This document shows positions 1 through 64,000 of a DNA stretch of 64,000 nt, piece by piece. The first letter of the stretch is position 1. Every line of letters begins with the position of its first letter. The stretch is from Winogradskyella ursingii (GTDB lineage: Bacteria > Bacteroidota > Bacteroidia > Flavobacteriales > Flavobacteriaceae). The stretch is from the NCBI RefSeq assembly GCF_013403975.1, contig NZ_JABFDH010000001.1, positions 496,001 to 560,000 on the forward strand. Direction: 5' to 3'. Below the pieces are notes generated by a model. That model was not told where the DNA came from. It searched no databases and was given only the letters and a program-made list of their open reading frames with translations. Position numbers and translations under genes: made by a program.

Positions 1-336
1 ACATCTGGCATAATGACTGTTGAGGATATTATCGAAGAATTATTCGGCGAAATTGAAGACGAACATGATTCCATAGAAATGATTGAGGAGCAAATCAATG
101 ATAAAACTTTTCGGTTTTCTGCGCGTTTGGAAGTGGATTATATTAATGAAACTTACAAGCTCAACCTCCCAGAAGGTGAAAATTACGAAACTTTAGGTGG
201 GTTAATCGTGAATTCAAAAGAGGGTATACCAGAAGTACAAGAGGATGTATCCATCAATAATTTTAAGTTTACAATCGAGGAAGTTTCATCTACAAAAATC
301 GATGTGGTCCTGCTAAAAATCTTGGAAGTTGATTAA
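1..336 (+). CDS. CBS/CorC-HlyC family membrane protein, C-terminal end (5' part lies before the window)
   Basis: The frame is open from base 1, and the residues before the first Met (TSGI) continue directly into MTVEDIIEELFGEI. That is the typical end of the second CBS domain in the HlyC/CorC (CNNM, 'hemolysin family') proteins. The remaining ~80 residues fit the CorC_HlyC transporter-associated domain that closes this family. The Met at base 13 is therefore internal and the gene is cut by the window edge. The family consists of inner-membrane proteins with an N-terminal DUF21 domain, CBS domains and this C-terminal domain, linked to Mg/Co efflux; the actual substrate here cannot be told. It is followed on the same strand by the PpiD-like gene after ~100 bp. 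Confidence 0.85.
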   Translation, partial: TSGIMTVEDIIEELFGEIEDEHDSIEMIEEQINDKTFRFSARLEVDYINETYKLNLPEGENYETLGGLIVNSKEGIPEVQEDVSINNFKFTIEEVSSTKIDVVLLKILEVD

Positions 337-433
337 TCTTGAGCACCTCAGATAAAAACTACTTTTCAACTTTCATTATTTGATATAAAATACTATTTTC
401 GCAGACTTATTTACACGTAATAAAAACAGTAAA

Positions 434-2584
434 ATGGCAGTTTTAAATAAAATTAGACAACGCTCGTTAGTGTTAATCTTGGTTATTGCAATGGCTTTGT
501 TTGCTTTTGTAATTGGAGATTTGTTCAGAAATTCGACAGCTTTTTCGGGTGGACCGCAGGATGTGATTGCAACCGTTAACGGCGAAGACATTTCAAGAAA
601 TGATTTCATGCTAAAAGTGAAAAATTACCAAGATCGTTTTGGTGGTGGTCAATCTTCTACTCAAGCCATGAATGCCATCTACAATCAAGAATTGCGTAGA
701 ATTATTTTAGATTCTGAATTTGAGAAAGTAGGATTGTCAGTAGAAAAGGATGAAATGAGGAATCTGTTGAAAAACAGCTTTTCGTCATATCCGGAATTCC
801 AGGACGAGAATGGCAATTTCGATGTCAATCGTTTAAACGCTTTTATAGCGAATCTAAAAGAGGTCTCACCAGAAACAGTGCCGCTTTCTAACTTTCAAGT
901 TAATTATGACAGTTGGACTACAAACGAGCAGGCAATTGCTACTAATGCGCTTCAACAAACATATTACAACATGATTAAGGCTGGTGTGGGTGCAACGATT
1001 GCAGAGGCCAAAAATGATTATATGGGAGATGCACAGACTGTAGATGTTAAGTATGTGCAATTACCATATGCAAGTATTTCGGATAGTTTGGTAAAGGTTT
1101 CTAAAAGCGAAATTAAAGAATACGTAGAAAATCACGAAAGCAAATACAAAGTAGATGCAACAAGAGAAATAGTTTACGTAGAATTTAAAGAAGAAGCTTC
1201 AAAAGCTGACGAGGATGCGATCAAAAATAGGCTTATAAGCTTAAAAAATGACAGAGCAGAGTACAACGTAAATACGAAAAATACAGATACAATTTCTGGT
1301 TTTAGTTCTACTGATAATATAGAAGAATTTGTCAACGCAAATTCAGATGTAAAATACAATGATGCGTTTTTAAGAAAATCTCAATTACCAGCAGCAGCTC
1401 AGGATACATTAATGAATATGAATGTTGGTGAGTATTATGGTCCTTATAAGGATGGTGAGTATTACAAATTATCTAAGGTTGTTGCGACTGAGAGATTACC
1501 GGATTCTGTGAAGGTGCGCCACATATTAATTCCATATGCAGGATCGAGTAGTGCAGATCCTACAATCAACAGAACAAGAGCTGAGGCTAATGCAACAGCA
1601 GACAGCATTTTGGGTGTTATAAAAGCTAACCGTTCAAAATTTGTTGATTTATTAGAATTGTCTTCTGACAAAGTAAGTAATGAAAATGATGGAGAAATTG
1701 AATTTGCATATAATGATTCATTTGCACCAGAATTTAGGTCCTATTCATTTGATAACAATAAAGGTGATATTGATGTAGTTGAAACATCATTTGGTTATCA
1801 TGTAATTGAAATTTTAGACCAAACCAACTTTAACAAAACTGTTAAAGTGGCTACGATTGCTGATGAAATAGAGCCATCTGATGAAACCCTTCAGGAGGTA
1901 TTTAATCGAATGTCTAAATTTGAAATAGCAGCTAAAGATGCTGATTTTACAGAATTAGCTAAAGAACGTGAACTAACGGTAAAACCAATTACATTTAAAG
2001 AATTAGACGAAAATATTCCAGGCTTAGGAAGCCAAAGAGAGATTGTACGTTGGTCTTTTGATGAGGATACAGAAGTTGGAGATTACAAAAAATTTCCAGT
2101 TTCAGGTTTTGGGTTTGTAGTAGCTAAATTGGTTGAGAAAAACGAAAAGGGATTGATGAATGTTGAGGATGCTTCTGTTACAGCATTACCAGAGATAAGA
2201 AAAGAAAAGAAAGCAAAACTATTGCGTGATAAAATTTCAGCTTCAAGCGTAGAAGATATCGCGAAAAATCAAAATCAGACTGTTAAAACGGCTTCTGCTG
2301 TTTCAATTAAAAGTACAACACTTTCTGGAGCAGGAGTAGAACCAAAAGTTGTTGGTGCTGCCTTTGGTTTAAAAGAAGGAGAAACGTCCAAACCAATTGA
2401 CGGTTCAAACGGTGTATATGTCTTGCAGGTCACAAAAATTAATAGTGGGAGTGAGTTGGATAACTACAGTGCTATAATGAATAGGTTGAGCACAGCAAGA
2501 AAAAATACAGTACAAGGTAAAGTATATAATGCCTTAAAAGAAGCTGCCGAAATTGAAGATAATAGAGCTAAGACGGTTTATTAA
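434..2584 (+). CDS. PpiD/SurA-like periplasmic peptidylprolyl isomerase foldase
   Basis: 716 residues. A short basic N-terminus is followed by one hydrophobic segment (about residues 12-32), so the protein is anchored in the inner membrane with a large periplasmic part, as in PpiD. Residues ~40-200 resemble the SurA_N/PpiD helical chaperone region. A parvulin-type rotamase domain runs from about residue 355 (VRHILIPYAG) to 458 (FGYHVIEI), and a second degenerate PPIC-like stretch lies near the C-terminus (GLKEGETSKPI). Known family role: folding of outer-membrane and exported proteins. Many Bacteroidota carry this gene next to a CorC/HlyC gene, as here. It ends at a strong hairpin terminator. 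PpiD versus another SurA-type name cannot be settled by eye. Confidence 0.88.
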   Translation: MAVLNKIRQRSLVLILVIAMALFAFVIGDLFRNSTAFSGGPQDVIATVNGEDISRNDFMLKVKNYQDRFGGGQSSTQAMNAIYNQELRRIILDSEFEKVGLSVEKDEMRNLLKNSFSSYPEFQDENGNFDVNRLNAFIANLKEVSPETVPLSNFQVNYDSWTTNEQAIATNALQQTYYNMIKAGVGATIAEAKNDYMGDAQTVDVKYVQLPYASISDSLVKVSKSEIKEYVENHESKYKVDATREIVYVEFKEEASKADEDAIKNRLISLKNDRAEYNVNTKNTDTISGFSSTDNIEEFVNANSDVKYNDAFLRKSQLPAAAQDTLMNMNVGEYYGPYKDGEYYKLSKVVATERLPDSVKVRHILIPYAGSSSADPTINRTRAEANATADSILGVIKANRSKFVDLLELSSDKVSNENDGEIEFAYNDSFAPEFRSYSFDNNKGDIDVVETSFGYHVIEILDQTNFNKTVKVATIADEIEPSDETLQEVFNRMSKFEIAAKDADFTELAKERELTVKPITFKELDENIPGLGSQREIVRWSFDEDTEVGDYKKFPVSGFGFVVAKLVEKNEKGLMNVEDASVTALPEIRKEKKAKLLRDKISASSVEDIAKNQNQTVKTASAVSIKSTTLSGAGVEPKVVGAAFGLKEGETSKPIDGSNGVYVLQVTKINSGSELDNYSAIMNRLSTARKNTVQGKVYNALKEAAEIEDNRAKTVY

Positions 2585-2605
2585 CCAGTTTTAGAAGAAT
2601 TTAAA

Positions 2606-2640
2606 AAAAGGCTTTACAGAAATGTAAAGCCTTTTCTTTT
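2606..2640. terminator. Bidirectional rho-independent terminator
   Basis: A 12-bp stem (2606-2617 with 2624-2635) around a 6-base loop, with A-rich left and T-rich right flanks. It can serve the PpiD-like gene on the plus strand and the GHMP kinase gene converging on the minus strand. Confidence 0.85.
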
Positions 2641-2682
2641 AAAAACTATATCGGTATGTGTTTTTTCTGTAATTGGGTGTGA

Positions 2683-3603
2683 TTAGACAAGAATCATTTC
2701 GTCAAAAGGGAGGATAGTTTTAAACCCTTTTGATTTAAAGTATGAAGTTGGATCAACTTCGGAAGTCGCCACAACAAAATCACCACCCCAAGCTCCAAGA
2801 CTTTTAACAGACCCATCATAATCATTGAAAAGTCTTGACTTTACAGTTTCCTGACCAATCAATCTTGAAATGATAGTCTCATGTCTGTCAATTAATTTAT
2901 TAAATTCTGAAAGCCATTTTGAAGCAATAATTCCTTCAGTAATACCGCTAATGTCGTTAATTATAGTTTGGTCGATTTTGCCTAAATCTCGATATGCAGC
3001 GATACCATCTCTACTATTTTGCTTTTGGTTGAGATAAACAAAATAGAGTTGATTTTTAAATTTTGGATTAAAATCGATAGGTAAAACTATTTTAGAGCAG
3101 TCAGATTTTAGTAGAAAGGTAATTGGAGCATCGTTTTGCGCGCAAGCAATATCATAACCACTGCCACTAAAAGTTTTTTCAAGAAGTTGATAGGCATCAA
3201 CTTTAGCCCAATTACTAATATTATTGATTAAGGTAGAAGAGGTTCCCAAACCCCAGAGTCGATTAAAATTCTGTCGTGTGGTAACAGTATAACCATGATT
3301 GTTGATTAAAAATTCTGAATTCAATTCGCGTGCTGCTCTTAATATCTGAATTAACCTGTCTGAAATCTCATTGCGAGATTGACTTTTATGAGCATGTATT
3401 TTGATGTCATCAATTGAAATTTCATCCTCAAACCAAACCTTTCCTAAGTCATTATAACTTTTCCATTTAATATTTTCGGAATCGTCAGCTTCAACAGTTA
3501 GACTTTGCCCAAACTTAGTTGGCAAGGCCAACGCCTTTGCGCCATCTAAGACTACGTACTCACTCGTGAGTAGTAATTTTCCGTTACTTCGATATGTTTT
3601 TAC
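2683..3603 (-). CDS. GHMP kinase (GYDIA type, mevalonate-pathway-like), non-canonical start
   Basis: A member of the GHMP small-molecule kinase superfamily, as found next to HMG-CoA reductase in flavobacteria; probably phosphorylates a mevalonate-pathway intermediate. Visible motifs are the N-terminal GKLLLTSEYVVLDGA segment, the phosphate-binding loop WGLGTSSTL, and SGYDIA. The first ordinary start codon in frame is TTG at 3531, but that start would remove the conserved GKLLL-EYVVLDG segment. The frame stays open upstream to a stop near 3621 and contains no ATG, GTG or TTG there. Family proteins begin about where the GTA codon at 3603 sits; a near-cognate ATC codon lies at 3612. I therefore extend the gene to 3603. 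It follows the HMG-CoA reductase gene by about 30 bp and is probably co-transcribed. Confidence 0.85.
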   Translation of the reverse strand, partial: VKTYRSNGKLLLTSEYVVLDGAKALALPTKFGQSLTVEADDSENIKWKSYNDLGKVWFEDEISIDDIKIHAHKSQSRNEISDRLIQILRAARELNSEFLINNHGYTVTTRQNFNRLWGLGTSSTLINNISNWAKVDAYQLLEKTFSGSGYDIACAQNDAPITFLLKSDCSKIVLPIDFNPKFKNQLYFVYLNQKQNSRDGIAAYRDLGKIDQTIINDISGITEGIIASKWLSEFNKLIDRHETIISRLIGQETVKSRLFNDYDGSVKSLGAWGGDFVVATSEVDPTSYFKSKGFKTILPFDEMILV

Positions 3604-3631
3604 CGCTTTGATATTTTTGAATTAAAAAAGA

Positions 3632-4933
3632 TTATTTTCTAATTTCCTCAATAGCTTCCACCACGGAGCTATGAGTAACAACATTAGTTTTAAAATGTTG
3701 AATCAGTTTCTGTTTTTCAGTTTCGGTAGCTTCAAACTGATTGAGAATATTCATTAGGTGCATTTTCATATGTCCTTCTTGAATTCCTGTGGTGGTCAGG
3801 GACTTTACTGCGGCAAAATTCTGAGCTAATCCTGCAACAGCTACTACTTTCATTAAATCTTTAGCCGAAGGTTTCTGTAACAATTCCATAGAGAATTTAA
3901 CCAAAGGATGTAAACTTGTTAGTCCACCAACCGTACCTAGAGCGAGTGGAATTTCCATCCAAAACTTAAATATACCATCGTCAATTGTGCAATGAGTGAG
4001 GCTTGAATATTTTCCGCTTTTTGAAGCATATGCATGCACACCCGCTTCGACCGCTCTAAAATCATTACCTGTTGCCAAAACCACTGCATCGATACCATTC
4101 ATAATACCTTTGTTGTGCGTGACTGCTCTATAGGATTCAATTTCAGCGATGTTTATCGCTTGCTTAAATTTTTGTGCAAACAATTCAGGGTTTGGTATAT
4201 CCTTACTTTTCAAGTCCAAGACCGGACAACTTACTTCTGCTCGGACTAAACAATTAGGTACATAATTAGATAAAATGCTCATTACAATATCCAATTCACC
4301 CTTTAATAACCGTTTGGCTTCACTCTTAAATGTTGTTGCAAATTGTTCTAAACAAGAATTAATAAAATTTGCACCCATTGCATCCAATGTTTCAAATGTG
4401 GCATGCAGTTGGTAGTAGTTATTAAGGTCATTGGATTTATCACGTAATTCGATATCTGAAATGCCACCACCTCTGCGTTGCATATTTTTTGTAATGGCTT
4501 CGGTTGCTCTTATAAGTTGTGGTTTTATGGTTTCAAAAAAACTTTTCAATTCTTCAAAATTACCATCATAAATAAAATGTACTTGTCCTATTTTTTCAGT
4601 CGAAATCACTTCAGCCTTAAACCCGCCTCTATTCAACCAAAATTTTGCGGCTTTACTTGCTGCAGCAACAACCGAACTTTCTTCAATGGCCATAGGAATG
4701 GCATATAACTTTTCATTGATTGAAAAATTAGGTGCAACACCCAATGGCAAATAATAATTGGTTATAGTGTTTTCTATGAACTCATCATGTAACTTCTGAA
4801 GTTTTTGATCCGTATTCCAATAGTTTTGGACAAGGCTTCTCGCCGTTTCTTTTTCGGTAAAATAGGTTTCTAAAAGCCACTCAATCTTTTGCGATTTAGT
4901 AAGTTTTGAAAAGCCAGTAATAGGGTTGGGCAT
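3632..4933 (-). CDS. mvaA: Hydroxymethylglutaryl-CoA reductase, class II type
   Basis: 433 residues, the usual length of class II ('degradative') HMG-CoA reductases. Motifs seen: MAIEESSVVAAAS (catalytic Glu at about 84-85), DAMGANFINSCLEQFA at about 184-199, THNKGIMNGIDAVVLATGND at about 268-287 (catalytic Lys and Asp), GTVGGLTSLHP, and GIQEGHMKMHL near residue 388 carrying the catalytic His. In flavobacteria this class is thought to work in the biosynthetic direction, making mevalonate for isoprenoids. That fits the GHMP kinase gene directly downstream. ATG start at 4933, with a good -7 box about 22 bases upstream. Confidence 0.95.
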   Translation of the reverse strand: MPNPITGFSKLTKSQKIEWLLETYFTEKETARSLVQNYWNTDQKLQKLHDEFIENTITNYYLPLGVAPNFSINEKLYAIPMAIEESSVVAAASKAAKFWLNRGGFKAEVISTEKIGQVHFIYDGNFEELKSFFETIKPQLIRATEAITKNMQRRGGGISDIELRDKSNDLNNYYQLHATFETLDAMGANFINSCLEQFATTFKSEAKRLLKGELDIVMSILSNYVPNCLVRAEVSCPVLDLKSKDIPNPELFAQKFKQAINIAEIESYRAVTHNKGIMNGIDAVVLATGNDFRAVEAGVHAYASKSGKYSSLTHCTIDDGIFKFWMEIPLALGTVGGLTSLHPLVKFSMELLQKPSAKDLMKVVAVAGLAQNFAAVKSLTTTGIQEGHMKMHLMNILNQFEATETEKQKLIQHFKTNVVTHSSVVEAIEEIRK

Positions 4934-4954
4934 TTTATTTTTGTTTAATCAAAA

Positions 4955-4962
4955 CAAAGATA
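4955..4962 (-). promoter_or_regulatory. Bacteroidota -7 box for mvaA-GHMP kinase
   Basis: The minus strand reads TATCTTTG, a full match to TAnnTTTG, about 22 bases before the mvaA start codon. No convincing TTTG -33 element was found at the usual spacing. Confidence 0.6.
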
Positions 4963-5081
4963 CTATGATTGGCATAAAATGTGTTGCTAAACTGATATTA
5001 TTGACGATTTGCTGTTAATAATAACCGTTTTTTGCATAATTTTTAGTAAACTTGGCTTTGCTATATTGAAAAATAAAATTT

Positions 5082-7313
5082 ATGAAATTGAAACTTTTTG
5101 TAGCCATTTTTGGTTTTTTGATTACTGCGTCCTTAACTGCTCAAAATAAACAGATTACACTTGAAGAAATCTGGGGAGGACAATTTAGAACTGAAGGCAT
5201 GCAGGCCTTACATTCCATGAACAATGGTAAACAGTATTCAGTTTTAAATATTGATAGGCAAAACAGAACTTCAACTATAGACCTTTACGATTATAAAACC
5301 TTAGAAAAGGTAAAAACCTTGGTGTCATCTGCGGATCTAGCGGAGATTCAAGGTTTTTTTGATTATGAATTCAGTGAAGACGAATCAAAATTAATTCTTA
5401 CAACCAATTCAAAACCTATTTTTAGACGCTCTACTTTAGGTGAATATTACGTTTACGATATAGCATCTAAAAAAGTAACTAAGGTCTCAGACGATATGGT
5501 TCAAGAACCAACATTATCGCCTGATGCTACAAAAATCGCTTACGGTTATGACAACAATCTCTACGTAAAGGATTTAAAAACAGGAAGTGTGGAGCAACTC
5601 ACTAATGATGGCGTAAAGAACAAAATTATCAATGGGATTACGGATTGGGTATACGAAGAAGAATTTAGTTTTGTACGTGCTTTTGATTGGAGTACGGACA
5701 GTGACCAATTAGCATTCATAAGGTTCGATGAGACCGAAGTGCCGGAATTTTCAATGGATGTTTTTGGTAGTGATTTGTACCAAACTCAACAAGTTTTTAA
5801 ATATCCAAAGGCAGGCGAAATTAATTCTAAAGTATCTTTGCATATATATGATTTAGAATCCAAAAAGCTTTCGGAATTAAAAGTAGATAAAGCATACGAG
5901 GATTTTTATATTCCAAGACTTAAGTGGACCAAGGATGACGATGTGTTGAGTGTCCAATACATGAACCGTCATCAAAACGAATTGGACTTATGGTTTATCG
6001 ATACGGATAAAATGTCATCAAAATTGGTGCTCGGCGAAATAGACAAAGCTTATATCGATGTCACTTTTAATTTGACCTTTTTAGAGGATAATAGTTTTAT
6101 ATGGACGAGTGAAAAAGATGGATATAATCATATTTACCACTATAATAAAAAAGGTGAGTTAATTAACCAAGTGACTGAAGGAAATTGGGAAGTAACCGAT
6201 TATTACGGTTTTAATGAAGATGCCAATACAATTTATTTTCAATCAACTGAGAACGGTTCCATTAACAGAGACGTATATTCCATAAAGTTGAATGGTGAAA
6301 ATAAAAAACGGTTGACTAAAACGGAAGGGACCAATAATGCTTCATTTAGTACGGACTTTACATATTTCATTAATACGCATTCTAGTGCGACTACTCCACC
6401 TGAATATACACTAAACAACGCAAAATCTGGAGATGTTGTAAAGAGTATTATAGATAATGATCAATTGTCCCAGAAAATGGGTGATTATGTAATGTCACAG
6501 AAGGAATTCAGTACCATAAATATTAATGGTAATGATTTAAATATGTGGATGATAAAACCTGCCGATTTTGATGAGAATAAAGAATATCCTTTATTTATGT
6601 TTCAATATTCTGGTCCGGGATCGCAACAAGTGGCCAATCGTTGGAATGGTTCTAACGACTATTGGTATCAAATGTTAGCACAACAAGGTTACATAATTGC
6701 ATGTGTGGATGGAAGAGGAACTGGTTTTAAAGGTGCTGACTTTAAAAAAGTGACTCAAAATGAATTGGGCAAATATGAAGTAGAAGACCAAATCGAAGCA
6801 GCGAAAAAATTGGGTGATCGACCTTATATAGATGAAGATAGAATAGGTATTTGGGGCTGGAGCTATGGAGGATTTATGAGTAGTAACGCATTATTTAAAG
6901 GTAATGATACTTTTAAAATGGCAATTGCAGTTGCACCAGTAACCAGTTGGAGGTTTTACGACACCATCTATACGGAGCGCTATATGACTACACCTCAGGA
7001 AAATCCAAGTGGTTATGATGAAAATTCGCCAATCAATCACGTTGATAAATTAGAAGGTGACTTTTTATTGATTCACGGCTCAGGAGACGACAATGTACAC
7101 TTACAGAACACTATGCGTATGGTGGAAGCTTTAATTCAAGCTGACAAACAATTTGAATGGATGATTTATCCAGACAAAAACCACGGAATTTACGGAGGCA
7201 ATACAAGACTTCATTTATATAAAAAGATGACCAATTTTATACACGAAACTTTAGGGGATAAAAGAGAGATGGGAAAAAAGGAAGAAGAAAAGTCATCTGA
7301 AATAAAAGGCTAA
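5082..7313 (+). CDS. S9 family peptidase, dipeptidyl peptidase IV type
   Basis: 743 residues. A signal peptide (MKLKLFVAIFGFLITASLTA, then Q) directs export. Residues ~60-480 form the DPP IV N-terminal beta-propeller region. The C-terminal ~230 residues are the prolyl-oligopeptidase alpha/beta-hydrolase domain with all of the triad visible: Ser594 in GWSYGGF, the Asp of GSGDDNVH (669/670), and His701 in PDKNHGIYGG. The family removes Xaa-Pro (or Xaa-Ala) dipeptides from peptide N-termini. The next gene, a POT-family di/tripeptide transporter 26 bp downstream, suggests a scavenging pair: periplasmic release of short peptides followed by uptake. Confidence 0.95.
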   Translation: MKLKLFVAIFGFLITASLTAQNKQITLEEIWGGQFRTEGMQALHSMNNGKQYSVLNIDRQNRTSTIDLYDYKTLEKVKTLVSSADLAEIQGFFDYEFSEDESKLILTTNSKPIFRRSTLGEYYVYDIASKKVTKVSDDMVQEPTLSPDATKIAYGYDNNLYVKDLKTGSVEQLTNDGVKNKIINGITDWVYEEEFSFVRAFDWSTDSDQLAFIRFDETEVPEFSMDVFGSDLYQTQQVFKYPKAGEINSKVSLHIYDLESKKLSELKVDKAYEDFYIPRLKWTKDDDVLSVQYMNRHQNELDLWFIDTDKMSSKLVLGEIDKAYIDVTFNLTFLEDNSFIWTSEKDGYNHIYHYNKKGELINQVTEGNWEVTDYYGFNEDANTIYFQSTENGSINRDVYSIKLNGENKKRLTKTEGTNNASFSTDFTYFINTHSSATTPPEYTLNNAKSGDVVKSIIDNDQLSQKMGDYVMSQKEFSTININGNDLNMWMIKPADFDENKEYPLFMFQYSGPGSQQVANRWNGSNDYWYQMLAQQGYIIACVDGRGTGFKGADFKKVTQNELGKYEVEDQIEAAKKLGDRPYIDEDRIGIWGWSYGGFMSSNALFKGNDTFKMAIAVAPVTSWRFYDTIYTERYMTTPQENPSGYDENSPINHVDKLEGDFLLIHGSGDDNVHLQNTMRMVEALIQADKQFEWMIYPDKNHGIYGGNTRLHLYKKMTNFIHETLGDKREMGKKEEEKSSEIKG

Positions 7314-7339
7314 ACTAACTACTAACTAAATAATTACAC

Positions 7340-8932
7340 ATGGAATTTAAATTTGGAGGTTCGGCAACCAATCAAAAGACCGTTTTAGGTCACCCATCAG
7401 GACTATTTGTACTGTTTTTCACTGAAATGTGGGAGCGTTTCTCATATTACGGAATGCGTGCTTTACTCGTACTTTTTTTAACCGCTGCCATTTTAGGTGA
7501 AGGTGGTTGGGGCTGGGAACGCTCGGAAGCTTTGATCCTTTACGGATGGTACACAGGCCTTGTTTATATCACACCGATTATTGGTGGCTTTATTGCAGAT
7601 AAATTCACAGGTTACAGAAATGCTGTGGTTATTGGTGCATTTTTGATGACTCTTGGCCATGCATCTATGGCATTGGAAGTTACGGCTGATTCATTTTTCT
7701 ATATTGGATTAGGACTTTTAATTATAGGGAATGGAATGTTTAAGCCAAATATTTCTTCCATGGTTGGTCAATTGTATAAATCTCAAGGAAAAGAAAAGGA
7801 TGCTGGCTATACTATTTTTTATATGGGTATAAATGCTGGTGCATTCTTAGGAATATTATTATGTGGTTATATTGGCGAAAAAGTTGGATGGCATTATGGC
7901 TTTGGTTTAGCTGGGATATTCATGTTTTTCGGTATGTTACAATTCTTTTTTGCACAGAAGATATTTGGAAGAATCGGTTTATCTCCAAAAGGAACCCAAG
8001 ACTTTGATGATGCAATTGAAGACTCAGTAGAAGAAACAAAAGATATTATTGAAGAAGTGGCAGACCATGCTTCAAAATCAAAAATTACAGCAGATAGACT
8101 TAAAGTAATCGGTGTATTTTCGTTTTTCACAATTTTCTTTTGGTGGGCTTTTGAGCAAGCGGGTGGTTCTATGACCATTTTTGCTGCTGATTATACAGAT
8201 CGTCTTTTAACAGGTGACGGAGCTACAACTTTCAAAATTGTCAATACATTGCTTACTGTCGTCCCAATGCTTATAATAACATGGGTTTTATTGATGTTAT
8301 TTAAACAAACCTTTTCAAAATTCGCATTATCAAATTTATTATTGGGAACAAGCTTTGTTATAATTTGGGGTATAGTGATTTGGATGTTGCAAAAAGAATT
8401 TACTTCTGAAGAATCAGAAGTTCCAGCATCATGGTTTGGAATCTTAAATTCCTTCTTTATTATAGCTTTTGCTCCTTTGTTTTCAAAAGTATGGGAGAGT
8501 AAATACAATCCAACAGGTCCAGTGAAATTTGCTATAGGATTAATTTTATTAGGACTAGGTTTTGGAATTTTGGCTTATGGGTCTATGGGAATTCCGTTAG
8601 GAGCCAAGACTGCCTCAGTTAGTATGATTTTCTTGATACTGGCATACTTATTTCATACGCTTGGTGAACTTTGTGTTTCGCCAGTAGGGCTCTCTTACGT
8701 AAGTAAATTGGCACCGTTAAAGTTAGTAGGAATGATGTTCGGTATCTGGTTCGTTGCCAATTTTATCGCTAATTTAACTGCAGGTTGGACAGGTAGTTAT
8801 ATTGATCCTATTGTTGAAGAATATGGTATGAGCACCTTCTTTTTAATTTTTACAGCAATACCTGTAGGAGCAGGAATTATAATGTTAATTTTAAACAGAA
8901 CGCTTATAAGAATGATGCACGGAATAAGATAA
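7340..8932 (+). CDS. Proton-dependent oligopeptide transporter (POT/PTR2, MFS)
   Basis: 530 residues with about 14 hydrophobic segments. The POT signature ExxER is present early (E29-M-W-E32-R33-F, followed by SYYGMRALL), and the second PTR2 motif region is visible around GNGMFKPNISSMVGQLY. Known function: H+-coupled import of di- and tripeptides across the inner membrane. It lies just after the S9 dipeptidyl peptidase gene on the same strand and ends at a strong terminator, so the two probably form one transcription unit. Confidence 0.95.
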   Translation: MEFKFGGSATNQKTVLGHPSGLFVLFFTEMWERFSYYGMRALLVLFLTAAILGEGGWGWERSEALILYGWYTGLVYITPIIGGFIADKFTGYRNAVVIGAFLMTLGHASMALEVTADSFFYIGLGLLIIGNGMFKPNISSMVGQLYKSQGKEKDAGYTIFYMGINAGAFLGILLCGYIGEKVGWHYGFGLAGIFMFFGMLQFFFAQKIFGRIGLSPKGTQDFDDAIEDSVEETKDIIEEVADHASKSKITADRLKVIGVFSFFTIFFWWAFEQAGGSMTIFAADYTDRLLTGDGATTFKIVNTLLTVVPMLIITWVLLMLFKQTFSKFALSNLLLGTSFVIIWGIVIWMLQKEFTSEESEVPASWFGILNSFFIIAFAPLFSKVWESKYNPTGPVKFAIGLILLGLGFGILAYGSMGIPLGAKTASVSMIFLILAYLFHTLGELCVSPVGLSYVSKLAPLKLVGMMFGIWFVANFIANLTAGWTGSYIDPIVEEYGMSTFFLIFTAIPVGAGIIMLILNRTLIRMMHGIR

Positions 8933-8952
8933 CCAATCCGTTAAAATAAACT

Positions 8953-8980
8953 AAAATGCTCCTGAAAAGGAGCATTTTTT
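8953..8980. terminator. Rho-independent terminator after the POT transporter gene
   Basis: A perfect 11-bp stem (8953-8963 / 8968-8978) closed by a GAAA tetraloop and followed by a T run. Confidence 0.9.
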
Positions 8981-9014
8981 GTAAGTTCGGTACGAGAATT
9001 GCAACAAATCGATT

Positions 9015-9566
9015 ATGATGAAAAAAATAACAATAAGCCTACTGTTTGTTATTGTATTTACTACGACAGCAATAGCACAAGAGATTAATTGGGTCACTTT
9101 AGAGGAAGCGGTCGCCCTTCAAAAAAAGGAGCCTAAAAAAATAATGATGGACGTTTACACCAATTGGTGTGGACCTTGTAAAATGTTGGATAAAAACACA
9201 TTTCAAAATCCCGATGTGGTAAATTATATTAATACAAATTACTACGCCGTAAAGTTTAACGCAGAAGGAAATTCTAAAGTAACTTATAAAGACAAAACAT
9301 TTAGCAATCCCAATTACGATCCTGCGAAAGCAAACCGTCGTAATAGTCCACACGATTTTACGCGTTACTTAAAAGTTAGAGCTTATCCTACCATGGCATT
9401 CTTTGATGAAGAGGCTAATTTTATAACTCCAATTTCTGGATACTTAAAGCCACAGCAGTTAGAGTTGTATTTAAGACTTTTTAAAACAGATAAGTACAAA
9501 GAGATGAAAACACAAGAACAATTTAATGAATATTTTAAAGCCTTTAAGCCTAGTTTTAAAGGATAA
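9015..9566 (+). CDS. Exported thioredoxin-fold protein
   Basis: 183 residues with an N-terminal signal peptide (about residues 1-21, ending TTTAIAQ). The thioredoxin active site is YTNWCGPCK, with Cys52 and Cys55, and a cis-Pro-like segment (VRAYPTMAFFD) lies where expected. It is longer than a minimal thioredoxin, with an insertion of ~25 residues before the cis-Pro region, as in many Bacteroidota DUF255/thioredoxin_7-like proteins. Likely role: periplasmic thiol-disulfide exchange; the partner is unknown. Two consecutive ATG codons (9015, 9018) are possible starts. It converges on comEC with only 8 bp between the stops. Confidence 0.88.
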   Translation: MMKKITISLLFVIVFTTTAIAQEINWVTLEEAVALQKKEPKKIMMDVYTNWCGPCKMLDKNTFQNPDVVNYINTNYYAVKFNAEGNSKVTYKDKTFSNPNYDPAKANRRNSPHDFTRYLKVRAYPTMAFFDEEANFITPISGYLKPQQLELYLRLFKTDKYKEMKTQEQFNEYFKAFKPSFKG

Positions 9567-9574
9567 GTAAGAAG

Positions 9575-11614
9575 TTATTTTGTTAAAATAAAAGCTCCCA
9601 TTTCATTGGTCTGATGAAATGGGATTTTTTTGTTTTTACAGGTCGCTTTCCAACGTTTTACATAAGATTTATAGTTGCTCGCATCTGCAATAACATGCTT
9701 TGGTTTTAGGCTGTCTATAAGCCGATTGATGTTTAGTCTTGGAGAATTTCTAAGCAATATATATTCGGGTTGAAATGATAGGCTTTTGTAAACGCCCAAA
9801 CTGTCAATCACCAACATTGTTTGGTTATTAAACTGATACACAGAATGCAAACTATCCATTGTTAGTCTCTCCATTTGTTCACCAACTTTATAGTTTTTAA
9901 TTACATTATCTGACTTCAACTTTATGGTGTCCAGATTGTGATACAATGTTAATTTAGAATGCTGTTTATGCCCAATCATAGAGTATCTACTTTTATTAAA
10001 AACAATAAATTCCTCATCTGTATTAAAATAAGCATCGTAAATCCATAAGCTTTGAAACCCAATTATGGCGAATAAAGCAATGGCAGTCCACTTAAAATTT
10101 CGATATTTATAAACTTGAACCATAGCTACAATGATGAGATAGGCCAGAATAACCTGCATTATAGTAAACGGAATATCGCGAAACAGAAAATCTTCAAACT
10201 GAGCTACCCAAGCGATAAAGCCATTTAAACTTTCTATAACATAACTATAAAAATCAACAACAAATTCAGGCAAAAAGTTGATTAGAGCAAGCGTAATTGT
10301 AAAGATGCCAAAGCCAAGAATTAAGCCCAAGAACGGTATCACGACTAAGTTCGAAATAAAAAATAGTCCCGGAAATTGATGGAAGTAAAATAAACTAATT
10401 GGCACCACACCAGCTTGAGCTGCCAATGTCACAGTAAATATTTGCCAGAATTTGTCTACTAGCCACCATTTAGGTTTCCAAAGTTTATAAATTATGGGCT
10501 GTACACTTACGATGCCCAAAACTGCGAGATAACTCATTTGAAACCCGACTTCAAATAAAAATGTAGGCTTGAATAATAAAATTATAAAAGCAGAAATGAT
10601 CAATGTATTATAAATATTCGTCGGTCGTTTTAAATGCATCGCAACACTGATAATACTAAACATTGTAACAGCTCGCGTCACAGAAGGAGATAAACCAGCA
10701 ATTATGGCAAAGCACCAAAGCAAAATTACTATGATAAATGGCCTTAAAAAGTGACCATATTTTATATATAGTAAAGGACGAAATAAAAAATTGAGAATCA
10801 ACAGGATAATACCAACGTGAAGGCCAGAAACTGCTAGAATATGTATTGTCCCAGAATCGACATAGTTGTTGTAAATTTCTTTATCAATAGTCTGTTTTTG
10901 ACCGAGAAGCAAGGCATTAATAATGCTAAGAACATCATCTTTGAAACCAGCTTCAATCAATCTTAAATTTATTTTACTCCGAAGGGCATCTGCAAAACCA
11001 TAAATAGTTGACTTTGAATTTGACATCGGAAATAATTCAGAATGATTGAGATACATTTGATGATGAACCTGTCTGAGTTCAAGATATTCGGCATAATCGA
11101 ATTGATGCGGATTTAATGGTTTTTGAATCTTTTGAAGAATTGCCGAAGTAGAAAAAACGTCATCAACCTTAAAATTTTCAAACTTTAAACTATCATGATT
11201 GATGTTAATCAACAATTTGCCTGATGTATCGTTATTATTAAAAGCAACAACAGATACTATATATTTAGAATTATACAAATCAGGTTTTAAACGTTCTCTT
11301 ATTTTAAATGTAATGTGCTGTGATCTATTACTGAACGCTTCAATGTTTGAATAATGATTTTTGCTCAATGTCTCATCTTGAATATTGTAAACAACAGCAC
11401 CAATACAGGTCATAACAATATATGCCAACAATCCAAAAGCTATATTCTTATCAATTTTGGATCTACGGAAGAACCAAAGTAGACCGACCAATGTGGTTAA
11501 ACCGATTGTAATACTTAGAATAAGATTAAAATCCAACACAAAATAGTGCCCAATAAGAATGCCTGACACTAGGCATAGACAAAGTTTTATGATGGTAAAA
11601 TTGAGTAACTTCAT
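9575..11614 (-). CDS. comEC: ComEC/Rec2-family DNA uptake channel protein
   Basis: 679 residues. About ten hydrophobic segments, an N-terminal DUF4131-like region, and the ComEC/Rec2 competence domain signature HILAVSGLHVGIILL at about residues 255-270. Known role of the family: inner-membrane channel carrying single-stranded DNA into the cytoplasm during transformation. The C-terminal ~170 residues are soluble but lack the HxHxDH metallo-beta-lactamase motif found in long ComEC proteins, so this is the short form. Other competence genes are not nearby. The 3' end doubles as a plus-strand terminator for the converging gene. Confidence 0.92.
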   Translation of the reverse strand: MKLLNFTIIKLCLCLVSGILIGHYFVLDFNLILSITIGLTTLVGLLWFFRRSKIDKNIAFGLLAYIVMTCIGAVVYNIQDETLSKNHYSNIEAFSNRSQHITFKIRERLKPDLYNSKYIVSVVAFNNNDTSGKLLININHDSLKFENFKVDDVFSTSAILQKIQKPLNPHQFDYAEYLELRQVHHQMYLNHSELFPMSNSKSTIYGFADALRSKINLRLIEAGFKDDVLSIINALLLGQKQTIDKEIYNNYVDSGTIHILAVSGLHVGIILLILNFLFRPLLYIKYGHFLRPFIIVILLWCFAIIAGLSPSVTRAVTMFSIISVAMHLKRPTNIYNTLIISAFIILLFKPTFLFEVGFQMSYLAVLGIVSVQPIIYKLWKPKWWLVDKFWQIFTVTLAAQAGVVPISLFYFHQFPGLFFISNLVVIPFLGLILGFGIFTITLALINFLPEFVVDFYSYVIESLNGFIAWVAQFEDFLFRDIPFTIMQVILAYLIIVAMVQVYKYRNFKWTAIALFAIIGFQSLWIYDAYFNTDEEFIVFNKSRYSMIGHKQHSKLTLYHNLDTIKLKSDNVIKNYKVGEQMERLTMDSLHSVYQFNNQTMLVIDSLGVYKSLSFQPEYILLRNSPRLNINRLIDSLKPKHVIADASNYKSYVKRWKATCKNKKIPFHQTNEMGAFILTK
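9597..9632 (+). terminator. Terminator for the thioredoxin-like gene, inside the 3' end of comEC
   Basis: Perfect 10-bp inverted repeat (9597-9606 / 9614-9623) with a 7-base loop, followed on the plus strand by ATTTTTTTG. On the minus strand the same bases encode the last ~15 codons of comEC. Confidence 0.75.
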
Positions 11615-11645
11615 GAATATGAGTTACTAAAATAGAAAAAAAGTG

Positions 11646-12179
11646 TTATAAAACGCGTCGCGCTTGTACAAAAGCGAAATACCAATATTTTTCCGCTAAA
11701 GTCGAAAGCATCACACCTCTACTGCTTGAGGCATGAATAAACTCAACATTTCCAGTTCTCACATCGGTAACAATACCTACATGGTTAACGCGTCTGCTGT
11801 TTTTTTTGGTGGCAAAAAACACCAAATCCCCAACATTGACTTCTTTTAAATCTACCCAATCTCCATGTGTGGCTAAGTCTTTGGTTGTTCTAGGCATACT
11901 AATGTTGTTTTCCCCAAAACTGGTGTAAATTAGACCAGAACAGTCCATACCTCGTTTGGTTGTACCACCGTATTTGTAGCGAGTGCCCTCAAATTTTTTA
12001 GCCTCATCAACAATGTTTTTGGCAATCTTAGAAGCCTTTGGTGGTGCGCTGACGTTTATGGTAGGAGCAGATTGTCTTTTACTACTTGAATATGTCTTTT
12101 TAGACTTACAGCTGGTTACCATTAAAATTAAAAGTATAGATGGTAAAATCCTTTTCGATAATAAAATAGCTTTTGGCAT
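11646..12179 (-). CDS. NlpC/P60 (C40) peptidoglycan endopeptidase lipoprotein
   Basis: 177 residues. A lipoprotein signal peptide ends in the lipobox VTSC (Cys24), so the protein is probably anchored in a membrane facing the periplasm. The NlpC/P60 domain covers about residues 55-175, with the catalytic Cys80 in RGMDCSGLIY, His133 in NHVGIV and His149 in EFIHAS. The family cleaves peptide stems in peptidoglycan (D-Glu-DAP type bonds). Its ATG follows the lpxB stop codon directly, so the two are translationally linked. Confidence 0.93.
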   Translation of the reverse strand: MPKAILLSKRILPSILLILMVTSCKSKKTYSSSKRQSAPTINVSAPPKASKIAKNIVDEAKKFEGTRYKYGGTTKRGMDCSGLIYTSFGENNISMPRTTKDLATHGDWVDLKEVNVGDLVFFATKKNSRRVNHVGIVTDVRTGNVEFIHASSSRGVMLSTLAEKYWYFAFVQARRVL

Positions 12180-13301
12180 TTAGGTTTTATAATTTGAGAT
12201 TTTCGAAACAATCAACTTGGCAGTTTGTTCGCTAGCACCTCTACCACCTAATTTCTTTTCCAGTTCATAATAATCTAAAAACAATTGTTCACGTTTTTTA
12301 GTATCTAAAATGGCAATTAATTCTTTTCTTAGTCGGTTTTTGTTCAAATCTCCTTGAATTAATTCCGTTACCACTTCTCTATCCATAATTAGGTTTACGA
12401 GCGAAATAAATTTTAACGTAATGATTCGCTTGGCAATTTGATATGAAATAGCATTTGCTTTATAGCAGACCACTTGCGGCACTTTAAACAAGGCAGTTTC
12501 TAATGTTGCAGTTCCAGAAGTCACTAAAGCTGCAGTTGAAAGACTTAGCAAATCGTAAGTTCTATTGTCAACAAATTTTACATTATTCTGCTTAATAAAA
12601 CCTTGATAAAACTCATAATCCTGGCTCGGCGCTCCAGCGATTACAAATTGATAATCCTTAAATTCATTAACCAAACTTAGCATCACACCGAGCATTTTGG
12701 TAATTTCTTGTTTGCGGCTTCCGGGCAATAAAGCAATAATGGGCTTGTTGCTTAGTTGATAATTTTCTTTAAATCGTTGTTCGGAAACTTTTGGTCTATT
12801 TGCAACGGCATCAATGAGCGGATGACCAACAAAATGTACATCATAGTTGTATTTTTTGTAAAATTCCTTTTCAAAAGGAAGTATCACATACATCTCATCT
12901 ACATTCTGTTTTATTTTTTCAACGCGTCCTGCTCTTGATGCCCAAACTTGAGGAGAAATATAATAGTGAGTATTAAAGTTTTTTTGCTTGGCCCACTTAG
13001 CAATACGCAAATTAAAGCCTGAATTATCGATAAAAATAATCACATCTGGCTGAAATTTTTCAATATCAGATTTGCAGAATTTTATAAACCCCAAAATTGT
13101 TCTAAGGTTGAGAATCACCTCAGCAAAACCCATAAAAGAACGCTCTTTATAGTGCGTCACCAAAGTACCACCAACAGCTTGCATTAAATCTCCTCCCCAA
13201 AACCTAATGTCTGCGTCACTGTCTTCTTCCAACAGCGCTTTCATGAGATTGGAGCCATGTAAATCTCCTGACGCTTCACCAGCAATTAAATAATATTTCA
13301 T
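12180..13301 (-). CDS. lpxB: Lipid-A-disaccharide synthase
   Basis: 373 residues, the usual length, GT19 family. It begins MKYYLIAGEASGDLHGSNLM, the characteristic N-terminus, and has further conserved stretches SFMGFAEV, YYISPQVWASRAGRV, LLPGSRKQEI and VTSGTATLETALF. It joins UDP-2,3-diacylglucosamine to lipid X to make the lipid A disaccharide on the cytoplasmic face of the inner membrane. It sits between surE (upstream, 36 bp) and the NlpC/P60 gene. surE-lpxB adjacency is common in Bacteroidota. Confidence 0.97.
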   Translation of the reverse strand: MKYYLIAGEASGDLHGSNLMKALLEEDSDADIRFWGGDLMQAVGGTLVTHYKERSFMGFAEVILNLRTILGFIKFCKSDIEKFQPDVIIFIDNSGFNLRIAKWAKQKNFNTHYYISPQVWASRAGRVEKIKQNVDEMYVILPFEKEFYKKYNYDVHFVGHPLIDAVANRPKVSEQRFKENYQLSNKPIIALLPGSRKQEITKMLGVMLSLVNEFKDYQFVIAGAPSQDYEFYQGFIKQNNVKFVDNRTYDLLSLSTAALVTSGTATLETALFKVPQVVCYKANAISYQIAKRIITLKFISLVNLIMDREVVTELIQGDLNKNRLRKELIAILDTKKREQLFLDYYELEKKLGGRGASEQTAKLIVSKISNYKT

Positions 13302-13337
13302 GCATTTTCGGATTTAGCGAACATTATATTTTGTCAT

Positions 13338-14123
13338 TTAATTAGCGTCTTTACCATTTAAATTCCACGTATTCAAATTCTGTATTTCACGATGAGCCGT
13401 CATATCAAACTGAACGGGAACAACTGAAACGTAGCCATTTTCTAATGCCCATTCATCGGTGTCCTCACCGTTATCCATATTTACAAACTTACCCGCAAGC
13501 CAATAATATTCACGACCCATTGGGTTGGTACGCTTGTCAAACTCTTCTTCCCAATTGGCGCGTGCTTGCCTGCAGACTTTTATGCCTTTGATCTCTTTTT
13601 CTTCAATATTTGGGAGGTTCACATTGAGTACAACACCTTTGGCCATACCATGCTTAAGAGCTTGTCTTGTTACAGTTTCTACATAGGTTTTGCAATGTTC
13701 AAAATTGGCATTCCAATTATAATCTAATAACGAGAATCCAATGGCAGGGATGCCTTCAATACCAGCTTCTAATGCAGCGCTCATAGTGCCTGAATATATC
13801 ACATTGATGGAAGAGTTAGAACCATGATTAATTCCAGATACGCAAATATCAGGTCTTCTGTCGAGGATTTCGCGGACGGCTAATTTTACACAATCTGCAG
13901 GTGTTCCAGAACAACTGTACTCAGGTTGTTTGCCATCTATGTCAACTTTTTCTAAGTAAAGTGTATCATTAACGGTAATGGCGTGACCCATTCCACTCTG
14001 AGGGCCATCTGGTGCTACTACAACAACATCGCCAATTTTATTCATTACAGAAATTAAAGTTCTTATACCTGGAGCTGTTATTCCGTCATCGTTAGTTACT
14101 AAAATCAAAGGTCGTTTTGGCAT
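13338..14123 (-). CDS. surE: 5'/3'-nucleotidase SurE
   Basis: 261 residues. N-terminal metal-binding motif LVTNDDGI (Asn11, Asp12, Asp13), followed by PDGPQSGMGHAITV, CSGTPADCVKLA, SGINHGSNSSINVIYSGTM and a C-terminal part, all typical of SurE. The family is a metal-dependent nucleoside monophosphate phosphatase of the cytoplasm, important in stationary phase in other bacteria. ATG start at 14123; first gene of the surE-lpxB-NlpC/P60 run. Confidence 0.97.
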   Translation of the reverse strand: MPKRPLILVTNDDGITAPGIRTLISVMNKIGDVVVVAPDGPQSGMGHAITVNDTLYLEKVDIDGKQPEYSCSGTPADCVKLAVREILDRRPDICVSGINHGSNSSINVIYSGTMSAALEAGIEGIPAIGFSLLDYNWNANFEHCKTYVETVTRQALKHGMAKGVVLNVNLPNIEEKEIKGIKVCRQARANWEEEFDKRTNPMGREYYWLAGKFVNMDNGEDTDEWALENGYVSVVPVQFDMTAHREIQNLNTWNLNGKDAN

Positions 14124-14291
14124 ATGGGCTATGGTTATTTGTCTTCACAAAAATACTAAAAAGCATCTCAAACAAGCGTAAATTCAGGTTTAACAAAAAA
14201 TTAGTGCCGTGATTTTTTATGGCACGATTTTTTCTTCTATTTTAGACAAAAACAAATTTGTTCCAAATTAGATTTTAAAAAATAAGGAAAT

Positions 14292-16403
14292 ATGAAAGGG
14301 AATTATAAATTTTTGTTGCTGGCATTGCTCATAGCCTTTGCTTCATGTAGTTTTACCAGTAAAACATTTGATGATCCGGATAAAGATAAATTGTTGGTAC
14401 AATTAATCACCTATGTATTGGATCAAGGGCATTTTAATCCACAAGAATTAAATGACGATTTTTCAACCAATGTGTTCGAAGATTATTTGTATCAAATAGA
14501 TCCATTTAAAAGGTATTTCTATCAATCGGATATCAAAGAATTTGAGGTTTATAAAAATCAGTTAGATGATCAACTCAAGGATTACGATATAGCTTTTTTC
14601 AACTTAACGCATGAAAGGCTGTTGCAGCGGATCGAGGAATCTAAACAAATCTACTCAGAGATTTTAGAAAAACCTTTTGACTTTACGCAAGATGAAGAAT
14701 TCTCTACTGATTACGAAAGTTTAGATTACGTAAAAAATAAACGTGAAATGAGAGAGCGTTGGAGAAAACAACTTAAGTTTTCTACGATCGCCAATTATGA
14801 CGATGTTGCTGGTGATAATGAAAATAAGTTACAAGATGAAATGTCAATTGAGGCTGAAGCTAGAAAAGATACCAAACAAGCATTAGACGAACTTTATGAC
14901 TTTATTGACGATAGAGATAGAAACGATTGGTTTGCGGTATATATTAATGCTATCGTAGAGGAATTTGATCCACATACATTTTATTTTGCACCAGAGGATA
15001 AAGAAAGATTTGATGTAGCCATGTCTGGTAATTTTGAAGGTATTGGAGCCAGATTGCAGAAGAAGATGGATGCTATTACGGTAAACGAAATTATAAGTGG
15101 AGGACCTGCTTGGAGGGCCAATGAGCTCGAAGTCGGTGATCAAATTATTAAAGTAAGACAAGAAGGCGAGGAAGAAGGTGTTAAAGTTGTTGGAATGCCT
15201 TTAGATGATGCCATTAAATTTATAAAAGGTCCAAAGGGAACCGTTGTTACCTTAACCTTAAAAAAAGTTGATGGTACAATCGAAGATATTTCGATTCGAA
15301 GAGATGTGGTAGAGCTTGAAGAAACCTACGCAAAATCTTCAACTGTAATTAAAGATGATAAGAAATTTGGACTAATCAACTTACCTAAATTTTATATCAA
15401 TTTTGAAGATTACAATAAACGTAATGCTGCTTCAGATATTAAACAAGAAATTGAAAGATTAAAAGAAGAAGGCATCCAGGGATTGGTTTTAGATTTAAGA
15501 AATAATGGTGGTGGTTCTTTGCAAACTGTAGTTGACATCGTTGGTTTATTTATTGAAGAAGGTCCAGTAGTACAAGTTAAAACTACAGGCGAGCCTAAAG
15601 AAGTATTAAAAGATACTGATAAATCAATTGTATGGGATGGTCCATTGGTAATCATGGTCAATGAACTTTCGGCTTCAGCTTCCGAAATTTTAGCCGCTGC
15701 GATGCAAGATTACAAGCGTGCAATCATTATCGGAAGTAAACAGACCTATGGAAAAGGAACGGTTCAGAATGTTTTGGATCTTAACCGTATGGTGAGAAAC
15801 AATTCTAACGGAGATATGGGAGCCTTAAAATTCACGACACAAAAATTCTATAGAATAAATGGTGGTTCTACTCAACTTGAAGGAGTAAAAAGTGATGTTG
15901 TAGTTCCGGACCGTTATAGTTTTATTGATATCGGAGAGAAGGATTTAGAAAACCCATTACCTTGGGACAAAATAGAATCTGTAGATTACGAACTGTGGGG
16001 AAATTATTTTGATTATGATACTACCATTAGTAAAAGTCAAGCACGTATGGCAGCAAACGAGCAATTAAAGCTTATTGAAGCTAATGCTAGATGGGTGAAA
16101 AAGATTAGAGACCGTGAAATTTACTCTTTAAATTATGATGATTATAAAAGAGAAATGGAACTAAACGAAGAGGAAGCAAAACGTTTTGATCAGTTATCTG
16201 AATACAAAACAGACCTTACATTTTCATCATTACCATATGAGAAAAATTTAATGCAAAAAGACTCTGTCTTAAAAGAAAAGCGTGAGCGTTGGCATCTGGC
16301 TTTGGCAAAAGACGTTTATGTGGAAGAGGCTCTAAATGTATTAAACGATTTAAAGATGACATATGCCATAAAAAATAAAGTGGCTACTTCTGTCAAAGAT
16401 TAA
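14292..16403 (+). CDS. Carboxy-terminal (tail-specific) processing protease, S41 family
   Basis: 703 residues, full length for Prc/Tsp proteins. The signal peptide ends in a lipobox (FASC, Cys19), so it is likely a lipoprotein. The N-terminal Tsp domain covers about residues 30-230, a PDZ domain about 245-330 (SGNFEGIGARLQ, SGGPAWRANEL), and the S41 peptidase domain about 345-560. The catalytic dyad by comparison with E. coli Tsp is Ser462 in SASASE and Lys488 in YGKGTVQ. A DUF3340-like C-terminal region follows. Known role: periplasmic degradation or processing of proteins from their C-terminus, including cell-wall enzymes. Confidence 0.95.
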   Translation: MKGNYKFLLLALLIAFASCSFTSKTFDDPDKDKLLVQLITYVLDQGHFNPQELNDDFSTNVFEDYLYQIDPFKRYFYQSDIKEFEVYKNQLDDQLKDYDIAFFNLTHERLLQRIEESKQIYSEILEKPFDFTQDEEFSTDYESLDYVKNKREMRERWRKQLKFSTIANYDDVAGDNENKLQDEMSIEAEARKDTKQALDELYDFIDDRDRNDWFAVYINAIVEEFDPHTFYFAPEDKERFDVAMSGNFEGIGARLQKKMDAITVNEIISGGPAWRANELEVGDQIIKVRQEGEEEGVKVVGMPLDDAIKFIKGPKGTVVTLTLKKVDGTIEDISIRRDVVELEETYAKSSTVIKDDKKFGLINLPKFYINFEDYNKRNAASDIKQEIERLKEEGIQGLVLDLRNNGGGSLQTVVDIVGLFIEEGPVVQVKTTGEPKEVLKDTDKSIVWDGPLVIMVNELSASASEILAAAMQDYKRAIIIGSKQTYGKGTVQNVLDLNRMVRNNSNGDMGALKFTTQKFYRINGGSTQLEGVKSDVVVPDRYSFIDIGEKDLENPLPWDKIESVDYELWGNYFDYDTTISKSQARMAANEQLKLIEANARWVKKIRDREIYSLNYDDYKREMELNEEEAKRFDQLSEYKTDLTFSSLPYEKNLMQKDSVLKEKRERWHLALAKDVYVEEALNVLNDLKMTYAIKNKVATSVKD

Positions 16404-16479
16404 TTATATTATGCTTTGTTGTCCAGTCTTAAGCTATGAAAGGTTATTGGATAGTTAGATTTTGAAATATTAAGGCAGA

Positions 16480-17574
16480 ATGGCAAACCAAAATAATTCA
16501 TTAACAAGATTAGCGCTTCAAAAGTTCAAAAAAAACTTTTGGGGCGTTTTTAGTTTGGGATTGATTGCTCTAATTGGTGTTATTTCAATATTTGCATATG
16601 TTTTTGCACCAGATGCCTCTAAGAATGCCAATCAAATGCATTTGTCAATTCATTCTAAGCCACCTGGTTTCGAAGTGCAGATGCTCACTATTCCTTCCAA
16701 TATTGCGGTAGACCAATCGTTAGTTTCTAAACTGTTCTTTGGCTCACAAAATACGGATACCGAAATACCAATTACGTCTTATAAAGTCACAGGTAATACT
16801 CTAACTTACACCGAGTATGCCTCAGACGGTTTGCAGGGATTAGAGAAGCAGATAGACCTCGATCGTTTTGAAAATAATAATTATAAAGATCATATTGAAA
16901 ATAGAACCTTCCTTTTTGGCACAGACAAATATGGAAGGGATTATTTAAGCCGAATTTTGATTGGCTCTCGTATTTCATTCTTTATAGGGTTTGTTGCTGT
17001 TTTTATCTCATTAATTGTTGGGCTTTTAATGGGTAGTTTGGCAGGTTATTACGGCGGAAAAGTTGATGTTATTATCATGTGGATCATTAACGTTACATGG
17101 TCAATACCAACTCTTTTATTGGTTATAGCCATTACATTGGCTTTGGGGAAAGGATTTTGGCAGGTTTTTATCGCTGTAGGTTTAACGATGTGGGTGGAGG
17201 TAGCTCGTGTTGTACGCGGACAAATAATTAGCGCAAAAGAAATGCAGTATGTTACTGCGGCTAGAGCTTTGGGTTATAGTGATTACAGAATTATTACTAA
17301 GCATATATTGCCTAATATTTTTGGGCCATTAATCGTTATTTCAGCAGCGAATTTTGCAGCCGCAATTCTAATAGAAAGCGGATTGAGTTTCTTGGGTATT
17401 GGAGCACAACCGCCAATGGCAAGTTGGGGAGCAATGATAAAAGACCATTATAATTATATTATTCTGGGCAAACCTTATTTGGCTTTAATACCGGGAATTT
17501 GTATTATGCTTTTGGTAATGGCATTTATGTTGGTTGGTAACAGTTTGCGTGATGCTTTGGATGTGAAAGGATAA
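16480..17574 (+). CDS. OppC/DppC-type ABC transporter permease
   Basis: 364 residues. An N-terminal OppC_N membrane segment (~residues 20-45) is followed by a periplasmic region of ~100 residues, longer than in E. coli OppC, then the binding-protein-dependent permease domain with five to six further membrane segments. The coupling-loop (EAA-type) motif is visible in EMQYVTAARALGYSDYRIIT. The family imports oligopeptides or similar solutes together with OppA, OppB and OppD/F. None of those partners is adjacent, so its substrate and partners are not known from this window. Confidence 0.92.
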   Translation: MANQNNSLTRLALQKFKKNFWGVFSLGLIALIGVISIFAYVFAPDASKNANQMHLSIHSKPPGFEVQMLTIPSNIAVDQSLVSKLFFGSQNTDTEIPITSYKVTGNTLTYTEYASDGLQGLEKQIDLDRFENNNYKDHIENRTFLFGTDKYGRDYLSRILIGSRISFFIGFVAVFISLIVGLLMGSLAGYYGGKVDVIIMWIINVTWSIPTLLLVIAITLALGKGFWQVFIAVGLTMWVEVARVVRGQIISAKEMQYVTAARALGYSDYRIITKHILPNIFGPLIVISAANFAAAILIESGLSFLGIGAQPPMASWGAMIKDHYNYIILGKPYLALIPGICIMLLVMAFMLVGNSLRDALDVKG

Positions 17575-18255
17575 TTATTCGTCTTCTTTAAAAAATAATG
17601 TCCATTTTTCAGGATCTAGATGTATGGCCATGTAATCTGCTCTATATTCGCCATTTCTTATCAATGTTTCGCCATTAGGTTTAATAGCGGCAAAAGAACC
17701 ACATAATGTTTGAGTTCTAAATAATTTATCTCTGAAATAATTATTACGATCCATATAGAAATATTCATCTATTCTATGGCGTCGATTTCTTAACTTCATT
17801 CCATTTTCGAACAAGCAGATGAAAGTGATTCCCTGTTGTTCGAGTTGTAATTTAATAGGATTTAAAAATTCTTTTCTATCATTTATTTCAAAAGCAGTCC
17901 ATTTATCATCCCTGCTTGAGGAACATAAATCACCTTTATAATAGTATTCTAGAATTATTGAATTGGTATCGGGAATTTTCTGCGACGTGATTTTTTCAAG
18001 TTCTTCTTTTATAGATTTATAGTAAAAACTTCCTCTTTGATATAGACTTTTCTTTAAAAAAATATAGCGTTTTTTATTATCACCTAAGGAATCCCATCTT
18101 ACCAGGCCTAATTCCTTATCTCTCAATTTGTTTTGGGCATATCTCTCACTAATAGTATCGCCTTTTTCATCAAAATATATGCGTTGTTGAGAAAAAACAA
18201 ATAATGATAAAAATAGAAAAATCATTAAACTGATCAATAATTTGATTTTAAACAT
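17575..18255 (-). CDS. Unknown exported protein
   Basis: 226 residues that I do not recognise as a family. A hydrophobic N-terminal signal (about residues 4-22, ending FVFSQQ) predicts export. The mature part is rich in charged and aromatic residues, contains YFDEKGDTIS (a pattern seen at the start of other Bacteroidota exported proteins of unknown function), two Cys residues (CSSSR, TLCGS), and no visible catalytic motif. Its stop codon abuts the stop of the OppC-type permease gene on the other strand, and it lies 7 bp downstream of engB, so it may be carried on the engB transcript. Confidence 0.8.
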   Translation of the reverse strand: MFKIKLLISLMIFLFLSLFVFSQQRIYFDEKGDTISERYAQNKLRDKELGLVRWDSLGDNKKRYIFLKKSLYQRGSFYYKSIKEELEKITSQKIPDTNSIILEYYYKGDLCSSSRDDKWTAFEINDRKEFLNPIKLQLEQQGITFICLFENGMKLRNRRHRIDEYFYMDRNNYFRDKLFRTQTLCGSFAAIKPNGETLIRNGEYRADYMAIHLDPEKWTLFFKEDE

Positions 18256-18262
18256 TTTGAAA

Positions 18263-18880
18263 TCATTTGCGGTTTTTCAATTCCTCAATCTCATTATTCG
18301 TAGCTTCTATAAAGTCCAGAACTTCATCTTGTCCAATGCCTTTAGAAGACGATGTCACAAAATAAGGAGGTAATTCTTCCCACCATTTCAATAGCTTATC
18401 ACAATAATCTTTAACATGGCGCTCAATAGCAATAGGTTTAAGCTTGTCGGCTTTGGTGAAGATAATGCCAAATGGGATGCTGTTTTCGCCCAAATATTGC
18501 ATAAATTCCAAATCAATAGGTTGAGGTTTGTGTCGGATATCGACCAGCACAAAAGCTGAGATAAGCTGTTGTCGCTTTTCAAAATAATTAGTAATAAATT
18601 TCTGAAACTTCTTTTTTGATGTTTTTGAAACACGAGCATAACCATAACCTGGTAAATCTACTAAATACCAATTGTCGTTGATTATAAAATGATTAATAAG
18701 TTGAGTTTTTCCAGGTCGTCCTGAAGTTTTTGCTAAACTTTTTCTATCTGTTAGCATGTTTATTAAAGACGATTTGCCAACATTACTTCTGCCGATAAAG
18801 GCATATTCGGGTAAGTCGTTTTTGGGGCATTTTGCCACTTCAGAATTACTGACTACAAATTCGGCTGATTTTATTTTCAT
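18263..18880 (-). CDS. engB: Ribosome biogenesis GTPase EngB (YsxC/YihA)
   Basis: 205 residues, the standard size for this TRAFAC GTPase. G-box motifs are clear: G1 [10 protein letters not shown]3 DLPGYGYA, G4 TKAD, with GKTQ(L)INHF in switch I. Known role: essential GTPase needed for assembly of the large ribosomal subunit. ATG start at 18880; an alpha/beta hydrolase gene lies 170 bp upstream on the same strand. Confidence 0.97.
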
Positions 18881-19050
18881 GTTACTTCGTACGAAAGAAA
18901 GAATCTTTTTTAAATTAAACTTTATTCGAATTGACGCGGTGCTTCATCAAAGAATTAATGAAAATATTTTGCGCGACTCCGTCTCTTTAAGAGATAATTT
19001 TTATCAATGAGGTGCTTATTAGAAGCTTATAAATTCAATATTTGTAGCCT

Positions 19051-19815
19051 TTACATTCCACGTTTATCAAGCCAACCATTCAAAATTGTATTAAATTCTT
19101 CAGGATGTTCCATCATAGCAGCATGGCCACATTTATCAATCCAAAAAAGTTCAGAATCTGGTAATAGTTCGTGAAACTCCTCGGCAACTTCTGGTGGAGT
19201 CACATTATCATTTTTACCCCAAATAATACAAACTGGTGTTTTCATATTTGGCAGGTCTTTAGCCATATTGTGTCTAATTGCACTTTTAGCAATAGCTAAT
19301 GTTTTTACCAGTTTATTCCTGTCATTTACTGTTTCGTAAACTTCATCCACAATTTCTTTAGTTGCCACGTCTGGATCATAAAATACATCTTGTGCTTTTT
19401 TCTTGATAACCTCATAATCACTGCGCTTAGTGTAACCTCCTCCCATGGCGCTTTCGTAAAGTCCTGAGCTGCCTGTAATGATTAATGCTTTTACTTTTTC
19501 TGGATATAATTTTGTGTGATAAAGACCAATATGCCCACCTAATGAATTGCCTAATAGAATAACTTCATCAAGATCTTTAAACTCTATGAATTTTTTTAAA
19601 TAATTGGCAAAACTCTTAACGTTAGTTTTAAGCAGTGACATAGTGTAAATTGGGAGTTCTGGAATAATAACCTTGTAGCCGTTAGAGCTAAAATGGTTAG
19701 TGACTGCATCAAAATTACTGAGGCCGCCCATTAATCCATGCAGTACAATAATTGGTGTGCCTTCACCTACTTCAATATATCTAAAATCCTTTTCTTTCTT
19801 TAAAAGGTGTGCCAT
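19051..19815 (-). CDS. Alpha/beta hydrolase
   Basis: 254 residues with an alpha/beta-hydrolase layout: oxyanion-hole segment VLHGLMGG, nucleophile elbow GNSLGG, an Asp in WGKNDNVTPP, and the catalytic His in DKCGHAAMMEHPEEF. No signal peptide, so it is cytoplasmic. The substrate cannot be deduced. Similar genes often sit near engB and mraZ in flavobacteria, which may only reflect conserved gene order. Divergent from mraZ, with 297 bp between them. Confidence 0.92.
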   Translation of the reverse strand: MAHLLKKEKDFRYIEVGEGTPIIVLHGLMGGLSNFDAVTNHFSSNGYKVIIPELPIYTMSLLKTNVKSFANYLKKFIEFKDLDEVILLGNSLGGHIGLYHTKLYPEKVKALIITGSSGLYESAMGGGYTKRSDYEVIKKKAQDVFYDPDVATKEIVDEVYETVNDRNKLVKTLAIAKSAIRHNMAKDLPNMKTPVCIIWGKNDNVTPPEVAEEFHELLPDSELFWIDKCGHAAMMEHPEEFNTILNGWLDKRGM

Positions 19816-20035
19816 GTACGGATTAGTGCTTGAGTGTTAAAAACAAATATAACTAAATCCTTTAGAATATAAATTAAACGACCATTTATCAACATTTAAA
19901 ATTGCGAAAATGTTTTTAACAAGCTTTACACATCATTTTAAAATAAAATTTTTAGCTCGATTGATTACTATCGCTAGCATCAGGAAATTTGAAATGGTCC
20001 AAAATAGATATTCGGGTCAAAACTTATCAACAAAA

Positions 20036-20100
20036 GTGGGAGAATGTGGTAAAAAGTGGTGTTTTTTTCAATATATTTGAATCATAATCGTTAAAGTGGT
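20036..20100 (+). promoter_or_regulatory. MraZ operator: four phased GTGG(G/T) repeats at the dcw promoter
   Basis: GTGGG at 20036-20040 and GTGGT at 20046-20050, 20056-20060 and 20096-20100. The first three have an exact 10-bp period (5-base box, 5-base spacer), the layout described for MraZ binding sites in other bacteria. The fourth is four helical turns further on. A perfect -7 box (TATATTTG, 20072-20079) lies between the third and fourth boxes, so bound MraZ would cover the -33 region and the start of the transcript. This indicates autorepression of the dcw operon. The rest of the 297-bp gap (19816-20035) shows nothing I can name. Confidence 0.8.
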
Positions 20101-20112
20101 AAGCGAAATCTT

Positions 20113-20583
20113 TTGAATTCATTTATAGGTACATACGAGTGTAAAGCTGATGCCAAAGGAAGGTTAATGATACCTGCTGGTCTCAAAAAACAGTTGTCGG
20201 TAGCATTGCAAGACGGTTTTGTTTTAAAACGAGCCGTGTTTCAGCCATGTCTGGAATTATACCCAATGGCAGAGTGGAATGCCATGATGCAAAAAGTGAA
20301 TAAGCTCAATCGATTTAAGAAAAAGAACAACGATTTTATAAGAAGATTCACGGCTGGAGTAAAAATTGTCGAGGTTGATAATGCAGGTAGATTGTTGATT
20401 CCAAAAGATTTAATTGCTTTTTCAGGAATTTCGAAACAAGTGGTTTTGGCTTCGGCAGTTAATATTTTAGAAATTTGGGATAAGGATAAATACGAACGAG
20501 CTATAGATGATGCAGCTTCTGATTTTGCGGATTTGGCAGAAGAAGTAATGGGACAAGATGATGACGACAATGGAATATCATAA
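20113..20583 (+). CDS. mraZ: Transcriptional regulator MraZ
   Basis: 156 residues. Two SpoVT/AbrB-like halves, each with the DxxGR signature: ECKADAKGRLMIPAGL near residues 9-24 and VEVDNAGRLLIPKDL near 83-97. MraZ forms ring-shaped oligomers that bind tandem GTGGG-type repeats upstream of its own gene and regulate the dcw cluster; such repeats are present just upstream here. The start is TTG at 20113, giving MNSFIGTYECKAD, the usual flavobacterial N-terminus. The 3' end overlaps rsmH by 14 bases. A C-terminal acidic tail (GQDDDDNGIS) is present. Confidence 0.97.
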   Translation: MNSFIGTYECKADAKGRLMIPAGLKKQLSVALQDGFVLKRAVFQPCLELYPMAEWNAMMQKVNKLNRFKKKNNDFIRRFTAGVKIVEVDNAGRLLIPKDLIAFSGISKQVVLASAVNILEIWDKDKYERAIDDAASDFADLAEEVMGQDDDDNGIS

Positions 20584-21466
20584 TGCAGTACTACTCAAGG
20601 AAACCGTCGACGGTCTCAATATAGATCCAACAGGCGTCTATGTGGATGTCACGTTTGGAGGTGGTGGACACAGTAGGGAAATACTTTCTAGGCTTGGTCC
20701 CAATGGTAAACTCTATGCATTTGATCAAGATAAGGATGCGCTAAAAAATAAAATTGAAGACGACCGGTTTGTGTTGATTAATGAGAATTTTAGATTCATC
20801 AAACGGTTCTTGAGGTTTTATGGAGTGAAGGAGGTAGATGGTGTTTTGGCAGATTTTGGAGTTTCATCCCATCAATTTGATGTAGCAGAGCGCGGATTTT
20901 CAACACGTTTCGAAGCTGACCTGGACATGAGAATGAATCAAGACAGTAAGCTTTCGGCTTTTGAGGTAATTAATAAATATTCTGAAGAGCAATTGAGAGA
21001 TGTGTTAATGCAGTATGGAGAATTACGCCAAGCACCTGCCATGGCAAGAGTTATAGTTTCTGAAAGAAATAAAACTGAAATAAAGACAAGCGAACAATTA
21101 AAAACAGTACTTAAGCAGTTTTTAAATCATAAAAAGGAAAATAAAGTGCTGGCGCAAATTTATCAAGCCATCAGAATAGAGGTTAATCAAGAAATTGAAG
21201 CCTTAAAAGAGCTGTTGCTGCAAACGCCAGAAATTTTGAAAAAAGGGGGCAGGTTAAGTTTCATTTCTTACCATTCTTTGGAAGACAGATTGGTGAAAAG
21301 ATTTATCAGAAACGGATTGTTTGAGGGAGAGCCCGAACGTGATGTTTTTGGAAATTTTGAAGTGCCATTGAGAAAAGTAGGAAAATTAATTGTGCCATCC
21401 CATAATGAAGTAAAACAAAACAACAGAGCGAGAAGTGCAAAGTTGAGGGTAGCTGAGAAATTATGA
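20570..21466 (+). CDS. rsmH: 16S rRNA (cytosine1402-N4)-methyltransferase RsmH
   Basis: About 298 residues from the ATG at 20570 (MEYHNAVLLKETVDGL, the usual N-terminus); upstream ATGs at 20558 and 20561 are in frame but would add unlikely residues. SAM-binding motif YVDVTFGGGGHSREIL, ADFGVSSHQFD, RGFSTRFEADLDMRM, and the C-terminal ISYHSLEDRLVKRFI are all diagnostic. It methylates N4 of C1402 in 16S rRNA. Second gene of the dcw cluster; ends by overlapping ftsL through ATGA. Confidence 0.97.
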   Translation: MEYHNAVLLKETVDGLNIDPTGVYVDVTFGGGGHSREILSRLGPNGKLYAFDQDKDALKNKIEDDRFVLINENFRFIKRFLRFYGVKEVDGVLADFGVSSHQFDVAERGFSTRFEADLDMRMNQDSKLSAFEVINKYSEEQLRDVLMQYGELRQAPAMARVIVSERNKTEIKTSEQLKTVLKQFLNHKKENKVLAQIYQAIRIEVNQEIEALKELLLQTPEILKKGGRLSFISYHSLEDRLVKRFIRNGLFEGEPERDVFGNFEVPLRKVGKLIVPSHNEVKQNNRARSAKLRVAEKL

Positions 21467-21786
21467 AAAAGAGTATTTACAGCATATTGCGTGGTAAATT
21501 TCTAATCAGTGATGATTCGTTTAAAAATTGGCGCATCATCATTTTTGTTTCGGTCTTAGCAATTATCATGATTGCAAGTTCGCATAGCGCAGACAAAAAA
21601 GTACACGAGATTGCAAGACTTACAAATGAAGTCAAAGAAATGCGTTCTGCCTTTGTAGATGGAAGATCAAAACTAATGCGATTAAAAATGGAGTCATCCA
21701 TCATAAAAAAAATGGCGGATAAGGGTGTTCAGATTTCAGAAATTCCACCCACTAAAATTAAAGTTAAATCATCAATACAGAATTAA
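21463..21786 (+). CDS. ftsL: FtsL-like cell division protein
   Basis: 107 residues. A short cytoplasmic N-terminus, one membrane segment (about residues 25-43, IIIFVSVLAIIMIAS) and a periplasmic coiled-coil region follow, as expected of FtsL. Sequence similarity in this family is low, so the call rests on topology and position between rsmH and ftsI. Its ATG overlaps the rsmH stop (ATGA). FtsL links FtsQ and FtsB with the FtsW/FtsI synthase in the divisome. No separate ftsB was seen in the cluster. Confidence 0.9.
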   Translation: MKKSIYSILRGKFLISDDSFKNWRIIIFVSVLAIIMIASSHSADKKVHEIARLTNEVKEMRSAFVDGRSKLMRLKMESSIIKKMADKGVQISEIPPTKIKVKSSIQN

Positions 21787-21789
21787 GCT

Positions 21790-23805
21790 TTGGCAACAAC
21801 AGAGACCAACATATTAAACAGATTGTACTTCGTGGCAGGCTGCATGTTTGTGTTTGCTATGGCTGTGGTGTTTAAGTTATGTACAATTCAATTTGTACAG
21901 GGAGACAAGTACCGTGACCTAGCCGAAAAAAGAACTGTAAAAGATTTCGAAATTGAGCCAAATCGCGGTAATGTGTATTCTGCTGATGGTAGTTTGTTGG
22001 CAACCTCAATTCCCAAATATGATATAAGGATTGATGCCATTCAACCAAAAAACAAGGTTTTTGAAGCCCATATTAATGCTTTGGCAGATTCTCTTGGCAA
22101 ATACAGAGGTAAGCCTAAATCATATTATGTAAATGTTATTCGTAAAGCAAGAAAAAACAAAAACAGGTATTTTTTGTTAGCAAGAAATATCAGTTACTCT
22201 GATTATGTGAGGTTGAGAAATTTCCCTTTACTCAATTTAGGCGCTATCAAAGGAGGGCTTATTGTGGAGCAAAATACAAGAAGAGAACACCCTATGGGAG
22301 GTATAGCCTCAAGATCCATCGGTTATGAGCGTTTTGATGAAGATGGTAACGTAACTCGAGCTGGTATTGACGGGGCCTTTGGCGAAGATTACCTAAGAGG
22401 ACAAAAAGGAAAACGTCTAAAGCAAAAAATAGGAAACGGACAATGGAAACCAATTGCAGATTATAATCAAATTGAGCCACAAGATGGTTACGACGTATAC
22501 ACCACAATTGATGTTAATATTCAGGATATAGCCCATCATTCGCTTTTGGGACAATTAGAGGAATACGAAGCAGAACACGGTTGTGTAGTGGTAATGGATG
22601 TAAAAACGGGCGAAATTAAAGCTATATCTAATCTTGGTAGAAATAAGGCAGGAAAATATTACGAAAGATTGAATTATGCCGTAGGCGAAAGCCATGAGCC
22701 TGGTTCCACCTTTAAGGTTATGGCAATGATGGCTGCGCTAGAAGATAAAGTGATTGATACGTCTACTATAATTGATACGAAAAAAGGGACTAAATATTTC
22801 TACGGACGTACCATTAGCGATTCGCATCGTGGTGGATATGGTAAAATTTCTGCAGCAAGAACGTTGGAAGTTTCGTCTAATATTGGATTAGCCACCATAG
22901 TGGATGATCACTATTCTGATAACCCTGAAAAATTTCTAAAACGACTAAAACAATGGAAACTAAATAAGCCACTTGGAGTTTCCATAGTTGGTGAGGGGAT
23001 TCCGGATATTCCAGAGCCTGGAGCATCCAATTGGAGTAGAAACGCATTGCCATCTATGGCTTATGGTTACAACTTGACTATGACTCCTTTACAGACTTTG
23101 GCATTCTATAATGCTATCGCCAATAAAGGAGAACTAATCAAACCAAGGTTTATCAAAGCCGTAAAATCTTTTGATAAAGACATAGAAGTGTTTAACAAAG
23201 AGGTGTTAGTCGAAAAAATATGCAGTGACAAGGTTTTGGCAGAAATGCGAGATATGCTCAAAAACATCATTATTAGAGGTACAGGTGAGCGCATGTATTC
23301 CGAAGTGTTTTCAATGGCTGGCAAAACAGGAACGGCAAGAACCGATTATGCAAATGCAGAAGAATGGAATAAAGACAGAAAATACATTTCGTCTTTTGCA
23401 GGCTATTTTCCTGCAGATCAACCAAAATACTCTTGTATTGTAGTAATTCACAAGCCAAGTACAAAAGTTGGCTATTATGGAGCGGACGTTTCTGGTCCGG
23501 TTTTTAAAAGAATCGCACAAAAAATTTATACAGACACACCAATTATAGATGAGGTGGATAGTTTGAATTTTAACAACAATGTGGTCAATAAGGAATTCGA
23601 GAATTTCTACACCATGTCACGCAAGTACAAAACACTTATGCCAAGTGTCATCGGTATGCCTGCAATGGATGCAATCGCATTGCTAGAGAACTTGCAGATC
23701 GATGTAAAAGTGAAGCTCAACGGTAGTGGGATTATAAAAAAACAGTCTATTAACAAGCTGCAAAAATTACAGCCAAACCAAACCATAGTTTTAGACGCGT
23801 CATGA
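21790..23805 (+). CDS. ftsI: Division-specific penicillin-binding protein (FtsI/PBP3 type) with C-terminal PASTA domain
   Basis: 671 residues, TTG start 3 bp after ftsL. N-terminal membrane anchor at about residues 12-32, a PBP dimer domain, then the transpeptidase domain with the three active-site motifs: Ser306 in GSTFK, SSN at 362-364, and KTGT at 512-515. The last ~65 residues (MPSVIGMPAMDAIALLENLQ) form a PASTA domain, found in many Bacteroidota and Gram-positive FtsI-type proteins but not in E. coli. Function: cross-links septal peptidoglycan, partner of FtsW. Overlaps murE by 4 bases. Confidence 0.96.
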   Translation: MATTETNILNRLYFVAGCMFVFAMAVVFKLCTIQFVQGDKYRDLAEKRTVKDFEIEPNRGNVYSADGSLLATSIPKYDIRIDAIQPKNKVFEAHINALADSLGKYRGKPKSYYVNVIRKARKNKNRYFLLARNISYSDYVRLRNFPLLNLGAIKGGLIVEQNTRREHPMGGIASRSIGYERFDEDGNVTRAGIDGAFGEDYLRGQKGKRLKQKIGNGQWKPIADYNQIEPQDGYDVYTTIDVNIQDIAHHSLLGQLEEYEAEHGCVVVMDVKTGEIKAISNLGRNKAGKYYERLNYAVGESHEPGSTFKVMAMMAALEDKVIDTSTIIDTKKGTKYFYGRTISDSHRGGYGKISAARTLEVSSNIGLATIVDDHYSDNPEKFLKRLKQWKLNKPLGVSIVGEGIPDIPEPGASNWSRNALPSMAYGYNLTMTPLQTLAFYNAIANKGELIKPRFIKAVKSFDKDIEVFNKEVLVEKICSDKVLAEMRDMLKNIIIRGTGERMYSEVFSMAGKTGTARTDYANAEEWNKDRKYISSFAGYFPADQPKYSCIVVIHKPSTKVGYYGADVSGPVFKRIAQKIYTDTPIIDEVDSLNFNNNVVNKEFENFYTMSRKYKTLMPSVIGMPAMDAIALLENLQIDVKVKLNGSGIIKKQSINKLQKLQPNQTIVLDAS

Positions 23806-25265
23806 TGGTTTTAAAAGACATATTGTACAAGGTTACTATCAATGCAGTCGTCGGCAGTACGAGTATTGAGGTGAATAAAGTTGAATTTGATTCACGTAAA
23901 ATCGAATCTAATGATGTCTTTGTGGCTATTTCCGGTACAATAAACGATGGGCACAAATTCATAGAACAAACGATTGAAAACGGAGCTATTGCTGTAATCT
24001 GCGAAAAACTCCCAAAGCAACTTAAGGATGGTGTTACGTATGTGAAAGTGACAAATTCTAGTCAAGCATTGGCACACATGGCAGCCAACTTTTTTGAGTA
24101 TCCATCACAAAACTTAAAGTTGGTTGGAGTTACAGGTACAAACGGTAAAACAACGGTTTCTAGTTTGCTATATCAATTGTTTAAAAAAGCAGGCTATAAA
24201 GTCGGATTGTTGTCTACCGTGAAAATTATGGTAGATAATAAAGAATTTAAGGCCACCCATACCACTCCAGATTCATTGACTTTGAATAAGTATCTAAAAT
24301 TAATGAATGAAGAGGGTGTGGAATACTGCTTTATGGAGGTGAGTTCACATGGAATTCACCAAAGCAGAACAGAAGGTCTCGATTTTAAAGGTGGAATTTT
24401 TACAAACCTGTCCCATGACCATTTGGACTATCATGAAACCTTTGCCGAATATCGGGATGTCAAGAAATCATTTTTTGACAATCTGCCTCAGCATGCTTTT
24501 GCATTATCAAATATAGATGACAAAAACGGTTTGGTAATGCTTCAGAACACACAGGCAAAAAAATATACCTATGCATTAAAAAACTACGCCGATTATCGTG
24601 CTCAAATTCTAGAAAATGAATTCAGCGGTTTGCTTTTAAAGGTAAATGAAAGTGAATTATGGACACGATTAATAGGAAGTTTCAACGCATACAACATTCT
24701 TGCTATTTATGGAACAGCTGAATTGCTGGGCTTAGAAAAAGATGAAACTTTAAGACTTATTAGTGAGCTTGAAAACGTTAGTGGACGCTTTCAATATTTA
24801 ATTTCTGATGAGAAAATTACTGCAATTGTAGATTATGCCCACACACCAGATGCACTTAAGAATGTGTTGGAAACCATCAATAGCATTCGAACAAAAAACG
24901 AAGAATTGATTACAGTTGTTGGCTGCGGTGGAGATAGAGATAAAACCAAACGTCCAAAGATGGCGCATATCGCTTCGGCTTTAAGTACAAAGGCCATATT
25001 TACAAGTGACAATCCACGAAGTGAAACCCCAGAAACTATCATTGAAGACATGGAAAAAGGGGTAGAGCCACAAAATTTTAAAAAAACATTATCAATAACC
25101 GATAGGAAACAGGCGATAAAAACGGCATGTCAAATGGCAAAGGCTAGCGACATCATTTTAATCGCTGGAAAAGGTCATGAAACCTATCAGGAAATAAAAG
25201 GAGAACGCTTTGATTTTGATGATTACAAAATTGTTCAGGAGTTTTTAAAACAATTAAAGAAATAG
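23802..25265 (+). CDS. murE: UDP-MurNAc-L-Ala-D-Glu:meso-diaminopimelate ligase
   Basis: 487 residues. Mur ligase ATP-binding loop GTNGKTT at about 112-118, and the amino-acid specificity motif DNPR at 403-406, which in known MurE enzymes selects meso-diaminopimelate over lysine. The peptidoglycan of this organism is therefore DAP-type. Other Mur signatures: EVSSHG, FTNLSHDHLDYH, VDYAHTPDALKNVL, GKGHETYQ. Cytoplasmic. The gene overlaps ftsI (ATGA). The next canonical gene, mraY, is separated by an inserted four-helix-bundle gene. Confidence 0.98.
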   Translation: MMVLKDILYKVTINAVVGSTSIEVNKVEFDSRKIESNDVFVAISGTINDGHKFIEQTIENGAIAVICEKLPKQLKDGVTYVKVTNSSQALAHMAANFFEYPSQNLKLVGVTGTNGKTTVSSLLYQLFKKAGYKVGLLSTVKIMVDNKEFKATHTTPDSLTLNKYLKLMNEEGVEYCFMEVSSHGIHQSRTEGLDFKGGIFTNLSHDHLDYHETFAEYRDVKKSFFDNLPQHAFALSNIDDKNGLVMLQNTQAKKYTYALKNYADYRAQILENEFSGLLLKVNESELWTRLIGSFNAYNILAIYGTAELLGLEKDETLRLISELENVSGRFQYLISDEKITAIVDYAHTPDALKNVLETINSIRTKNEELITVVGCGGDRDKTKRPKMAHIASALSTKAIFTSDNPRSETPETIIEDMEKGVEPQNFKKTLSITDRKQAIKTACQMAKASDIILIAGKGHETYQEIKGERFDFDDYKIVQEFLKQLKK

Positions 25266-25268
25266 AAA

Positions 25269-25675
25269 GAATCTAGAATCACGATTTTAGAATTACGAAT
25301 TAAAATTGAAACAACAATTAAAAAATAGAACTCAGAAATATGCAGCAGATTGCTGGTGCTTATGTGCAAAATTTCCTTTGTCGAGAGAATACAATGCCTT
25401 TTGCAATCAATTGATAAGATGTTCAAGTTCGGTTGGAGCAAACTATAGAGCTGCATGTCGTGCAAAATCTGATGCTGATTTTATCAATAAGCTAAAAATT
25501 GTTGAGGAGGAGACCGATGAAAGCATGTATTTCTTGGAGCTGTTACTTCAGGTAAGTGATAAAGAACCCCAAGAAATAAAGCGTTTGCATAAGGAACGGA
25601 ATGAGCTACTGGCAATAGTCGTAGCATCAATAAAAACAATGCGAGCCAAAAATCGTAAATCATAAATCAAGAATC
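25269..25675. repeat. Imperfect inverted ends bracketing the inserted four-helix-bundle gene
   Basis: The left end (25269-25290) read in reverse complement matches the right end (25647-25668) at 15 of 22 positions, including an uninterrupted AAAATCGT core. Both ends also carry GAATCT. They lie just outside the inserted gene in an otherwise gap-free operon. This is suggestive of a mobile or acquired segment but not proof. Confidence 0.45.
25306..25665 (+). CDS. Four-helix-bundle protein (23S rRNA intervening-sequence protein family)
   Basis: 119 residues from a TTG start. The pattern is that of the small four-helix-bundle (S23/IVP) family: an N-terminal helix with KFPLSREYNAFCNQLIR, then CSSSVGANYRAACRAKS, FINKLKIVEEETDESMYFLE, and a C-terminal helix ELLAIVVASIKTMRAK. 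The family is known from insertions in 23S rRNA genes and from scattered places in Bacteroidota chromosomes; its function is unknown. Here it splits murE from mraY inside an otherwise compact operon, bracketed by imperfect inverted ends. Lying in the same direction, it should be transcribed with the dcw genes. Confidence 0.88.
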   Translation: MKQQLKNRTQKYAADCWCLCAKFPLSREYNAFCNQLIRCSSSVGANYRAACRAKSDADFINKLKIVEEETDESMYFLELLLQVSDKEPQEIKRLHKERNELLAIVVASIKTMRAKNRKS

Positions 25676-25688
25676 TTAAATATAAATA

Positions 25689-26930
25689 ATGCTCTATTAC
25701 CTATTTGAATATCTAGAAAAACAGTTTCAATTTCCTGGCGCTTCGCTATTCGGATTTTTGACGTTCAGAGCTGCTGTTGCTATGATTCTGTCTTTGTTGA
25801 TTTCTACCATTTTCGGTAAGCGAATCATTAGGTATTTACAGGCCAAGCAAGTAGGTGAGACTATCAGGGATTTAGGATTAGAAGGTCAAGTTGAAAAAGC
25901 TGGGACACCAACTATGGGTGGTATTATTATCATTTTAGCAACCTTAATTCCAGTAGTATTGTTGGCTAAGCTTGAAAATGTATATGTCATTCTTTTAATC
26001 GTGACCACACTGTGGATGGGAGCCATCGGTTTTATTGACGATTACATCAAAAAATTTAAGAACGATAAGGAAGGGTTAAAAGGAAAGTTTAAAGTATTGG
26101 GTCAAATAGGTCTTGGTATCATAGTCGGAGTAACATTATTCTTTCATAATGATGTGACAATTAAAGAAGAATTACCAATCCAAGAGCAGCGTACTTTATT
26201 AGCTGAAAATCCGGATTTGCCGCCTGCAAAACTATTTGATGTTGAAGAGAAATCAACCAAAACAACTATTCCATTTGTAAAGAATAATGAGTTTGACTAT
26301 TCAGACTTAATCACTTGGATCAGTCCAGAGTTAGAAAAATATGCATGGATCATTTTTATTTTGGTAAGCATTTTTATAATAACGGCAGTATCAAATGGGG
26401 CAAATCTTACAGACGGCATTGATGGGCTTGCCGCAGGAAGTTCAGCTATAATTGTTCTGACTTTAGGAATTTTTGCATGGGTCTCAGGTAACATCATCTT
26501 TTCAAAATACTTGGATATTATGTATATCCCAAGAGTGGAGGAAATCACAATTTACATCACCGCTTTTGTTGGTGCGCTTATTGGTTTTTTATGGTACAAC
26601 ACCTATCCAGCTCAAGTTTTTATGGGAGATACAGGAAGTTTAACTATAGGTGGTATTATCGCAGTGATTGCCATTGCGGTAAGAAAAGAATGGTTGATTC
26701 CAGTGCTGTGTGGCATCTTTCTGGCGGAGAACCTTTCTGTGGTAATGCAGGTGAGTTATTTCAAATACACGAGGAAGAAGTTTGGTGAGGGAAGGCGCAT
26801 TTTTAAAATGTCGCCATTGCACCACCATTATCAAAAGTCAGGCTACCACGAAAGTAAAATCGTTACACGCTTTTGGATCATAGGGATTTTGCTGGCGATT
26901 ATATCTATAGTGACATTAAAAATTAGATAG
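25689..26930 (+). CDS. mraY: Phospho-N-acetylmuramoyl-pentapeptide transferase
   Basis: 413 residues, about 50 longer than E. coli MraY because of an extra hydrophilic loop (about residues 150-205, with [16 protein letters not shown]) common in Bacteroidota. Ten or so membrane segments. Catalytic signatures: [43 protein letters not shown], and [11 protein letters not shown] near the C-terminus. It transfers phospho-MurNAc-pentapeptide to undecaprenyl phosphate, giving lipid I. The stop is followed immediately by a REP-like repeat. Confidence 0.97.
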
Positions 26931-26937
26931 TGTTTGT

Positions 26938-27005
26938 GATTCCTGCGAAGGTAGGAATCCAAAGAGAAATTAATAAAGAAATAGATTCCTGCTTTCGCAG
27001 GAATG
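26938..27005. repeat. Paired-hairpin REP-like repeat, copy 1
   Basis: Two short palindromes, 26938-26959 (TTCCTGC-GAAG-GTAGGAA) and 26984-27004 (TTCCTGC-TTTC-GCAGGAA), separated by ~24 bases. The arrangement is like bipartite REP/BIME elements. It fills the mraY-murD gap and reaches the first possible murD ATG. A second copy lies after murD. Confidence 0.75.
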
Positions 27006-28349
27006 AAAAAAATGAAGAAAGGAAGGCTGGTCATATTAGGAGGTGGCGAAAGCGGAGTTGGAACAGCACTCTTGGGAAAAGCAAAAGGCTACGAGGTCTT
27101 TGTCTCGGATAAGGGAAAAATTAAGGATAAATACAAAGACGTTCTTTTAAATAATGAGATTGAATTTGAAGATGAACAGCATACAGAATCAATAATTCTT
27201 AAGGCTGACATTGTCATGAAAAGTCCTGGAATTCCAGATAAAGTGGCTTTGGTAAAACAAATCCGAGAAGCTGGGATAAAAGTGGTTTCGGAAATTGAAT
27301 TTGCATCAAAATTTACCGACGCAACTTTGGTAGCAATTACAGGTAGTAATGGTAAAACCACAACAGCGACGTTGACGCATCATCTTCTGAAACAAGAATT
27401 AGATGTTGGGTTGGCGGGAAATATTGGTGACAGTTTCGCAAAGCAAATTTTACAAAAGAATCATGAGACTTACGTATTGGAGATCAGTAGTTTTCAATTG
27501 GATGACATCATTGACTTTAAACCAAAAATTGCAGTACTGACCAATATCACACCAGACCATTTGGACCGATACGATTATAAGTTTGAAAATTATATCGCTT
27601 CAAAATTCAGGATAACAGAAAATCAGACGGAAGATGATTATTTCATCTATGATGCAGACGACGAAGTGATTTCAGCATGGCTTAAAACCCATCAAATTCA
27701 ATCTAAAAAAATTCCTTTTTCATTAACAAGAAAAATTGAGGGAGGAGCCTATTACGACAATAATAAAATAATAATAACAATAGATAATAACCATATAATT
27801 ATGCCAACAGAAAATATCACATTAGAAGGAAAACACAACATTAAGAATGCTATGGCAGCATCGACTGTTGCGCATTTACTTAAAATCAGAAAACAGACCA
27901 TACGCGAAAGTTTAGAAAATTTTCAAGGGGTAGAGCATCGTTTGGAGCACGTACTTAAAATCAACAAAGTACAGTATATCAACGATTCTAAGGCAACGAA
28001 TGTGAATGCCACATATTTTGCTTTGGAAAGTATGGATGCGCCAACGGTTTGGATTGTTGGTGGAGAAGATAAAGGAAACGATTACAAAGAATTGTACCAG
28101 TTTGTGAACGAAAAAGTCAAGGCAATTATCTGTTTGGGTGTAGACAACAAGAAACTCATGGAATCTTTCGGAAACATGGTAGATGTCATCATAGAAACAC
28201 AATATATGAGTGAGGCGGTTAAAATCGCTTATAAAGTTGCCGAAGCTGGAGACAACGTTTTGTTATCGCCAGCCTGTGCAAGTTTCGATCTGTTTGAAAA
28301 TTATGAGGATAGAGGACGACAATTTAAAAATGCGGTAAGGAATTTATAG
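27003..28349 (+). CDS. murD: UDP-N-acetylmuramoylalanine--D-glutamate ligase
   Basis: 448 residues. Rossmann-type N-terminus RLVILGGGESGVGTALL, ATP loop GSNGKTTT starting at residue 114, EISSFQLDDI, NITPDHLDRYD, EHRLEHV, NDSKATN and SPACASFDLFENYEDRG, all typical of MurD. It adds D-glutamate to UDP-MurNAc-L-Ala in the cytoplasm. Two in-frame ATGs (27003 and 27012) are possible starts; the first lies inside the last bases of the REP-like repeat and the second gives MKKGRLVILGGG, so the second may be the original start. Confidence 0.97.
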   Translation: MKKMKKGRLVILGGGESGVGTALLGKAKGYEVFVSDKGKIKDKYKDVLLNNEIEFEDEQHTESIILKADIVMKSPGIPDKVALVKQIREAGIKVVSEIEFASKFTDATLVAITGSNGKTTTATLTHHLLKQELDVGLAGNIGDSFAKQILQKNHETYVLEISSFQLDDIIDFKPKIAVLTNITPDHLDRYDYKFENYIASKFRITENQTEDDYFIYDADDEVISAWLKTHQIQSKKIPFSLTRKIEGGAYYDNNKIIITIDNNHIIMPTENITLEGKHNIKNAMAASTVAHLLKIRKQTIRESLENFQGVEHRLEHVLKINKVQYINDSKATNVNATYFALESMDAPTVWIVGGEDKGNDYKELYQFVNEKVKAIICLGVDNKKLMESFGNMVDVIIETQYMSEAVKIAYKVAEAGDNVLLSPACASFDLFENYEDRGRQFKNAVRNL

Positions 28350-28356
28350 GATGCTG

Positions 28357-28425
28357 TTTTCCTGCGAAAGCAGGAATCCACTCTGCACAAAGATTTAAAT
28401 AGGTTCTTGCTTTCGCAAGAATGGA
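28357..28425. repeat. Paired-hairpin REP-like repeat, copy 2
   Basis: Same architecture and orientation as the copy before murD. First palindrome 28357-28376 (TTCCTGC-GAAA-GCAGGAA), spacer of ~25 bases, second palindrome 28404-28421 (TTCTTGC-TTTC-GCAAGAA). Compared with copy 1, the second stem shows a C-to-T change on one arm and the matching G-to-A change on the other, so pairing is kept. Confidence 0.75.
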
Positions 28426-28435
28426 AAAATAGAAA

Positions 28436-29629
28436 ATGCAAAATATTTTTTCACATATTAAAGGAGACAAAGCCATTTGGGCCATAGCCACACTATTGGC
28501 TATATTTTCATTTTTGCCTGTATATAGTGCTGCTAGTAATTTAGTTAATATCAATGGAGGAAGTACGTTCTCCTTTTTTGTGAAACATTTTATGCACTTG
28601 GCACTTGGTTTTGCAATAATCTATGGTATTCACAAAGTTCCTTATAAATATTTTCGGGGTTTGTCCATGATAATGATCCCTCTAGTTTTGGTGCTTTTGC
28701 TCATAACAATGCTTCAGGGCACAACAATCGATGGTGCTAATGCGAGTCGTTGGATTCAGATTCCTGTTGTAGGTGTTTCGTTTCAAACTTCGACTTTGGC
28801 TGCTGTGGTTTTAATGGTTTATGTAGCGCGATACCTTTCAAAAATAAAAGAGAAAGAAGTTACTTTCAAAGAAACTGTCTTGCCATTGTGGGTGCCAGTA
28901 TTTCTAGTTTTAATTTTGATTTTACCAGCTAATTTTTCGACAACGGCAATTGTCTTCACAATGGTAATGATGCTGTCGTTTATTGGTGGATATCCATTAA
29001 AATATCTTGTTATAATTATTGGAACAGGTTTAGCAGCATTGACGTTTTTTATTTTGGTGGCTAAAGCATTTCCTGACGCTATGCCCAATCGTGTGGACAC
29101 TTGGATGAGCAGGATTGAAAATTTTTCAAACGGAGCAGATACTGAAGCGGACTACCAAATAGAAAAAGCAAAAATTGCCATAGCATCTGGCGGAATTAAA
29201 GGTGTTGGTCCCGGTAAAAGTGTTCAGAAGAACTTTTTACCACAGTCGTCGTCGGATTTTATTTTCGCAATAATTATCGAGGAATACGGCTTGTTAGGTG
29301 GACTATTTTTGCTCATAATGTACTCGTGGTTATTATTCAGAATAGTGATTGTGTCGCAAAAATCAGATACCATCTTTGGAAAATTATTGGTGTTGGGAGT
29401 TGGTTTACCAATCGTGTTTCAGGCCTTGATAAATATGGCGGTTGCTGTGGAATTGTTTCCAGTAACAGGACAAACTTTACCATTGATAAGTAGCGGAGGA
29501 ACTTCTATTTGGATGACCTGCCTAGCCATTGGTATCATACTAAGCGTCAGTGCAAAACGAGAAGAAATAAAAAGAAAAGAAGCATTTGAGGGTGATAATC
29601 CGTTGGATATTTTAAGCGAAACGATTTAA
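28436..29629 (+). CDS. ftsW: Septal peptidoglycan polymerase FtsW (SEDS family)
   Basis: 397 residues with ten hydrophobic segments. SEDS signatures: [66 protein letters not shown] and [22 protein letters not shown]. Known role: lipid II polymerase working with the FtsI-type PBP encoded three cell-wall genes upstream. The ATG at 28436 is about 10 bp beyond the second REP-like repeat. Position between murD and murG supports FtsW rather than RodA. Confidence 0.96.
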
Positions 29630-29631
29630 CA

Positions 29632-30738
29632 TTGAATAAAGAAAAAACATACAAATTCATACTTTCGGGAGGCGGTACGGGCGGCCATATCTATCCTGCA
29701 ATCGCTATTGCTAACGAATTAAAAACACGTTACCCTAATGCAGAATTTTTATTTGTTGGAGCGGCAGATCGCATGGAAATGGATAAAGTGCCGCAAGCAG
29801 GTTATAAAATAGAAGGATTGTGGATTTCGGGAATACAGAGAAAATTGACGTTGAGAAACTTGGCGTTCCCATTTAAATTAATGACAAGCTTAATGCGTTC
29901 CCGCAAAATTGTGAAATCGTTTAAACCAAATGTGGCTATAGGAACTGGTGGCTTTGCAAGTGGTCCATTACTACAGGCTGCTGTTACTCGAGGTGTTCCA
30001 AGTTTAATACAAGAACAGAACTCGTATCCGGGCATAACCAATAAACTATTGGGCAAGAAGGTGAATACCATATGTGTTGCCTATGAGGGTTTGGAAAAAT
30101 TCTTTCCAAAAGAAAAAATAAAACTAACAGGAAATCCAATTAGAAAAGAATTATTGCAGGTTAGCGGTCAGGAAATTGAAGGTAAAAATGCATTTAATTT
30201 AATCCATAAAAAACATACGCTTTTGGTATTGGGAGGAAGTTTGGGTGCCAGACGTATTAACGAATTAATTGAGCAACATATTGATTTATTTGAAAGTCTG
30301 AATGTTCAAGTCATATGGCAATGTGGCAAATTGTATTGTCAACAATACAAACAATATAATGATGTTAAACATGTGCAGGTTCATGCATTTTTAAATAATA
30401 TGGATATGGCCTATGCTGCTGCAGATGTAATTATTTCAAGAGCTGGAGCTATTTCGGTTTCGGAATTATGTATTGTGGGTAAGCCGGTCATTTTTATTCC
30501 GTCGCCAAATGTGGCAGAAGACCACCAGACCAAAAATGCAAAAGCAGTATCTGATAAAAGAGCTGCGGTTTTAATTAGAGAAACAGATTTAGAAACAGAT
30601 TTTGAACAGGAATTTTCAGAATTGATAAATAATCAAGACAAACGCAAAAAACTAAGTAAAAACATTAAAGAGTTGGCATTGGTAAACGCAACCAATGAGA
30701 TCGTAGATGAGGTCATAAAACTGTTGAAAATAGAATGA
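29632..30738 (+). CDS. murG: Lipid II synthase MurG (GlcNAc transferase)
   Basis: 368 residues, GT28 family. N-terminal [18 protein letters not shown], the UDP-GlcNAc-binding region with [16 protein letters not shown] and [18 protein letters not shown], and [12 protein letters not shown]. It adds GlcNAc to lipid I on the cytoplasmic face. TTG start 2 bp after the ftsW stop; the stop overlaps the murC ATG (ATGA). Confidence 0.98.
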
Positions 30739-32087
30739 AACTAAAGAGTGTAAATAACATCTATTTTATAGGTATTGGAGGCATCGGTATGAGTGCCCTT
30801 GCACGCTATTTTGTGGCAAACGGAAAGCAGGTTGCTGGATATGACAAAACTCCTTCAGATATTACAAATGTTCTTGATAAATTGGGTGTTGATATTCATT
30901 TTAAAGATGCCATCGAGTATGTTCCAAAGTCTTTTTTGAATTCTGAACAAACAACCATTGTTTATACACCTGCGATTCCAAAAAATCATTCAGAATTAAA
31001 TTATTTTAAGCATAACGGTTTTAATATTTTAAAACGCTCAGAAGTTTTAGGAGAAATTACCAAGCAGACTATATGCTTGGCTGTTGCAGGTACGCATGGT
31101 AAAACGACCACAACTAGTATTTTAGGACATTTATTGAAGGAATGCAATGTACCGGTTACTGCGTTTTTAGGAGGCATCAGTGAGAACTATAATTCCAATC
31201 TTATTCTCAATGGCACTGAAGTGAGCGTAGTTGAAGCCGATGAATTTGATCGGTCGTTTTTAACGCTTTCACCAGATTTGGCATGCATCACCTCAATGGA
31301 TGCAGATCATTTGGATATTTATGGAGATGCTTCAGAACTGATAAAATCGTTTCAGGATTTTGTGAAATGTATCAAGCCCAACGGTAAACTTTTTGTGAAG
31401 AACGGATTGCCGCTAAGTGGAATCACTTATGGTATTGAGGACGATTCAGATTACAGTGCGAAAAACATTAAAATAGAAAACGGGAGTTATGTGTTTGATT
31501 TTATAACACCTGACGAAACCTGTAAAAGTTTAGAATTTAACCTACCTGGAAGACATAATTTGTCTAATGCAATAATAGCCTTAGCGATGGCTGTAGAATA
31601 TGGTTGCCCTATTAAACAGCTCGCTGAGGCATTAGCATCTTACAAAGGTGTAAAACGACGTTTTTCCTACCAGATTAAAACAGATGATTTGGTATTTATT
31701 GATGACTATGCACATCATCCCGAAGAGATTAATGCAGTGCACCAGGCCGTAAGGGAAATGTATCCTGGCAAGAAAGTTTTGGCTGTCTTTCAACCCCATT
31801 TATTCAGCAGAACTCGAGATTTTATGACTGAATTTGCGCAAAGTCTCTCAAAATTTGATGAGATTTTATTGCTGGATATTTACCCAGCTAGGGAACTTCC
31901 GATTACTGGTATAACTTCAAAAAAATTATTAAATAAAATTCAGAATTTAAATAAAAAGTTGATAAAAAAATCAGAATTGATTAATGAAATAAAAAATTCC
32001 GATGCTCAAATAATTTTAACTATTGGAGCTGGAGATATTGGTGAGGAAGTAAAACATATTAAACAAGCCTTTAAAGTTGAAAATTAA
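30735..32087 (+). CDS. murC: UDP-N-acetylmuramate--L-alanine ligase
   Basis: 450 residues. N-terminal [19 protein letters not shown]-binding [10 protein letters not shown] starting at residue 119, [48 protein letters not shown] and [12 protein letters not shown]. It attaches the first amino acid, L-Ala, to UDP-MurNAc in the cytoplasm. Overlaps murG upstream by 4 bases and ftsQ downstream by about 11 bases. Confidence 0.98.
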
Positions 32088-32796
32088 TTATAACTATATA
32101 AAAATCACTGGTTTAGTCCTTTTAGTGGGGTTTCTTTATGCGTTTTCAGCCGACAGAAATAGAACTAGAAAAGTCCAAAATCCTCAAATTAATTTTATGG
32201 GCGAAAATAACTTGTTTATCACAGAAACCACTGTTAGTAAATTGTTAATACAAAATCAAAGGACAGTTGCGGAACAGCCTAAAGAAATTATAGATTTGAA
32301 CGAATTGGAGATTGCCCTAAAATCTCATCCAATGATTAAGAAAGCAGAAGTGTTTATGTCAGTAAACGCAGAGCTTTCCGCTGAAATTGAACAAAAAAGA
32401 CCTATTGCACGAGTCCATGCAAATGCATCATATTATGTAGATGATGAAGGTTCAGTGATGCCTTTGTCACCTAATTATTCTGCAAGAGTACCACTCGTTA
32501 CTGGTAATGTTAAGAAAAGCAACCTCGATATAGTATACCAATTTGCAAAAGCGGTGGATGAGGACGAATTCTTAAAAAAACATGTCATTGAAATTCGTCA
32601 AAACGACGATAACACCATTGATTTTAGAATCAGGCAGAACGATTTTATAGTTCATTTAGGAACATTAAATCAGCTCGAAAAAAAGATAAATAATTTCAAG
32701 GCCTTTTATCAAAAAGGATTGAAAGACAAAATTTTAGATACTTACAAAAAGGTGAATCTAAAATTTGATAAACAAGTTATATGCACCAAAAAGTGA
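32077..32796 (+). CDS. ftsQ: Cell division protein FtsQ/DivIB-like
   Basis: 239 residues from a TTG start inside the end of murC. One membrane segment (about residues 8-24, IKITGLVLLVGFLYAFSA), then a periplasmic part with a POTRA-like stretch (NNLFITETTVSKLL) and a beta domain containing the FtsQ-type ARVHANASYYVDDEGSVMPL. The FtsQ call rests on topology, this motif and the conserved position murC-ftsQ-ftsA. The protein links early and late divisome components. Confidence 0.93.
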   Translation: MKINYNYIKITGLVLLVGFLYAFSADRNRTRKVQNPQINFMGENNLFITETTVSKLLIQNQRTVAEQPKEIIDLNELEIALKSHPMIKKAEVFMSVNAELSAEIEQKRPIARVHANASYYVDDEGSVMPLSPNYSARVPLVTGNVKKSNLDIVYQFAKAVDEDEFLKKHVIEIRQNDDNTIDFRIRQNDFIVHLGTLNQLEKKINNFKAFYQKGLKDKILDTYKKVNLKFDKQVICTKK

Positions 32797-32799
32797 AGT

Positions 32800-34131
32800 A
32801 TGGAACAGCATAACATAGCGGTAGGTTTAGATATAGGAACTACAAAAATTGTGGCCATGATCGGTCGCAAAAATGAATATGGTAAAGTCGAGATTTTGGG
32901 TATAGGAAAATCCAAAAGTATGGGTGTGCATCGTGGTGTGGTCAACAATATCACCCAGACCATTCAGTCTATACAACAAGCCGTTCAAGAGGCAGAGGCT
33001 TCAGCATCCGAGAAAATAGAGGATGTTACCGTAGGTATTGCAGGCCAGCACATACGCAGTTTGCAACATAGCGATTACATTACAAGAGCCAATTCAGAAT
33101 TGGTTATAGATGAAGCAGATATTGATCGCTTAATTAACCAAGTGCATAAATTGGTGATGCTTCCCGGTGAAGAAATTATTCATGTTTTACCACAGGAATT
33201 TAAGGTCGATGGTCAGGCTGAAATTAAAGAGCCAATTGGCATGTATGGAGGAAGATTGGAGGCTAATTTTCACGTTGTGGTAGGGCAAGTTTCATCCATA
33301 AGAAATATTGGGCGATGCGTTAAAAGTTCGGGATTACAATTAGAAGGTATTACCCTTGAACCTTTGGCTTCTGCAAATGCAGTATTGAGCAGAGAAGAGA
33401 AAGAAGCAGGTGTCGCGTTGATTGATATCGGTGGAGGCACAACAGATTTGGCAGTTTTTAAAGATGGTATCATCAGGCATACGGCTGTGATTCCTTTTGG
33501 TGGAAATGTCATTACGGAAGACATCAAAGAAGGTTGTTCCATTATCGAAAAGCAAGCCGAACTATTAAAAATAAAATTCGGTTCTGCATGGCCTGGAGAA
33601 AATAAAGACAATGAGATTGTATCCATACCAGGACTGCGAGGAAGAGAGCCAAAGGAAATCACGTTAAAAAATCTATCAAAAATTATTCATGCTAGAGTAG
33701 TAGAAATAGTTGAACAAGTTTATGTCGAAATAAAAAACTACGGGCACGAAGAGCAAAAGAAAAAATTGATTGCAGGCATTGTATTAACTGGTGGTGGTAG
33801 TCAATTAAAGCATTTAAAACAATTGGTGGAATACATCACAGGAATGGATACTAGAATAGGTTATCCAAACGAGCATTTGGCAGGTGATAGTGATGATGAT
33901 ATAGCAAGTCCATTATTTGCAACAGCGGTTGGTTTAGTCATGGACGGACTAAAGCGTCATGACCGTAAAAAAGCAGAAGAGCTTGAAGTGGAAAATGAAG
34001 TCGAAAATGAAAGTATAGAGTCAGTACAAGCAGAAAATGAAACGGTTGTTGGGCCACCGAAAAAAGAGCGTCGTTCGTTCTTGGACAAGCTAACTGAGCG
34101 TGTCAAAGAATTTTTGGACAACGCTGAATGA
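32800..34131 (+). CDS. ftsA: Cell division protein FtsA
   Basis: 443 residues, actin-like ATPase fold. VGLDIGTTKIVAMIG (phosphate 1), a SHS2/1C region (GRLEANFHVVVG), ALIDIGGGTTDLAVF (phosphate 2) and IVLTGGGSQLKHLKQL (adenosine site). A long acidic linker (residues ~385-425, ELEVENEVENESIESVQAEN) leads to a C-terminal amphipathic membrane-targeting helix around SFLDKLTERVKEFLD. It anchors FtsZ filaments to the membrane. 3 bp after ftsQ, 51 bp before ftsZ. Confidence 0.97.
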   Translation: MEQHNIAVGLDIGTTKIVAMIGRKNEYGKVEILGIGKSKSMGVHRGVVNNITQTIQSIQQAVQEAEASASEKIEDVTVGIAGQHIRSLQHSDYITRANSELVIDEADIDRLINQVHKLVMLPGEEIIHVLPQEFKVDGQAEIKEPIGMYGGRLEANFHVVVGQVSSIRNIGRCVKSSGLQLEGITLEPLASANAVLSREEKEAGVALIDIGGGTTDLAVFKDGIIRHTAVIPFGGNVITEDIKEGCSIIEKQAELLKIKFGSAWPGENKDNEIVSIPGLRGREPKEITLKNLSKIIHARVVEIVEQVYVEIKNYGHEEQKKKLIAGIVLTGGGSQLKHLKQLVEYITGMDTRIGYPNEHLAGDSDDDIASPLFATAVGLVMDGLKRHDRKKAEELEVENEVENESIESVQAENETVVGPPKKERRSFLDKLTERVKEFLDNAE

Positions 34132-34182
34132 TAAAAACAAGACATTAATTAATTAAAACATAAAATCCCAAAATCAGAAAAT

Positions 34183-36093
34183 ATGAGCAACAACAATGAA
34201 TTTGGAAATATATCCTTCGATTTGCCAAAGCATCAATCTAACGTCATTAAAGTTATTGGCGTAGGAGGTGGCGGTAGCAACGCTATAAATCACATGTTTC
34301 AACAAGGCATAAAAGGTGTCGATTTTGTAATATGTAACACGGACGCACAAGCACTTCAAAATAGTGGTGTTCCTAATAAAATTCAACTTGGTGTTGCTTT
34401 AACAGAAGGTTTAGGTGCAGGTGCCAATCCAGATGTTGGTGAAGAAGCAGCTGTAGAAAGTTTAGAAGATATACGCAGAATGTTAGATACCAATACTAAA
34501 ATGGTATTTATCACTGCTGGTATGGGTGGTGGTACAGGTACAGGTGCTGCGCCAATCATCGCGAAAATGGCCAAGGAATTGGATATTCTTACCGTTGGTA
34601 TCGTAACAATGCCGTTTCAATTTGAAGGCAAAATGCGAAACGAACAAGCACAGAAAGGGATTGAAAAATTACGTATGCATGTAGATTCGTTGGTGGTAAT
34701 CAATAATAACAAACTACGTGAGGTTTACGGTAATCTTGGATTTAAGGCCGGGTTCTCAAAAGCTGATGAAGTATTGTCTACAGCTTCAAGAGGTATTGCA
34801 GAAGTTATAACGCATCATTATACACAAAACATTGATTTACGTGATGCAAAAACTGTATTGAGCAATAGTGGTACGGCAATCATGGGTTCTGCTGCGGCAT
34901 CTGGTCAAACCAGAGCTCAGGAAGCAATCATGAAAGCTTTGGATTCTCCATTATTAAATGATAATAAAATAACTGGAGCCAAAAATGTACTGTTGCTAAT
35001 CGTTTCAGGTTCTCAGGAAATCACCATTGATGAAATCGGTGAAATCAATGACCATATTCAAAACGAAGCTGGTCACGGTGCCAACATTATTATGGGTGTA
35101 GGAGAAGACGAAAGTTTAGAAGAGTCTATTTCTGTCACAATCATCGCGACGGGTTTTGATATCGATCAGCAAAACGAAATTTCAAATACCGAAACTAAAA
35201 AGGTTATTCATGCACTGGAGGATGCTGAAGATAAAATAGTAAAGGATCCAGCGATTATCACACCGGATATCACTTTAGAAAAGAAAAAGGAGACACCCAT
35301 TGTGCGTCACACTTTAATCGAAGATGTTGAGGAGGAGCCAAAGCCAAAAAACAAGAATAATGGCATGGACTTAATCAAAACTTCAGATTTTTTAAAAAAT
35401 ATGAATGTGGTTTATGACGAGGTTTTAGATAAGAAAGAGGAGACCGAAGAATTTATTATTACGCCTATAAATAAGGCCGAAGTCATTGAAGAGTCAGAAC
35501 AAGAGGAAGAGCAAATCACGCTAACATTTGATTTGCCATTGACCAATAAAGCAGAAGTTAAGGATGAACAGGAATCAAAAGAAGAAAAACTTTTTTTCAG
35601 TTTAGATGAAGACGTGAAGGATTTAAACGTCAATGAGCCTGTTGAAATTATTGCTGTTACGGAAGTCAACAAAGAAGGCGAAAAACGCTATGCTTTGGAT
35701 GATTTTGAAACATTTGAATCTTCAATAAATACAAAGTCTGAAAAGACCGAAGTTAAAGAAGAAGTTGTTTTCGAAAAGAAAGTGCTTCCTGTTCAAGAAG
35801 AAGAGCCGCAACTTCAAGAAGAAATTGATCCTATGAATAGTCCAATCTCTGAGATGTTGATAGCACGTGCAGACGAGCGCAGACGTAAGATGAAAGATTT
35901 CAATTATAAATTCAATACAGCAAAAATAGACGAAATAGAAAAAGAGCCTGCTTACAAAAGACAAGGTGTAAATTTAGAGGATGCACAACATTCCTCAGAA
36001 ACTAATGCTTCAAGAATGTCCGTCGGTACAGATGACAATGATGATATTCAATTAAGAAGTAATAATTCGTTTTTACACGATAACGTAGATTAA
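34183..36093 (+). CDS. ftsZ: Cell division GTPase FtsZ with long C-terminal extension
   Basis: 636 residues against ~380 in E. coli. The GTPase core (about residues 18-335) has the tubulin signature GGGTGTG at 115-121 and NTDAQALQ and NNNKLREVYGNL motifs. The C-terminal ~300 residues are acidic, low-complexity and probably disordered. A short conserved-looking peptide PAYKRQGVNL occurs near residue 590, resembling the Bacteroidota FtsZ C-terminal peptide, but here another ~40 residues follow it. FtsZ polymerises into the division ring. Last gene of the dcw cluster, followed by a terminator. Confidence 0.97.
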   Translation: MSNNNEFGNISFDLPKHQSNVIKVIGVGGGGSNAINHMFQQGIKGVDFVICNTDAQALQNSGVPNKIQLGVALTEGLGAGANPDVGEEAAVESLEDIRRMLDTNTKMVFITAGMGGGTGTGAAPIIAKMAKELDILTVGIVTMPFQFEGKMRNEQAQKGIEKLRMHVDSLVVINNNKLREVYGNLGFKAGFSKADEVLSTASRGIAEVITHHYTQNIDLRDAKTVLSNSGTAIMGSAAASGQTRAQEAIMKALDSPLLNDNKITGAKNVLLLIVSGSQEITIDEIGEINDHIQNEAGHGANIIMGVGEDESLEESISVTIIATGFDIDQQNEISNTETKKVIHALEDAEDKIVKDPAIITPDITLEKKKETPIVRHTLIEDVEEEPKPKNKNNGMDLIKTSDFLKNMNVVYDEVLDKKEETEEFIITPINKAEVIEESEQEEEQITLTFDLPLTNKAEVKDEQESKEEKLFFSLDEDVKDLNVNEPVEIIAVTEVNKEGEKRYALDDFETFESSINTKSEKTEVKEEVVFEKKVLPVQEEEPQLQEEIDPMNSPISEMLIARADERRRKMKDFNYKFNTAKIDEIEKEPAYKRQGVNLEDAQHSSETNASRMSVGTDDNDDIQLRSNNSFLHDNVD

Positions 36094-36130
36094 TAGCAAA
36101 TTTAAGTCATTGTGAGTAACACCTTGTCAA

Positions 36131-36165
36131 GCCCAAAAAGCCTACCTCAGCTTTTTGGGCTTTTT
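36131..36165 (+). terminator. Rho-independent terminator ending the dcw cluster
   Basis: 11-bp perfect stem (36131-36141 / 36150-36160), 8-base loop, then TTTTT. Separates ftsZ from yqeY. Confidence 0.88.
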
Positions 36166-36215
36166 GTAGAAATATTTTCTAATATATAAATCTGAAATCA
36201 ACCTCAGATTTTTAG

Positions 36216-36223
36216 TATCTTCG
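36216..36223 (+). promoter_or_regulatory. Probable -7 box for the yqeY-like gene
   Basis: TATCTTCG, one mismatch to TAnnTTTG, 25 bases before the start codon and after the ftsZ terminator, preceded by the A/T-rich TTTTTAG often seen upstream of flavobacterial start sites. Confidence 0.45.
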
Positions 36224-36247
36224 CATCCTAATAAAATTGAATAGATA

Positions 36248-36697
36248 ATGAGTTTACAAGATGAGGTAATGACTGCGATGAAAGCAGCTATGAAAGAGAA
36301 GGATCAAACGGCTTTAGCAGCTTTGCGAGCTGTAAAGTCTGAAATTTTATTAGCTCAAACAGCGTCAGCGTCTAACGATGGTTTAACAGAAGAGGAAGAG
36401 GTTAAAATCTTATCCAAATTGGTCAAACAACGTAAAGATAGTGCTGTCATTTTTGCTGAACAAAACAGACAGGATTTGGCTGAACCAGAATTGGCACAAG
36501 CAGAGGTAATAAGCCAATTTTTACCAGCACAATTATCTGAAGAAGAAATCACAGTAGAAGTCATGAAGACAATAGCCGCAGTTGGTGCAGAAGGAATGAA
36601 GGATATGGGTAAGGTAATGGGTATTGTAAATAAGAAATTGGCTGGTCAAGCCGATGGGAAGACCATCTCTAATATTGTAAAGGCTAAATTGGCCTAA
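36248..36697 (+). CDS. GatB/YqeY domain protein
   Basis: 149 residues, standard length for YqeY. MSLQDEVMTAMKAAMKEKD, LAALRAVKSEI, VKILSKLVKQRKDSA, EQNRQDLAEPELAQAEVISQFLP and the C-terminal GKVMGIVNKKLAGQADGKTISNIVKAKL are typical. The domain resembles the tRNA-binding tail of the GatB amidotransferase subunit; the exact function of free-standing YqeY is not established. It lies between ftsZ and a tRNA-Arg gene. Confidence 0.95.
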   Translation: MSLQDEVMTAMKAAMKEKDQTALAALRAVKSEILLAQTASASNDGLTEEEEVKILSKLVKQRKDSAVIFAEQNRQDLAEPELAQAEVISQFLPAQLSEEEITVEVMKTIAAVGAEGMKDMGKVMGIVNKKLAGQADGKTISNIVKAKLA

Positions 36698-36757
36698 TTT
36701 AAAAGTTTGGAACTTGGTGTCACCTTGAGCATAGTCGATAGGTCTCATCAAAAAAAA

Positions 36758-36831
36758 GGCCACGTAGCTCAGCTGAATAGAGCACTGGATTTCGGCTCCA
36801 GCGGTCGTAGGTTTGAATCCTACCGTGGTCA
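36758..36831 (+). tRNA. tRNA-Arg (anticodon TCG)
   Basis: A full cloverleaf can be folded: acceptor stem GGCCACG/CGTGGTC with one G-T pair, D arm GCTC...GAGC, anticodon stem CTGGA/TCCAG with loop TTTCGGC (anticodon TCG, reading CGA), and T arm GTAGG-TTTGAAT-CCTAC. Discriminator A at 36831. CCA is not encoded. Confidence 0.95.
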
Positions 36832-36862
36832 CAATCACTCACATTGCGCTGTGGATGAGAAA

Positions 36863-36908
36863 GACAAAACCCATCAAGCTAGCTTGTTTGGGTTTTGTCT
36901 TTTTTTTA
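36863..36908 (+). terminator. Terminator after tRNA-Arg
   Basis: 10-bp stem GACAAAACCC (36863-36872) / GGGTTTTGTC (36890-36899) with an inner CAAGCTAGCTTG palindrome, followed by eight T. Confidence 0.88.
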
Positions 36909-36969
36909 GACATTAGTCTTGGAAAGACTGGTAGTTGTATTTGCAGAATGCAGCTATTTTAGGCTATCT

Positions 36970-36986
36970 AATCCTTCCGTGGTCAC
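36970..36986 (+). repeat. Partial copy of the tRNA-Arg 3' end
   Basis: AATCCTTCCGTGGTCAC matches the tRNA 3' end at 36816-36832 at 16 of 17 positions, 154 bp further downstream. A weaker match (TAGG and spacing) extends a few bases upstream. The rest of a tRNA cloverleaf cannot be folded here. Confidence 0.7.
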
Positions 36987-36991
36987 GAATA

Positions 36992-37050
36992 AAATACTTC
37001 AATAGGAAAAAATGCTAAGCTCGCTTGAGCATTTTTTGTTTGAAGTATTT
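36992..37050. terminator. Nested hairpin terminator between the tRNA region and the SLC13 gene
   Basis: Outer stem AAATACTTC (36992-37000) / GAAGTATTT (37042-37050), inner stem AAAAAATGCT (37007-37016) / AGCATTTTTT (37028-37037). A- and T-rich arms allow use on both strands; it also serves the minus-strand transporter gene that ends at 37096. Confidence 0.75.
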
Positions 37051-37095
37051 CCAAGCAGAAATATCTAATAAATTATTATCCAATAACTATATATT

Positions 37096-38547
37096 TCACT
37101 TTAAGGGTTTCAAATCCCAGAGTAAAGGCAGCAAGAAATAAACTACCAAGGTTAATAGAATTATGGAAATAACATTTAGCCAAATTCCTTTTTTGACCAT
37201 ATCTTCCATTTTAAGTAGTCCAGATCCAAATACAACGGCATTAGGTGGAGTCGCAACAGGTAGCATAAACGCACATGAAGCTGCAACGGTAGCACCAACT
37301 AATAAAAAGTAAGGATGTACGTCAATGGCTGTTGCCATAGAGACCAAAACAGGTAATAGCATTGCTGTGGTCGCAAGGTTGGAAGTGATTTCCGTCAAAA
37401 AATTTATTGATGCTACCAATACAAGTAATAAAACCAAAAGTGGTACGGTCTGTAACGATGTCATTTTATGGCCTAACCAAACTGCCAGTCCACTGGATTC
37501 AAATCCTAAGGCCAAAGCCATGCCACCACCAAATAAAAGCAGAATTCCCCATGGTAATCTAATGGTGTCCTCCCAATTTAAAAGTCTTTGTTTTTTATTC
37601 TCGGTTGGCAAAATAAACAAGATTAATCCGCTCGTAATCGCAATAATAGTATCATCAATAGCAGGAATAAAAGGTTGAATTAAAAGCGACCTACAAATCC
37701 ACGCCAATGCAGTAAACAAAAAGACACTACCCACTACTTTTTCCTCAAATGATAATTTACCAAGTAGATTGAGCTGTCTGTTGATTTCAGCCTTACCACC
37801 TGGAAATTTTTTCTGCTCAAATTTAAAAGCAAAGCGCGTTAAATAAATCCAACATAATAACAGAAATACAACACTGATTGGAAATCCAAAACTGAACCAT
37901 TGGTAAAATGTAATTTCAACACCATAACTTTCTTGGACCACTCCAGCCAAAACCAAATTTGGTGGTGTACCAATAAGCGTAGCAATGCCACCAATGGATG
38001 CACTGTAAGCTATAGCTAGCATCAATGCCTTTCCGAAAATTAGATTTTCATTCTCAATAGTTTCAGGTATATCTTTTAATTGAGCAATAATAGCCATGCC
38101 AACTGGAAGAATCATTACTGCAGTTGCCGTATTGGAAATCCACATTGATAAAAATGCAGTGGCAACCATAAAGCCTAAAATAATATGTACCACGTTAGTA
38201 CCTATCACTTTAATAATGTTCAGCGCTATTCGTTTGTGCAAGTTCCATTTTTCTATGGCAATTGCTAAAATAAAGCCGCCAATAAAGAGAAAAATATACT
38301 TATGACCGTAAGAAGCAGTAGTGTCTTGTAACGATAATCCGCCGCTTAGAGGAAATAAGATTATGGGTAACAAAGCTGTGGCTGCAATAGGTAAGGCTTC
38401 AGTAATCCACCAAATGGCTACCCAAACGGCCGAGGCCAAAATGGCATTCGCTTCTTCACTTAAGCCATCTGGATGTACAAATTTTAGTATAACGAAAAAT
38501 AATAATGGACCAAGAACAAGTCCGATTTTCTGTTTTGTTAGTCCCAT
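37096..38547 (-). CDS. SLC13/DASS family sodium-coupled anion transporter
   Basis: 483 residues with about 11-12 hydrophobic segments. The two DASS substrate/Na+ motifs are visible: SIGGIATLIGTPPNLVLAGV in the first half and TEITSNLATTAMLLPVLVSM in the second, followed by VATPPNAVVFGSGLL. The family imports dicarboxylates, citrate or sulfate with Na+. The substrate cannot be told from the sequence; the SNT-type motifs fit a dicarboxylate carrier. ATG start at 38547, divergent from the metallopeptidase gene. Confidence 0.93.
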   Translation of the reverse strand: MGLTKQKIGLVLGPLLFFVILKFVHPDGLSEEANAILASAVWVAIWWITEALPIAATALLPIILFPLSGGLSLQDTTASYGHKYIFLFIGGFILAIAIEKWNLHKRIALNIIKVIGTNVVHIILGFMVATAFLSMWISNTATAVMILPVGMAIIAQLKDIPETIENENLIFGKALMLAIAYSASIGGIATLIGTPPNLVLAGVVQESYGVEITFYQWFSFGFPISVVFLLLCWIYLTRFAFKFEQKKFPGGKAEINRQLNLLGKLSFEEKVVGSVFLFTALAWICRSLLIQPFIPAIDDTIIAITSGLILFILPTENKKQRLLNWEDTIRLPWGILLLFGGGMALALGFESSGLAVWLGHKMTSLQTVPLLVLLLVLVASINFLTEITSNLATTAMLLPVLVSMATAIDVHPYFLLVGATVAASCAFMLPVATPPNAVVFGSGLLKMEDMVKKGIWLNVISIILLTLVVYFLLPLLWDLKPLK

Positions 38548-38744
38548 ATTTTTAAATAGTAATAGGAATGGATTTCACAATTATTCCAATTTCAGTGTTC
38601 TTACATTGGTATAGATATAGCAACAAATTGATGACTCTAAAGTACTGTTTTTTCACAATTAGAGTACACATTAAATTAAATACTATACCTATTACGGATT
38701 TAGAATAAAGATTTTTAATGAATTATCTTTCCTATATTTAGTCA

Positions 38745-39605
38745 ATGTTATATTTGCTTCAAATCGAAAAATACGGTATTGGCCCAACTACCGAATTCAT
38801 ACTTTTATTTATTTTTTTTGCAAGTATGACATGGGTGGTCATGAGCAGATTTTACCGTTATTTTGAGCAGAACTATGCCCTCAGAAATGGTAAACCTTAT
38901 TTTCTGAATCTGATACTTTTTCGTCAAAAGTTATCTAATGACCAGCTTAACATTTTAAGAACAAAATTCAGTTTTTTCAAAAAATTAAATGATAAAGAGA
39001 AAGAAATTTTCAAACATCGTTTAGCGGCATTCATTAAATCTAAAAATTTTGTAGCTAGGGAAAACTTGCAGATAACGGATGAAATGAAGGTCCTGATTTC
39101 TGCAACTGCAGTGATGCTTACTTTTGGTTTTCGTAATTATAAAATAAAAATTATAGACCATATTGTTGTATATCCTATGGCATTTTACTCGTACTCTAAT
39201 AAAGTTTATCACAAAGGGGAAACCAATCCAAATTTGAAAACTGTTGTATTTTCGTGGGAGGATTTTTTGCAAGGATATGAGATTGGCAATGATAATCTCA
39301 ATTTAGGTATTCACGAATTTGGTCACGCCATACATCTCAACGCCATGAGCCGAGGAGATGTAAGCAGTCTTATATTTATTGAAGGTTTTAAAGAGCTGAC
39401 CACGTATTTACAAAATCATCAAGAAATTAGACAAGATTTACTACAATCCAAATATTTTAGAGCTTACGCCTTTACCAACCAGTACGAATTCTTTGCCGTG
39501 CTTTTGGAAAATTTTATTGAAACTCCAAGAGAATTTAAATCTCAATTCCCACATCTCTATCAATATTTGAAACAAATGCTGAATTTTAATTTTGGAGGTT
39601 ATTAA
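38745..39605 (+). CDS. Zinc metallopeptidase of the MtfA/M90 type
   Basis: 286 residues. Two hydrophobic stretches near the N-terminus (about residues 15-35), then a soluble part with the zinc-binding HEFGH (His190-His194) in [15 protein letters not shown] and a downstream Tyr/Glu-rich [15 protein letters not shown] that includes a possible third ligand, as in MtfA (Mlc titration factor). In E. coli MtfA is a cytosolic aminopeptidase linked to glucose transport control; that context is absent here, so only the peptidase assignment is supported. Confidence 0.9.
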
Positions 39606-39688
39606 ATAGAGGTTATCATTCATTTTTGTTTATCAACCCATCACTCTTAAATAAAATAGTATTTTTAGACCATCGTAATCAAGATATA

Positions 39689-40633
39689 ATGAAAAGAATA
39701 TTAGTAACCGGAGGAGCAGGTTTTGTGGGTTCCCATTTATGCGAACGATTATTAAGTGAAGGCAACGAGGTCATTTGTTTAGATAACTATTTTACGGGTT
39801 CTAAGCAAAATATTGAGCATTTAATGGACCATCATTATTTTGAATTGGTGAGGCATGATATTACAAATCCATATATGGTTGAGGTAGACGAAATTTATAA
39901 TTTTGCATGCCCAGCTTCACCAATACATTACCAGTATAATCCTATTAAAACCATTAAAACGTCTGTAATGGGTGCTATTAATATGTTGGGCTTGGCCAAA
40001 CGTGTTGGAGCTAAAATATTACAGGCATCAACAAGTGAAGTTTACGGTGACCCAACGGTGCATCCTCAACCAGAGAGTTATTGGGGCAATGTCAACCCAA
40101 TAGGATTGCGATCTTGTTACGATGAAGGTAAGCGTTGCGCTGAGACTTTGTTTATGGATTACCATAATTCAAACAACGTAAAAATTAAAATTATAAGAAT
40201 ATTTAATACTTACGGACCACGTATGCATCCTCAGGATGGCAGAGTGGTATCGAATTTTATTGTTCAGGCATTAAAAGGAGATGATATCACCATTTTTGGC
40301 GACGGAAAGCAAACTCGCAGTTTTCAATATGTAGATGATCTAGTGGAAGGCACTTGCCGTATGATGAATAGTCGCGACGAATTCATTGGTCCAGTCAATA
40401 TTGGTAATCCAGTTGAATTTACTATGCTAGAATTGGCCAAAGAGGTTTTAGAACTCACCAATTCAAAATCAAAAATCATCTATTTGCCTTTACCTCAGGA
40501 TGATCCTTTGCAAAGACAACCCGACATTACATTGGCGAAAAAGGAACTGAACAATTGGGAGCCTAAGGTGCATTTAAGAGAAGGTTTACAACATACCATT
40601 GCATATTTTGATGAGCTGCTCAAGTCAAAATAA
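39689..40633 (+). CDS. UDP-glucuronate decarboxylase (UDP-xylose synthase)
   Basis: 314 residues from the ATG at 39689 ([20 protein letters not shown]); an open TTG at 39626 would add 21 unlikely residues. SDR-type NAD(P)-binding [18 protein letters not shown] and STSEVYGDP, with Tyr144 and Lys148 of the YxxxK motif in [10 protein letters not shown], all match UXS enzymes. It converts UDP-glucuronate to UDP-xylose, a sugar donor for surface glycans. It stands apart from the main polysaccharide operon at 51.8-63.9 kb but may feed it. Confidence 0.94.
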
Positions 40634-40650
40634 CAACATGTTCTAAATTA

Positions 40651-40677
40651 AAAAAAGCCTCTAGAAGAGGCTTTTTT
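40651..40677. terminator. Bidirectional terminator
   Basis: A perfect 12-bp stem (40651-40662 / 40666-40677) with a 3-base loop, A run on the left and T run on the right, between converging genes. Confidence 0.9.
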
Positions 40678-40696
40678 AATACAATTTATTTGTTTT

Positions 40697-41263
40697 TTAA
40701 AGTGCGAATATAGCTTGGAGGTGTATCTGAAAGTGGTTGTTGTCAAACCCACTAAACTTATGGTCCAAGGCAAATTTGGCAACAGTCTGTGCTTTAATTC
40801 CAAATGTTTTTCTTCTGTTTACCCAATATAGAATTCCGCCACCAAGGTTGCCAGATATATTGGTATCCTCAATTGAAAAAATTCCCACACCTGCCAAACC
40901 ATAAAAATCTAATTGGTCAAAATCTGGAAATAATTGTTGGCCAAAATAATATTTTACATGCGTATCAAAAGAAAGATAGGTGTAATCTTCAGTAAGTATA
41001 GCTCCGTCAATAACATCATTTTCAGAAAATCCATTGAGTGTAATGGACTCCTCTATAGCAAGCCCACTTGGCCAGACTAGTTCTATTGACGCTGCAATAG
41101 GGATTTTAAAGGCCCATTCATCAGGACTGTTAATAGGTGATTTAGATCCAATACTGTTAATAGCATTAAGTCCAACACTTGCAAACCATTCATTGTCACC
41201 ACGCTGTGCAAAAACTGATGAAGTAAAAGTGATTAGCGTGAAAACTAATAATAATTTTCTCAT
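40697..41263 (-). CDS. Small outer-membrane beta-barrel-like protein of unknown function
   Basis: 188 residues. A clear signal peptide (MRKLLLVFTLITFTSSVFAQ). The mature part alternates polar and aromatic/hydrophobic residues with short turns (YLSFDTHVKYYFGQQLFPDF, DFYGLAGVGIF, GNLGGGILYWVNRRKTFGIK), as in small 8-strand outer-membrane barrels of Bacteroidota, and ends IHLQAIFAL with a terminal hydrophobic residue. No enzymatic motif. The function is unknown. Confidence 0.85.
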   Translation of the reverse strand: MRKLLLVFTLITFTSSVFAQRGDNEWFASVGLNAINSIGSKSPINSPDEWAFKIPIAASIELVWPSGLAIEESITLNGFSENDVIDGAILTEDYTYLSFDTHVKYYFGQQLFPDFDQLDFYGLAGVGIFSIEDTNISGNLGGGILYWVNRRKTFGIKAQTVAKFALDHKFSGFDNNHFQIHLQAIFAL

Positions 41264-41330
41264 GAGAAAAAAAATTGGTTAAAAATCAAAGTTAAACTTT
41301 ATGGCTTATAAAACAAACACTTGGCAGAAC

Positions 41331-42419
41331 TTATTCCAACGAATTATGCTTCGATTTTAGTAAGAGCTTGCTCTTTATTAATGCTAAAACACGTTTTCGA
41401 TCTTTTAATATTGCTGTTCTATATTTAGAATTAAATAGAAACATATAAAATCTGTGCATAAACATACTAAAAGTAGCTAGCAACTTAAGACTTTTTACAT
41501 AGACGTTATTTATCCAACGGTATTTTAATTTAAGCAAATAGAAACGGTTTTTATTGCTTATTGATATATTCATTGTTTGATGTAAATCACTAAAAAAAAT
41601 CCCAAGCAATTTAAAGTGCTTAATAATATGCTTGTTTTTTGACGCTTTAAGATTACTAGTTTCGTCCTGTTTTATTAGGACAATGGTATCGTAGGCTGAT
41701 CTAAAATCTAAATAATTATAATAGGTCCCGTAATCATTGATTTGATGATTAAAAATATTGTGCAAAATTAAATGCCGATTACATGGCAGGTAGAGTCTGC
41801 CATCACTAAATTTATGTTCAAGAATATCCTTTGGTTGAAGATGCTCACTTTTATACGTCGTAAAAAGTTTTAAGTGCAATTCCAACGCGCTTATATTGTT
41901 GGTTGTAGTTAACCTTGGCAAATGTTTAGAATCAAAAAAATCTGTGCCTAATGTTGATGCAATTGGTTTATAGCCATTCTCGACTACAAGGTCAAACGCT
42001 TTGTTAATTTGATGCTCTGCAATTAATATATCTATGTCTCCCACCATTCTTTCAGCAATATCTTTGTAATATCCTGAAACTAAAAGTGCCGTTCCTTTTA
42101 AAAAGACATGATCAATGTGGTGAGCGTTTAATAACTGAGACAATTCTTTGGCTTGTCTAATAATAGCCTCATTTCTATTTCTATTGATGGAAGTAATTTC
42201 TGCGAGGTATGTCTCTAGCTCTTTCGGTAAAAAATTGAGCAATTGCTTATTGTTCAATCGACAATAAATGGTTGGCAGCACTAAGTGTTTGCTGCCTTCG
42301 GTAACCATTGCGTCCCAATTCATCTTCTCATCTTTTAATTGTGCTTCCAACGCTTTGGGATTAGAATTAAAACTGAGGATATCTGCAATTAACTGGTATG
42401 TGGTAACAAGATTTGCCAT
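41331..42419 (-). CDS. Nucleotidyltransferase family protein (PF14907 type)
   Basis: 362 residues. Pol-beta-like nucleotidyltransferase pattern of the 'uncharacterised nucleotidyltransferase' family: FLKGTALL at about 106-113 and the Asp-rich catalytic motif GDIDILIAE at 127-135. The C-terminal half is helical and basic (NSKYRTAILKDRKRVL). The family is frequently found beside HprK-like kinases and PqqD-like proteins in peptide-modification or exopolysaccharide loci; its substrate is not known. It is the last gene of a three-gene minus-strand run (peptide, HprK-like kinase, nucleotidyltransferase), 36 bp after the kinase gene. Confidence 0.88.
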   Translation of the reverse strand: MANLVTTYQLIADILSFNSNPKALEAQLKDEKMNWDAMVTEGSKHLVLPTIYCRLNNKQLLNFLPKELETYLAEITSINRNRNEAIIRQAKELSQLLNAHHIDHVFLKGTALLVSGYYKDIAERMVGDIDILIAEHQINKAFDLVVENGYKPIASTLGTDFFDSKHLPRLTTTNNISALELHLKLFTTYKSEHLQPKDILEHKFSDGRLYLPCNRHLILHNIFNHQINDYGTYYNYLDFRSAYDTIVLIKQDETSNLKASKNKHIIKHFKLLGIFFSDLHQTMNISISNKNRFYLLKLKYRWINNVYVKSLKLLATFSMFMHRFYMFLFNSKYRTAILKDRKRVLALIKSKLLLKSKHNSLE

Positions 42420-42455
42420 GAAGCTACGCCGTCTTAATGCGAATATAAGATAATA

Positions 42456-43586
42456 TTAAGTGGTGCTATTATCGGTAAAAATGTCTGTAACTAAATTGGT
42501 AACTTGAGCTGTATCACTATAGGTAAGTTCATACATGTTCACGTTCTGCAACCATTCTAAAAATGATTTGGCGTGAGCAGGATTAGGTGATAACCATGTA
42601 TCTGGTATCAAGGTTTCCATAAGCTGAGCAACTGAAATAGATTCAAGTTCTGTCACCGCATTTTTTTTATAATTTACTAAAATTATGTTTTGGCACGTGT
42701 ATTTGTTTTGAGTCGGTTTTGGAAAAGGAATGTACTTAATACGTCCTTTAGATGGATTAACCTTAAGCGTTTCAAAAGACTCAAAACCATCAACTAAAGG
42801 ACTCAAAATATCGAAAGAACCCTCTTTTACCGATAGCGCAGCTGGATTGGTGTAAATATTTAAATCATTGGCTGCTAGAGGAGACACATCATCAGCTACG
42901 AGTTCAAAGCCCTGAGTGGCCAATAGTGCACACAACGTACTTTTTCCTTTGCCAGAAACTCCAATAAAAAGAACAGACGATGAACCATCACTTACAGTAG
43001 ATCCATGAAACGTGCCAATCCATTCGTTTTCAGGCTTATTATGGATTGTACAAAACAAGTGCATCATAAATTTTCCCTGTAATTTATGATAAGCTTGCTT
43101 CGGTACTGTGGTCAATAGCTTATCGTTTTTATACAGAAATAAATCATCGTTTTCTAAGTAGATATCAAATACTGTATCTGCCGAATTGGTCGTTGCTATC
43201 TCGAGATGGGCAATTGCAGCATGAATAACTTTCTTAACCAAACTCGAATCGAAATAGACAGTAAAAGTTTGATTGTTATAACGATATGTAGTTTTAATAT
43301 GCCTTTTGTTATTAGTCTTCTTTGTAGTGCTGAAATCTTTAACGTTAGCAGTTCTGTTGCATTCCTTTAAATAATTATGAAGATCCTGGGCAATGATCTT
43401 TAAATCTTTAATATTTTTTTGCGAAAGCGCATTTAGAAAATCCGGTAGATCTTTGGATTGGAGATAATAGTCTAAGATAGATTTAAATTGGTGGTCGACG
43501 ACATTGTAACAATTGGATGGCTCAAACCATAATACCCAGTAGTCACCAAACGAGTATTCATAAGTTGGTGCAAGTAGATTGTCCAA
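42456..43586 (-). CDS. HprK-like kinase with PqqD-like N-terminal region
   Basis: 376 residues. The C-terminal part has the HPr kinase/phosphorylase P-loop GVSGKGKST (209-217), a preceding HGST (194-197) and a Walker-B-like LVADDVSPL (229-237). The N-terminal ~80 residues (YWVLWFEPSNCYNVVD then two helices) look like a PqqD-type peptide-binding domain, by eye only. No PTS/HPr protein is nearby, so this is not the classical carbon-control kinase. Such HprK-related kinases occur next to PqqD-like chaperones and PF14907 nucleotidyltransferases in uncharacterised loci. The short peptide gene ends 15 bp upstream and is the obvious substrate candidate. Confidence 0.85.
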   Translation of the reverse strand: MDNLLAPTYEYSFGDYWVLWFEPSNCYNVVDHQFKSILDYYLQSKDLPDFLNALSQKNIKDLKIIAQDLHNYLKECNRTANVKDFSTTKKTNNKRHIKTTYRYNNQTFTVYFDSSLVKKVIHAAIAHLEIATTNSADTVFDIYLENDDLFLYKNDKLLTTVPKQAYHKLQGKFMMHLFCTIHNKPENEWIGTFHGSTVSDGSSSVLFIGVSGKGKSTLCALLATQGFELVADDVSPLAANDLNIYTNPAALSVKEGSFDILSPLVDGFESFETLKVNPSKGRIKYIPFPKPTQNKYTCQNIILVNYKKNAVTELESISVAQLMETLIPDTWLSPNPAHAKSFLEWLQNVNMYELTYSDTAQVTNLVTDIFTDNSTT

Positions 43587-43601
43587 AACTAAAATTGAAA
43601 A

Positions 43602-43763
43602 TTAATCGAAAAGTCCTCCTCCTGGATCTGGTGGAGATTGCGCTTGGGCTTTCTGTGGGTTTAAAATCATAAACGTACCGACGGCAGTCAACGCTGCATA
43701 TTTACCCATTTTTTTAATGGCGTCTTTACGTGTGATTTTATTTGTATTTTTTTCTTCTTTCAT
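43602..43763 (-). CDS. 53-residue exported peptide, possible substrate of the adjacent HprK-like kinase
   Basis: ATG at 43763, stop at 43602-43604. A basic n-region with a Tat-like TRKDAIKKMG is followed by the hydrophobic stretch AALTAVGTFMIL, then NPQKAQAQ ending in a plausible AxA signal-peptidase site, and a very short mature tail SPPDPGGGLFD. I know no named family. It is too short for routine gene calling but has its own -7 box 24 bases upstream and sits 15 bp before the HprK-like kinase gene in the same direction. The layout (leader plus short Pro/Gly-rich tail, next to a PqqD-like/kinase protein) is that of a modified-peptide precursor. That function is inference. Confidence 0.7.
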   Translation of the reverse strand: MKEEKNTNKITRKDAIKKMGKYAALTAVGTFMILNPQKAQAQSPPDPGGGLFD

Positions 43764-43786
43764 GGTGCAAGTCCATATTTTTAATT

Positions 43787-43821
43787 CAAAAATAATAAAA
43801 TAATCTATTTATTTAAGCAAA
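43787..43821 (-). promoter_or_regulatory. Promoter of the peptide-kinase-nucleotidyltransferase operon
   Basis: On the minus strand TATTTTTG (43787-43794) is a perfect TAnnTTTG -7 box, 24 bases before the ATG, with TTTG (43818-43821) 23 bases further upstream as a possible -33 element. Confidence 0.55.
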
Positions 43822-43866
43822 ACCCTATAAACGTTGATTTTAATATTATTTGATTAGTTTTTAAAA

Positions 43867-46026
43867 TTATTTTAAAATTATTTTTTGAGTTTTACTATGA
43901 CTATTGCTACTCAATTTTACTACATATATTCCAGTACTAATACTACTAACGTCAAAGGATTGTGATATTGTATTCACCTCTAATATTTTAGTTGTTACTA
44001 ATCTACCTTGTATATCATATACATTTGCAACCGTCTCCTCAGATAATTGCCCATCTATAACAATGGTTCTCGAAGGTTGATCTGTATAGATACTCAACGA
44101 GTTAAAATCGTTTTCGGGAGCGGAAAGCACACTATTTGTAAAGCGCAGAAAGAAACGACCTGTACCGTTTAAATCAGAATTTGGTGTAAACACATAATCA
44201 CCAGAATTCAATAAAGTAACCGTATTGGCAACATTATCTTCTAAATAAACTTCTACCTCACTTGGTAAGTCTGTATAATCTATAGTGAATGTAATTTGCT
44301 CACCTTGATTGGCATTTACGCCTAAAGGAATGGTTGTATCGTTTATATCTGTATCACCCAAGGATTGTACAGCAAAAGGTAAGCCTACATTATTTTCTAC
44401 TAAATGTGAGTAAATAGAAAATGTGGGTGCGATATCTCCAAATACAGCAGAATCATAACCTGGATTAAGCCCACGAGTTGCATTTTCCGTAAAATAAAAA
44501 TCCGTACTAAAGCTTTTGGATGATGTGGCAATACTTAATTTTAAATTTGAAATATTAACGTTATTTGATCTTCCAGTTATAAAATCATCTGTATTTCCTG
44601 AAGACCGCATAATATCCGTAAAATTAATAGAACCACCTCCAGCAGCGGCAGCAACAAAGAAACCTTGTGCTGGAGCTATTAAAAAAGTTGGGTTCATATC
44701 AGAAAATGCCTGGTTGTAAACTTGATAATCTGTGCCGTCATAGCCATAAACAGCTTCTCTTACGTCATCCAATACTGATTTGTTAGACGTATTTAAAAAT
44801 TCAGACAATTTAAGGTAAGAGGGAAAAGGATTTCCAATTAAGTTCCATTCCATAAATTGAGGGCCAGAAACCGTAATTGGTATAGATACAGGAGTTGTTG
44901 GTAATGACCCTTGAAATAGTAAATTAGCTCCTTCGATTGTTGCAGCTCTATAACCTTTGCCAGATTCCAAAGTTTCTCCTAAGGTACTACTGTTATAGTT
45001 TTCAAAATCACCAGTTGTTTTATCAAAGGGTGCAAAGGCATAATCTGTTGTAACACCTAAAAAATTTTGGGCCATTACTGTTGTGTTCAACCCTGTGGTT
45101 ATAAATTCTTGCCATGTTATTCCAGCAAGAGGTGCCGAAATTAAATCATTGCCTTCGGATGGTGCGGAGCTCATTATATTTGTAAAACGCGAATAAATTA
45201 GCGTTCCGGTTACGGAGCCATCTGCTATAATACTGGAGTAGCTTTGGGAATAAGATTGCAAATTTATTGAGTTTGTAACCAAAGAGAATCCAGTTGGGAC
45301 ATTGACACCTGCACCAGGCGTCACAAACATATCGTTTAAATTTGCATTGCTTGTTACTATATACTCACCATTTAAAATTTTCGCATCTAAAGTTCCAGTG
45401 GTGATATCCGGAGGTGATGGTGTCCAGTTATTGTTATAAAAAACTAAACCATTAAAAACATCTTCTACTTGAAATTCTGAGGTTGAGTAACCTTGGTTAA
45501 GTCCATCTTCATCAAATTCAAAACCCACTACTAAAGAGTTGTTGGCAGAGACATCTAAATTTAAAACAGAATAATTTATAGACTGACCTGTGGTAGTCGC
45601 TCCAACATTTGTTTCTACTCTTGCATCACCATCCAATATATAAAAATAGATAAAGTTACCTTCGATTGCACCTGCATTAGTTGATGAGGCCGTTATGTTT
45701 ATGGTTGTAGAGCCAGAAACATCAATACTTTGGCTCATAAAAATACCTTGTCCTCCCCAATCATCACTCTGTAATTCACCGCTAACAACTTTAAAGGAAT
45801 TCGCAGTACCATCAGTGATAGGAGCAGTATCGTAAGACAAATTCCAAGAATTTTGGATGCTTCCAAAAGGACCAATTGAAATAGGCCCTACTGCAGGTGG
45901 TGAAGCGGTTGTATGATCGGCAAAGCCGTCTCCATTGTTAGAGAAGTCAGCATCGTAAATAATTGTCTGCCCAAAGCCAATTATTGTTATACAAAAGGCT
46001 AAAAATAGCAGGTATTTTTTTTTCAT
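43867..46026 (-). CDS. T9SS-exported surface protein (type A sorting domain)
   Basis: 719 residues. A signal peptide (MKKKYLLFLAFCITIIGFG, then Q), a large beta-rich region, and the C-terminal T9SS type A sorting domain (about residues 645-719: VANVYDIQGRLVTTKILEV, STGIYVVKLSSNSHSKTQKI). The middle contains WNLIGNPFPSYL and GYDGTDYQVYNQAF motifs shared with the neighbouring 1020-residue protein, so the two are paralogs. It is expected to be carried across the outer membrane and fixed to the surface or released. Its ligand is unknown. The promoter resembles that of the paralog. Confidence 0.9.
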   Translation of the reverse strand: MKKKYLLFLAFCITIIGFGQTIIYDADFSNNGDGFADHTTASPPAVGPISIGPFGSIQNSWNLSYDTAPITDGTANSFKVVSGELQSDDWGGQGIFMSQSIDVSGSTTINITASSTNAGAIEGNFIYFYILDGDARVETNVGATTTGQSINYSVLNLDVSANNSLVVGFEFDEDGLNQGYSTSEFQVEDVFNGLVFYNNNWTPSPPDITTGTLDAKILNGEYIVTSNANLNDMFVTPGAGVNVPTGFSLVTNSINLQSYSQSYSSIIADGSVTGTLIYSRFTNIMSSAPSEGNDLISAPLAGITWQEFITTGLNTTVMAQNFLGVTTDYAFAPFDKTTGDFENYNSSTLGETLESGKGYRAATIEGANLLFQGSLPTTPVSIPITVSGPQFMEWNLIGNPFPSYLKLSEFLNTSNKSVLDDVREAVYGYDGTDYQVYNQAFSDMNPTFLIAPAQGFFVAAAAGGGSINFTDIMRSSGNTDDFITGRSNNVNISNLKLSIATSSKSFSTDFYFTENATRGLNPGYDSAVFGDIAPTFSIYSHLVENNVGLPFAVQSLGDTDINDTTIPLGVNANQGEQITFTIDYTDLPSEVEVYLEDNVANTVTLLNSGDYVFTPNSDLNGTGRFFLRFTNSVLSAPENDFNSLSIYTDQPSRTIVIDGQLSEETVANVYDIQGRLVTTKILEVNTISQSFDVSSISTGIYVVKLSSNSHSKTQKIILK

Positions 46027-46074
46027 AGCAGCTTATTTAAATAATAAGGTTGGTGATTTAAGACTTAAACAACT

Positions 46075-46100
46075 CAAATATAGTAAAATATGTAGATTTT
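46075..46100 (-). promoter_or_regulatory. Promoter of the 719-residue T9SS protein gene
   Basis: The minus strand carries TATATTTG (46075-46082), a perfect -7 box, 49 bases before the ATG. The surrounding 26 bases are nearly identical to the region upstream of the 1020-residue paralog (49421-49447). Confidence 0.6.
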
Positions 46101-46220
46101 ACTATCTTTTTAATTATTAACCATGAATTAAGTTTGGTGATGGATTTTTTAATTGTGATGGCTATGTCGTTTATATAAAGATGTGGTTTGAACATTAAAT
46201 CTTTGTGAACAAAAAGAGGA

Positions 46221-46239
46221 TATATATATATATATATAA
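46221..46239. repeat. (TA)9 dinucleotide tract
   Basis: Nine TA units followed by AA and a further ATTATATAT stretch, between the 3' end of the 1020-residue gene and the promoter of the 719-residue gene. Confidence 0.9.
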
Positions 46240-46254
46240 ATTATATATGGTTGA

Positions 46255-46286
46255 AAATAAAAAAAGCACCTCATTAAAGGTGCTTT
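46255..46286 (-). terminator. Terminator of the 1020-residue T9SS protein gene
   Basis: A 9-bp stem (46263-46271 / 46278-46286), loop of 6, followed on the minus strand by a T-rich run. Confidence 0.8.
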
Positions 46287-46306
46287 CAATATTTATTTTA
46301 AATAAT

Positions 46307-49300
46307 TTAATTCAAAATTATCTTTTGTGACTTGGTTTGTTCTACATTGTTCAATTTTACTATGTAGACACCTGTGTTTAAGTTTTCAACATTAATCGTT
46401 TGTGATGTGTTATCAGTGCTTAAAACTGCAGAGGCTACTAATCGACCTTGTATATCGTAAATATTTGCTGTTGTTTCTAGACTCAATAAACCTTCAATGA
46501 TAATAGTTTTGGTCGATTGTTGGGTGTAGATATTCAAGTTGTCAAAACTATTTTCTTGAGTACTAAGGACACTATTTGCTAAACGTAAAAAGAAACGTCC
46601 TGTACCTTCAATAGCACTACTTGGTGTAAAGGTATAAGCGCTAGTATTTAATAACGTAATCGTGTTGGCTACATTGTCCTCCAAATAAACATTAACATCG
46701 CTTGGCAGGTCAGAAAAATCGATTGAAAAACTAAGTTGTTCACCTTGATTGGCATTGACTCCCAACGGAATTCTAACATCAGTTAGATCATTTTCGTTAA
46801 GTGACTGTATCGCCATGGCTCTGTCTTGATTATCCTCAACCAATTGCGAATAAAATGCGCTATCACCAAAAGCTTCAAAGGAGGCAGCGTCATATCCAGG
46901 GTCTAAACCTAAACTGGAATTGCTATTAAAATAAAAATTGGTAAAATGAGTACTATTTCCAGTCAAAGCAAGTTTAAGATTGTAGTTGGTCGTGTTGGTT
47001 CTGCCTTCAATAAAATCGTCGGTGCCAACGGTGGTTCGCATATCGTCTGGGAATCCGCCTGAATTACCACCAAAAATAACGGTGCCAGGATTGCCGGTGA
47101 CAATATTAACTTCACCAGCAGCTATAAAAAAGGCTTGTCCAGGTGCTATGTTCAATGTGTTGTTAGAAGCCATATTAATAATAGTAAAGTTTCCTGTTTC
47201 TGCTTCATTACCAGAATACGTACCACTATTGTAAGCATATATGGCAACGGCGTTTTCGTCTAAGAATACGTTATTTACTTCCAGCCAATCTTGAGCATCC
47301 ACGTAAGTTGGAAATGGATTACCAATAAGATTCCAAAAGTTCCCAACTGCAGGGTTTGTTAGCGTAAAAGTCACGTCGTCAGCACTTATGGCACCTGTAA
47401 AGGTCAATGTTTCGTCCGCATTGGTCAATGCCGCTCTGTATCCTTTAGCTTGGACAAGAGCATCGGTACTTTGCGAAGTATAATTAATATATCTAGGTGA
47501 TAATGATGAATTATCATAAGGTCCAAATCCGTAAGTGGTTAAACCAGGAATCGAATTTGAGGCTAATTTTGAAGCATTATCTGGAGTACCTCTGGTTAGA
47601 AATTGATCAAAAGTCTCAACTACTGACGGAAATAACGGTAAACTTATAAGATCATTACCTCCAGAAACTCCATCACTACCTTGTTGGTTCACATGACGCT
47701 TATAGGTTACGGTACCAAGAACGTTGTCATTTGAAAGTAAACTAGAATACTGGCTAGAAGTAGATCTTAAATTCACTGAAGCAGTCGCTAAAGTAACTCC
47801 CGAAGGTACCACGACTGCAGCACCTGCATCTACAAACATATCGTTAAACCCTACATCTGTAGGCAAAGTGTAGGTGCCAGATTGAATAATCGCATTTCTA
47901 TTACTGTTTGAGTCGTTCGGGTCGGTGTTCCAGCTACCATCTTTAAAGGCCAGATAGGTTACAATTTGACCTGTCCCATTACTACCTGGAGAACCAAAAT
48001 CACTGTCAATCCCTTCTGAAGTTGTTGATTCTTCCCAAAGACTACCGTCATTGTTATCCTCGATATCAGAACCAGTATATATCATGGCTGCTCCGGTTGG
48101 GTTTGGCCAAGGTGAAGAACCTGTGTAATCCACACGGTCAATTAAATTACCATTGTTATCTGTGAGTATAACTTCATCATCCTCATTGTTCAATTGAAAA
48201 CCTGAATAATCATAATCTACCTCAACTCCACCATTAACACCTTCATCAGCATTTCTTCCCAATACAGCAAATCCTAAGGATGGCACTATAACAGAAGAAC
48301 CAATTACATGTGAGTCTGTGCCAAAATCGCTAATGGTCCACGCGTTCATGTCGATATCGATATCTGTAGGGTTATAAACCTCGAAATACTCACCATTTAC
48401 TTGGTCTGTGGCATCAGGATTTTGCATGATTTCCGTTATGATAAGAACTGGAACATCATTGTCCTCTATTGTAATGGTATGTTGGCTGATTGCTAAATCG
48501 GCAGTACCACTTGTCACAGCAATATCCAGAATTAAGGTTTCATCGTCAAAATCCGCATCTTCATTAATATCTAAAGAAACATTTAAAGTTTCATTTGCAG
48601 TAAAGGATAGAGAAGTTGTATTTAGTGTGTAATCTTCAGCTTCTGCCGTACTTGAGCCATTTACACTAACCGAAACTGTGACATCACTTTCATAATTGGT
48701 CATGGTCAAAGGTATTGAGGTGTTAAAGGTTGCATTGGTTTCGTTTTCAGTGCTTGTGGCAGAATCGAAAGTTATGGTTGGAGTTAAACTGTCGTCACTA
48801 CCGGTTACTTCTAAATTGTCAAAAAAATATCTTTCTGTACCAACATTGTTATTTACTGAAATTTGAACAAAGGCATTATTGCCAGTTCCAGTTACTGTAG
48901 AAGAAAAATTTTGGAGAACTGAAGATAATTGAGTTGTTCCAAAAAACATAGGATCTCCTGTGATATCCTCATCTACTACTCCTTCAAATAGAAGCTGAGA
49001 GCTACCATCGATGAATACCCTAACTTCATAAATATCTGATCCAGCCTCAAAATCTCCACTTGCACCTGCATCAAAACTAAAAGTTAAATTAGAAAATCCA
49101 TTGATTGAAAATGTTTGGCTTGTAAAGATAACAGTGCCATCTACGTCTTGAGCTTCAAATTGTTCCCCTTGAACAGCAAAATAATCAGAATTATTTGTAA
49201 AGGAACCTGCTGAGGTATCTAGAGTCCAATCTACTCCAGAGAGATCTAAGGTTGAGCCTATTTGTCCCTTATTGTTCTCGCCCGTAAATTCATCAGTATA

Positions 49301-49369
49301 AATTGTAGTCTGCCCAAAGCCCAAGCTACTTACTAAAACCGCTAAAGCTAAAATGTAAAATTGTTTCAT
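46307..49369 (-). CDS. T9SS-exported surface protein with lamin-tail domain
   Basis: 1020 residues. Signal peptide at residues 1-20 (ending SSLGFGQ). Residues ~20-190 form a beta-sandwich-like module, ~196-305 a Calx-beta-like repeat (ATFNTSIPLTMTNYESDV to TITIEDND), and ~309-425 a lamin-tail (LTD) domain (ITEIMQNPDATDQVNGEYFE, NAWTISDFG, NLIDRVDY). A long beta-rich region shared with the 719-residue neighbour follows, then a type A sorting domain at ~945-1020. LTD domains in bacterial surface proteins often accompany nucleases or adhesins; no nuclease motif is seen here. Likely a surface adhesin or matrix protein. Confidence 0.9.
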   Translation of the reverse strand: MKQFYILALAVLVSSLGFGQTTIYTDEFTGENNKGQIGSTLDLSGVDWTLDTSAGSFTNNSDYFAVQGEQFEAQDVDGTVIFTSQTFSINGFSNLTFSFDAGASGDFEAGSDIYEVRVFIDGSSQLLFEGVVDEDITGDPMFFGTTQLSSVLQNFSSTVTGTGNNAFVQISVNNNVGTERYFFDNLEVTGSDDSLTPTITFDSATSTENETNATFNTSIPLTMTNYESDVTVSVSVNGSSTAEAEDYTLNTTSLSFTANETLNVSLDINEDADFDDETLILDIAVTSGTADLAISQHTITIEDNDVPVLIITEIMQNPDATDQVNGEYFEVYNPTDIDIDMNAWTISDFGTDSHVIGSSVIVPSLGFAVLGRNADEGVNGGVEVDYDYSGFQLNNEDDEVILTDNNGNLIDRVDYTGSSPWPNPTGAAMIYTGSDIEDNNDGSLWEESTTSEGIDSDFGSPGSNGTGQIVTYLAFKDGSWNTDPNDSNSNRNAIIQSGTYTLPTDVGFNDMFVDAGAAVVVPSGVTLATASVNLRSTSSQYSSLLSNDNVLGTVTYKRHVNQQGSDGVSGGNDLISLPLFPSVVETFDQFLTRGTPDNASKLASNSIPGLTTYGFGPYDNSSLSPRYINYTSQSTDALVQAKGYRAALTNADETLTFTGAISADDVTFTLTNPAVGNFWNLIGNPFPTYVDAQDWLEVNNVFLDENAVAIYAYNSGTYSGNEAETGNFTIINMASNNTLNIAPGQAFFIAAGEVNIVTGNPGTVIFGGNSGGFPDDMRTTVGTDDFIEGRTNTTNYNLKLALTGNSTHFTNFYFNSNSSLGLDPGYDAASFEAFGDSAFYSQLVEDNQDRAMAIQSLNENDLTDVRIPLGVNANQGEQLSFSIDFSDLPSDVNVYLEDNVANTITLLNTSAYTFTPSSAIEGTGRFFLRLANSVLSTQENSFDNLNIYTQQSTKTIIIEGLLSLETTANIYDIQGRLVASAVLSTDNTSQTINVENLNTGVYIVKLNNVEQTKSQKIILN

Positions 49370-49420
49370 TTCTCTGTAAAATGTTAATTATAAGGCAGGT
49401 CAGTACAGAGATTTGGGGCT

Positions 49421-49447
49421 TAAATATAGTAAAATATGTAAGATTTT
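49421..49447 (-). promoter_or_regulatory. Promoter of the 1020-residue T9SS protein gene
   Basis: The minus strand reads TATATTTA (49421-49428), one mismatch to TAnnTTTG, 52 bases before the ATG, in a 27-base block matching the paralog's promoter at 25 positions. The block overlaps the left end of duplicated module A. Confidence 0.5.
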
Positions 49448-49535
49448 TATGTTGCAATGGATTTAATACATATTAATTTCTACTAACGGAAAAAAGAGAG
49501 GATTAAATGCTAATACTTTTTGTTTTAGATTTGTG
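49428..49535 (+). repeat. Duplicated non-coding module, copy A (upstream of asnB)
   Basis: Direct repeat of 51611-51715. The right-hand 64 bases (49472-49535) match copy B at 58 positions with one single-base gap; the left ~44 bases match less well. It contains TAGATTTG (49526-49533), a perfect -7 box pointing toward asnB. It occupies most of the informative part of the 309-bp gap between the T9SS gene and asnB; in 49536-49678 I see nothing further. Confidence 0.85.
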
Positions 49536-49678
49536 AGTGTATCAAGATGGCTTAAATCAATCTATTTAAAATAGGTAAAGCAAAGTTATAAGGACAGTTA
49601 AGGCTGGGTAATAATAAGTGACACCAATATTAACGGATAAAAGCAATATAGCGATCTGTAATTCATAAAATTTAATGC

Positions 49679-51601
49679 ATGTGTGGTCTTACAGGCTTTA
49701 TAAATTTAAATAATCAGCCACTAAACAGTCATGTGCTTAAGCGAATGACAGATGTACAAGCGCATCGTGGACCTGATGACCAAGGTATGGTTGGTTTTTC
49801 TTTATTTAAAGATCCTAAAGTCCAAATTATAGATAACGAAACCTCTCAATTTAGCCATCTTCATGCAGGTATTGGTTTTAATAGACTATCTATTTTAGAC
49901 CTATCAGAAAAAGGACATCAACCAATGATATCGCACTGCGGTAACTATATTTTAGCCTACAACGGAGAAACTTATAATGCCTTATCGTTTAGAGACCAGT
50001 TAATTGCGAAAGGACATCCTATAAAAAGTCAAACAGATTCTGAAGTATTGCTCTATCTCTATATAGAATATGGGATCAATAAAATGCTGGATCTCCTTAA
50101 TGGCATGTTCGCATTTATTATTGTGGATTTAAAAGCGCGAAAAAGCTTCATTGTTAGAGACCAAATTGGCATTAAGCCAATGTATATCTACCAGACGCCA
50201 GACATTTTGATGTTTTCTTCAGAAATAAAATCGTTTACAGAGCATCCAGAGTTTAGGGCAGAACTAAATACAGATCATTTCGACGAATTTCTTATGTTCA
50301 GGTTTTGCGCGCATGACCGCACTTTGTATAAAGCCGTCAAACAAATACCACCAGGGCACTACTATGAGGTTTCAGAGCAAGCGGTAAAGGTGAAACAATA
50401 TTGGTCACATAATTTAACACGTAAAAGAAATATAAATCTTAAAGATGCTTTAGAACTGCTGGAGACTACATTCAAAGAAAGCATCAGATCACAGTTAATG
50501 AGCGATGTTCGTGTGGGTTGTCAATTATCTGGAGGTATAGATTCGTCATTGGTCACAACCTATGCTCGTGAGTTTTTTAATGCAAATATGGATACGTTCT
50601 CTATTGTATTTTCAGATATGGAATATTCCGAAGAAGCATTTATAAACTATGTTACAAATCATACCAATTCAGATTCCCATAGGTACCAATATTCCAGTCA
50701 ATATGCATCGGAGAACTTTTTTAAAGCGACTTGGCATTTAGAACAACCTATGAGCATAGCAAACACAATCGGTATAAAACGTCTTGCCGAAAGAGCCAAA
50801 GAGAATGTTACCGTATTATTAAGTGGAGAAGGTGCTGATGAGGTATTTGGTGGCTACACAAGATTTCATGATTTGTCCTGCAGACACAACATGTATTTAA
50901 AACGCTTTTTAAAACTCCCGATCATTGGCAATAAAATCAAGTATAAATATAGGTTTGGGCGTACACCAGAAGACCTATTTATCTTAGGAAGTTCTGTCTT
51001 AAGTTTTAATGAGTTTAATACTTTTAGTATAGGTAAGGATGTAGAACAAGTCATTGCGCAAAGAAAAGAATTGTTTCCATCGGAAGGGGAATTGATTAAA
51101 AGAGCTTCTGCATACGATATAAAAACATACCTGGTCGATTTGCTAAACAGGCAAGATAAAATGACTATGGCGCATTCTGTAGAAAACAGAGTGCCGTTTT
51201 TAGATCGAAATATGATAGAATTAGTGTCCAGTTTACCAAGTGAATTACTGGTAAAAAGATGCAATAACCTATTGCATTTACAAAAACCCAATCTCTACAC
51301 AAAACACATCTTAAAGCAACTTGCGGCAAAACGCTTTAATAACGATTTTGTGTACCGGGAAAAAAGCGGATTCCCTTTGCCGTTAAGCGACTTGTTTTTG
51401 AAATCAAAAATGAATGAACGCATAGAAGATCAATTACTGCCAGGAATAAAAACAAGAGGCTTATTTGATTATAAAGAGGTGTCTAAAATTTGGAACAAAA
51501 AAAATAATGGGTATTCTGAAAATGACTTGAGAAAATTATGGATGTTTTTTGCTTTCGAAACTTGGGCACAAACATTTTTGGATTCTGGATATAGAGGTTA
51601 G
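49679..51601 (+). CDS. asnB: Asparagine synthase (glutamine-hydrolysing)
   Basis: 640 residues. It begins MCGLTGF, giving the N-terminal Cys nucleophile of a class II glutamine amidotransferase, with RGPDDQGM, YNGETYN and SDSE-like motifs of that domain. The synthetase domain has the PP-loop SGGIDSS at 284-290, SGEGADEVFGGY, and DKMTMAHSVENRVPFLD. Enzymes of this family make asparagine but also amidate sugars or peptides in surface-glycan and lasso-peptide loci. The intact Cys and PP-loop indicate an active amidotransferase. Its place at the head of a polysaccharide cluster, between two copies of a regulatory-looking module, suggests a glycan role. Confidence 0.93.
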   Translation: MCGLTGFINLNNQPLNSHVLKRMTDVQAHRGPDDQGMVGFSLFKDPKVQIIDNETSQFSHLHAGIGFNRLSILDLSEKGHQPMISHCGNYILAYNGETYNALSFRDQLIAKGHPIKSQTDSEVLLYLYIEYGINKMLDLLNGMFAFIIVDLKARKSFIVRDQIGIKPMYIYQTPDILMFSSEIKSFTEHPEFRAELNTDHFDEFLMFRFCAHDRTLYKAVKQIPPGHYYEVSEQAVKVKQYWSHNLTRKRNINLKDALELLETTFKESIRSQLMSDVRVGCQLSGGIDSSLVTTYAREFFNANMDTFSIVFSDMEYSEEAFINYVTNHTNSDSHRYQYSSQYASENFFKATWHLEQPMSIANTIGIKRLAERAKENVTVLLSGEGADEVFGGYTRFHDLSCRHNMYLKRFLKLPIIGNKIKYKYRFGRTPEDLFILGSSVLSFNEFNTFSIGKDVEQVIAQRKELFPSEGELIKRASAYDIKTYLVDLLNRQDKMTMAHSVENRVPFLDRNMIELVSSLPSELLVKRCNNLLHLQKPNLYTKHILKQLAAKRFNNDFVYREKSGFPLPLSDLFLKSKMNERIEDQLLPGIKTRGLFDYKEVSKIWNKKNNGYSENDLRKLWMFFAFETWAQTFLDSGYRG

Positions 51602-51610
51602 GCGATATAC

Positions 51611-51715
51611 AGTGAAATATGAAAGTTTTTTTGTGAAATGGTTATTATGCAAATTAATTTCTCCTAATGGAAAAAGAGTGGATCAAATGCTAATCCTTTT
51701 TGTTTTAGATTTGTG
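51611..51715 (+). repeat. Duplicated non-coding module, copy B (upstream of the polysaccharide operon)
   Basis: Same orientation as copy A, starting 10 bp after the asnB stop. It contains the same TAGATTTG -7 box (51706-51713), here ~65 bases before the methyltransferase start, so it is a likely promoter for the polysaccharide operon. Confidence 0.85.
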
Positions 51716-51777
51716 CGTTAGTACATGTATTTTCGAAATCGAAAGATTAAGATACTAAAGACACAAGATTTTTAAAA

Positions 51778-52437
51778 TTGAACAAAAGAGACTTAATTGG
51801 TTTGAAAAATATTAATACTAAAGATTATTGGGAAAAAAGATTTAGAACTAAAAATTGGGGAAAAAGCGGAAATCGGCAGACTAGAGAGTATGCTAAGGCC
51901 AATGTGGCTCAAATGGATTTAAATTCTGACTACGATGGTAAAATTTTAGATTTCGGTTGTGCGTTGGGTGATGCAATACCGATTTATAAAACGTCCTTTC
52001 CTCAAGCTAAGTTATACGGTATAGATTTTTCTGAAGAAGCCATACAAATTTGCAAGGAAGCCTATGGAGATATCGCAGAATTTTCAAGCGGAAACCATCA
52101 AAAGGTAAATAAGCAAGAGGTCGTTATCGCCTCTCATGTGATGGAACATATCACAGATGATAAACAAATAGTGAAGCAAATATTGTCGCAATGCAAAGCG
52201 TTGTATGTTTTTGTCCCATTTAAAGAAAATCCACTCTATAGAGAACATGTTAACTATTATGAAGAGGATTACTACGCAGACCTCAATGTAGAACAAAAGA
52301 AAATTTTCTTAGTACATTTTAATTATAGATACGCACCGATTGAAGCAGTTAAATCATTCCTAAAAGGTAAATTTACACTAACAGGTAGTTTCAAAAAAGA
52401 AATAATCATGTATAAAATTAAAGGCTCAATTAGTTAA
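51778..52437 (+). CDS. SAM-dependent class I methyltransferase
   Basis: 219 residues from a TTG start. SAM-binding motif I KILDFGCALGDAIP at about residues 55-68, YGIDFSEEAIQIC (motif post I), and VVIASHVMEHITDD (motif II region). Small soluble protein. It heads the polysaccharide operon, 2 bp before the flippase gene, and probably methylates a sugar or a lipid-linked intermediate; the actual acceptor is unknown. Confidence 0.88.
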   Translation: MNKRDLIGLKNINTKDYWEKRFRTKNWGKSGNRQTREYAKANVAQMDLNSDYDGKILDFGCALGDAIPIYKTSFPQAKLYGIDFSEEAIQICKEAYGDIAEFSSGNHQKVNKQEVVIASHVMEHITDDKQIVKQILSQCKALYVFVPFKENPLYREHVNYYEEDYYADLNVEQKKIFLVHFNYRYAPIEAVKSFLKGKFTLTGSFKKEIIMYKIKGSIS

Positions 52438-52439
52438 CG

Positions 52440-53921
52440 TTGTCAAACTCCACAAATAACACCATACAATCGTTTTGGGTGGCTCTTGGGAGCCTAAGTG
52501 CTTTTGGTTTAGCAATTGTAAGTTCAGCCATCCTATCTCGGTATTTAGATAAACAGGAGTATGGTACTTACAGACAAATAATTTTTGCCTACACCACACT
52601 ATTAGTTGTGTTTTCTGCTGGTTTACCAAAAGTATTCGCCTATTTTTTGCCTCGCTATAGTTTAGCTGAAGGAAAAGCCATCGTGAAAAAGGTGAGCTTG
52701 GTTTTAGTGGTTTGTGGGCTCATATTTTCTTTAAGTTTATATGTCTTCTCTGGAGTTATTGCCAATATACTAGGCAATGAAGAATTAGCATATGGTTTAA
52801 AAGTTTTTTCTCCTGTACCACTTTTGTTATTGCCAACCTTAGGTATTGAAGGTATTTTTTCGACCTATAAAAAATCAATATATATAGCCATTTACAATAC
52901 ACTCACCAGAGGTATTATGTTGTTTTTTATAGTTTGGCCTGTGGTAATGTATGAGGCGAATTATATTTACGCTCTTTACGGATGGATATTGGCATCTGTC
53001 TTTACATTGGTGATCGCTTTATTTTTTAAATCCATTCCCTTTAAAAAAATAGAGAACATTAAAACCAATTTAGAGCTTAAGGACATTCTTAAATATAGTT
53101 TACCCTTAGTAGCTGCGAGTATTTGGGGAATCGCAATTAAGTCGTCCGATGTTTTTTACATCAGTAGATTTTTTGGTGCAGATGCCTATGCGGTTTACGC
53201 CAACGGATTTATCAATCTACCATTTGTATCTATGATTACATCTAGTGTTGCTGTGGTTTTAATGCCAATTTTTTCAAAACAATTTCATATCAATAAAAGT
53301 GATAATACAGCAGTACTCGATACATGGAGAAATACACTAAAGAAATCTGCAATTTTAATTTATCCATTGCTAATCTATTTTATGGTATACGCAGAAGATA
53401 TCGTTGTATTGTTGTTTTCCGGTGACTATAAAAGTTCATCCAATTATTTTCGGATTAATCTAATGCTCAATTTTTTTAATATTATAGTCTTTGCTCCTTT
53501 ATTTTTGGCAACAGGCAGAACTGTACTTTACGCAAGGGTTCATATGTATTTAGCTATTGCTATTTGGGTTTTGAGTTATGCAGTTGTTGTTATTTTTAAT
53601 TCTCCAATTGCAGTAGCTATATGCAGTACTTCATTGAGCATAATTAAAATTTTCATATTTGTATTTTTGGCATCAAAGATTTTAAAAATTAAGTTCTTAA
53701 AGTTTTTTCCGATGAAACAGATGGCATTATCTCTTATTCAATCCTTTGGAGCAATAGCATTGGTTTTTATCATTCAATATTATTTAATTGATATCGACAA
53801 TTTGATTTTAAGGTTAACCATAACTTTTGTGATGTTTGGAATTTTTATTTTAAGTACAGGTAAAATATTTGGCATTAATTATTTTTCAGCCTTTAAACCA
53901 CTTTTTAATAGGAAACAATAA
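52440..53921 (+). CDS. Wzx-like polysaccharide flippase (MOP superfamily)
   Basis: 493 residues, TTG start 2 bp after the methyltransferase gene. Twelve to fourteen hydrophobic segments. N-terminal FWVALGSLSAFGLAIVSSA and LSRYLDKQEYGTYRQIIFAY match the polysaccharide_synt/MOP family. Known role: moves undecaprenyl-linked oligosaccharide units across the inner membrane. Its presence with a Wzy-like polymerase gene implies a Wzy-dependent O-antigen or capsule pathway. Confidence 0.9.
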   Translation: MSNSTNNTIQSFWVALGSLSAFGLAIVSSAILSRYLDKQEYGTYRQIIFAYTTLLVVFSAGLPKVFAYFLPRYSLAEGKAIVKKVSLVLVVCGLIFSLSLYVFSGVIANILGNEELAYGLKVFSPVPLLLLPTLGIEGIFSTYKKSIYIAIYNTLTRGIMLFFIVWPVVMYEANYIYALYGWILASVFTLVIALFFKSIPFKKIENIKTNLELKDILKYSLPLVAASIWGIAIKSSDVFYISRFFGADAYAVYANGFINLPFVSMITSSVAVVLMPIFSKQFHINKSDNTAVLDTWRNTLKKSAILIYPLLIYFMVYAEDIVVLLFSGDYKSSSNYFRINLMLNFFNIIVFAPLFLATGRTVLYARVHMYLAIAIWVLSYAVVVIFNSPIAVAICSTSLSIIKIFIFVFLASKILKIKFLKFFPMKQMALSLIQSFGAIALVFIIQYYLIDIDNLILRLTITFVMFGIFILSTGKIFGINYFSAFKPLFNRKQ

Positions 53922-53963
53922 AAAGGTTCTAACACTGTAATAATTAGTCCAAAGCTGAAAGAA

Positions 53964-55052
53964 ATGACTTCGAAAAAAATCTTAATAGTTACTAAATTTT
54001 TTCATCCAGAGATTTCTCCGCGATCGTTCAGAGCATTTGAGTTGGCCAAAGAATTTTCAAGACAAGGGCATGACTTAACTGTACTGACTACAGAAAAACC
54101 GTTTGATTATTCTAACTTAGAGAGCGAATATGGATTTAAGATTAAGTCAATAGTAAAAAATGAACCGCCTGAAATCCAGGGTGATGGTATAAAGCGAATT
54201 TTTAGATTTAGTTTATTGTATTTTTTTCAATACCCACATATAGCACTTGGCAAATATTTCAAAAATGCTTTGCTCAAAGAAAAAGATTATGATTTATTGA
54301 TATCGGTAGCACATCCTTATACCGTTCATTTTGGGGTAGCATTAGCAAAGGCAAAGAATAGAGTGTTAACAAAAACTTGGGTTGCAGATTGTGGCGATCC
54401 CTTTGCTAATAATCAACATGGTCGCTTGCCATATCCATTTTATTATAGAATCATCGAAAATTGGTTTTGTAAACGTGCGGATTTTATCACAATACCTATA
54501 AAGGAAGCAATCAAAGCATATCCAAAATTTTGTAGAGAGAAAATAAAAGTGATACCACAAGGTTTTAATTTTAATGATACTAAGCCTTCTTTTGTGGAAG
54601 GCTTAAATGATGTTCCAACTTTTGCCTATGCTGGTAATTTGAGTTCGGGCTTAAGAGATCCTAGACCTTTATTAGATTTTTTAATTGAGACCAACAGAGA
54701 TTTCAAATGTATTTTATATACTCGAAATAAAGATTTCTTAATACCTTATAAATCTAAATTGGGAGATAAGCTAGAAATAAAGGATTATGTGCCTCGTAAA
54801 GTCTTATTAAAAGTGCTTGGTAAAATGGATTTTTTGTTAAACTTGGAAAACAAAGGCAACGTGCAAAGACCAAGTAAGTTGATTGACTATGCTTTATTAG
54901 AAAGGCCAATTTTATCAATTTCTCCATTGAATGTAGAAAAAAAGAAAGTATTGGAATTCTTAAATGGAGATTACGAAAATACGTTGAGAATAGAAGATAT
55001 AGATCAATATAGCATTGAGAAAATAGTTAAAGCGTTTTTAAATCTAAGTTGA
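53964..55052 (+). CDS. Glycosyltransferase, GT4-like
   Basis: 362 residues with a GT-B layout: N-terminal KILIVTKFFHPEISPRSFRA, a basic middle, and a C-terminal nucleotide-sugar part (FAYAGNLSSGLRDPRPLLDF, VPRKVLLKVLGKMDFLL, RPSKLIDYALLERPILSIS). The Glu of the last motif is the usual donor-binding position. Cytoplasmic, adding a sugar to the lipid-linked unit; donor and acceptor are unknown. Confidence 0.87.
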   Translation: MTSKKILIVTKFFHPEISPRSFRAFELAKEFSRQGHDLTVLTTEKPFDYSNLESEYGFKIKSIVKNEPPEIQGDGIKRIFRFSLLYFFQYPHIALGKYFKNALLKEKDYDLLISVAHPYTVHFGVALAKAKNRVLTKTWVADCGDPFANNQHGRLPYPFYYRIIENWFCKRADFITIPIKEAIKAYPKFCREKIKVIPQGFNFNDTKPSFVEGLNDVPTFAYAGNLSSGLRDPRPLLDFLIETNRDFKCILYTRNKDFLIPYKSKLGDKLEIKDYVPRKVLLKVLGKMDFLLNLENKGNVQRPSKLIDYALLERPILSISPLNVEKKKVLEFLNGDYENTLRIEDIDQYSIEKIVKAFLNLS

Positions 55053-55059
55053 GGAAATT

Positions 55060-56298
55060 TTGAAATCTAGAAAATTTATAACTACAATAAAATATTTCTT
55101 TTTCGGATTAGTGTTATTGTTTCTATTTCATTTTGAAACATTATATATTGGGCCAATAAAAATTTCCCACGCTTGGAAAGGTTTAGTATTGGTGTTTCTG
55201 CTGATTAGTTTATTGAGAAGAGATAAGAACATTTTTTTTATTTATAAACCTCTTATTGCTATAGCTACTTTGCAATTGTTTAGTATAGAGGTGTTTGTGA
55301 ATCCAATCAACGCCGTCTTATTGTTTGCCACTATTCTTATTTTGCCTCTGTTCGGTATTTACGTTTTAAAATATTCAACAGTACAACTTCAGAAAGCTTT
55401 GTTATTTATAACCTCTTTTTTTATTTTATCATTTATTCCATATAAACTCGGTCTTATAGCTAGTTTGGGTGATATTTATAACTTGAATAAATATGGTGGC
55501 AGATCTGAAGGATTGATTGGTGCATTTCAAGGCGCACATCCTGCATCAATAGCACTTGCTGGATCATTCTTAGTCATACTTTACTTTTGGTTCATTAAAG
55601 CTTATAGTCGTCCGTTTCTTACAGTGCTTTTGGCATTAGGTTTTTATTTTTTAATAAATACTTATGTGAGAACAGGAATGGCAATGGTCGTTATAGGCGT
55701 ATTACCTATGATTTTTTATTTTGGTAAAAAAGAAAAATCATCAAGATTTCGTCTCATAGCAATTAGTGGTTTTTTGGCCTTATTAACTGCCCTATGGGTA
55801 ATGAATAATGAGGTGTTGCTCAAGCGAATTATTGGTGAAGATAAGTACTATAAAGAAGATTCATTTGAAACTGTCGGGAGTGGAAGAGGCCTTATATATC
55901 TAACAAATATTGAAATCTTTTCGGAGGCAAAAATGATGGAAAAGGTTTTTGGAATAGGGCAAACGGAATTGATTAAGCGGACAGAAAATAAAATAGGTAA
56001 AAGTCTTTTGTCGCATAATGGTTTTCTTCAAATATTAATATCAAATGGTATTATAGGGTTCGTATTCTTTTTGATCTATATAAGGTCTATATATAAGCTA
56101 AAAAAAAGACTTTTTCCCAATCATTTCGTAATAATATTTTCACTTTTGTTGGCATTTGTAACAATGAGTCTTGTTCAGGGATATGACATTATTTATTTTC
56201 ATATACTTATGATGTTGTGTATCCCATTATATGTACAAGAGTCGTATATGTTTAATAATTTAAAAAAGGCAACTTTAAAGCAAATTTTAAAAAAATAG
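55060..56298 (+). CDS. Wzy-like O-antigen/capsule polymerase
   Basis: 412 residues, TTG start 7 bp after the preceding gene. Ten or more hydrophobic segments with a larger periplasmic loop (about residues 255-325, EDKYYKEDSFETVGSGRGL, IFGIGQ-like FGIGQTELI, LLSHNGFLQILISNGI). The GxGxxxxxNxHN-like loop is the pattern of Wzy/O-antigen ligase proteins. Sequence conservation is low in this class, so polymerase versus ligase cannot be separated. Strikingly A+T-rich. Confidence 0.83.
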   Translation: MKSRKFITTIKYFFFGLVLLFLFHFETLYIGPIKISHAWKGLVLVFLLISLLRRDKNIFFIYKPLIAIATLQLFSIEVFVNPINAVLLFATILILPLFGIYVLKYSTVQLQKALLFITSFFILSFIPYKLGLIASLGDIYNLNKYGGRSEGLIGAFQGAHPASIALAGSFLVILYFWFIKAYSRPFLTVLLALGFYFLINTYVRTGMAMVVIGVLPMIFYFGKKEKSSRFRLIAISGFLALLTALWVMNNEVLLKRIIGEDKYYKEDSFETVGSGRGLIYLTNIEIFSEAKMMEKVFGIGQTELIKRTENKIGKSLLSHNGFLQILISNGIIGFVFFLIYIRSIYKLKKRLFPNHFVIIFSLLLAFVTMSLVQGYDIIYFHILMMLCIPLYVQESYMFNNLKKATLKQILKK

Positions 56299-56301
56299 GT
56301 T

Positions 56302-57387
56302 TTGAAAGATAAACAAACAATAATGTTTATAGGTCCTTTGCCACCACCTTTGGGAGGTGTTGCAATAATGAATGAAAACTTTCAAAATTTGAATTATGAA
56401 AATTTTGAAACATTGGCATTTGACACGTCAAACAAAAAGTTGAGAGAGGATTTATCTGGAAAGGTTAGCTTTAAAAGCTTATTGCATAACTACTCTACGG
56501 TAGAGAGAATAAAAAAAACTGTACGTAAAGAAAGTCCACAATTAATAAATATTTTTGTTACTTCTGGTTATTCTGTTTTAAGGGATATATGGATCTTACG
56601 GAGTTTGAGCAAATTCAAAATTCCGACTATTGTACATTTTCATTCAAAAACTTGTGGTGAGTTTATACTAAAACCTAAGAGACTAAAATGGCTTGGGAGA
56701 TGTTTCGATAAATATGCTAGAGGAATTGTGTTGCTCTCAAAATATCACTTGGATTTTTTTAAAGACTATTTCCCAAAAGAAAAGTGTGTGATTGTTGAGA
56801 ACTTTGTTGATTATTCCAAATTTGATAATGTAATAGATTCCAAAAGTATCGATTTTTTATTTGTTGGTCGTTTAAGCAAAAAGAAAGGTTTTTTTGATTT
56901 GTTAGAAGCGGTAAATCTGTTAAAAAAGAAAGGAGTATGTTTTAAAGTTAATGTTATTGGTTTAGCTGTTAAATCAAGTGAAGAAAAGAGTATCAACCAA
57001 TATATAGATAAAAATAACTTAAGGAACTATTTTGTGTTTCACGGTGCGGTTTTTGGAGAAAAAAAATTCAATCTTTTTAGACAAAGTAAACTTTTACTTT
57101 TTCCAAGTCATTTTGAGAATTCACCTGTTGTATTAAAAGAGGGCATTGCAGCTAAGATGGGTATTTTAGCTTCAAATATTACTGCAAATTTAATTATACT
57201 TAAGGGTAATAATAATTTTTTACTACATGAAGTTAAAAACTCAATTCATTTAGCAAAGCAAATGGAGATAGGCTTAAAAGACACCGCGCTAATAAATCAG
57301 ATGTGCCATGATTCATCTGAGATAAAGAAATTCGACAAGTCAATAGCTCAAGAAAAAATTACAAAATTGTTTAAATCAGTAATTTAA
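56302..57387 (+). CDS. Glycosyltransferase, GT4 family
   Basis: 361 residues from a TTG start. N-terminal FIGPLPPPLGGVAIMNENF (glycine-rich acceptor loop), FLFVGRLSKKKGFFDLLEA (start of the donor domain), and the E-x7-E motif in HFENSPVVLKEGIAAKMG near residue 273. These place it in GT4. Likely adds one sugar of the repeat unit. It overlaps the next gene by one base, indicating translational coupling. Confidence 0.9.
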   Translation: MKDKQTIMFIGPLPPPLGGVAIMNENFQNLNYENFETLAFDTSNKKLREDLSGKVSFKSLLHNYSTVERIKKTVRKESPQLINIFVTSGYSVLRDIWILRSLSKFKIPTIVHFHSKTCGEFILKPKRLKWLGRCFDKYARGIVLLSKYHLDFFKDYFPKEKCVIVENFVDYSKFDNVIDSKSIDFLFVGRLSKKKGFFDLLEAVNLLKKKGVCFKVNVIGLAVKSSEEKSINQYIDKNNLRNYFVFHGAVFGEKKFNLFRQSKLLLFPSHFENSPVVLKEGIAAKMGILASNITANLIILKGNNNFLLHEVKNSIHLAKQMEIGLKDTALINQMCHDSSEIKKFDKSIAQEKITKLFKSVI

Positions 57388-58703
57388 TGAGAAAAGAGCT
57401 ACTACTTTTCTATGGAAAACTTAATTTTTTATTCCCAAAACTAATGGGAATAGCTTACCACAATTACAAAAATAAAAGATTAAAAAAATATAGAAACGAG
57501 TTCGATGCTCAATCGGAACTGTTGACCATGGTCAACAAAAGCATTAATACGATACCATATTACAAAACAAAATATGGCATCGATCCAATACAATCTATTG
57601 AAGTCTTTCATAACACTATTGACTTTATAGATAAAACAACAGTTATGGCCTATTGGGAAAAGTTTCAACTACCAAATACACCAAAAAATAAAGTTGTTTC
57701 TGGTACAACTGGTGGCACATCTGGCAAGCCATTAAAACTCATTTTACCCAAAGACCGTTATATTTTTGAATTGGCAACAATGCACACCATGTGGGAAAAT
57801 GTTGGTTGGACAGGGCACACAAGAGGAGTTCTTAGAAATCAAAAACTAGATAAGAGGGAGATATTCAAAGTTAACCCAATTAAAAAAGAAATCATTTTTG
57901 ATGGTTTTAATACTTCAGATGCATATTTTGAAAATATCTATCAGACATTAAAAAAGCATAACATTCAATATTTGCATGCCTACCCAAGTAGTGCTTTTCA
58001 GTTTTCTCAATTCCTACAGCGTAAACAAAAGAACACCAGTTTTATAAAAGCATTTTTATGTGGCTCAGAGGGTCTGTTGCCAGAGCAAAAACATTTAATA
58101 TCAGATATTCTTCAAATCCCTATCTTTCATTGGTATGGCCATTCAGAAAAACTTATATTGGGCGGTTATTGTAAAGCGTCTCAACTCGTTCATATAGAAC
58201 CTACCTACGGCTACTTTGAGCTTATTGACGAAGATGGGAAGCAAATAACCAAAAAGGGGCAAATTGGGGAAATGGTTGGTACGACACTTCATAATCCTTA
58301 TATGCCACTTATCCGTTACAAAACGGGTGACTATGCAGAATATGCTGGCAATTATTGCGAGCATTGTCAGCGTCATTTGCCGTTGCTAAAAAAAGTTTAT
58401 GGTCGTTGGGACAAAAACAAAATATATAAGTCGGATGGGACTTATATCACGACAACTGCCTTAAATTTGCATTCAGACATCTATAATAAAATTGCTGGAA
58501 TTCAATATGTTCAGAAGAATAAAGGTGACTTAATTGTAAAAATAATTAAAGCAGAAAATTTTAATGCAAAAGATGAAGTGGTATTAGAAACGCATTATAA
58601 AAGTGCTTTTGGAAAAGAAAATAATGTCAAAATTCAATTTGTAGAGGCTTTACAAAAGCAACCAAATGGAAAATTCATAAATTTAATCAGTGAAATCAAC
58701 TAA
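57387..58703 (+). CDS. CapK/PaaK-like adenylate-forming ligase
   Basis: 438 residues of the phenylacetate-CoA ligase-like family seen in capsule loci (CapK type). AMP-binding loop SGTTGGTSGKPLKL at about residues 105-118, FLCGSEGLLPEQ, FHWYGHSEKLILGGYC, and RYKTGDYAEY. Four Cys residues (GGYCKAS, NYCEHCQRH) may bind zinc. The family activates a carboxylate as an adenylate; in surface glycan loci it may attach an acyl or amino-acid group to a sugar, but the acid is unknown. Confidence 0.87.
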   Translation: MRKELLLFYGKLNFLFPKLMGIAYHNYKNKRLKKYRNEFDAQSELLTMVNKSINTIPYYKTKYGIDPIQSIEVFHNTIDFIDKTTVMAYWEKFQLPNTPKNKVVSGTTGGTSGKPLKLILPKDRYIFELATMHTMWENVGWTGHTRGVLRNQKLDKREIFKVNPIKKEIIFDGFNTSDAYFENIYQTLKKHNIQYLHAYPSSAFQFSQFLQRKQKNTSFIKAFLCGSEGLLPEQKHLISDILQIPIFHWYGHSEKLILGGYCKASQLVHIEPTYGYFELIDEDGKQITKKGQIGEMVGTTLHNPYMPLIRYKTGDYAEYAGNYCEHCQRHLPLLKKVYGRWDKNKIYKSDGTYITTTALNLHSDIYNKIAGIQYVQKNKGDLIVKIIKAENFNAKDEVVLETHYKSAFGKENNVKIQFVEALQKQPNGKFINLISEIN

Positions 58704-60842
58704 ATGCACCAACTCACACAAAAACTAGGTTCTGGCGATATGATTATACAAGACGTGCCGTATCCGCAATTGGGCAAGGGCATGGTGATTGTAAAAAATC
58801 ATTACTCTATCATCAGTGCAGGTACCGAAGGTTCTACAGTTGTGGCAGCACGTAAAAGTTTAATCGGCAAGGCAAAAGAGCGTCCGCAGCAAGTAAAGCA
58901 AGTTATAGATACTTTTAAAAAGCAGGGGCCAACCCAAACCTACAGAGCCGTGATGAAAAAGTTGGATGCCTATTCACCATTGGGTTACAGTTGTGCTGGA
59001 GAAGTTATTGAAGTTGGAGAAGGAGTTACCGAATTTGAAGTGGGAGACAAAGTCGCCTGTGCAGGAGCAGGTTACGCCAACCATGCTGAAATCGTTGCTG
59101 TGCCAACCAACCTGTGCGTAAAGATTAACGAGGATGCCGATTTAAAAAATGCAGCATATAACACGCTTGGAGCCATTGCCATGCAAGGAGTGCGCCAAGC
59201 AGACATGCGTTTGGGAGAATCCTGTGTGGTCATCGGTTTGGGACTTTTGGGTCAACTGACAGCTTTAATTCTTAAAGCATCAGGTGTTAATGTGATTGGT
59301 ATCGATGTTTCTGAAGCTGCTGTAAAGCAAGCTATTGATAACAGTGTGGTAGATTTGGGATTGGCTAGAAGTACTTCAGGTATTGCAGAACAAATCAACA
59401 ACGCAACCAACGGCATCGGAGCAGATGCAGTTATTATTGCAGCCGCAACAGACAGTTTAGATCCTATTAATTTTGCAGGTGAAATTGCACGTAAAAAAGG
59501 AAAAGTGGTGGTACTTGGAGCTGTGCCAACAGGTTTTGACCGCGATCCATTTTGGTATAGAAAAGAACTGGAACTAAAAATGGCGTGCTCTTACGGTCCT
59601 GGACGCTACGACCTTAATTATGAGGAAAAAGGAATCGATTATCCTGTGGCTTACGTGCGCTGGACGGAAAAGCGCAACATGGAGGCTTTTCAGAAGTTGT
59701 TACAGACCAATAAAATAAATATAGATTATCTAACAACGCACCAATTCGATTTTGAAAATGCCAAGGAGGCTTTTGATTTAGTCGTCAATAAAGATGAACC
59801 GTTTACGGGAATTGCTCTAAAATACAATACGGATAAAGCTATATCAAAATCTAAAATAGCCACGTCCGGAACTTCAGCTTTAGGTAAAATCAACATCTCC
59901 TTTATCGGAGCGGGAAGTTATGCCCAAGGGAATCTATTGCCCAACATTCCTGAAACTAATGAGATTGGTAGAGTTGGAGTGCTCACTAATACGGGAACCA
60001 CATCAAAACGTGTGGCCGAAAAATTCAAGTTTCAATTTTGCGCCACAGAAGAAAACGATGTGTTGGACGATAAAACAAATACCGTATTTGTGGCCACGCG
60101 TCACAATTCGCATGGAGAATATGTGCTCAAAGCTCTAAAAGCTAATAAAAACGTCTTTGTTGAAAAACCATTGTGCTTAAAGGAATCTGAATTGGAGGAA
60201 ATTATAGAAGCACAAGAAAACTCGGAAAAAGCGGTGACGGTTGGTTTTAACCGTAGGTTTTCACCGCTGTCCAAAAAACTAAAAAAAGCATTGGGTAAAA
60301 ATCCAATGACCATGATTTACAGAATTAACGCTGGATCCATTCCTGCGGATAACTGGATTCAGGATGCTGAAATTGGTGGAGGGAGAATTTTGGGTGAAGT
60401 CTGTCATTTTATTGATTACCTCACTTATCTCAACGGTAGTTTGCCAACAAAAGTTTCAGCTTTAGCAATTCCGGATAGCAACAATTTAAATGACACGTTG
60501 AATATTTTAATTCAATTTCAAAATGGCTCATCTGGTGTTATTGGGTATTATGCCAACGGTTCAAAAAGCATGGCCAAAGAATATGTTGAGGTATTTTCGG
60601 CTGGACTTTCGGCAACCTTAAATGATTTTAAAGAGCTGAAGATTTACGGAAAAGGAAAGCCAAAAAAGAAGAAAATCCTTAACCAGAACAAAGGACAAAA
60701 AGAAATGGTTGAAGCTTTCGTTAATGGATTGCTTAACGACGGAAAAGCGCCAATTTCGTTTGAAGAAATAGTAGCTGTAACCAAAGCGTCATTCAATGTT
60801 TTAGAATCAATTAAACGTGGAGGACAGCAAGTTGAAATCTAA
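58704..60842 (+). CDS. Bi-domain oxidoreductase (zinc-type alcohol dehydrogenase fused to Gfo/Idh/MocA)
   Basis: 712 residues. Residues ~1-370 form a medium-chain dehydrogenase (AGEVIEVGEGVTEFEVGDKV, the Rossmann part CVVIGLGLLGQLTALIL). Residues ~390-710 form a Gfo/Idh/MocA domain (ISFIGAGSYAQGNLLPNI, NKNVFVEKPLCLKESELEEI, VGFNRRFSPLSKKL). The fusion is a recognised family in Bacteroidota polysaccharide loci; the sugar it oxidises or reduces is not known. It follows the CapK-like gene directly and overlaps the next gene by about 10 bases. Confidence 0.93.
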   Translation: MHQLTQKLGSGDMIIQDVPYPQLGKGMVIVKNHYSIISAGTEGSTVVAARKSLIGKAKERPQQVKQVIDTFKKQGPTQTYRAVMKKLDAYSPLGYSCAGEVIEVGEGVTEFEVGDKVACAGAGYANHAEIVAVPTNLCVKINEDADLKNAAYNTLGAIAMQGVRQADMRLGESCVVIGLGLLGQLTALILKASGVNVIGIDVSEAAVKQAIDNSVVDLGLARSTSGIAEQINNATNGIGADAVIIAAATDSLDPINFAGEIARKKGKVVVLGAVPTGFDRDPFWYRKELELKMACSYGPGRYDLNYEEKGIDYPVAYVRWTEKRNMEAFQKLLQTNKINIDYLTTHQFDFENAKEAFDLVVNKDEPFTGIALKYNTDKAISKSKIATSGTSALGKINISFIGAGSYAQGNLLPNIPETNEIGRVGVLTNTGTTSKRVAEKFKFQFCATEENDVLDDKTNTVFVATRHNSHGEYVLKALKANKNVFVEKPLCLKESELEEIIEAQENSEKAVTVGFNRRFSPLSKKLKKALGKNPMTMIYRINAGSIPADNWIQDAEIGGGRILGEVCHFIDYLTYLNGSLPTKVSALAIPDSNNLNDTLNILIQFQNGSSGVIGYYANGSKSMAKEYVEVFSAGLSATLNDFKELKIYGKGKPKKKKILNQNKGQKEMVEAFVNGLLNDGKAPISFEEIVAVTKASFNVLESIKRGGQQVEI

Positions 60843-62037
60843 ATTCACAAAAAGTTTTTCAAAACTAAAAACCTACTGCGAAAACGAAAACTTCAAAGGT
60901 TGGGATCCGTATGATGGTATTAACTCAAAGATCTTTCAAGCCTTGCCACTCAAACATTGGGATTTGGCAAGATTGGCTTGGATTCAAGGATTTAAAAGAA
61001 GTCCAATAAATTTAAGACGTTTACTTTTAGTGCCAAAACAGCACAATGCAAAAGGTGTTGGTTTGTTTTTGTTAGCTTACTGCAGACTTTACAAACTTGC
61101 CGAAAATGGAGATGAAACTTTTGGAACCAAAGTACAGCATTTAAAAAAGATAAAGGAACTGACAGAACTGCTTTTAGAGATGCGATCTAAGGGCTTTTCA
61201 GGCGCATGTTGGGGCTACAATTTCGATTGGCAGGCGAGACGTCTATTTCTGTTCAAAAAAAATACGCCAACCGTTGTAGCGACTTGCTTTTGTGTAGAAG
61301 CTTTGATTGAAAGCTATGAAATCACAAAAGATAAAAAAGTGTTGGATGTGGCGCTTTCAGCAGCAGATTTTGTCACTGAAGATTTATCAAGAACGCAGCA
61401 TGGCAAGGGAATTATGTTTTCTTATAGTGTAAAAGATGGCAATAATACCGTAATTAACGCGTCACTTTTAGGCGCAAAGATTTTAAGCTTTTCCTATAAA
61501 TACACTAAAAATGATAGTCATGCAGATTTGGCTAAACAGGCCGTAATAGCAGCATGCGAATTGCAGGAAATGGATGGTTCATGGATTTACGGTTTATTGG
61601 ATATCCAATCATGGAAAGACAGTTTTCATACAGGCTTTAACCTAGATGCGATTGAAACGTATCAGCAAAATACAAGAGATAGGTCGTTTCAGAAATACAT
61701 TGACAAGGGAATGAAATTTTATATCGAAAATTTCTTCGAGCCTAACGGAATGCCAAAGTATTACCATGATAAAACATTTCCGATTGATATACATTGTCCG
61801 GCTCAAGTTATCACTACCGCTTCAAAATTGGATGTGTTTCAACCCAATAAAGAATTACTTACCAAAGTTTTAAACTGGACGGTAGAAAACATGCAGCATA
61901 AAAAAGGCTATTTTTACTACCAGTATAGAAAAGGAATCAGTTCCAAAATATCATATATGCGTTGGAGTAACGCGTTTATGTTCAATGCTTTCGCACATTA
62001 TTTTTTAGAACAGCAAGCCATTAAAAATGACATCTGA
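60832..62037 (+). CDS. Alpha-helical (possibly alpha/alpha-toroid) protein of unknown function in the polysaccharide operon
   Basis: About 401 residues from TTG 60832 (MKSKFTKSFSKLK); a GTG at 60817 is an alternative. No signal peptide. Repeated paired-helix segments with aromatic and His/Trp residues (CWGYNFDWQARRLFLF, VATCFCVEALIESY, QEMDGSWIYGLLD, SWKDSFHTGFNLDAIETYQ, PIDIHCPAQVITTASK) look like an (alpha/alpha)6 barrel of the epimerase/lyase/terpene-cyclase type. Homologs accompany the bi-domain oxidoreductase in other Bacteroidota and have been given doubtful enzyme names; I do not assign one. Overlaps genes on both sides. Confidence 0.8.
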   Translation: MKSKFTKSFSKLKTYCENENFKGWDPYDGINSKIFQALPLKHWDLARLAWIQGFKRSPINLRRLLLVPKQHNAKGVGLFLLAYCRLYKLAENGDETFGTKVQHLKKIKELTELLLEMRSKGFSGACWGYNFDWQARRLFLFKKNTPTVVATCFCVEALIESYEITKDKKVLDVALSAADFVTEDLSRTQHGKGIMFSYSVKDGNNTVINASLLGAKILSFSYKYTKNDSHADLAKQAVIAACELQEMDGSWIYGLLDIQSWKDSFHTGFNLDAIETYQQNTRDRSFQKYIDKGMKFYIENFFEPNGMPKYYHDKTFPIDIHCPAQVITTASKLDVFQPNKELLTKVLNWTVENMQHKKGYFYYQYRKGISSKISYMRWSNAFMFNAFAHYFLEQQAIKNDI

Positions 62038-62725
62038 AACGCTCAACGGTATCATAACTTACGCGCCCGAATCTCGGGAGCAGTTAATGGACTATGCGTT
62101 TGAGCATAGTAAGATTTTAGTGGCCGTTAATGCTGAAAAAATATTACATGCCACAGATGAAAGTCGTAAAATCATCAACAGAAATTTAGGTTATCCAGAT
62201 GGTATTGGAGCGGTTTGGGCATTGCAAAAAAAAGGACACAAATCCGCAGTTAAAATTCCAGGATGCGAGTTGTGGTTGGATATGATAGCAAAACATTACC
62301 AATCGAAATCATTTTATTTAGTAGGAGCAAAGCAAGAGGTTATTGAAGCCACGGTAAACCAACTAACATCTGAATTTGCAGGAATTAACATTTGCAACTT
62401 TAGAAATGGCTATATAAAAACAGAACAAGAAGAACTCGATTTAATTGAAGATATAAAAAAACACCAACCTGACGTGATTTTTGTTGCGATGGGTTCACCG
62501 AAACAAGAAGAGTTAATGGAGCGCATTCAAAAACAACACCAAGCTGTTTATCAAGGCTTGGGAGGTAGTTTTGATGTGTATACTGGCAATGTAAAGCGTG
62601 CTCCAGAATGGTGGGTGAAAAATAATATGGAGTGGGCGTACAGGTTAATTAACCAACCTTCACGTATTAAACGTCAGATTCATTTGGTAAAGTTCTTCTT
62701 AAATTTGAAATTGGGAAAGTACTAA
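62027..62725 (+). CDS. WecG/TagA/CpsF-family glycosyltransferase
   Basis: 232 residues. GT26 signatures: DGIGAVWALQKKG, a GxELW motif (IPGCELWLDMIAKHY), FYLVGAKQEVIEATV, VIFVAMGSPKQEELMERI and GLGGSFDVYTGNVKRAPEWW. The family transfers N-acetylmannosamine(-uronate) or another sugar to a lipid-linked GlcNAc primer. This fits the following wecB gene, which makes UDP-ManNAc. Starts inside the 3' end of the preceding gene. Confidence 0.95.
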   Translation: MTSETLNGIITYAPESREQLMDYAFEHSKILVAVNAEKILHATDESRKIINRNLGYPDGIGAVWALQKKGHKSAVKIPGCELWLDMIAKHYQSKSFYLVGAKQEVIEATVNQLTSEFAGINICNFRNGYIKTEQEELDLIEDIKKHQPDVIFVAMGSPKQEELMERIQKQHQAVYQGLGGSFDVYTGNVKRAPEWWVKNNMEWAYRLINQPSRIKRQIHLVKFFLNLKLGKY

Positions 62726-62823
62726 AATATAAGACTGTCACATCAAGCATTGGTTGAAATAAAATATATTTTATTGAAACCACCTTGCATGGCAAGTCAA
62801 GATGCAATCAAACTAAAAAGTTT

Positions 62824-63930
62824 ATGTCTAATACATACAACATCACAATAATAGCAGGAGCCAGACCAAATTTCATGAAAATAGCTCCCATCATTCACGC
62901 TATTGTAAAATCAAAAAACGAAGGGCACGCTATAGATTACAGATTGGTGCACACAGGACAACATTATGATAAAAACATGTCAGGCAGTTTCTTTGAGCAG
63001 CTTAAAATTCCGGTGCCACACACTAATCTAGAATGTAGTGGAGGCACACAGGCCGAACAAACAGCTGCTATTTTAGTAGCATTTGAAAAGGAACTTATGG
63101 CAAATCCTGCCGATTTGGTATTGGTGGTTGGCGATGTCACTTCTACTATGGCATGTGCATTAGTCGCTCAAAAATTACACACCAAAGTAGCGCATGTCGA
63201 AGGAGGTATCCGATCGAACGACTGGACCATGCCTGAAGAAATTAACCGATTGGTAACGGATAGCATTACCAATTATTTTTTTACCACCTCAGAAACAGCC
63301 AATAAAACCCTTAGAGCGAGTGGAGTTAAGGAGGAAGCAATTTTCTACGTTGGGAACACGATGATTGATACGCTTCTTAAACAGAGGCCAAATTTTAAAG
63401 CTCCTAAAATTTGGGATGAATTAAATTTAAAGGAAAAGCAATATATCGTGATGACGCTTCACCGACCAGCCAATGTCGATGAAGAAAGTCAACTTAAAGA
63501 TATGATCGCAGAAATCATAAATCATACAAAGGATTTGCCACTTATTTTTCCTGTGCATCCTAGAACTGCTAAAATTCTCGAAAGATTGCAGATTTCCCAT
63601 TCCAGATTGCACACAGTGGAGCCTCTCGGTTATTTGGAATTCAATTTTTTAGTAGAACGTGCCAAAGCCGTAATTACAGATTCTGGTGGTATTACCGAAG
63701 AAGCATCAGTCATGCTAGTGCCTTGTATGACCCTCCGTGATAATACAGAACGACCGGAAACAATGACGTTGGGCACGAATGAATTGGTAGGCACTAATCC
63801 AAAAAATATTCAGAAATATCTAGATAAATTGTTTGCTGGTCAATGGAAAACAGGGCAGGATATCCCTTTGTGGGATGGTAAAACAGCAGAGCGTATTATT
63901 GCTGAATTAATTATTTTAAGCGACGCTTAA
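62824..63930 (+). CDS. wecB: UDP-N-acetylglucosamine 2-epimerase (non-hydrolysing)
   Basis: 368 residues from the ATG at 62824 (MSNTYNITIIAGARPNFMKI); an upstream TTG at 62785 would add residues not typical of the family. Motifs: GARPNFMKIAPI, HTGQHYDKNMS, VVGDVTSTMACAL, AHVEGGIRSNDWTMPEEINR, HPRTAKIL and ITDSGGITEEASVM. It interconverts UDP-GlcNAc and UDP-ManNAc in the cytoplasm, supplying the donor for the WecG-type transferase upstream. Last complete gene; nothing firm is seen in 63931-64000. Confidence 0.96.
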   Translation: MSNTYNITIIAGARPNFMKIAPIIHAIVKSKNEGHAIDYRLVHTGQHYDKNMSGSFFEQLKIPVPHTNLECSGGTQAEQTAAILVAFEKELMANPADLVLVVGDVTSTMACALVAQKLHTKVAHVEGGIRSNDWTMPEEINRLVTDSITNYFFTTSETANKTLRASGVKEEAIFYVGNTMIDTLLKQRPNFKAPKIWDELNLKEKQYIVMTLHRPANVDEESQLKDMIAEIINHTKDLPLIFPVHPRTAKILERLQISHSRLHTVEPLGYLEFNFLVERAKAVITDSGGITEEASVMLVPCMTLRDNTERPETMTLGTNELVGTNPKNIQKYLDKLFAGQWKTGQDIPLWDGKTAERIIAELIILSDA

Positions 63931-64000
63931 ACCAAATAACAGATACATTAACCTGTAAACTCCACAATAAACCCTTAATTGCATAGAATTTGTATATTCG

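Follow-up and report, generated by a model that had tools for sequence, protein, structure and literature searches.

What a short peptide gene, a kinase gene and a nucleotidyltransferase gene make together, and what their product serves, is the question raised by a locus of Winogradskyella ursingii. The locus lies in the window, by which we mean the whole 64,000-nucleotide stretch of DNA that was analysed. A first-pass annotation had described three minus-strand genes running in the order peptide, kinase, nucleotidyltransferase. Their order and places were confirmed from the open reading frames, and phmmer searches with the window proteins as queries found relatives at other loci, which puts the gene set beyond chance. 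Our preferred reading, to which we assign a probability of about 60%, is that the genes encode a RiPP-like pathway that works for some of the T9SS surface proteins alone, with the peptide serving the cargo. The features on which the argument draws are these:

43602-43763, minus strand: precursor peptide, 53 aa (from the ORF list; member of a conserved family)
43635-43637, minus strand: codon of Ser43, invariant in alignments and the candidate phosphorylation site
42456-43586, minus strand: predicted RRE-HprK fusion kinase, 376 aa, with a TTG start as called
43356-43586, minus strand: putative N-terminal RRE (PqqD-like) domain of the kinase, residues ~1-77 (fold comparison)
41331-42419, minus strand: PF14907 nucleotidyltransferase-like protein, 362 aa (profile match)
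43867-46026, minus strand: T9SS type-A cargo encoded just 5' of the peptide gene, with the sorting domain at its C-terminus
~44116-45255, minus strand: system-specific ~370-residue domain of the first cargo (domain profile, 471 bits)
46307-49369, minus strand: second T9SS type-A cargo, which carries this domain too and a Lamin Tail Domain (profiles)
~46553-47764, minus strand: system-specific domain of the second cargo (domain profile, 364 bits)
40697-41263, minus strand: exported 188-aa protein, encoded at the end of the usual cassette and a less certain member of it

Gene layout and the precursor peptide family

Among 28 fetched relative loci, phmmer identified the kinase in all 28, the nucleotidyltransferase in 24 and the peptide in 22, so that a short peptide does accompany most of the homologous kinase genes. 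Used alone as the query of a contig scan, the kinase gave no confirmed match; with the peptide profile, 412 of 446 stretches were confirmed, and the best 80 of these 412 yielded 79 loci. The order cargo-peptide-kinase-nucleotidyltransferase-barrel was kept in 65 of the 79. The last gene in this order encodes the exported 188-aa protein, which we take to be barrel-like from its look and which had no family match in the profile search. It was present in 12 of the 28 fetched loci plus the window, and in 67 of the 79 loci from the best 80 of 412 stretches. In the window the cassette is flanked (34183-40633) by the ftsZ-like end of a dcw cluster and an M90 peptidase gene, homologues of which recur at about 10 of 29 loci.

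Two neighbouring elements of the first-pass annotation fared less well. The promoter credited to the peptide corresponds to a match to TTTG-N23-TATTTTTG at 43787-43821, which says nothing: chance alone would give 7.3 copies of the pattern in the window, and nine are present. The nearby asparagine synthetase was confirmed with TIGR01536 (419 bits against 267), but a part for it in the system did not hold up, with a relative in none of the 28 fetched loci. We also discarded it as a lasso cyclase, with 207 bits for NF033535 against a cut-off of 525 and absence from the 28 relatives.

The 53-aa peptide has a positively charged start, a hydrophobic stretch, the segment NPQKAQAQ and the tail SPPDPGGGLFD. 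The profile search gave no family match above cut-off, and the closest named relatives among the matches listed were from Winogradskyella. In 26 aligned peptides R12, A15, T26, A27, L34, P36 and S43 were invariant. This was extended with 105 distinct peptide ORFs, drawn from the 79 loci (best 80 of 412 stretches) and the set found with the peptide profile A1. All 105 had the Ser equivalent to S43, the pattern [AST][QH]xxS, a Pro seven residues before the Ser and an Arg-to-Ser spacing of 31 or 34. A peptide from G149, outside this set, has Ala at the [QH] place and keeps the Ser. The conservation of the leader is partly a selection effect, because the sets were collected by leader likeness; the pattern used in the contig scan was KYAAxTAxGT, of which the Ser is not a part.

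Counted from the Ser to the C-terminus, 90 of the 105 ORFs have 8-15 residues. Uncorrected median pairwise pN/pS was 0.17 for the leader (86 peptides), 0.16 for 11-residue tails (n=56) and 0.56 for 12-residue tails (n=12, ungapped comparison). The peptide is an intact reading frame of a family under purifying selection, and alignment showed a conserved leader, an invariant Ser and largely constant tails. In L034, L037 and L039 the peptides (91, 85 and 95 aa) carry long Ser/Thr- or Lys/Pro/Gly-rich extensions past the usual tail, so the mature part may be much longer there.

The leader had been described as Tat-like. Its residue pair was RK in 99, RN in 5 and RQ in one of the 105 ORFs, and the absence of a twin arginine (RR) from all of them ruled out Tat export. 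Judged from the shape of the signal, the leader is probably a Sec-type export signal; against this, residue -1 of the would-be signal-peptidase site was often not small in the 105 ORFs.

The tails bear on one alternative, in which the product is a secreted phosphopeptide signal or antimicrobial acting on other cells, the T9SS proteins being receptors, carriers or co-regulated neighbours. Such a role would suit a short exported peptide that is encoded, as RiPPs are, together with modifying enzymes, and it would suit the distinct tails found inside a single genome (e.g., L050 and L045). Signals and weapons typically have fast-changing sequences. Most tails here, however, were nearly constant across species: SPPDPGGNPFD was identical in 32 of 86 peptides, and 80 of the 86 had F or W in the tail.

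The kinase and the PF14907 enzyme

Structure modelling indicated that the kinase is a fusion of an RRE (RiPP recognition element) and an HprK-fold kinase. The model had a pLDDT of 91.6, and HprK/P and PEPCK folds were among its fold matches. H194, K215, D232 and D233 were invariant in a 27-row alignment, which comprised 27 of the 29 kinases, leaving out the split copy of G040 and the cut copy of G067; alignment with HprK/P supported the same catalytic set. The closest folds to the N-terminal domain were lasso-peptide B1 proteins, with modest E-values. The PqqD-like N-terminus proposed from the sequence therefore appears RRE-like by structure comparison. Sequence profiles failed to recognise the domain: the Pfam PqqD profile matched one of 52 members (E 0.049), and a PDB sequence search returned TPR and other unrelated chains. 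Nor was an RRE entry among the structure matches listed for the whole kinase (VIA list), which was filled by the kinase domain.

An ordinary HPr kinase, its neighbours being unrelated to it and the small ORF spurious, would also show the HprK fold. This explanation is very improbable. HprK models scored far below cut-off (TIGR00679, 24 bits against 240), as did HprK-related kinase A (TIGR04352, 59.8 bits against a curated cut-off of 200). HPr (PF00381) was absent from the W. ursingii genome in a search whose control was positive in 7 of 14, and the small ORF belongs to a conserved family under selection. An identity as HPr kinase was ruled out based on the missing HPr and the low HprK scores.

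The partner enzyme matched PF14907 (NTP_transf_5) with an E-value of 3.2e-30 and 106 bits against a gathering cut-off of 31.2. Across 25 sequences, G127-D128-I129-D130 (DxD), K108, G109, E180, H182 and D244 were conserved.

The substrate of kinases of this kind had been considered not established. That view is outdated, as passages of PMC9266682 and PMC13381572 give lasso peptides and LPPs, respectively, as known substrates. The suggestion that the adjacent peptide is the natural substrate here gained support from the conservation of the peptide as a partner, its invariant Ser and the RRE predicted on the kinase. It gained support also from the four genomes in which no kinase was detected, since two of them have a decayed peptide.

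Distribution and the probable T9SS cargo partner

Of 299 family genomes, 29 (that of W. ursingii among them) have the kinase and 34 match the peptide profile A1, 32 of these strongly (E 1.2e-18 or better). Kinase and strong peptide occurred together in 28 of the 299 (P 5.5e-34, kinship ignored). The sole kinase genome without a peptide was G048, whose contig L057 starts inside the kinase. Named hosts were marine flavobacteria such as Winogradskyella and Psychroserpens. The search of flavobacterial genomes for the kinase and its neighbouring short ORFs found a conserved peptide partner. In 21 of the 22 loci with a peptide, a same-strand peptide gene immediately precedes the kinase gene, the two overlapping by 1 bp at one extreme and standing 91 bp apart at the other; L056 has the order peptide-nucleotidyltransferase-kinase. 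Six loci had no phmmer match to the peptide. L057 begins within the kinase, L055 ends at the cut 5' end of the kinase and L054 ends 79 bases upstream; L058 (G151) has a partial peptide match 5' of the kinase, and G123 (L035) and G055 (L052) have peptides at other places in the genome.

In a phylum sample, a strong peptide was present in 5 of 395 genomes, three of which were already within the family sample, and the same five had a full-length kinase (>400 bits). The remaining kinase matches in that sample reached at most 57.5 bits and were centred on the P-loop region. In an order sample the peptide was found in 8 of 296 genomes, two being incomplete genomes of other families.

Several loci showed duplication or decay. 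L191:7001-12786 (Lutibacter agarilyticus) holds three peptides, one whole kinase, two kinase fragments and one nucleotidyltransferase, and is a case of cassette duplication and decay. In L184:7612-8591 (Gelidibacter maritimus) two peptide genes enclose two kinase fragments, the remains of a decayed duplicate; the tail of its second peptide has two Cys, which is unusual for the family. In G040 the kinase is split over two frames although the peptide and the nucleotidyltransferase are present, which counts against our preferred reading, and G197 has a decayed second peptide copy although a kinase is present.

Four genomes (G136, G275, G283 and G295; 82-92% complete) had a strong peptide and no kinase by profile, the kinase profile giving just two scraps of 15-17 bits in G136. 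In G283 the peptide has decayed, with the Ser replaced by Tyr and no start codon before the leader, and in G295 there are stops in frame, one of them at the place of the Ser. By contrast, G275 has one intact frame and one that is open without a standard start, with the Ser in both, and G136 has an intact frame behind a cargo remnant; these two genomes are 82-84% complete. The sequences lean towards upkeep of the peptide depending on the kinase, but the four genomes without a detected kinase split two against two. One locus from a genome without a detected kinase (L094:6951-7085) has a cargo gene reduced to a 44-aa remnant, consisting of the signal and the end of the sorting domain, with an intact peptide behind it.

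The two surface proteins upstream of the peptide are T9SS type-A cargos (TIGR04183, 38.2 and 39.7 bits against a cut-off of 23). The Por_Secre_tail domain was present in both and in 13 of 13 scanned cargo proteins. In the fetched set plus the window, 24 of 26 peptides had a same-strand cargo gene of one homologous family 2-357 bp upstream; the two exceptions were the second of a peptide pair (L039) and a locus with an opposite-strand gene between cargo and peptide (L048). In the 79 loci from the best 80 of 412 stretches, a same-strand cargo gene lay upstream within 450 bp for 73 of 85 peptides and within 1.5 kb for 82 of 85 (71 and 81 of 85 when at least 200 bits were demanded). The three without a cargo within 1.5 kb were two at contig starts and L179, which had none. 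In L089:1080-3003, five near-identical 119-aa ORFs stand in tandem upstream of a peptide gene whose neighbours are T9SS-type genes.

This association extends to peptides far from the kinase. G383 and G597 each have six peptides and a single kinase-nucleotidyltransferase pair on another contig, in trans, and all 12 peptides stand behind cargo genes, 11 of them directly and one as the second of a pair. Some further peptides distant from the kinase also follow a cargo gene or remnant; the L092 peptide has no preceding cargo, and contig ends truncate L096, L099 and L100. A ~308-aa protein that begins like a lipoprotein and has no Pfam match is encoded directly 5' of the kinase in both genomes with six peptides (L217:9820-10749, L218:10173-11099), and it is possibly an extra member of the system in that genus.

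Profile A4 was built from the ~370 residues before the sorting domain of the cargo and tested on 51 genomes chosen before the result: 21 of the 30 then-known carriers of kinase and peptide, and 30 genomes without either (G001-G039 minus carriers, minus G005 for a weak match and minus G003, G015 and G022 for low completeness). The domain reached at least 285 bits in 21 of 21 system genomes (best carriers, 285-499 bits) and at most 138 bits in 30 of 30 without the system (Fisher P 9e-15). Same-genus pairs with and without the system gave 453 against 88 bits (g29) and 499 against 111 bits (g39). Although 18 of the 21 positives had contributed to A4, the three outside its training scored 285, 353 and 350 bits, and three untrained paralogues in the W. 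ursingii genome scored 364-431 bits. Loci of further carriers scored 246 (G149), 296 (G151) and 340-391 bits (G004, G033, G197, G204 and G259); a full copy was not seen in the small loci of G048, G055 and G067. Against our preferred reading, G283 keeps a 395-bit copy without a detected kinase. The W. ursingii genome has four full copies against one peptide. Because both surface proteins of the window bear this domain, which tracks the system genome by genome, they are likely partners of the peptide system.

These observations also weigh against a role as signal or antimicrobial, which we consider unlikely: peptide genes distant from the kinase still follow a cargo gene, and the domain co-occurs with the system on unrelated passengers (such as phosphoesterase, M14, M43 and M12B peptidase, and sugar dehydrogenase domains).

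The strict linkage of the enzymes to the cargo domain could also be expected if the kinase and the PF14907 enzyme modified T9SS cargo or surface glycan, the peptide being a regulator, chaperone or membrane adaptor and not the substrate; it would fit, too, that several relatives have capsule-type genes (clusters c7 and c12) close to the cassette. We regard this as less probable still than a signal, since the RRE is a binder of leader peptides in known systems, Ser43 is invariant and was lost with gene decay in G283 and G295, and the enzymes of G383 and G597 have no recognised capsule-type genes beside them (~8 kb).

Proposed pathway and related systems

For a RiPP-like pathway serving T9SS cargo, we propose the following steps. 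In the cytoplasm, the 53-aa precursor would be held by its leader on the RRE of the kinase while the HprK domain phosphorylates Ser43, as suggested by the kinase's fold and catalytic residues, its co-occurrence with the peptide and the peptide decay. The PF14907 enzyme would then cap the phosphate with a sugar or nucleotide, by analogy with PsmN; this is the weakest enzymatic step. The leader would double as a Sec-type signal, and cleavage near [AST][QH]x would release a modified peptide, typically of 11-13 residues, with the form S-P-x-x-P-G-G-x-x-F/W. Outside the cell the peptide would serve type-A cargo, most likely as a ligand or anchor of the ~370-aa C-terminal domain. The association of peptide and cargo is seen in the genomes themselves, and from it we infer the role for the cargo.

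More tentatively, we speculate that T9SS cargo has a dedicated ligand or linker in the modified ribosomal peptide (phospho- or glyco-), which would be captured by the ~370-aa domain or by the PorU sortase at work on the adjacent sorting domain. If this speculation is correct, a RiPP-type pathway does the job of the sugar-borne serine in Porphyromonas, and a RiPP is aimed at the producer's own surface proteome, which would be a new kind of system. The locus points to one way in which flavobacteria might hold type-A cargo on their surfaces or equip it there. A compact set (the predicted RRE-kinase fusion, the PF14907 enzyme and the precursor) is encoded beside its probable partner, the domain-bearing T9SS cargo, so that a phosphopeptide-RiPP role is testable by simple deletions.

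The nearest known system is the LPP system (LppA, K, B, S, D and N). As passages of PMC13381572 describe it, the two share an HprK-like kinase, an NTP transferase and a precursor with a conserved N-terminal part, a variable C-terminus and an invariant Ser near the cleavage site, as well as a capsule neighbourhood. LppK phosphorylates Ser3 of the LPP core, and the kinase here has the catalytic His/Lys/Asp-Asp. Both also have an uncharacterised NTP transferase gene, here a PF14907 member and there lppN; deletion of lppN was without effect in that study, a point against the proposed pathway. The RRE is a discrete protein in LPP systems, and the RRE-like fold seen here is apparently fused to the kinase. 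By contrast with LPP, the [Y/W]xxP leader motif occurs in one of our 105 leaders, and the SpI-like peptidase and MsbA-like exporter are absent inside the contiguous cassette. The host here belongs to Bacteroidota, with a tie to T9SS cargo, whereas LPPs and paeninodins occur solely in Bacillota according to Popov et al. 2026 (PMC13381572), who also call the roles of these products unknown.

Phosphorylated lasso peptides (paeninodin and pseudomycoidin), as passages of PMC9266682 present them, likewise have a His-Lys-Asp-Asp kinase and a PF14907-type partner acting on the Ser of a ribosomal peptide; unlike them, the cassette here has no cyclase or B2 peptidase. PsmN puts hexoses on phospho-Ser, and the same source allows that PsmN is a true nucleotidyltransferase, with a host glycosyltransferase acting afterwards. 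The system therefore works like the LPP and phospho-lasso pathways, yet falls outside both groups because of its fused RRE, the lack of [Y/W]xxP, the lack of peptidase, exporter and cyclase in the cassette, and its Bacteroidota host. In the openly licensed literature we found neither a description of this system nor a paper joining HprK, PqqD and RiPP.

On the side of the cargo, the SAGA linkers of Porphyromonas are comparable in that an amino acid (Ser) links T9SS cargo to a surface glycan (passages of PMC7468200 and PMC13086638), the C-terminus of the cargo being amide-bonded to a seryl sugar (PMC7468200). The analogy suggests, no more, that a modified-Ser peptide could play a similar part. 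In Porphyromonas, however, the Ser is set on the sugar by the Wbp/Vim pathway, whereas here a ribosomal peptide bears the invariant Ser and the link to the cargo is conjectural. RemA and RemZ of Flavobacterium johnsoniae, described in passages of PMC10994853, are T9SS type-A cargos in which one region is a homologue of the system-specific domain (E 7e-33 and 3e-32); this region scored ~117 bits, a level also reached where the system is lacking, compared with 285-499 bits for the best carriers of the tested system genomes.
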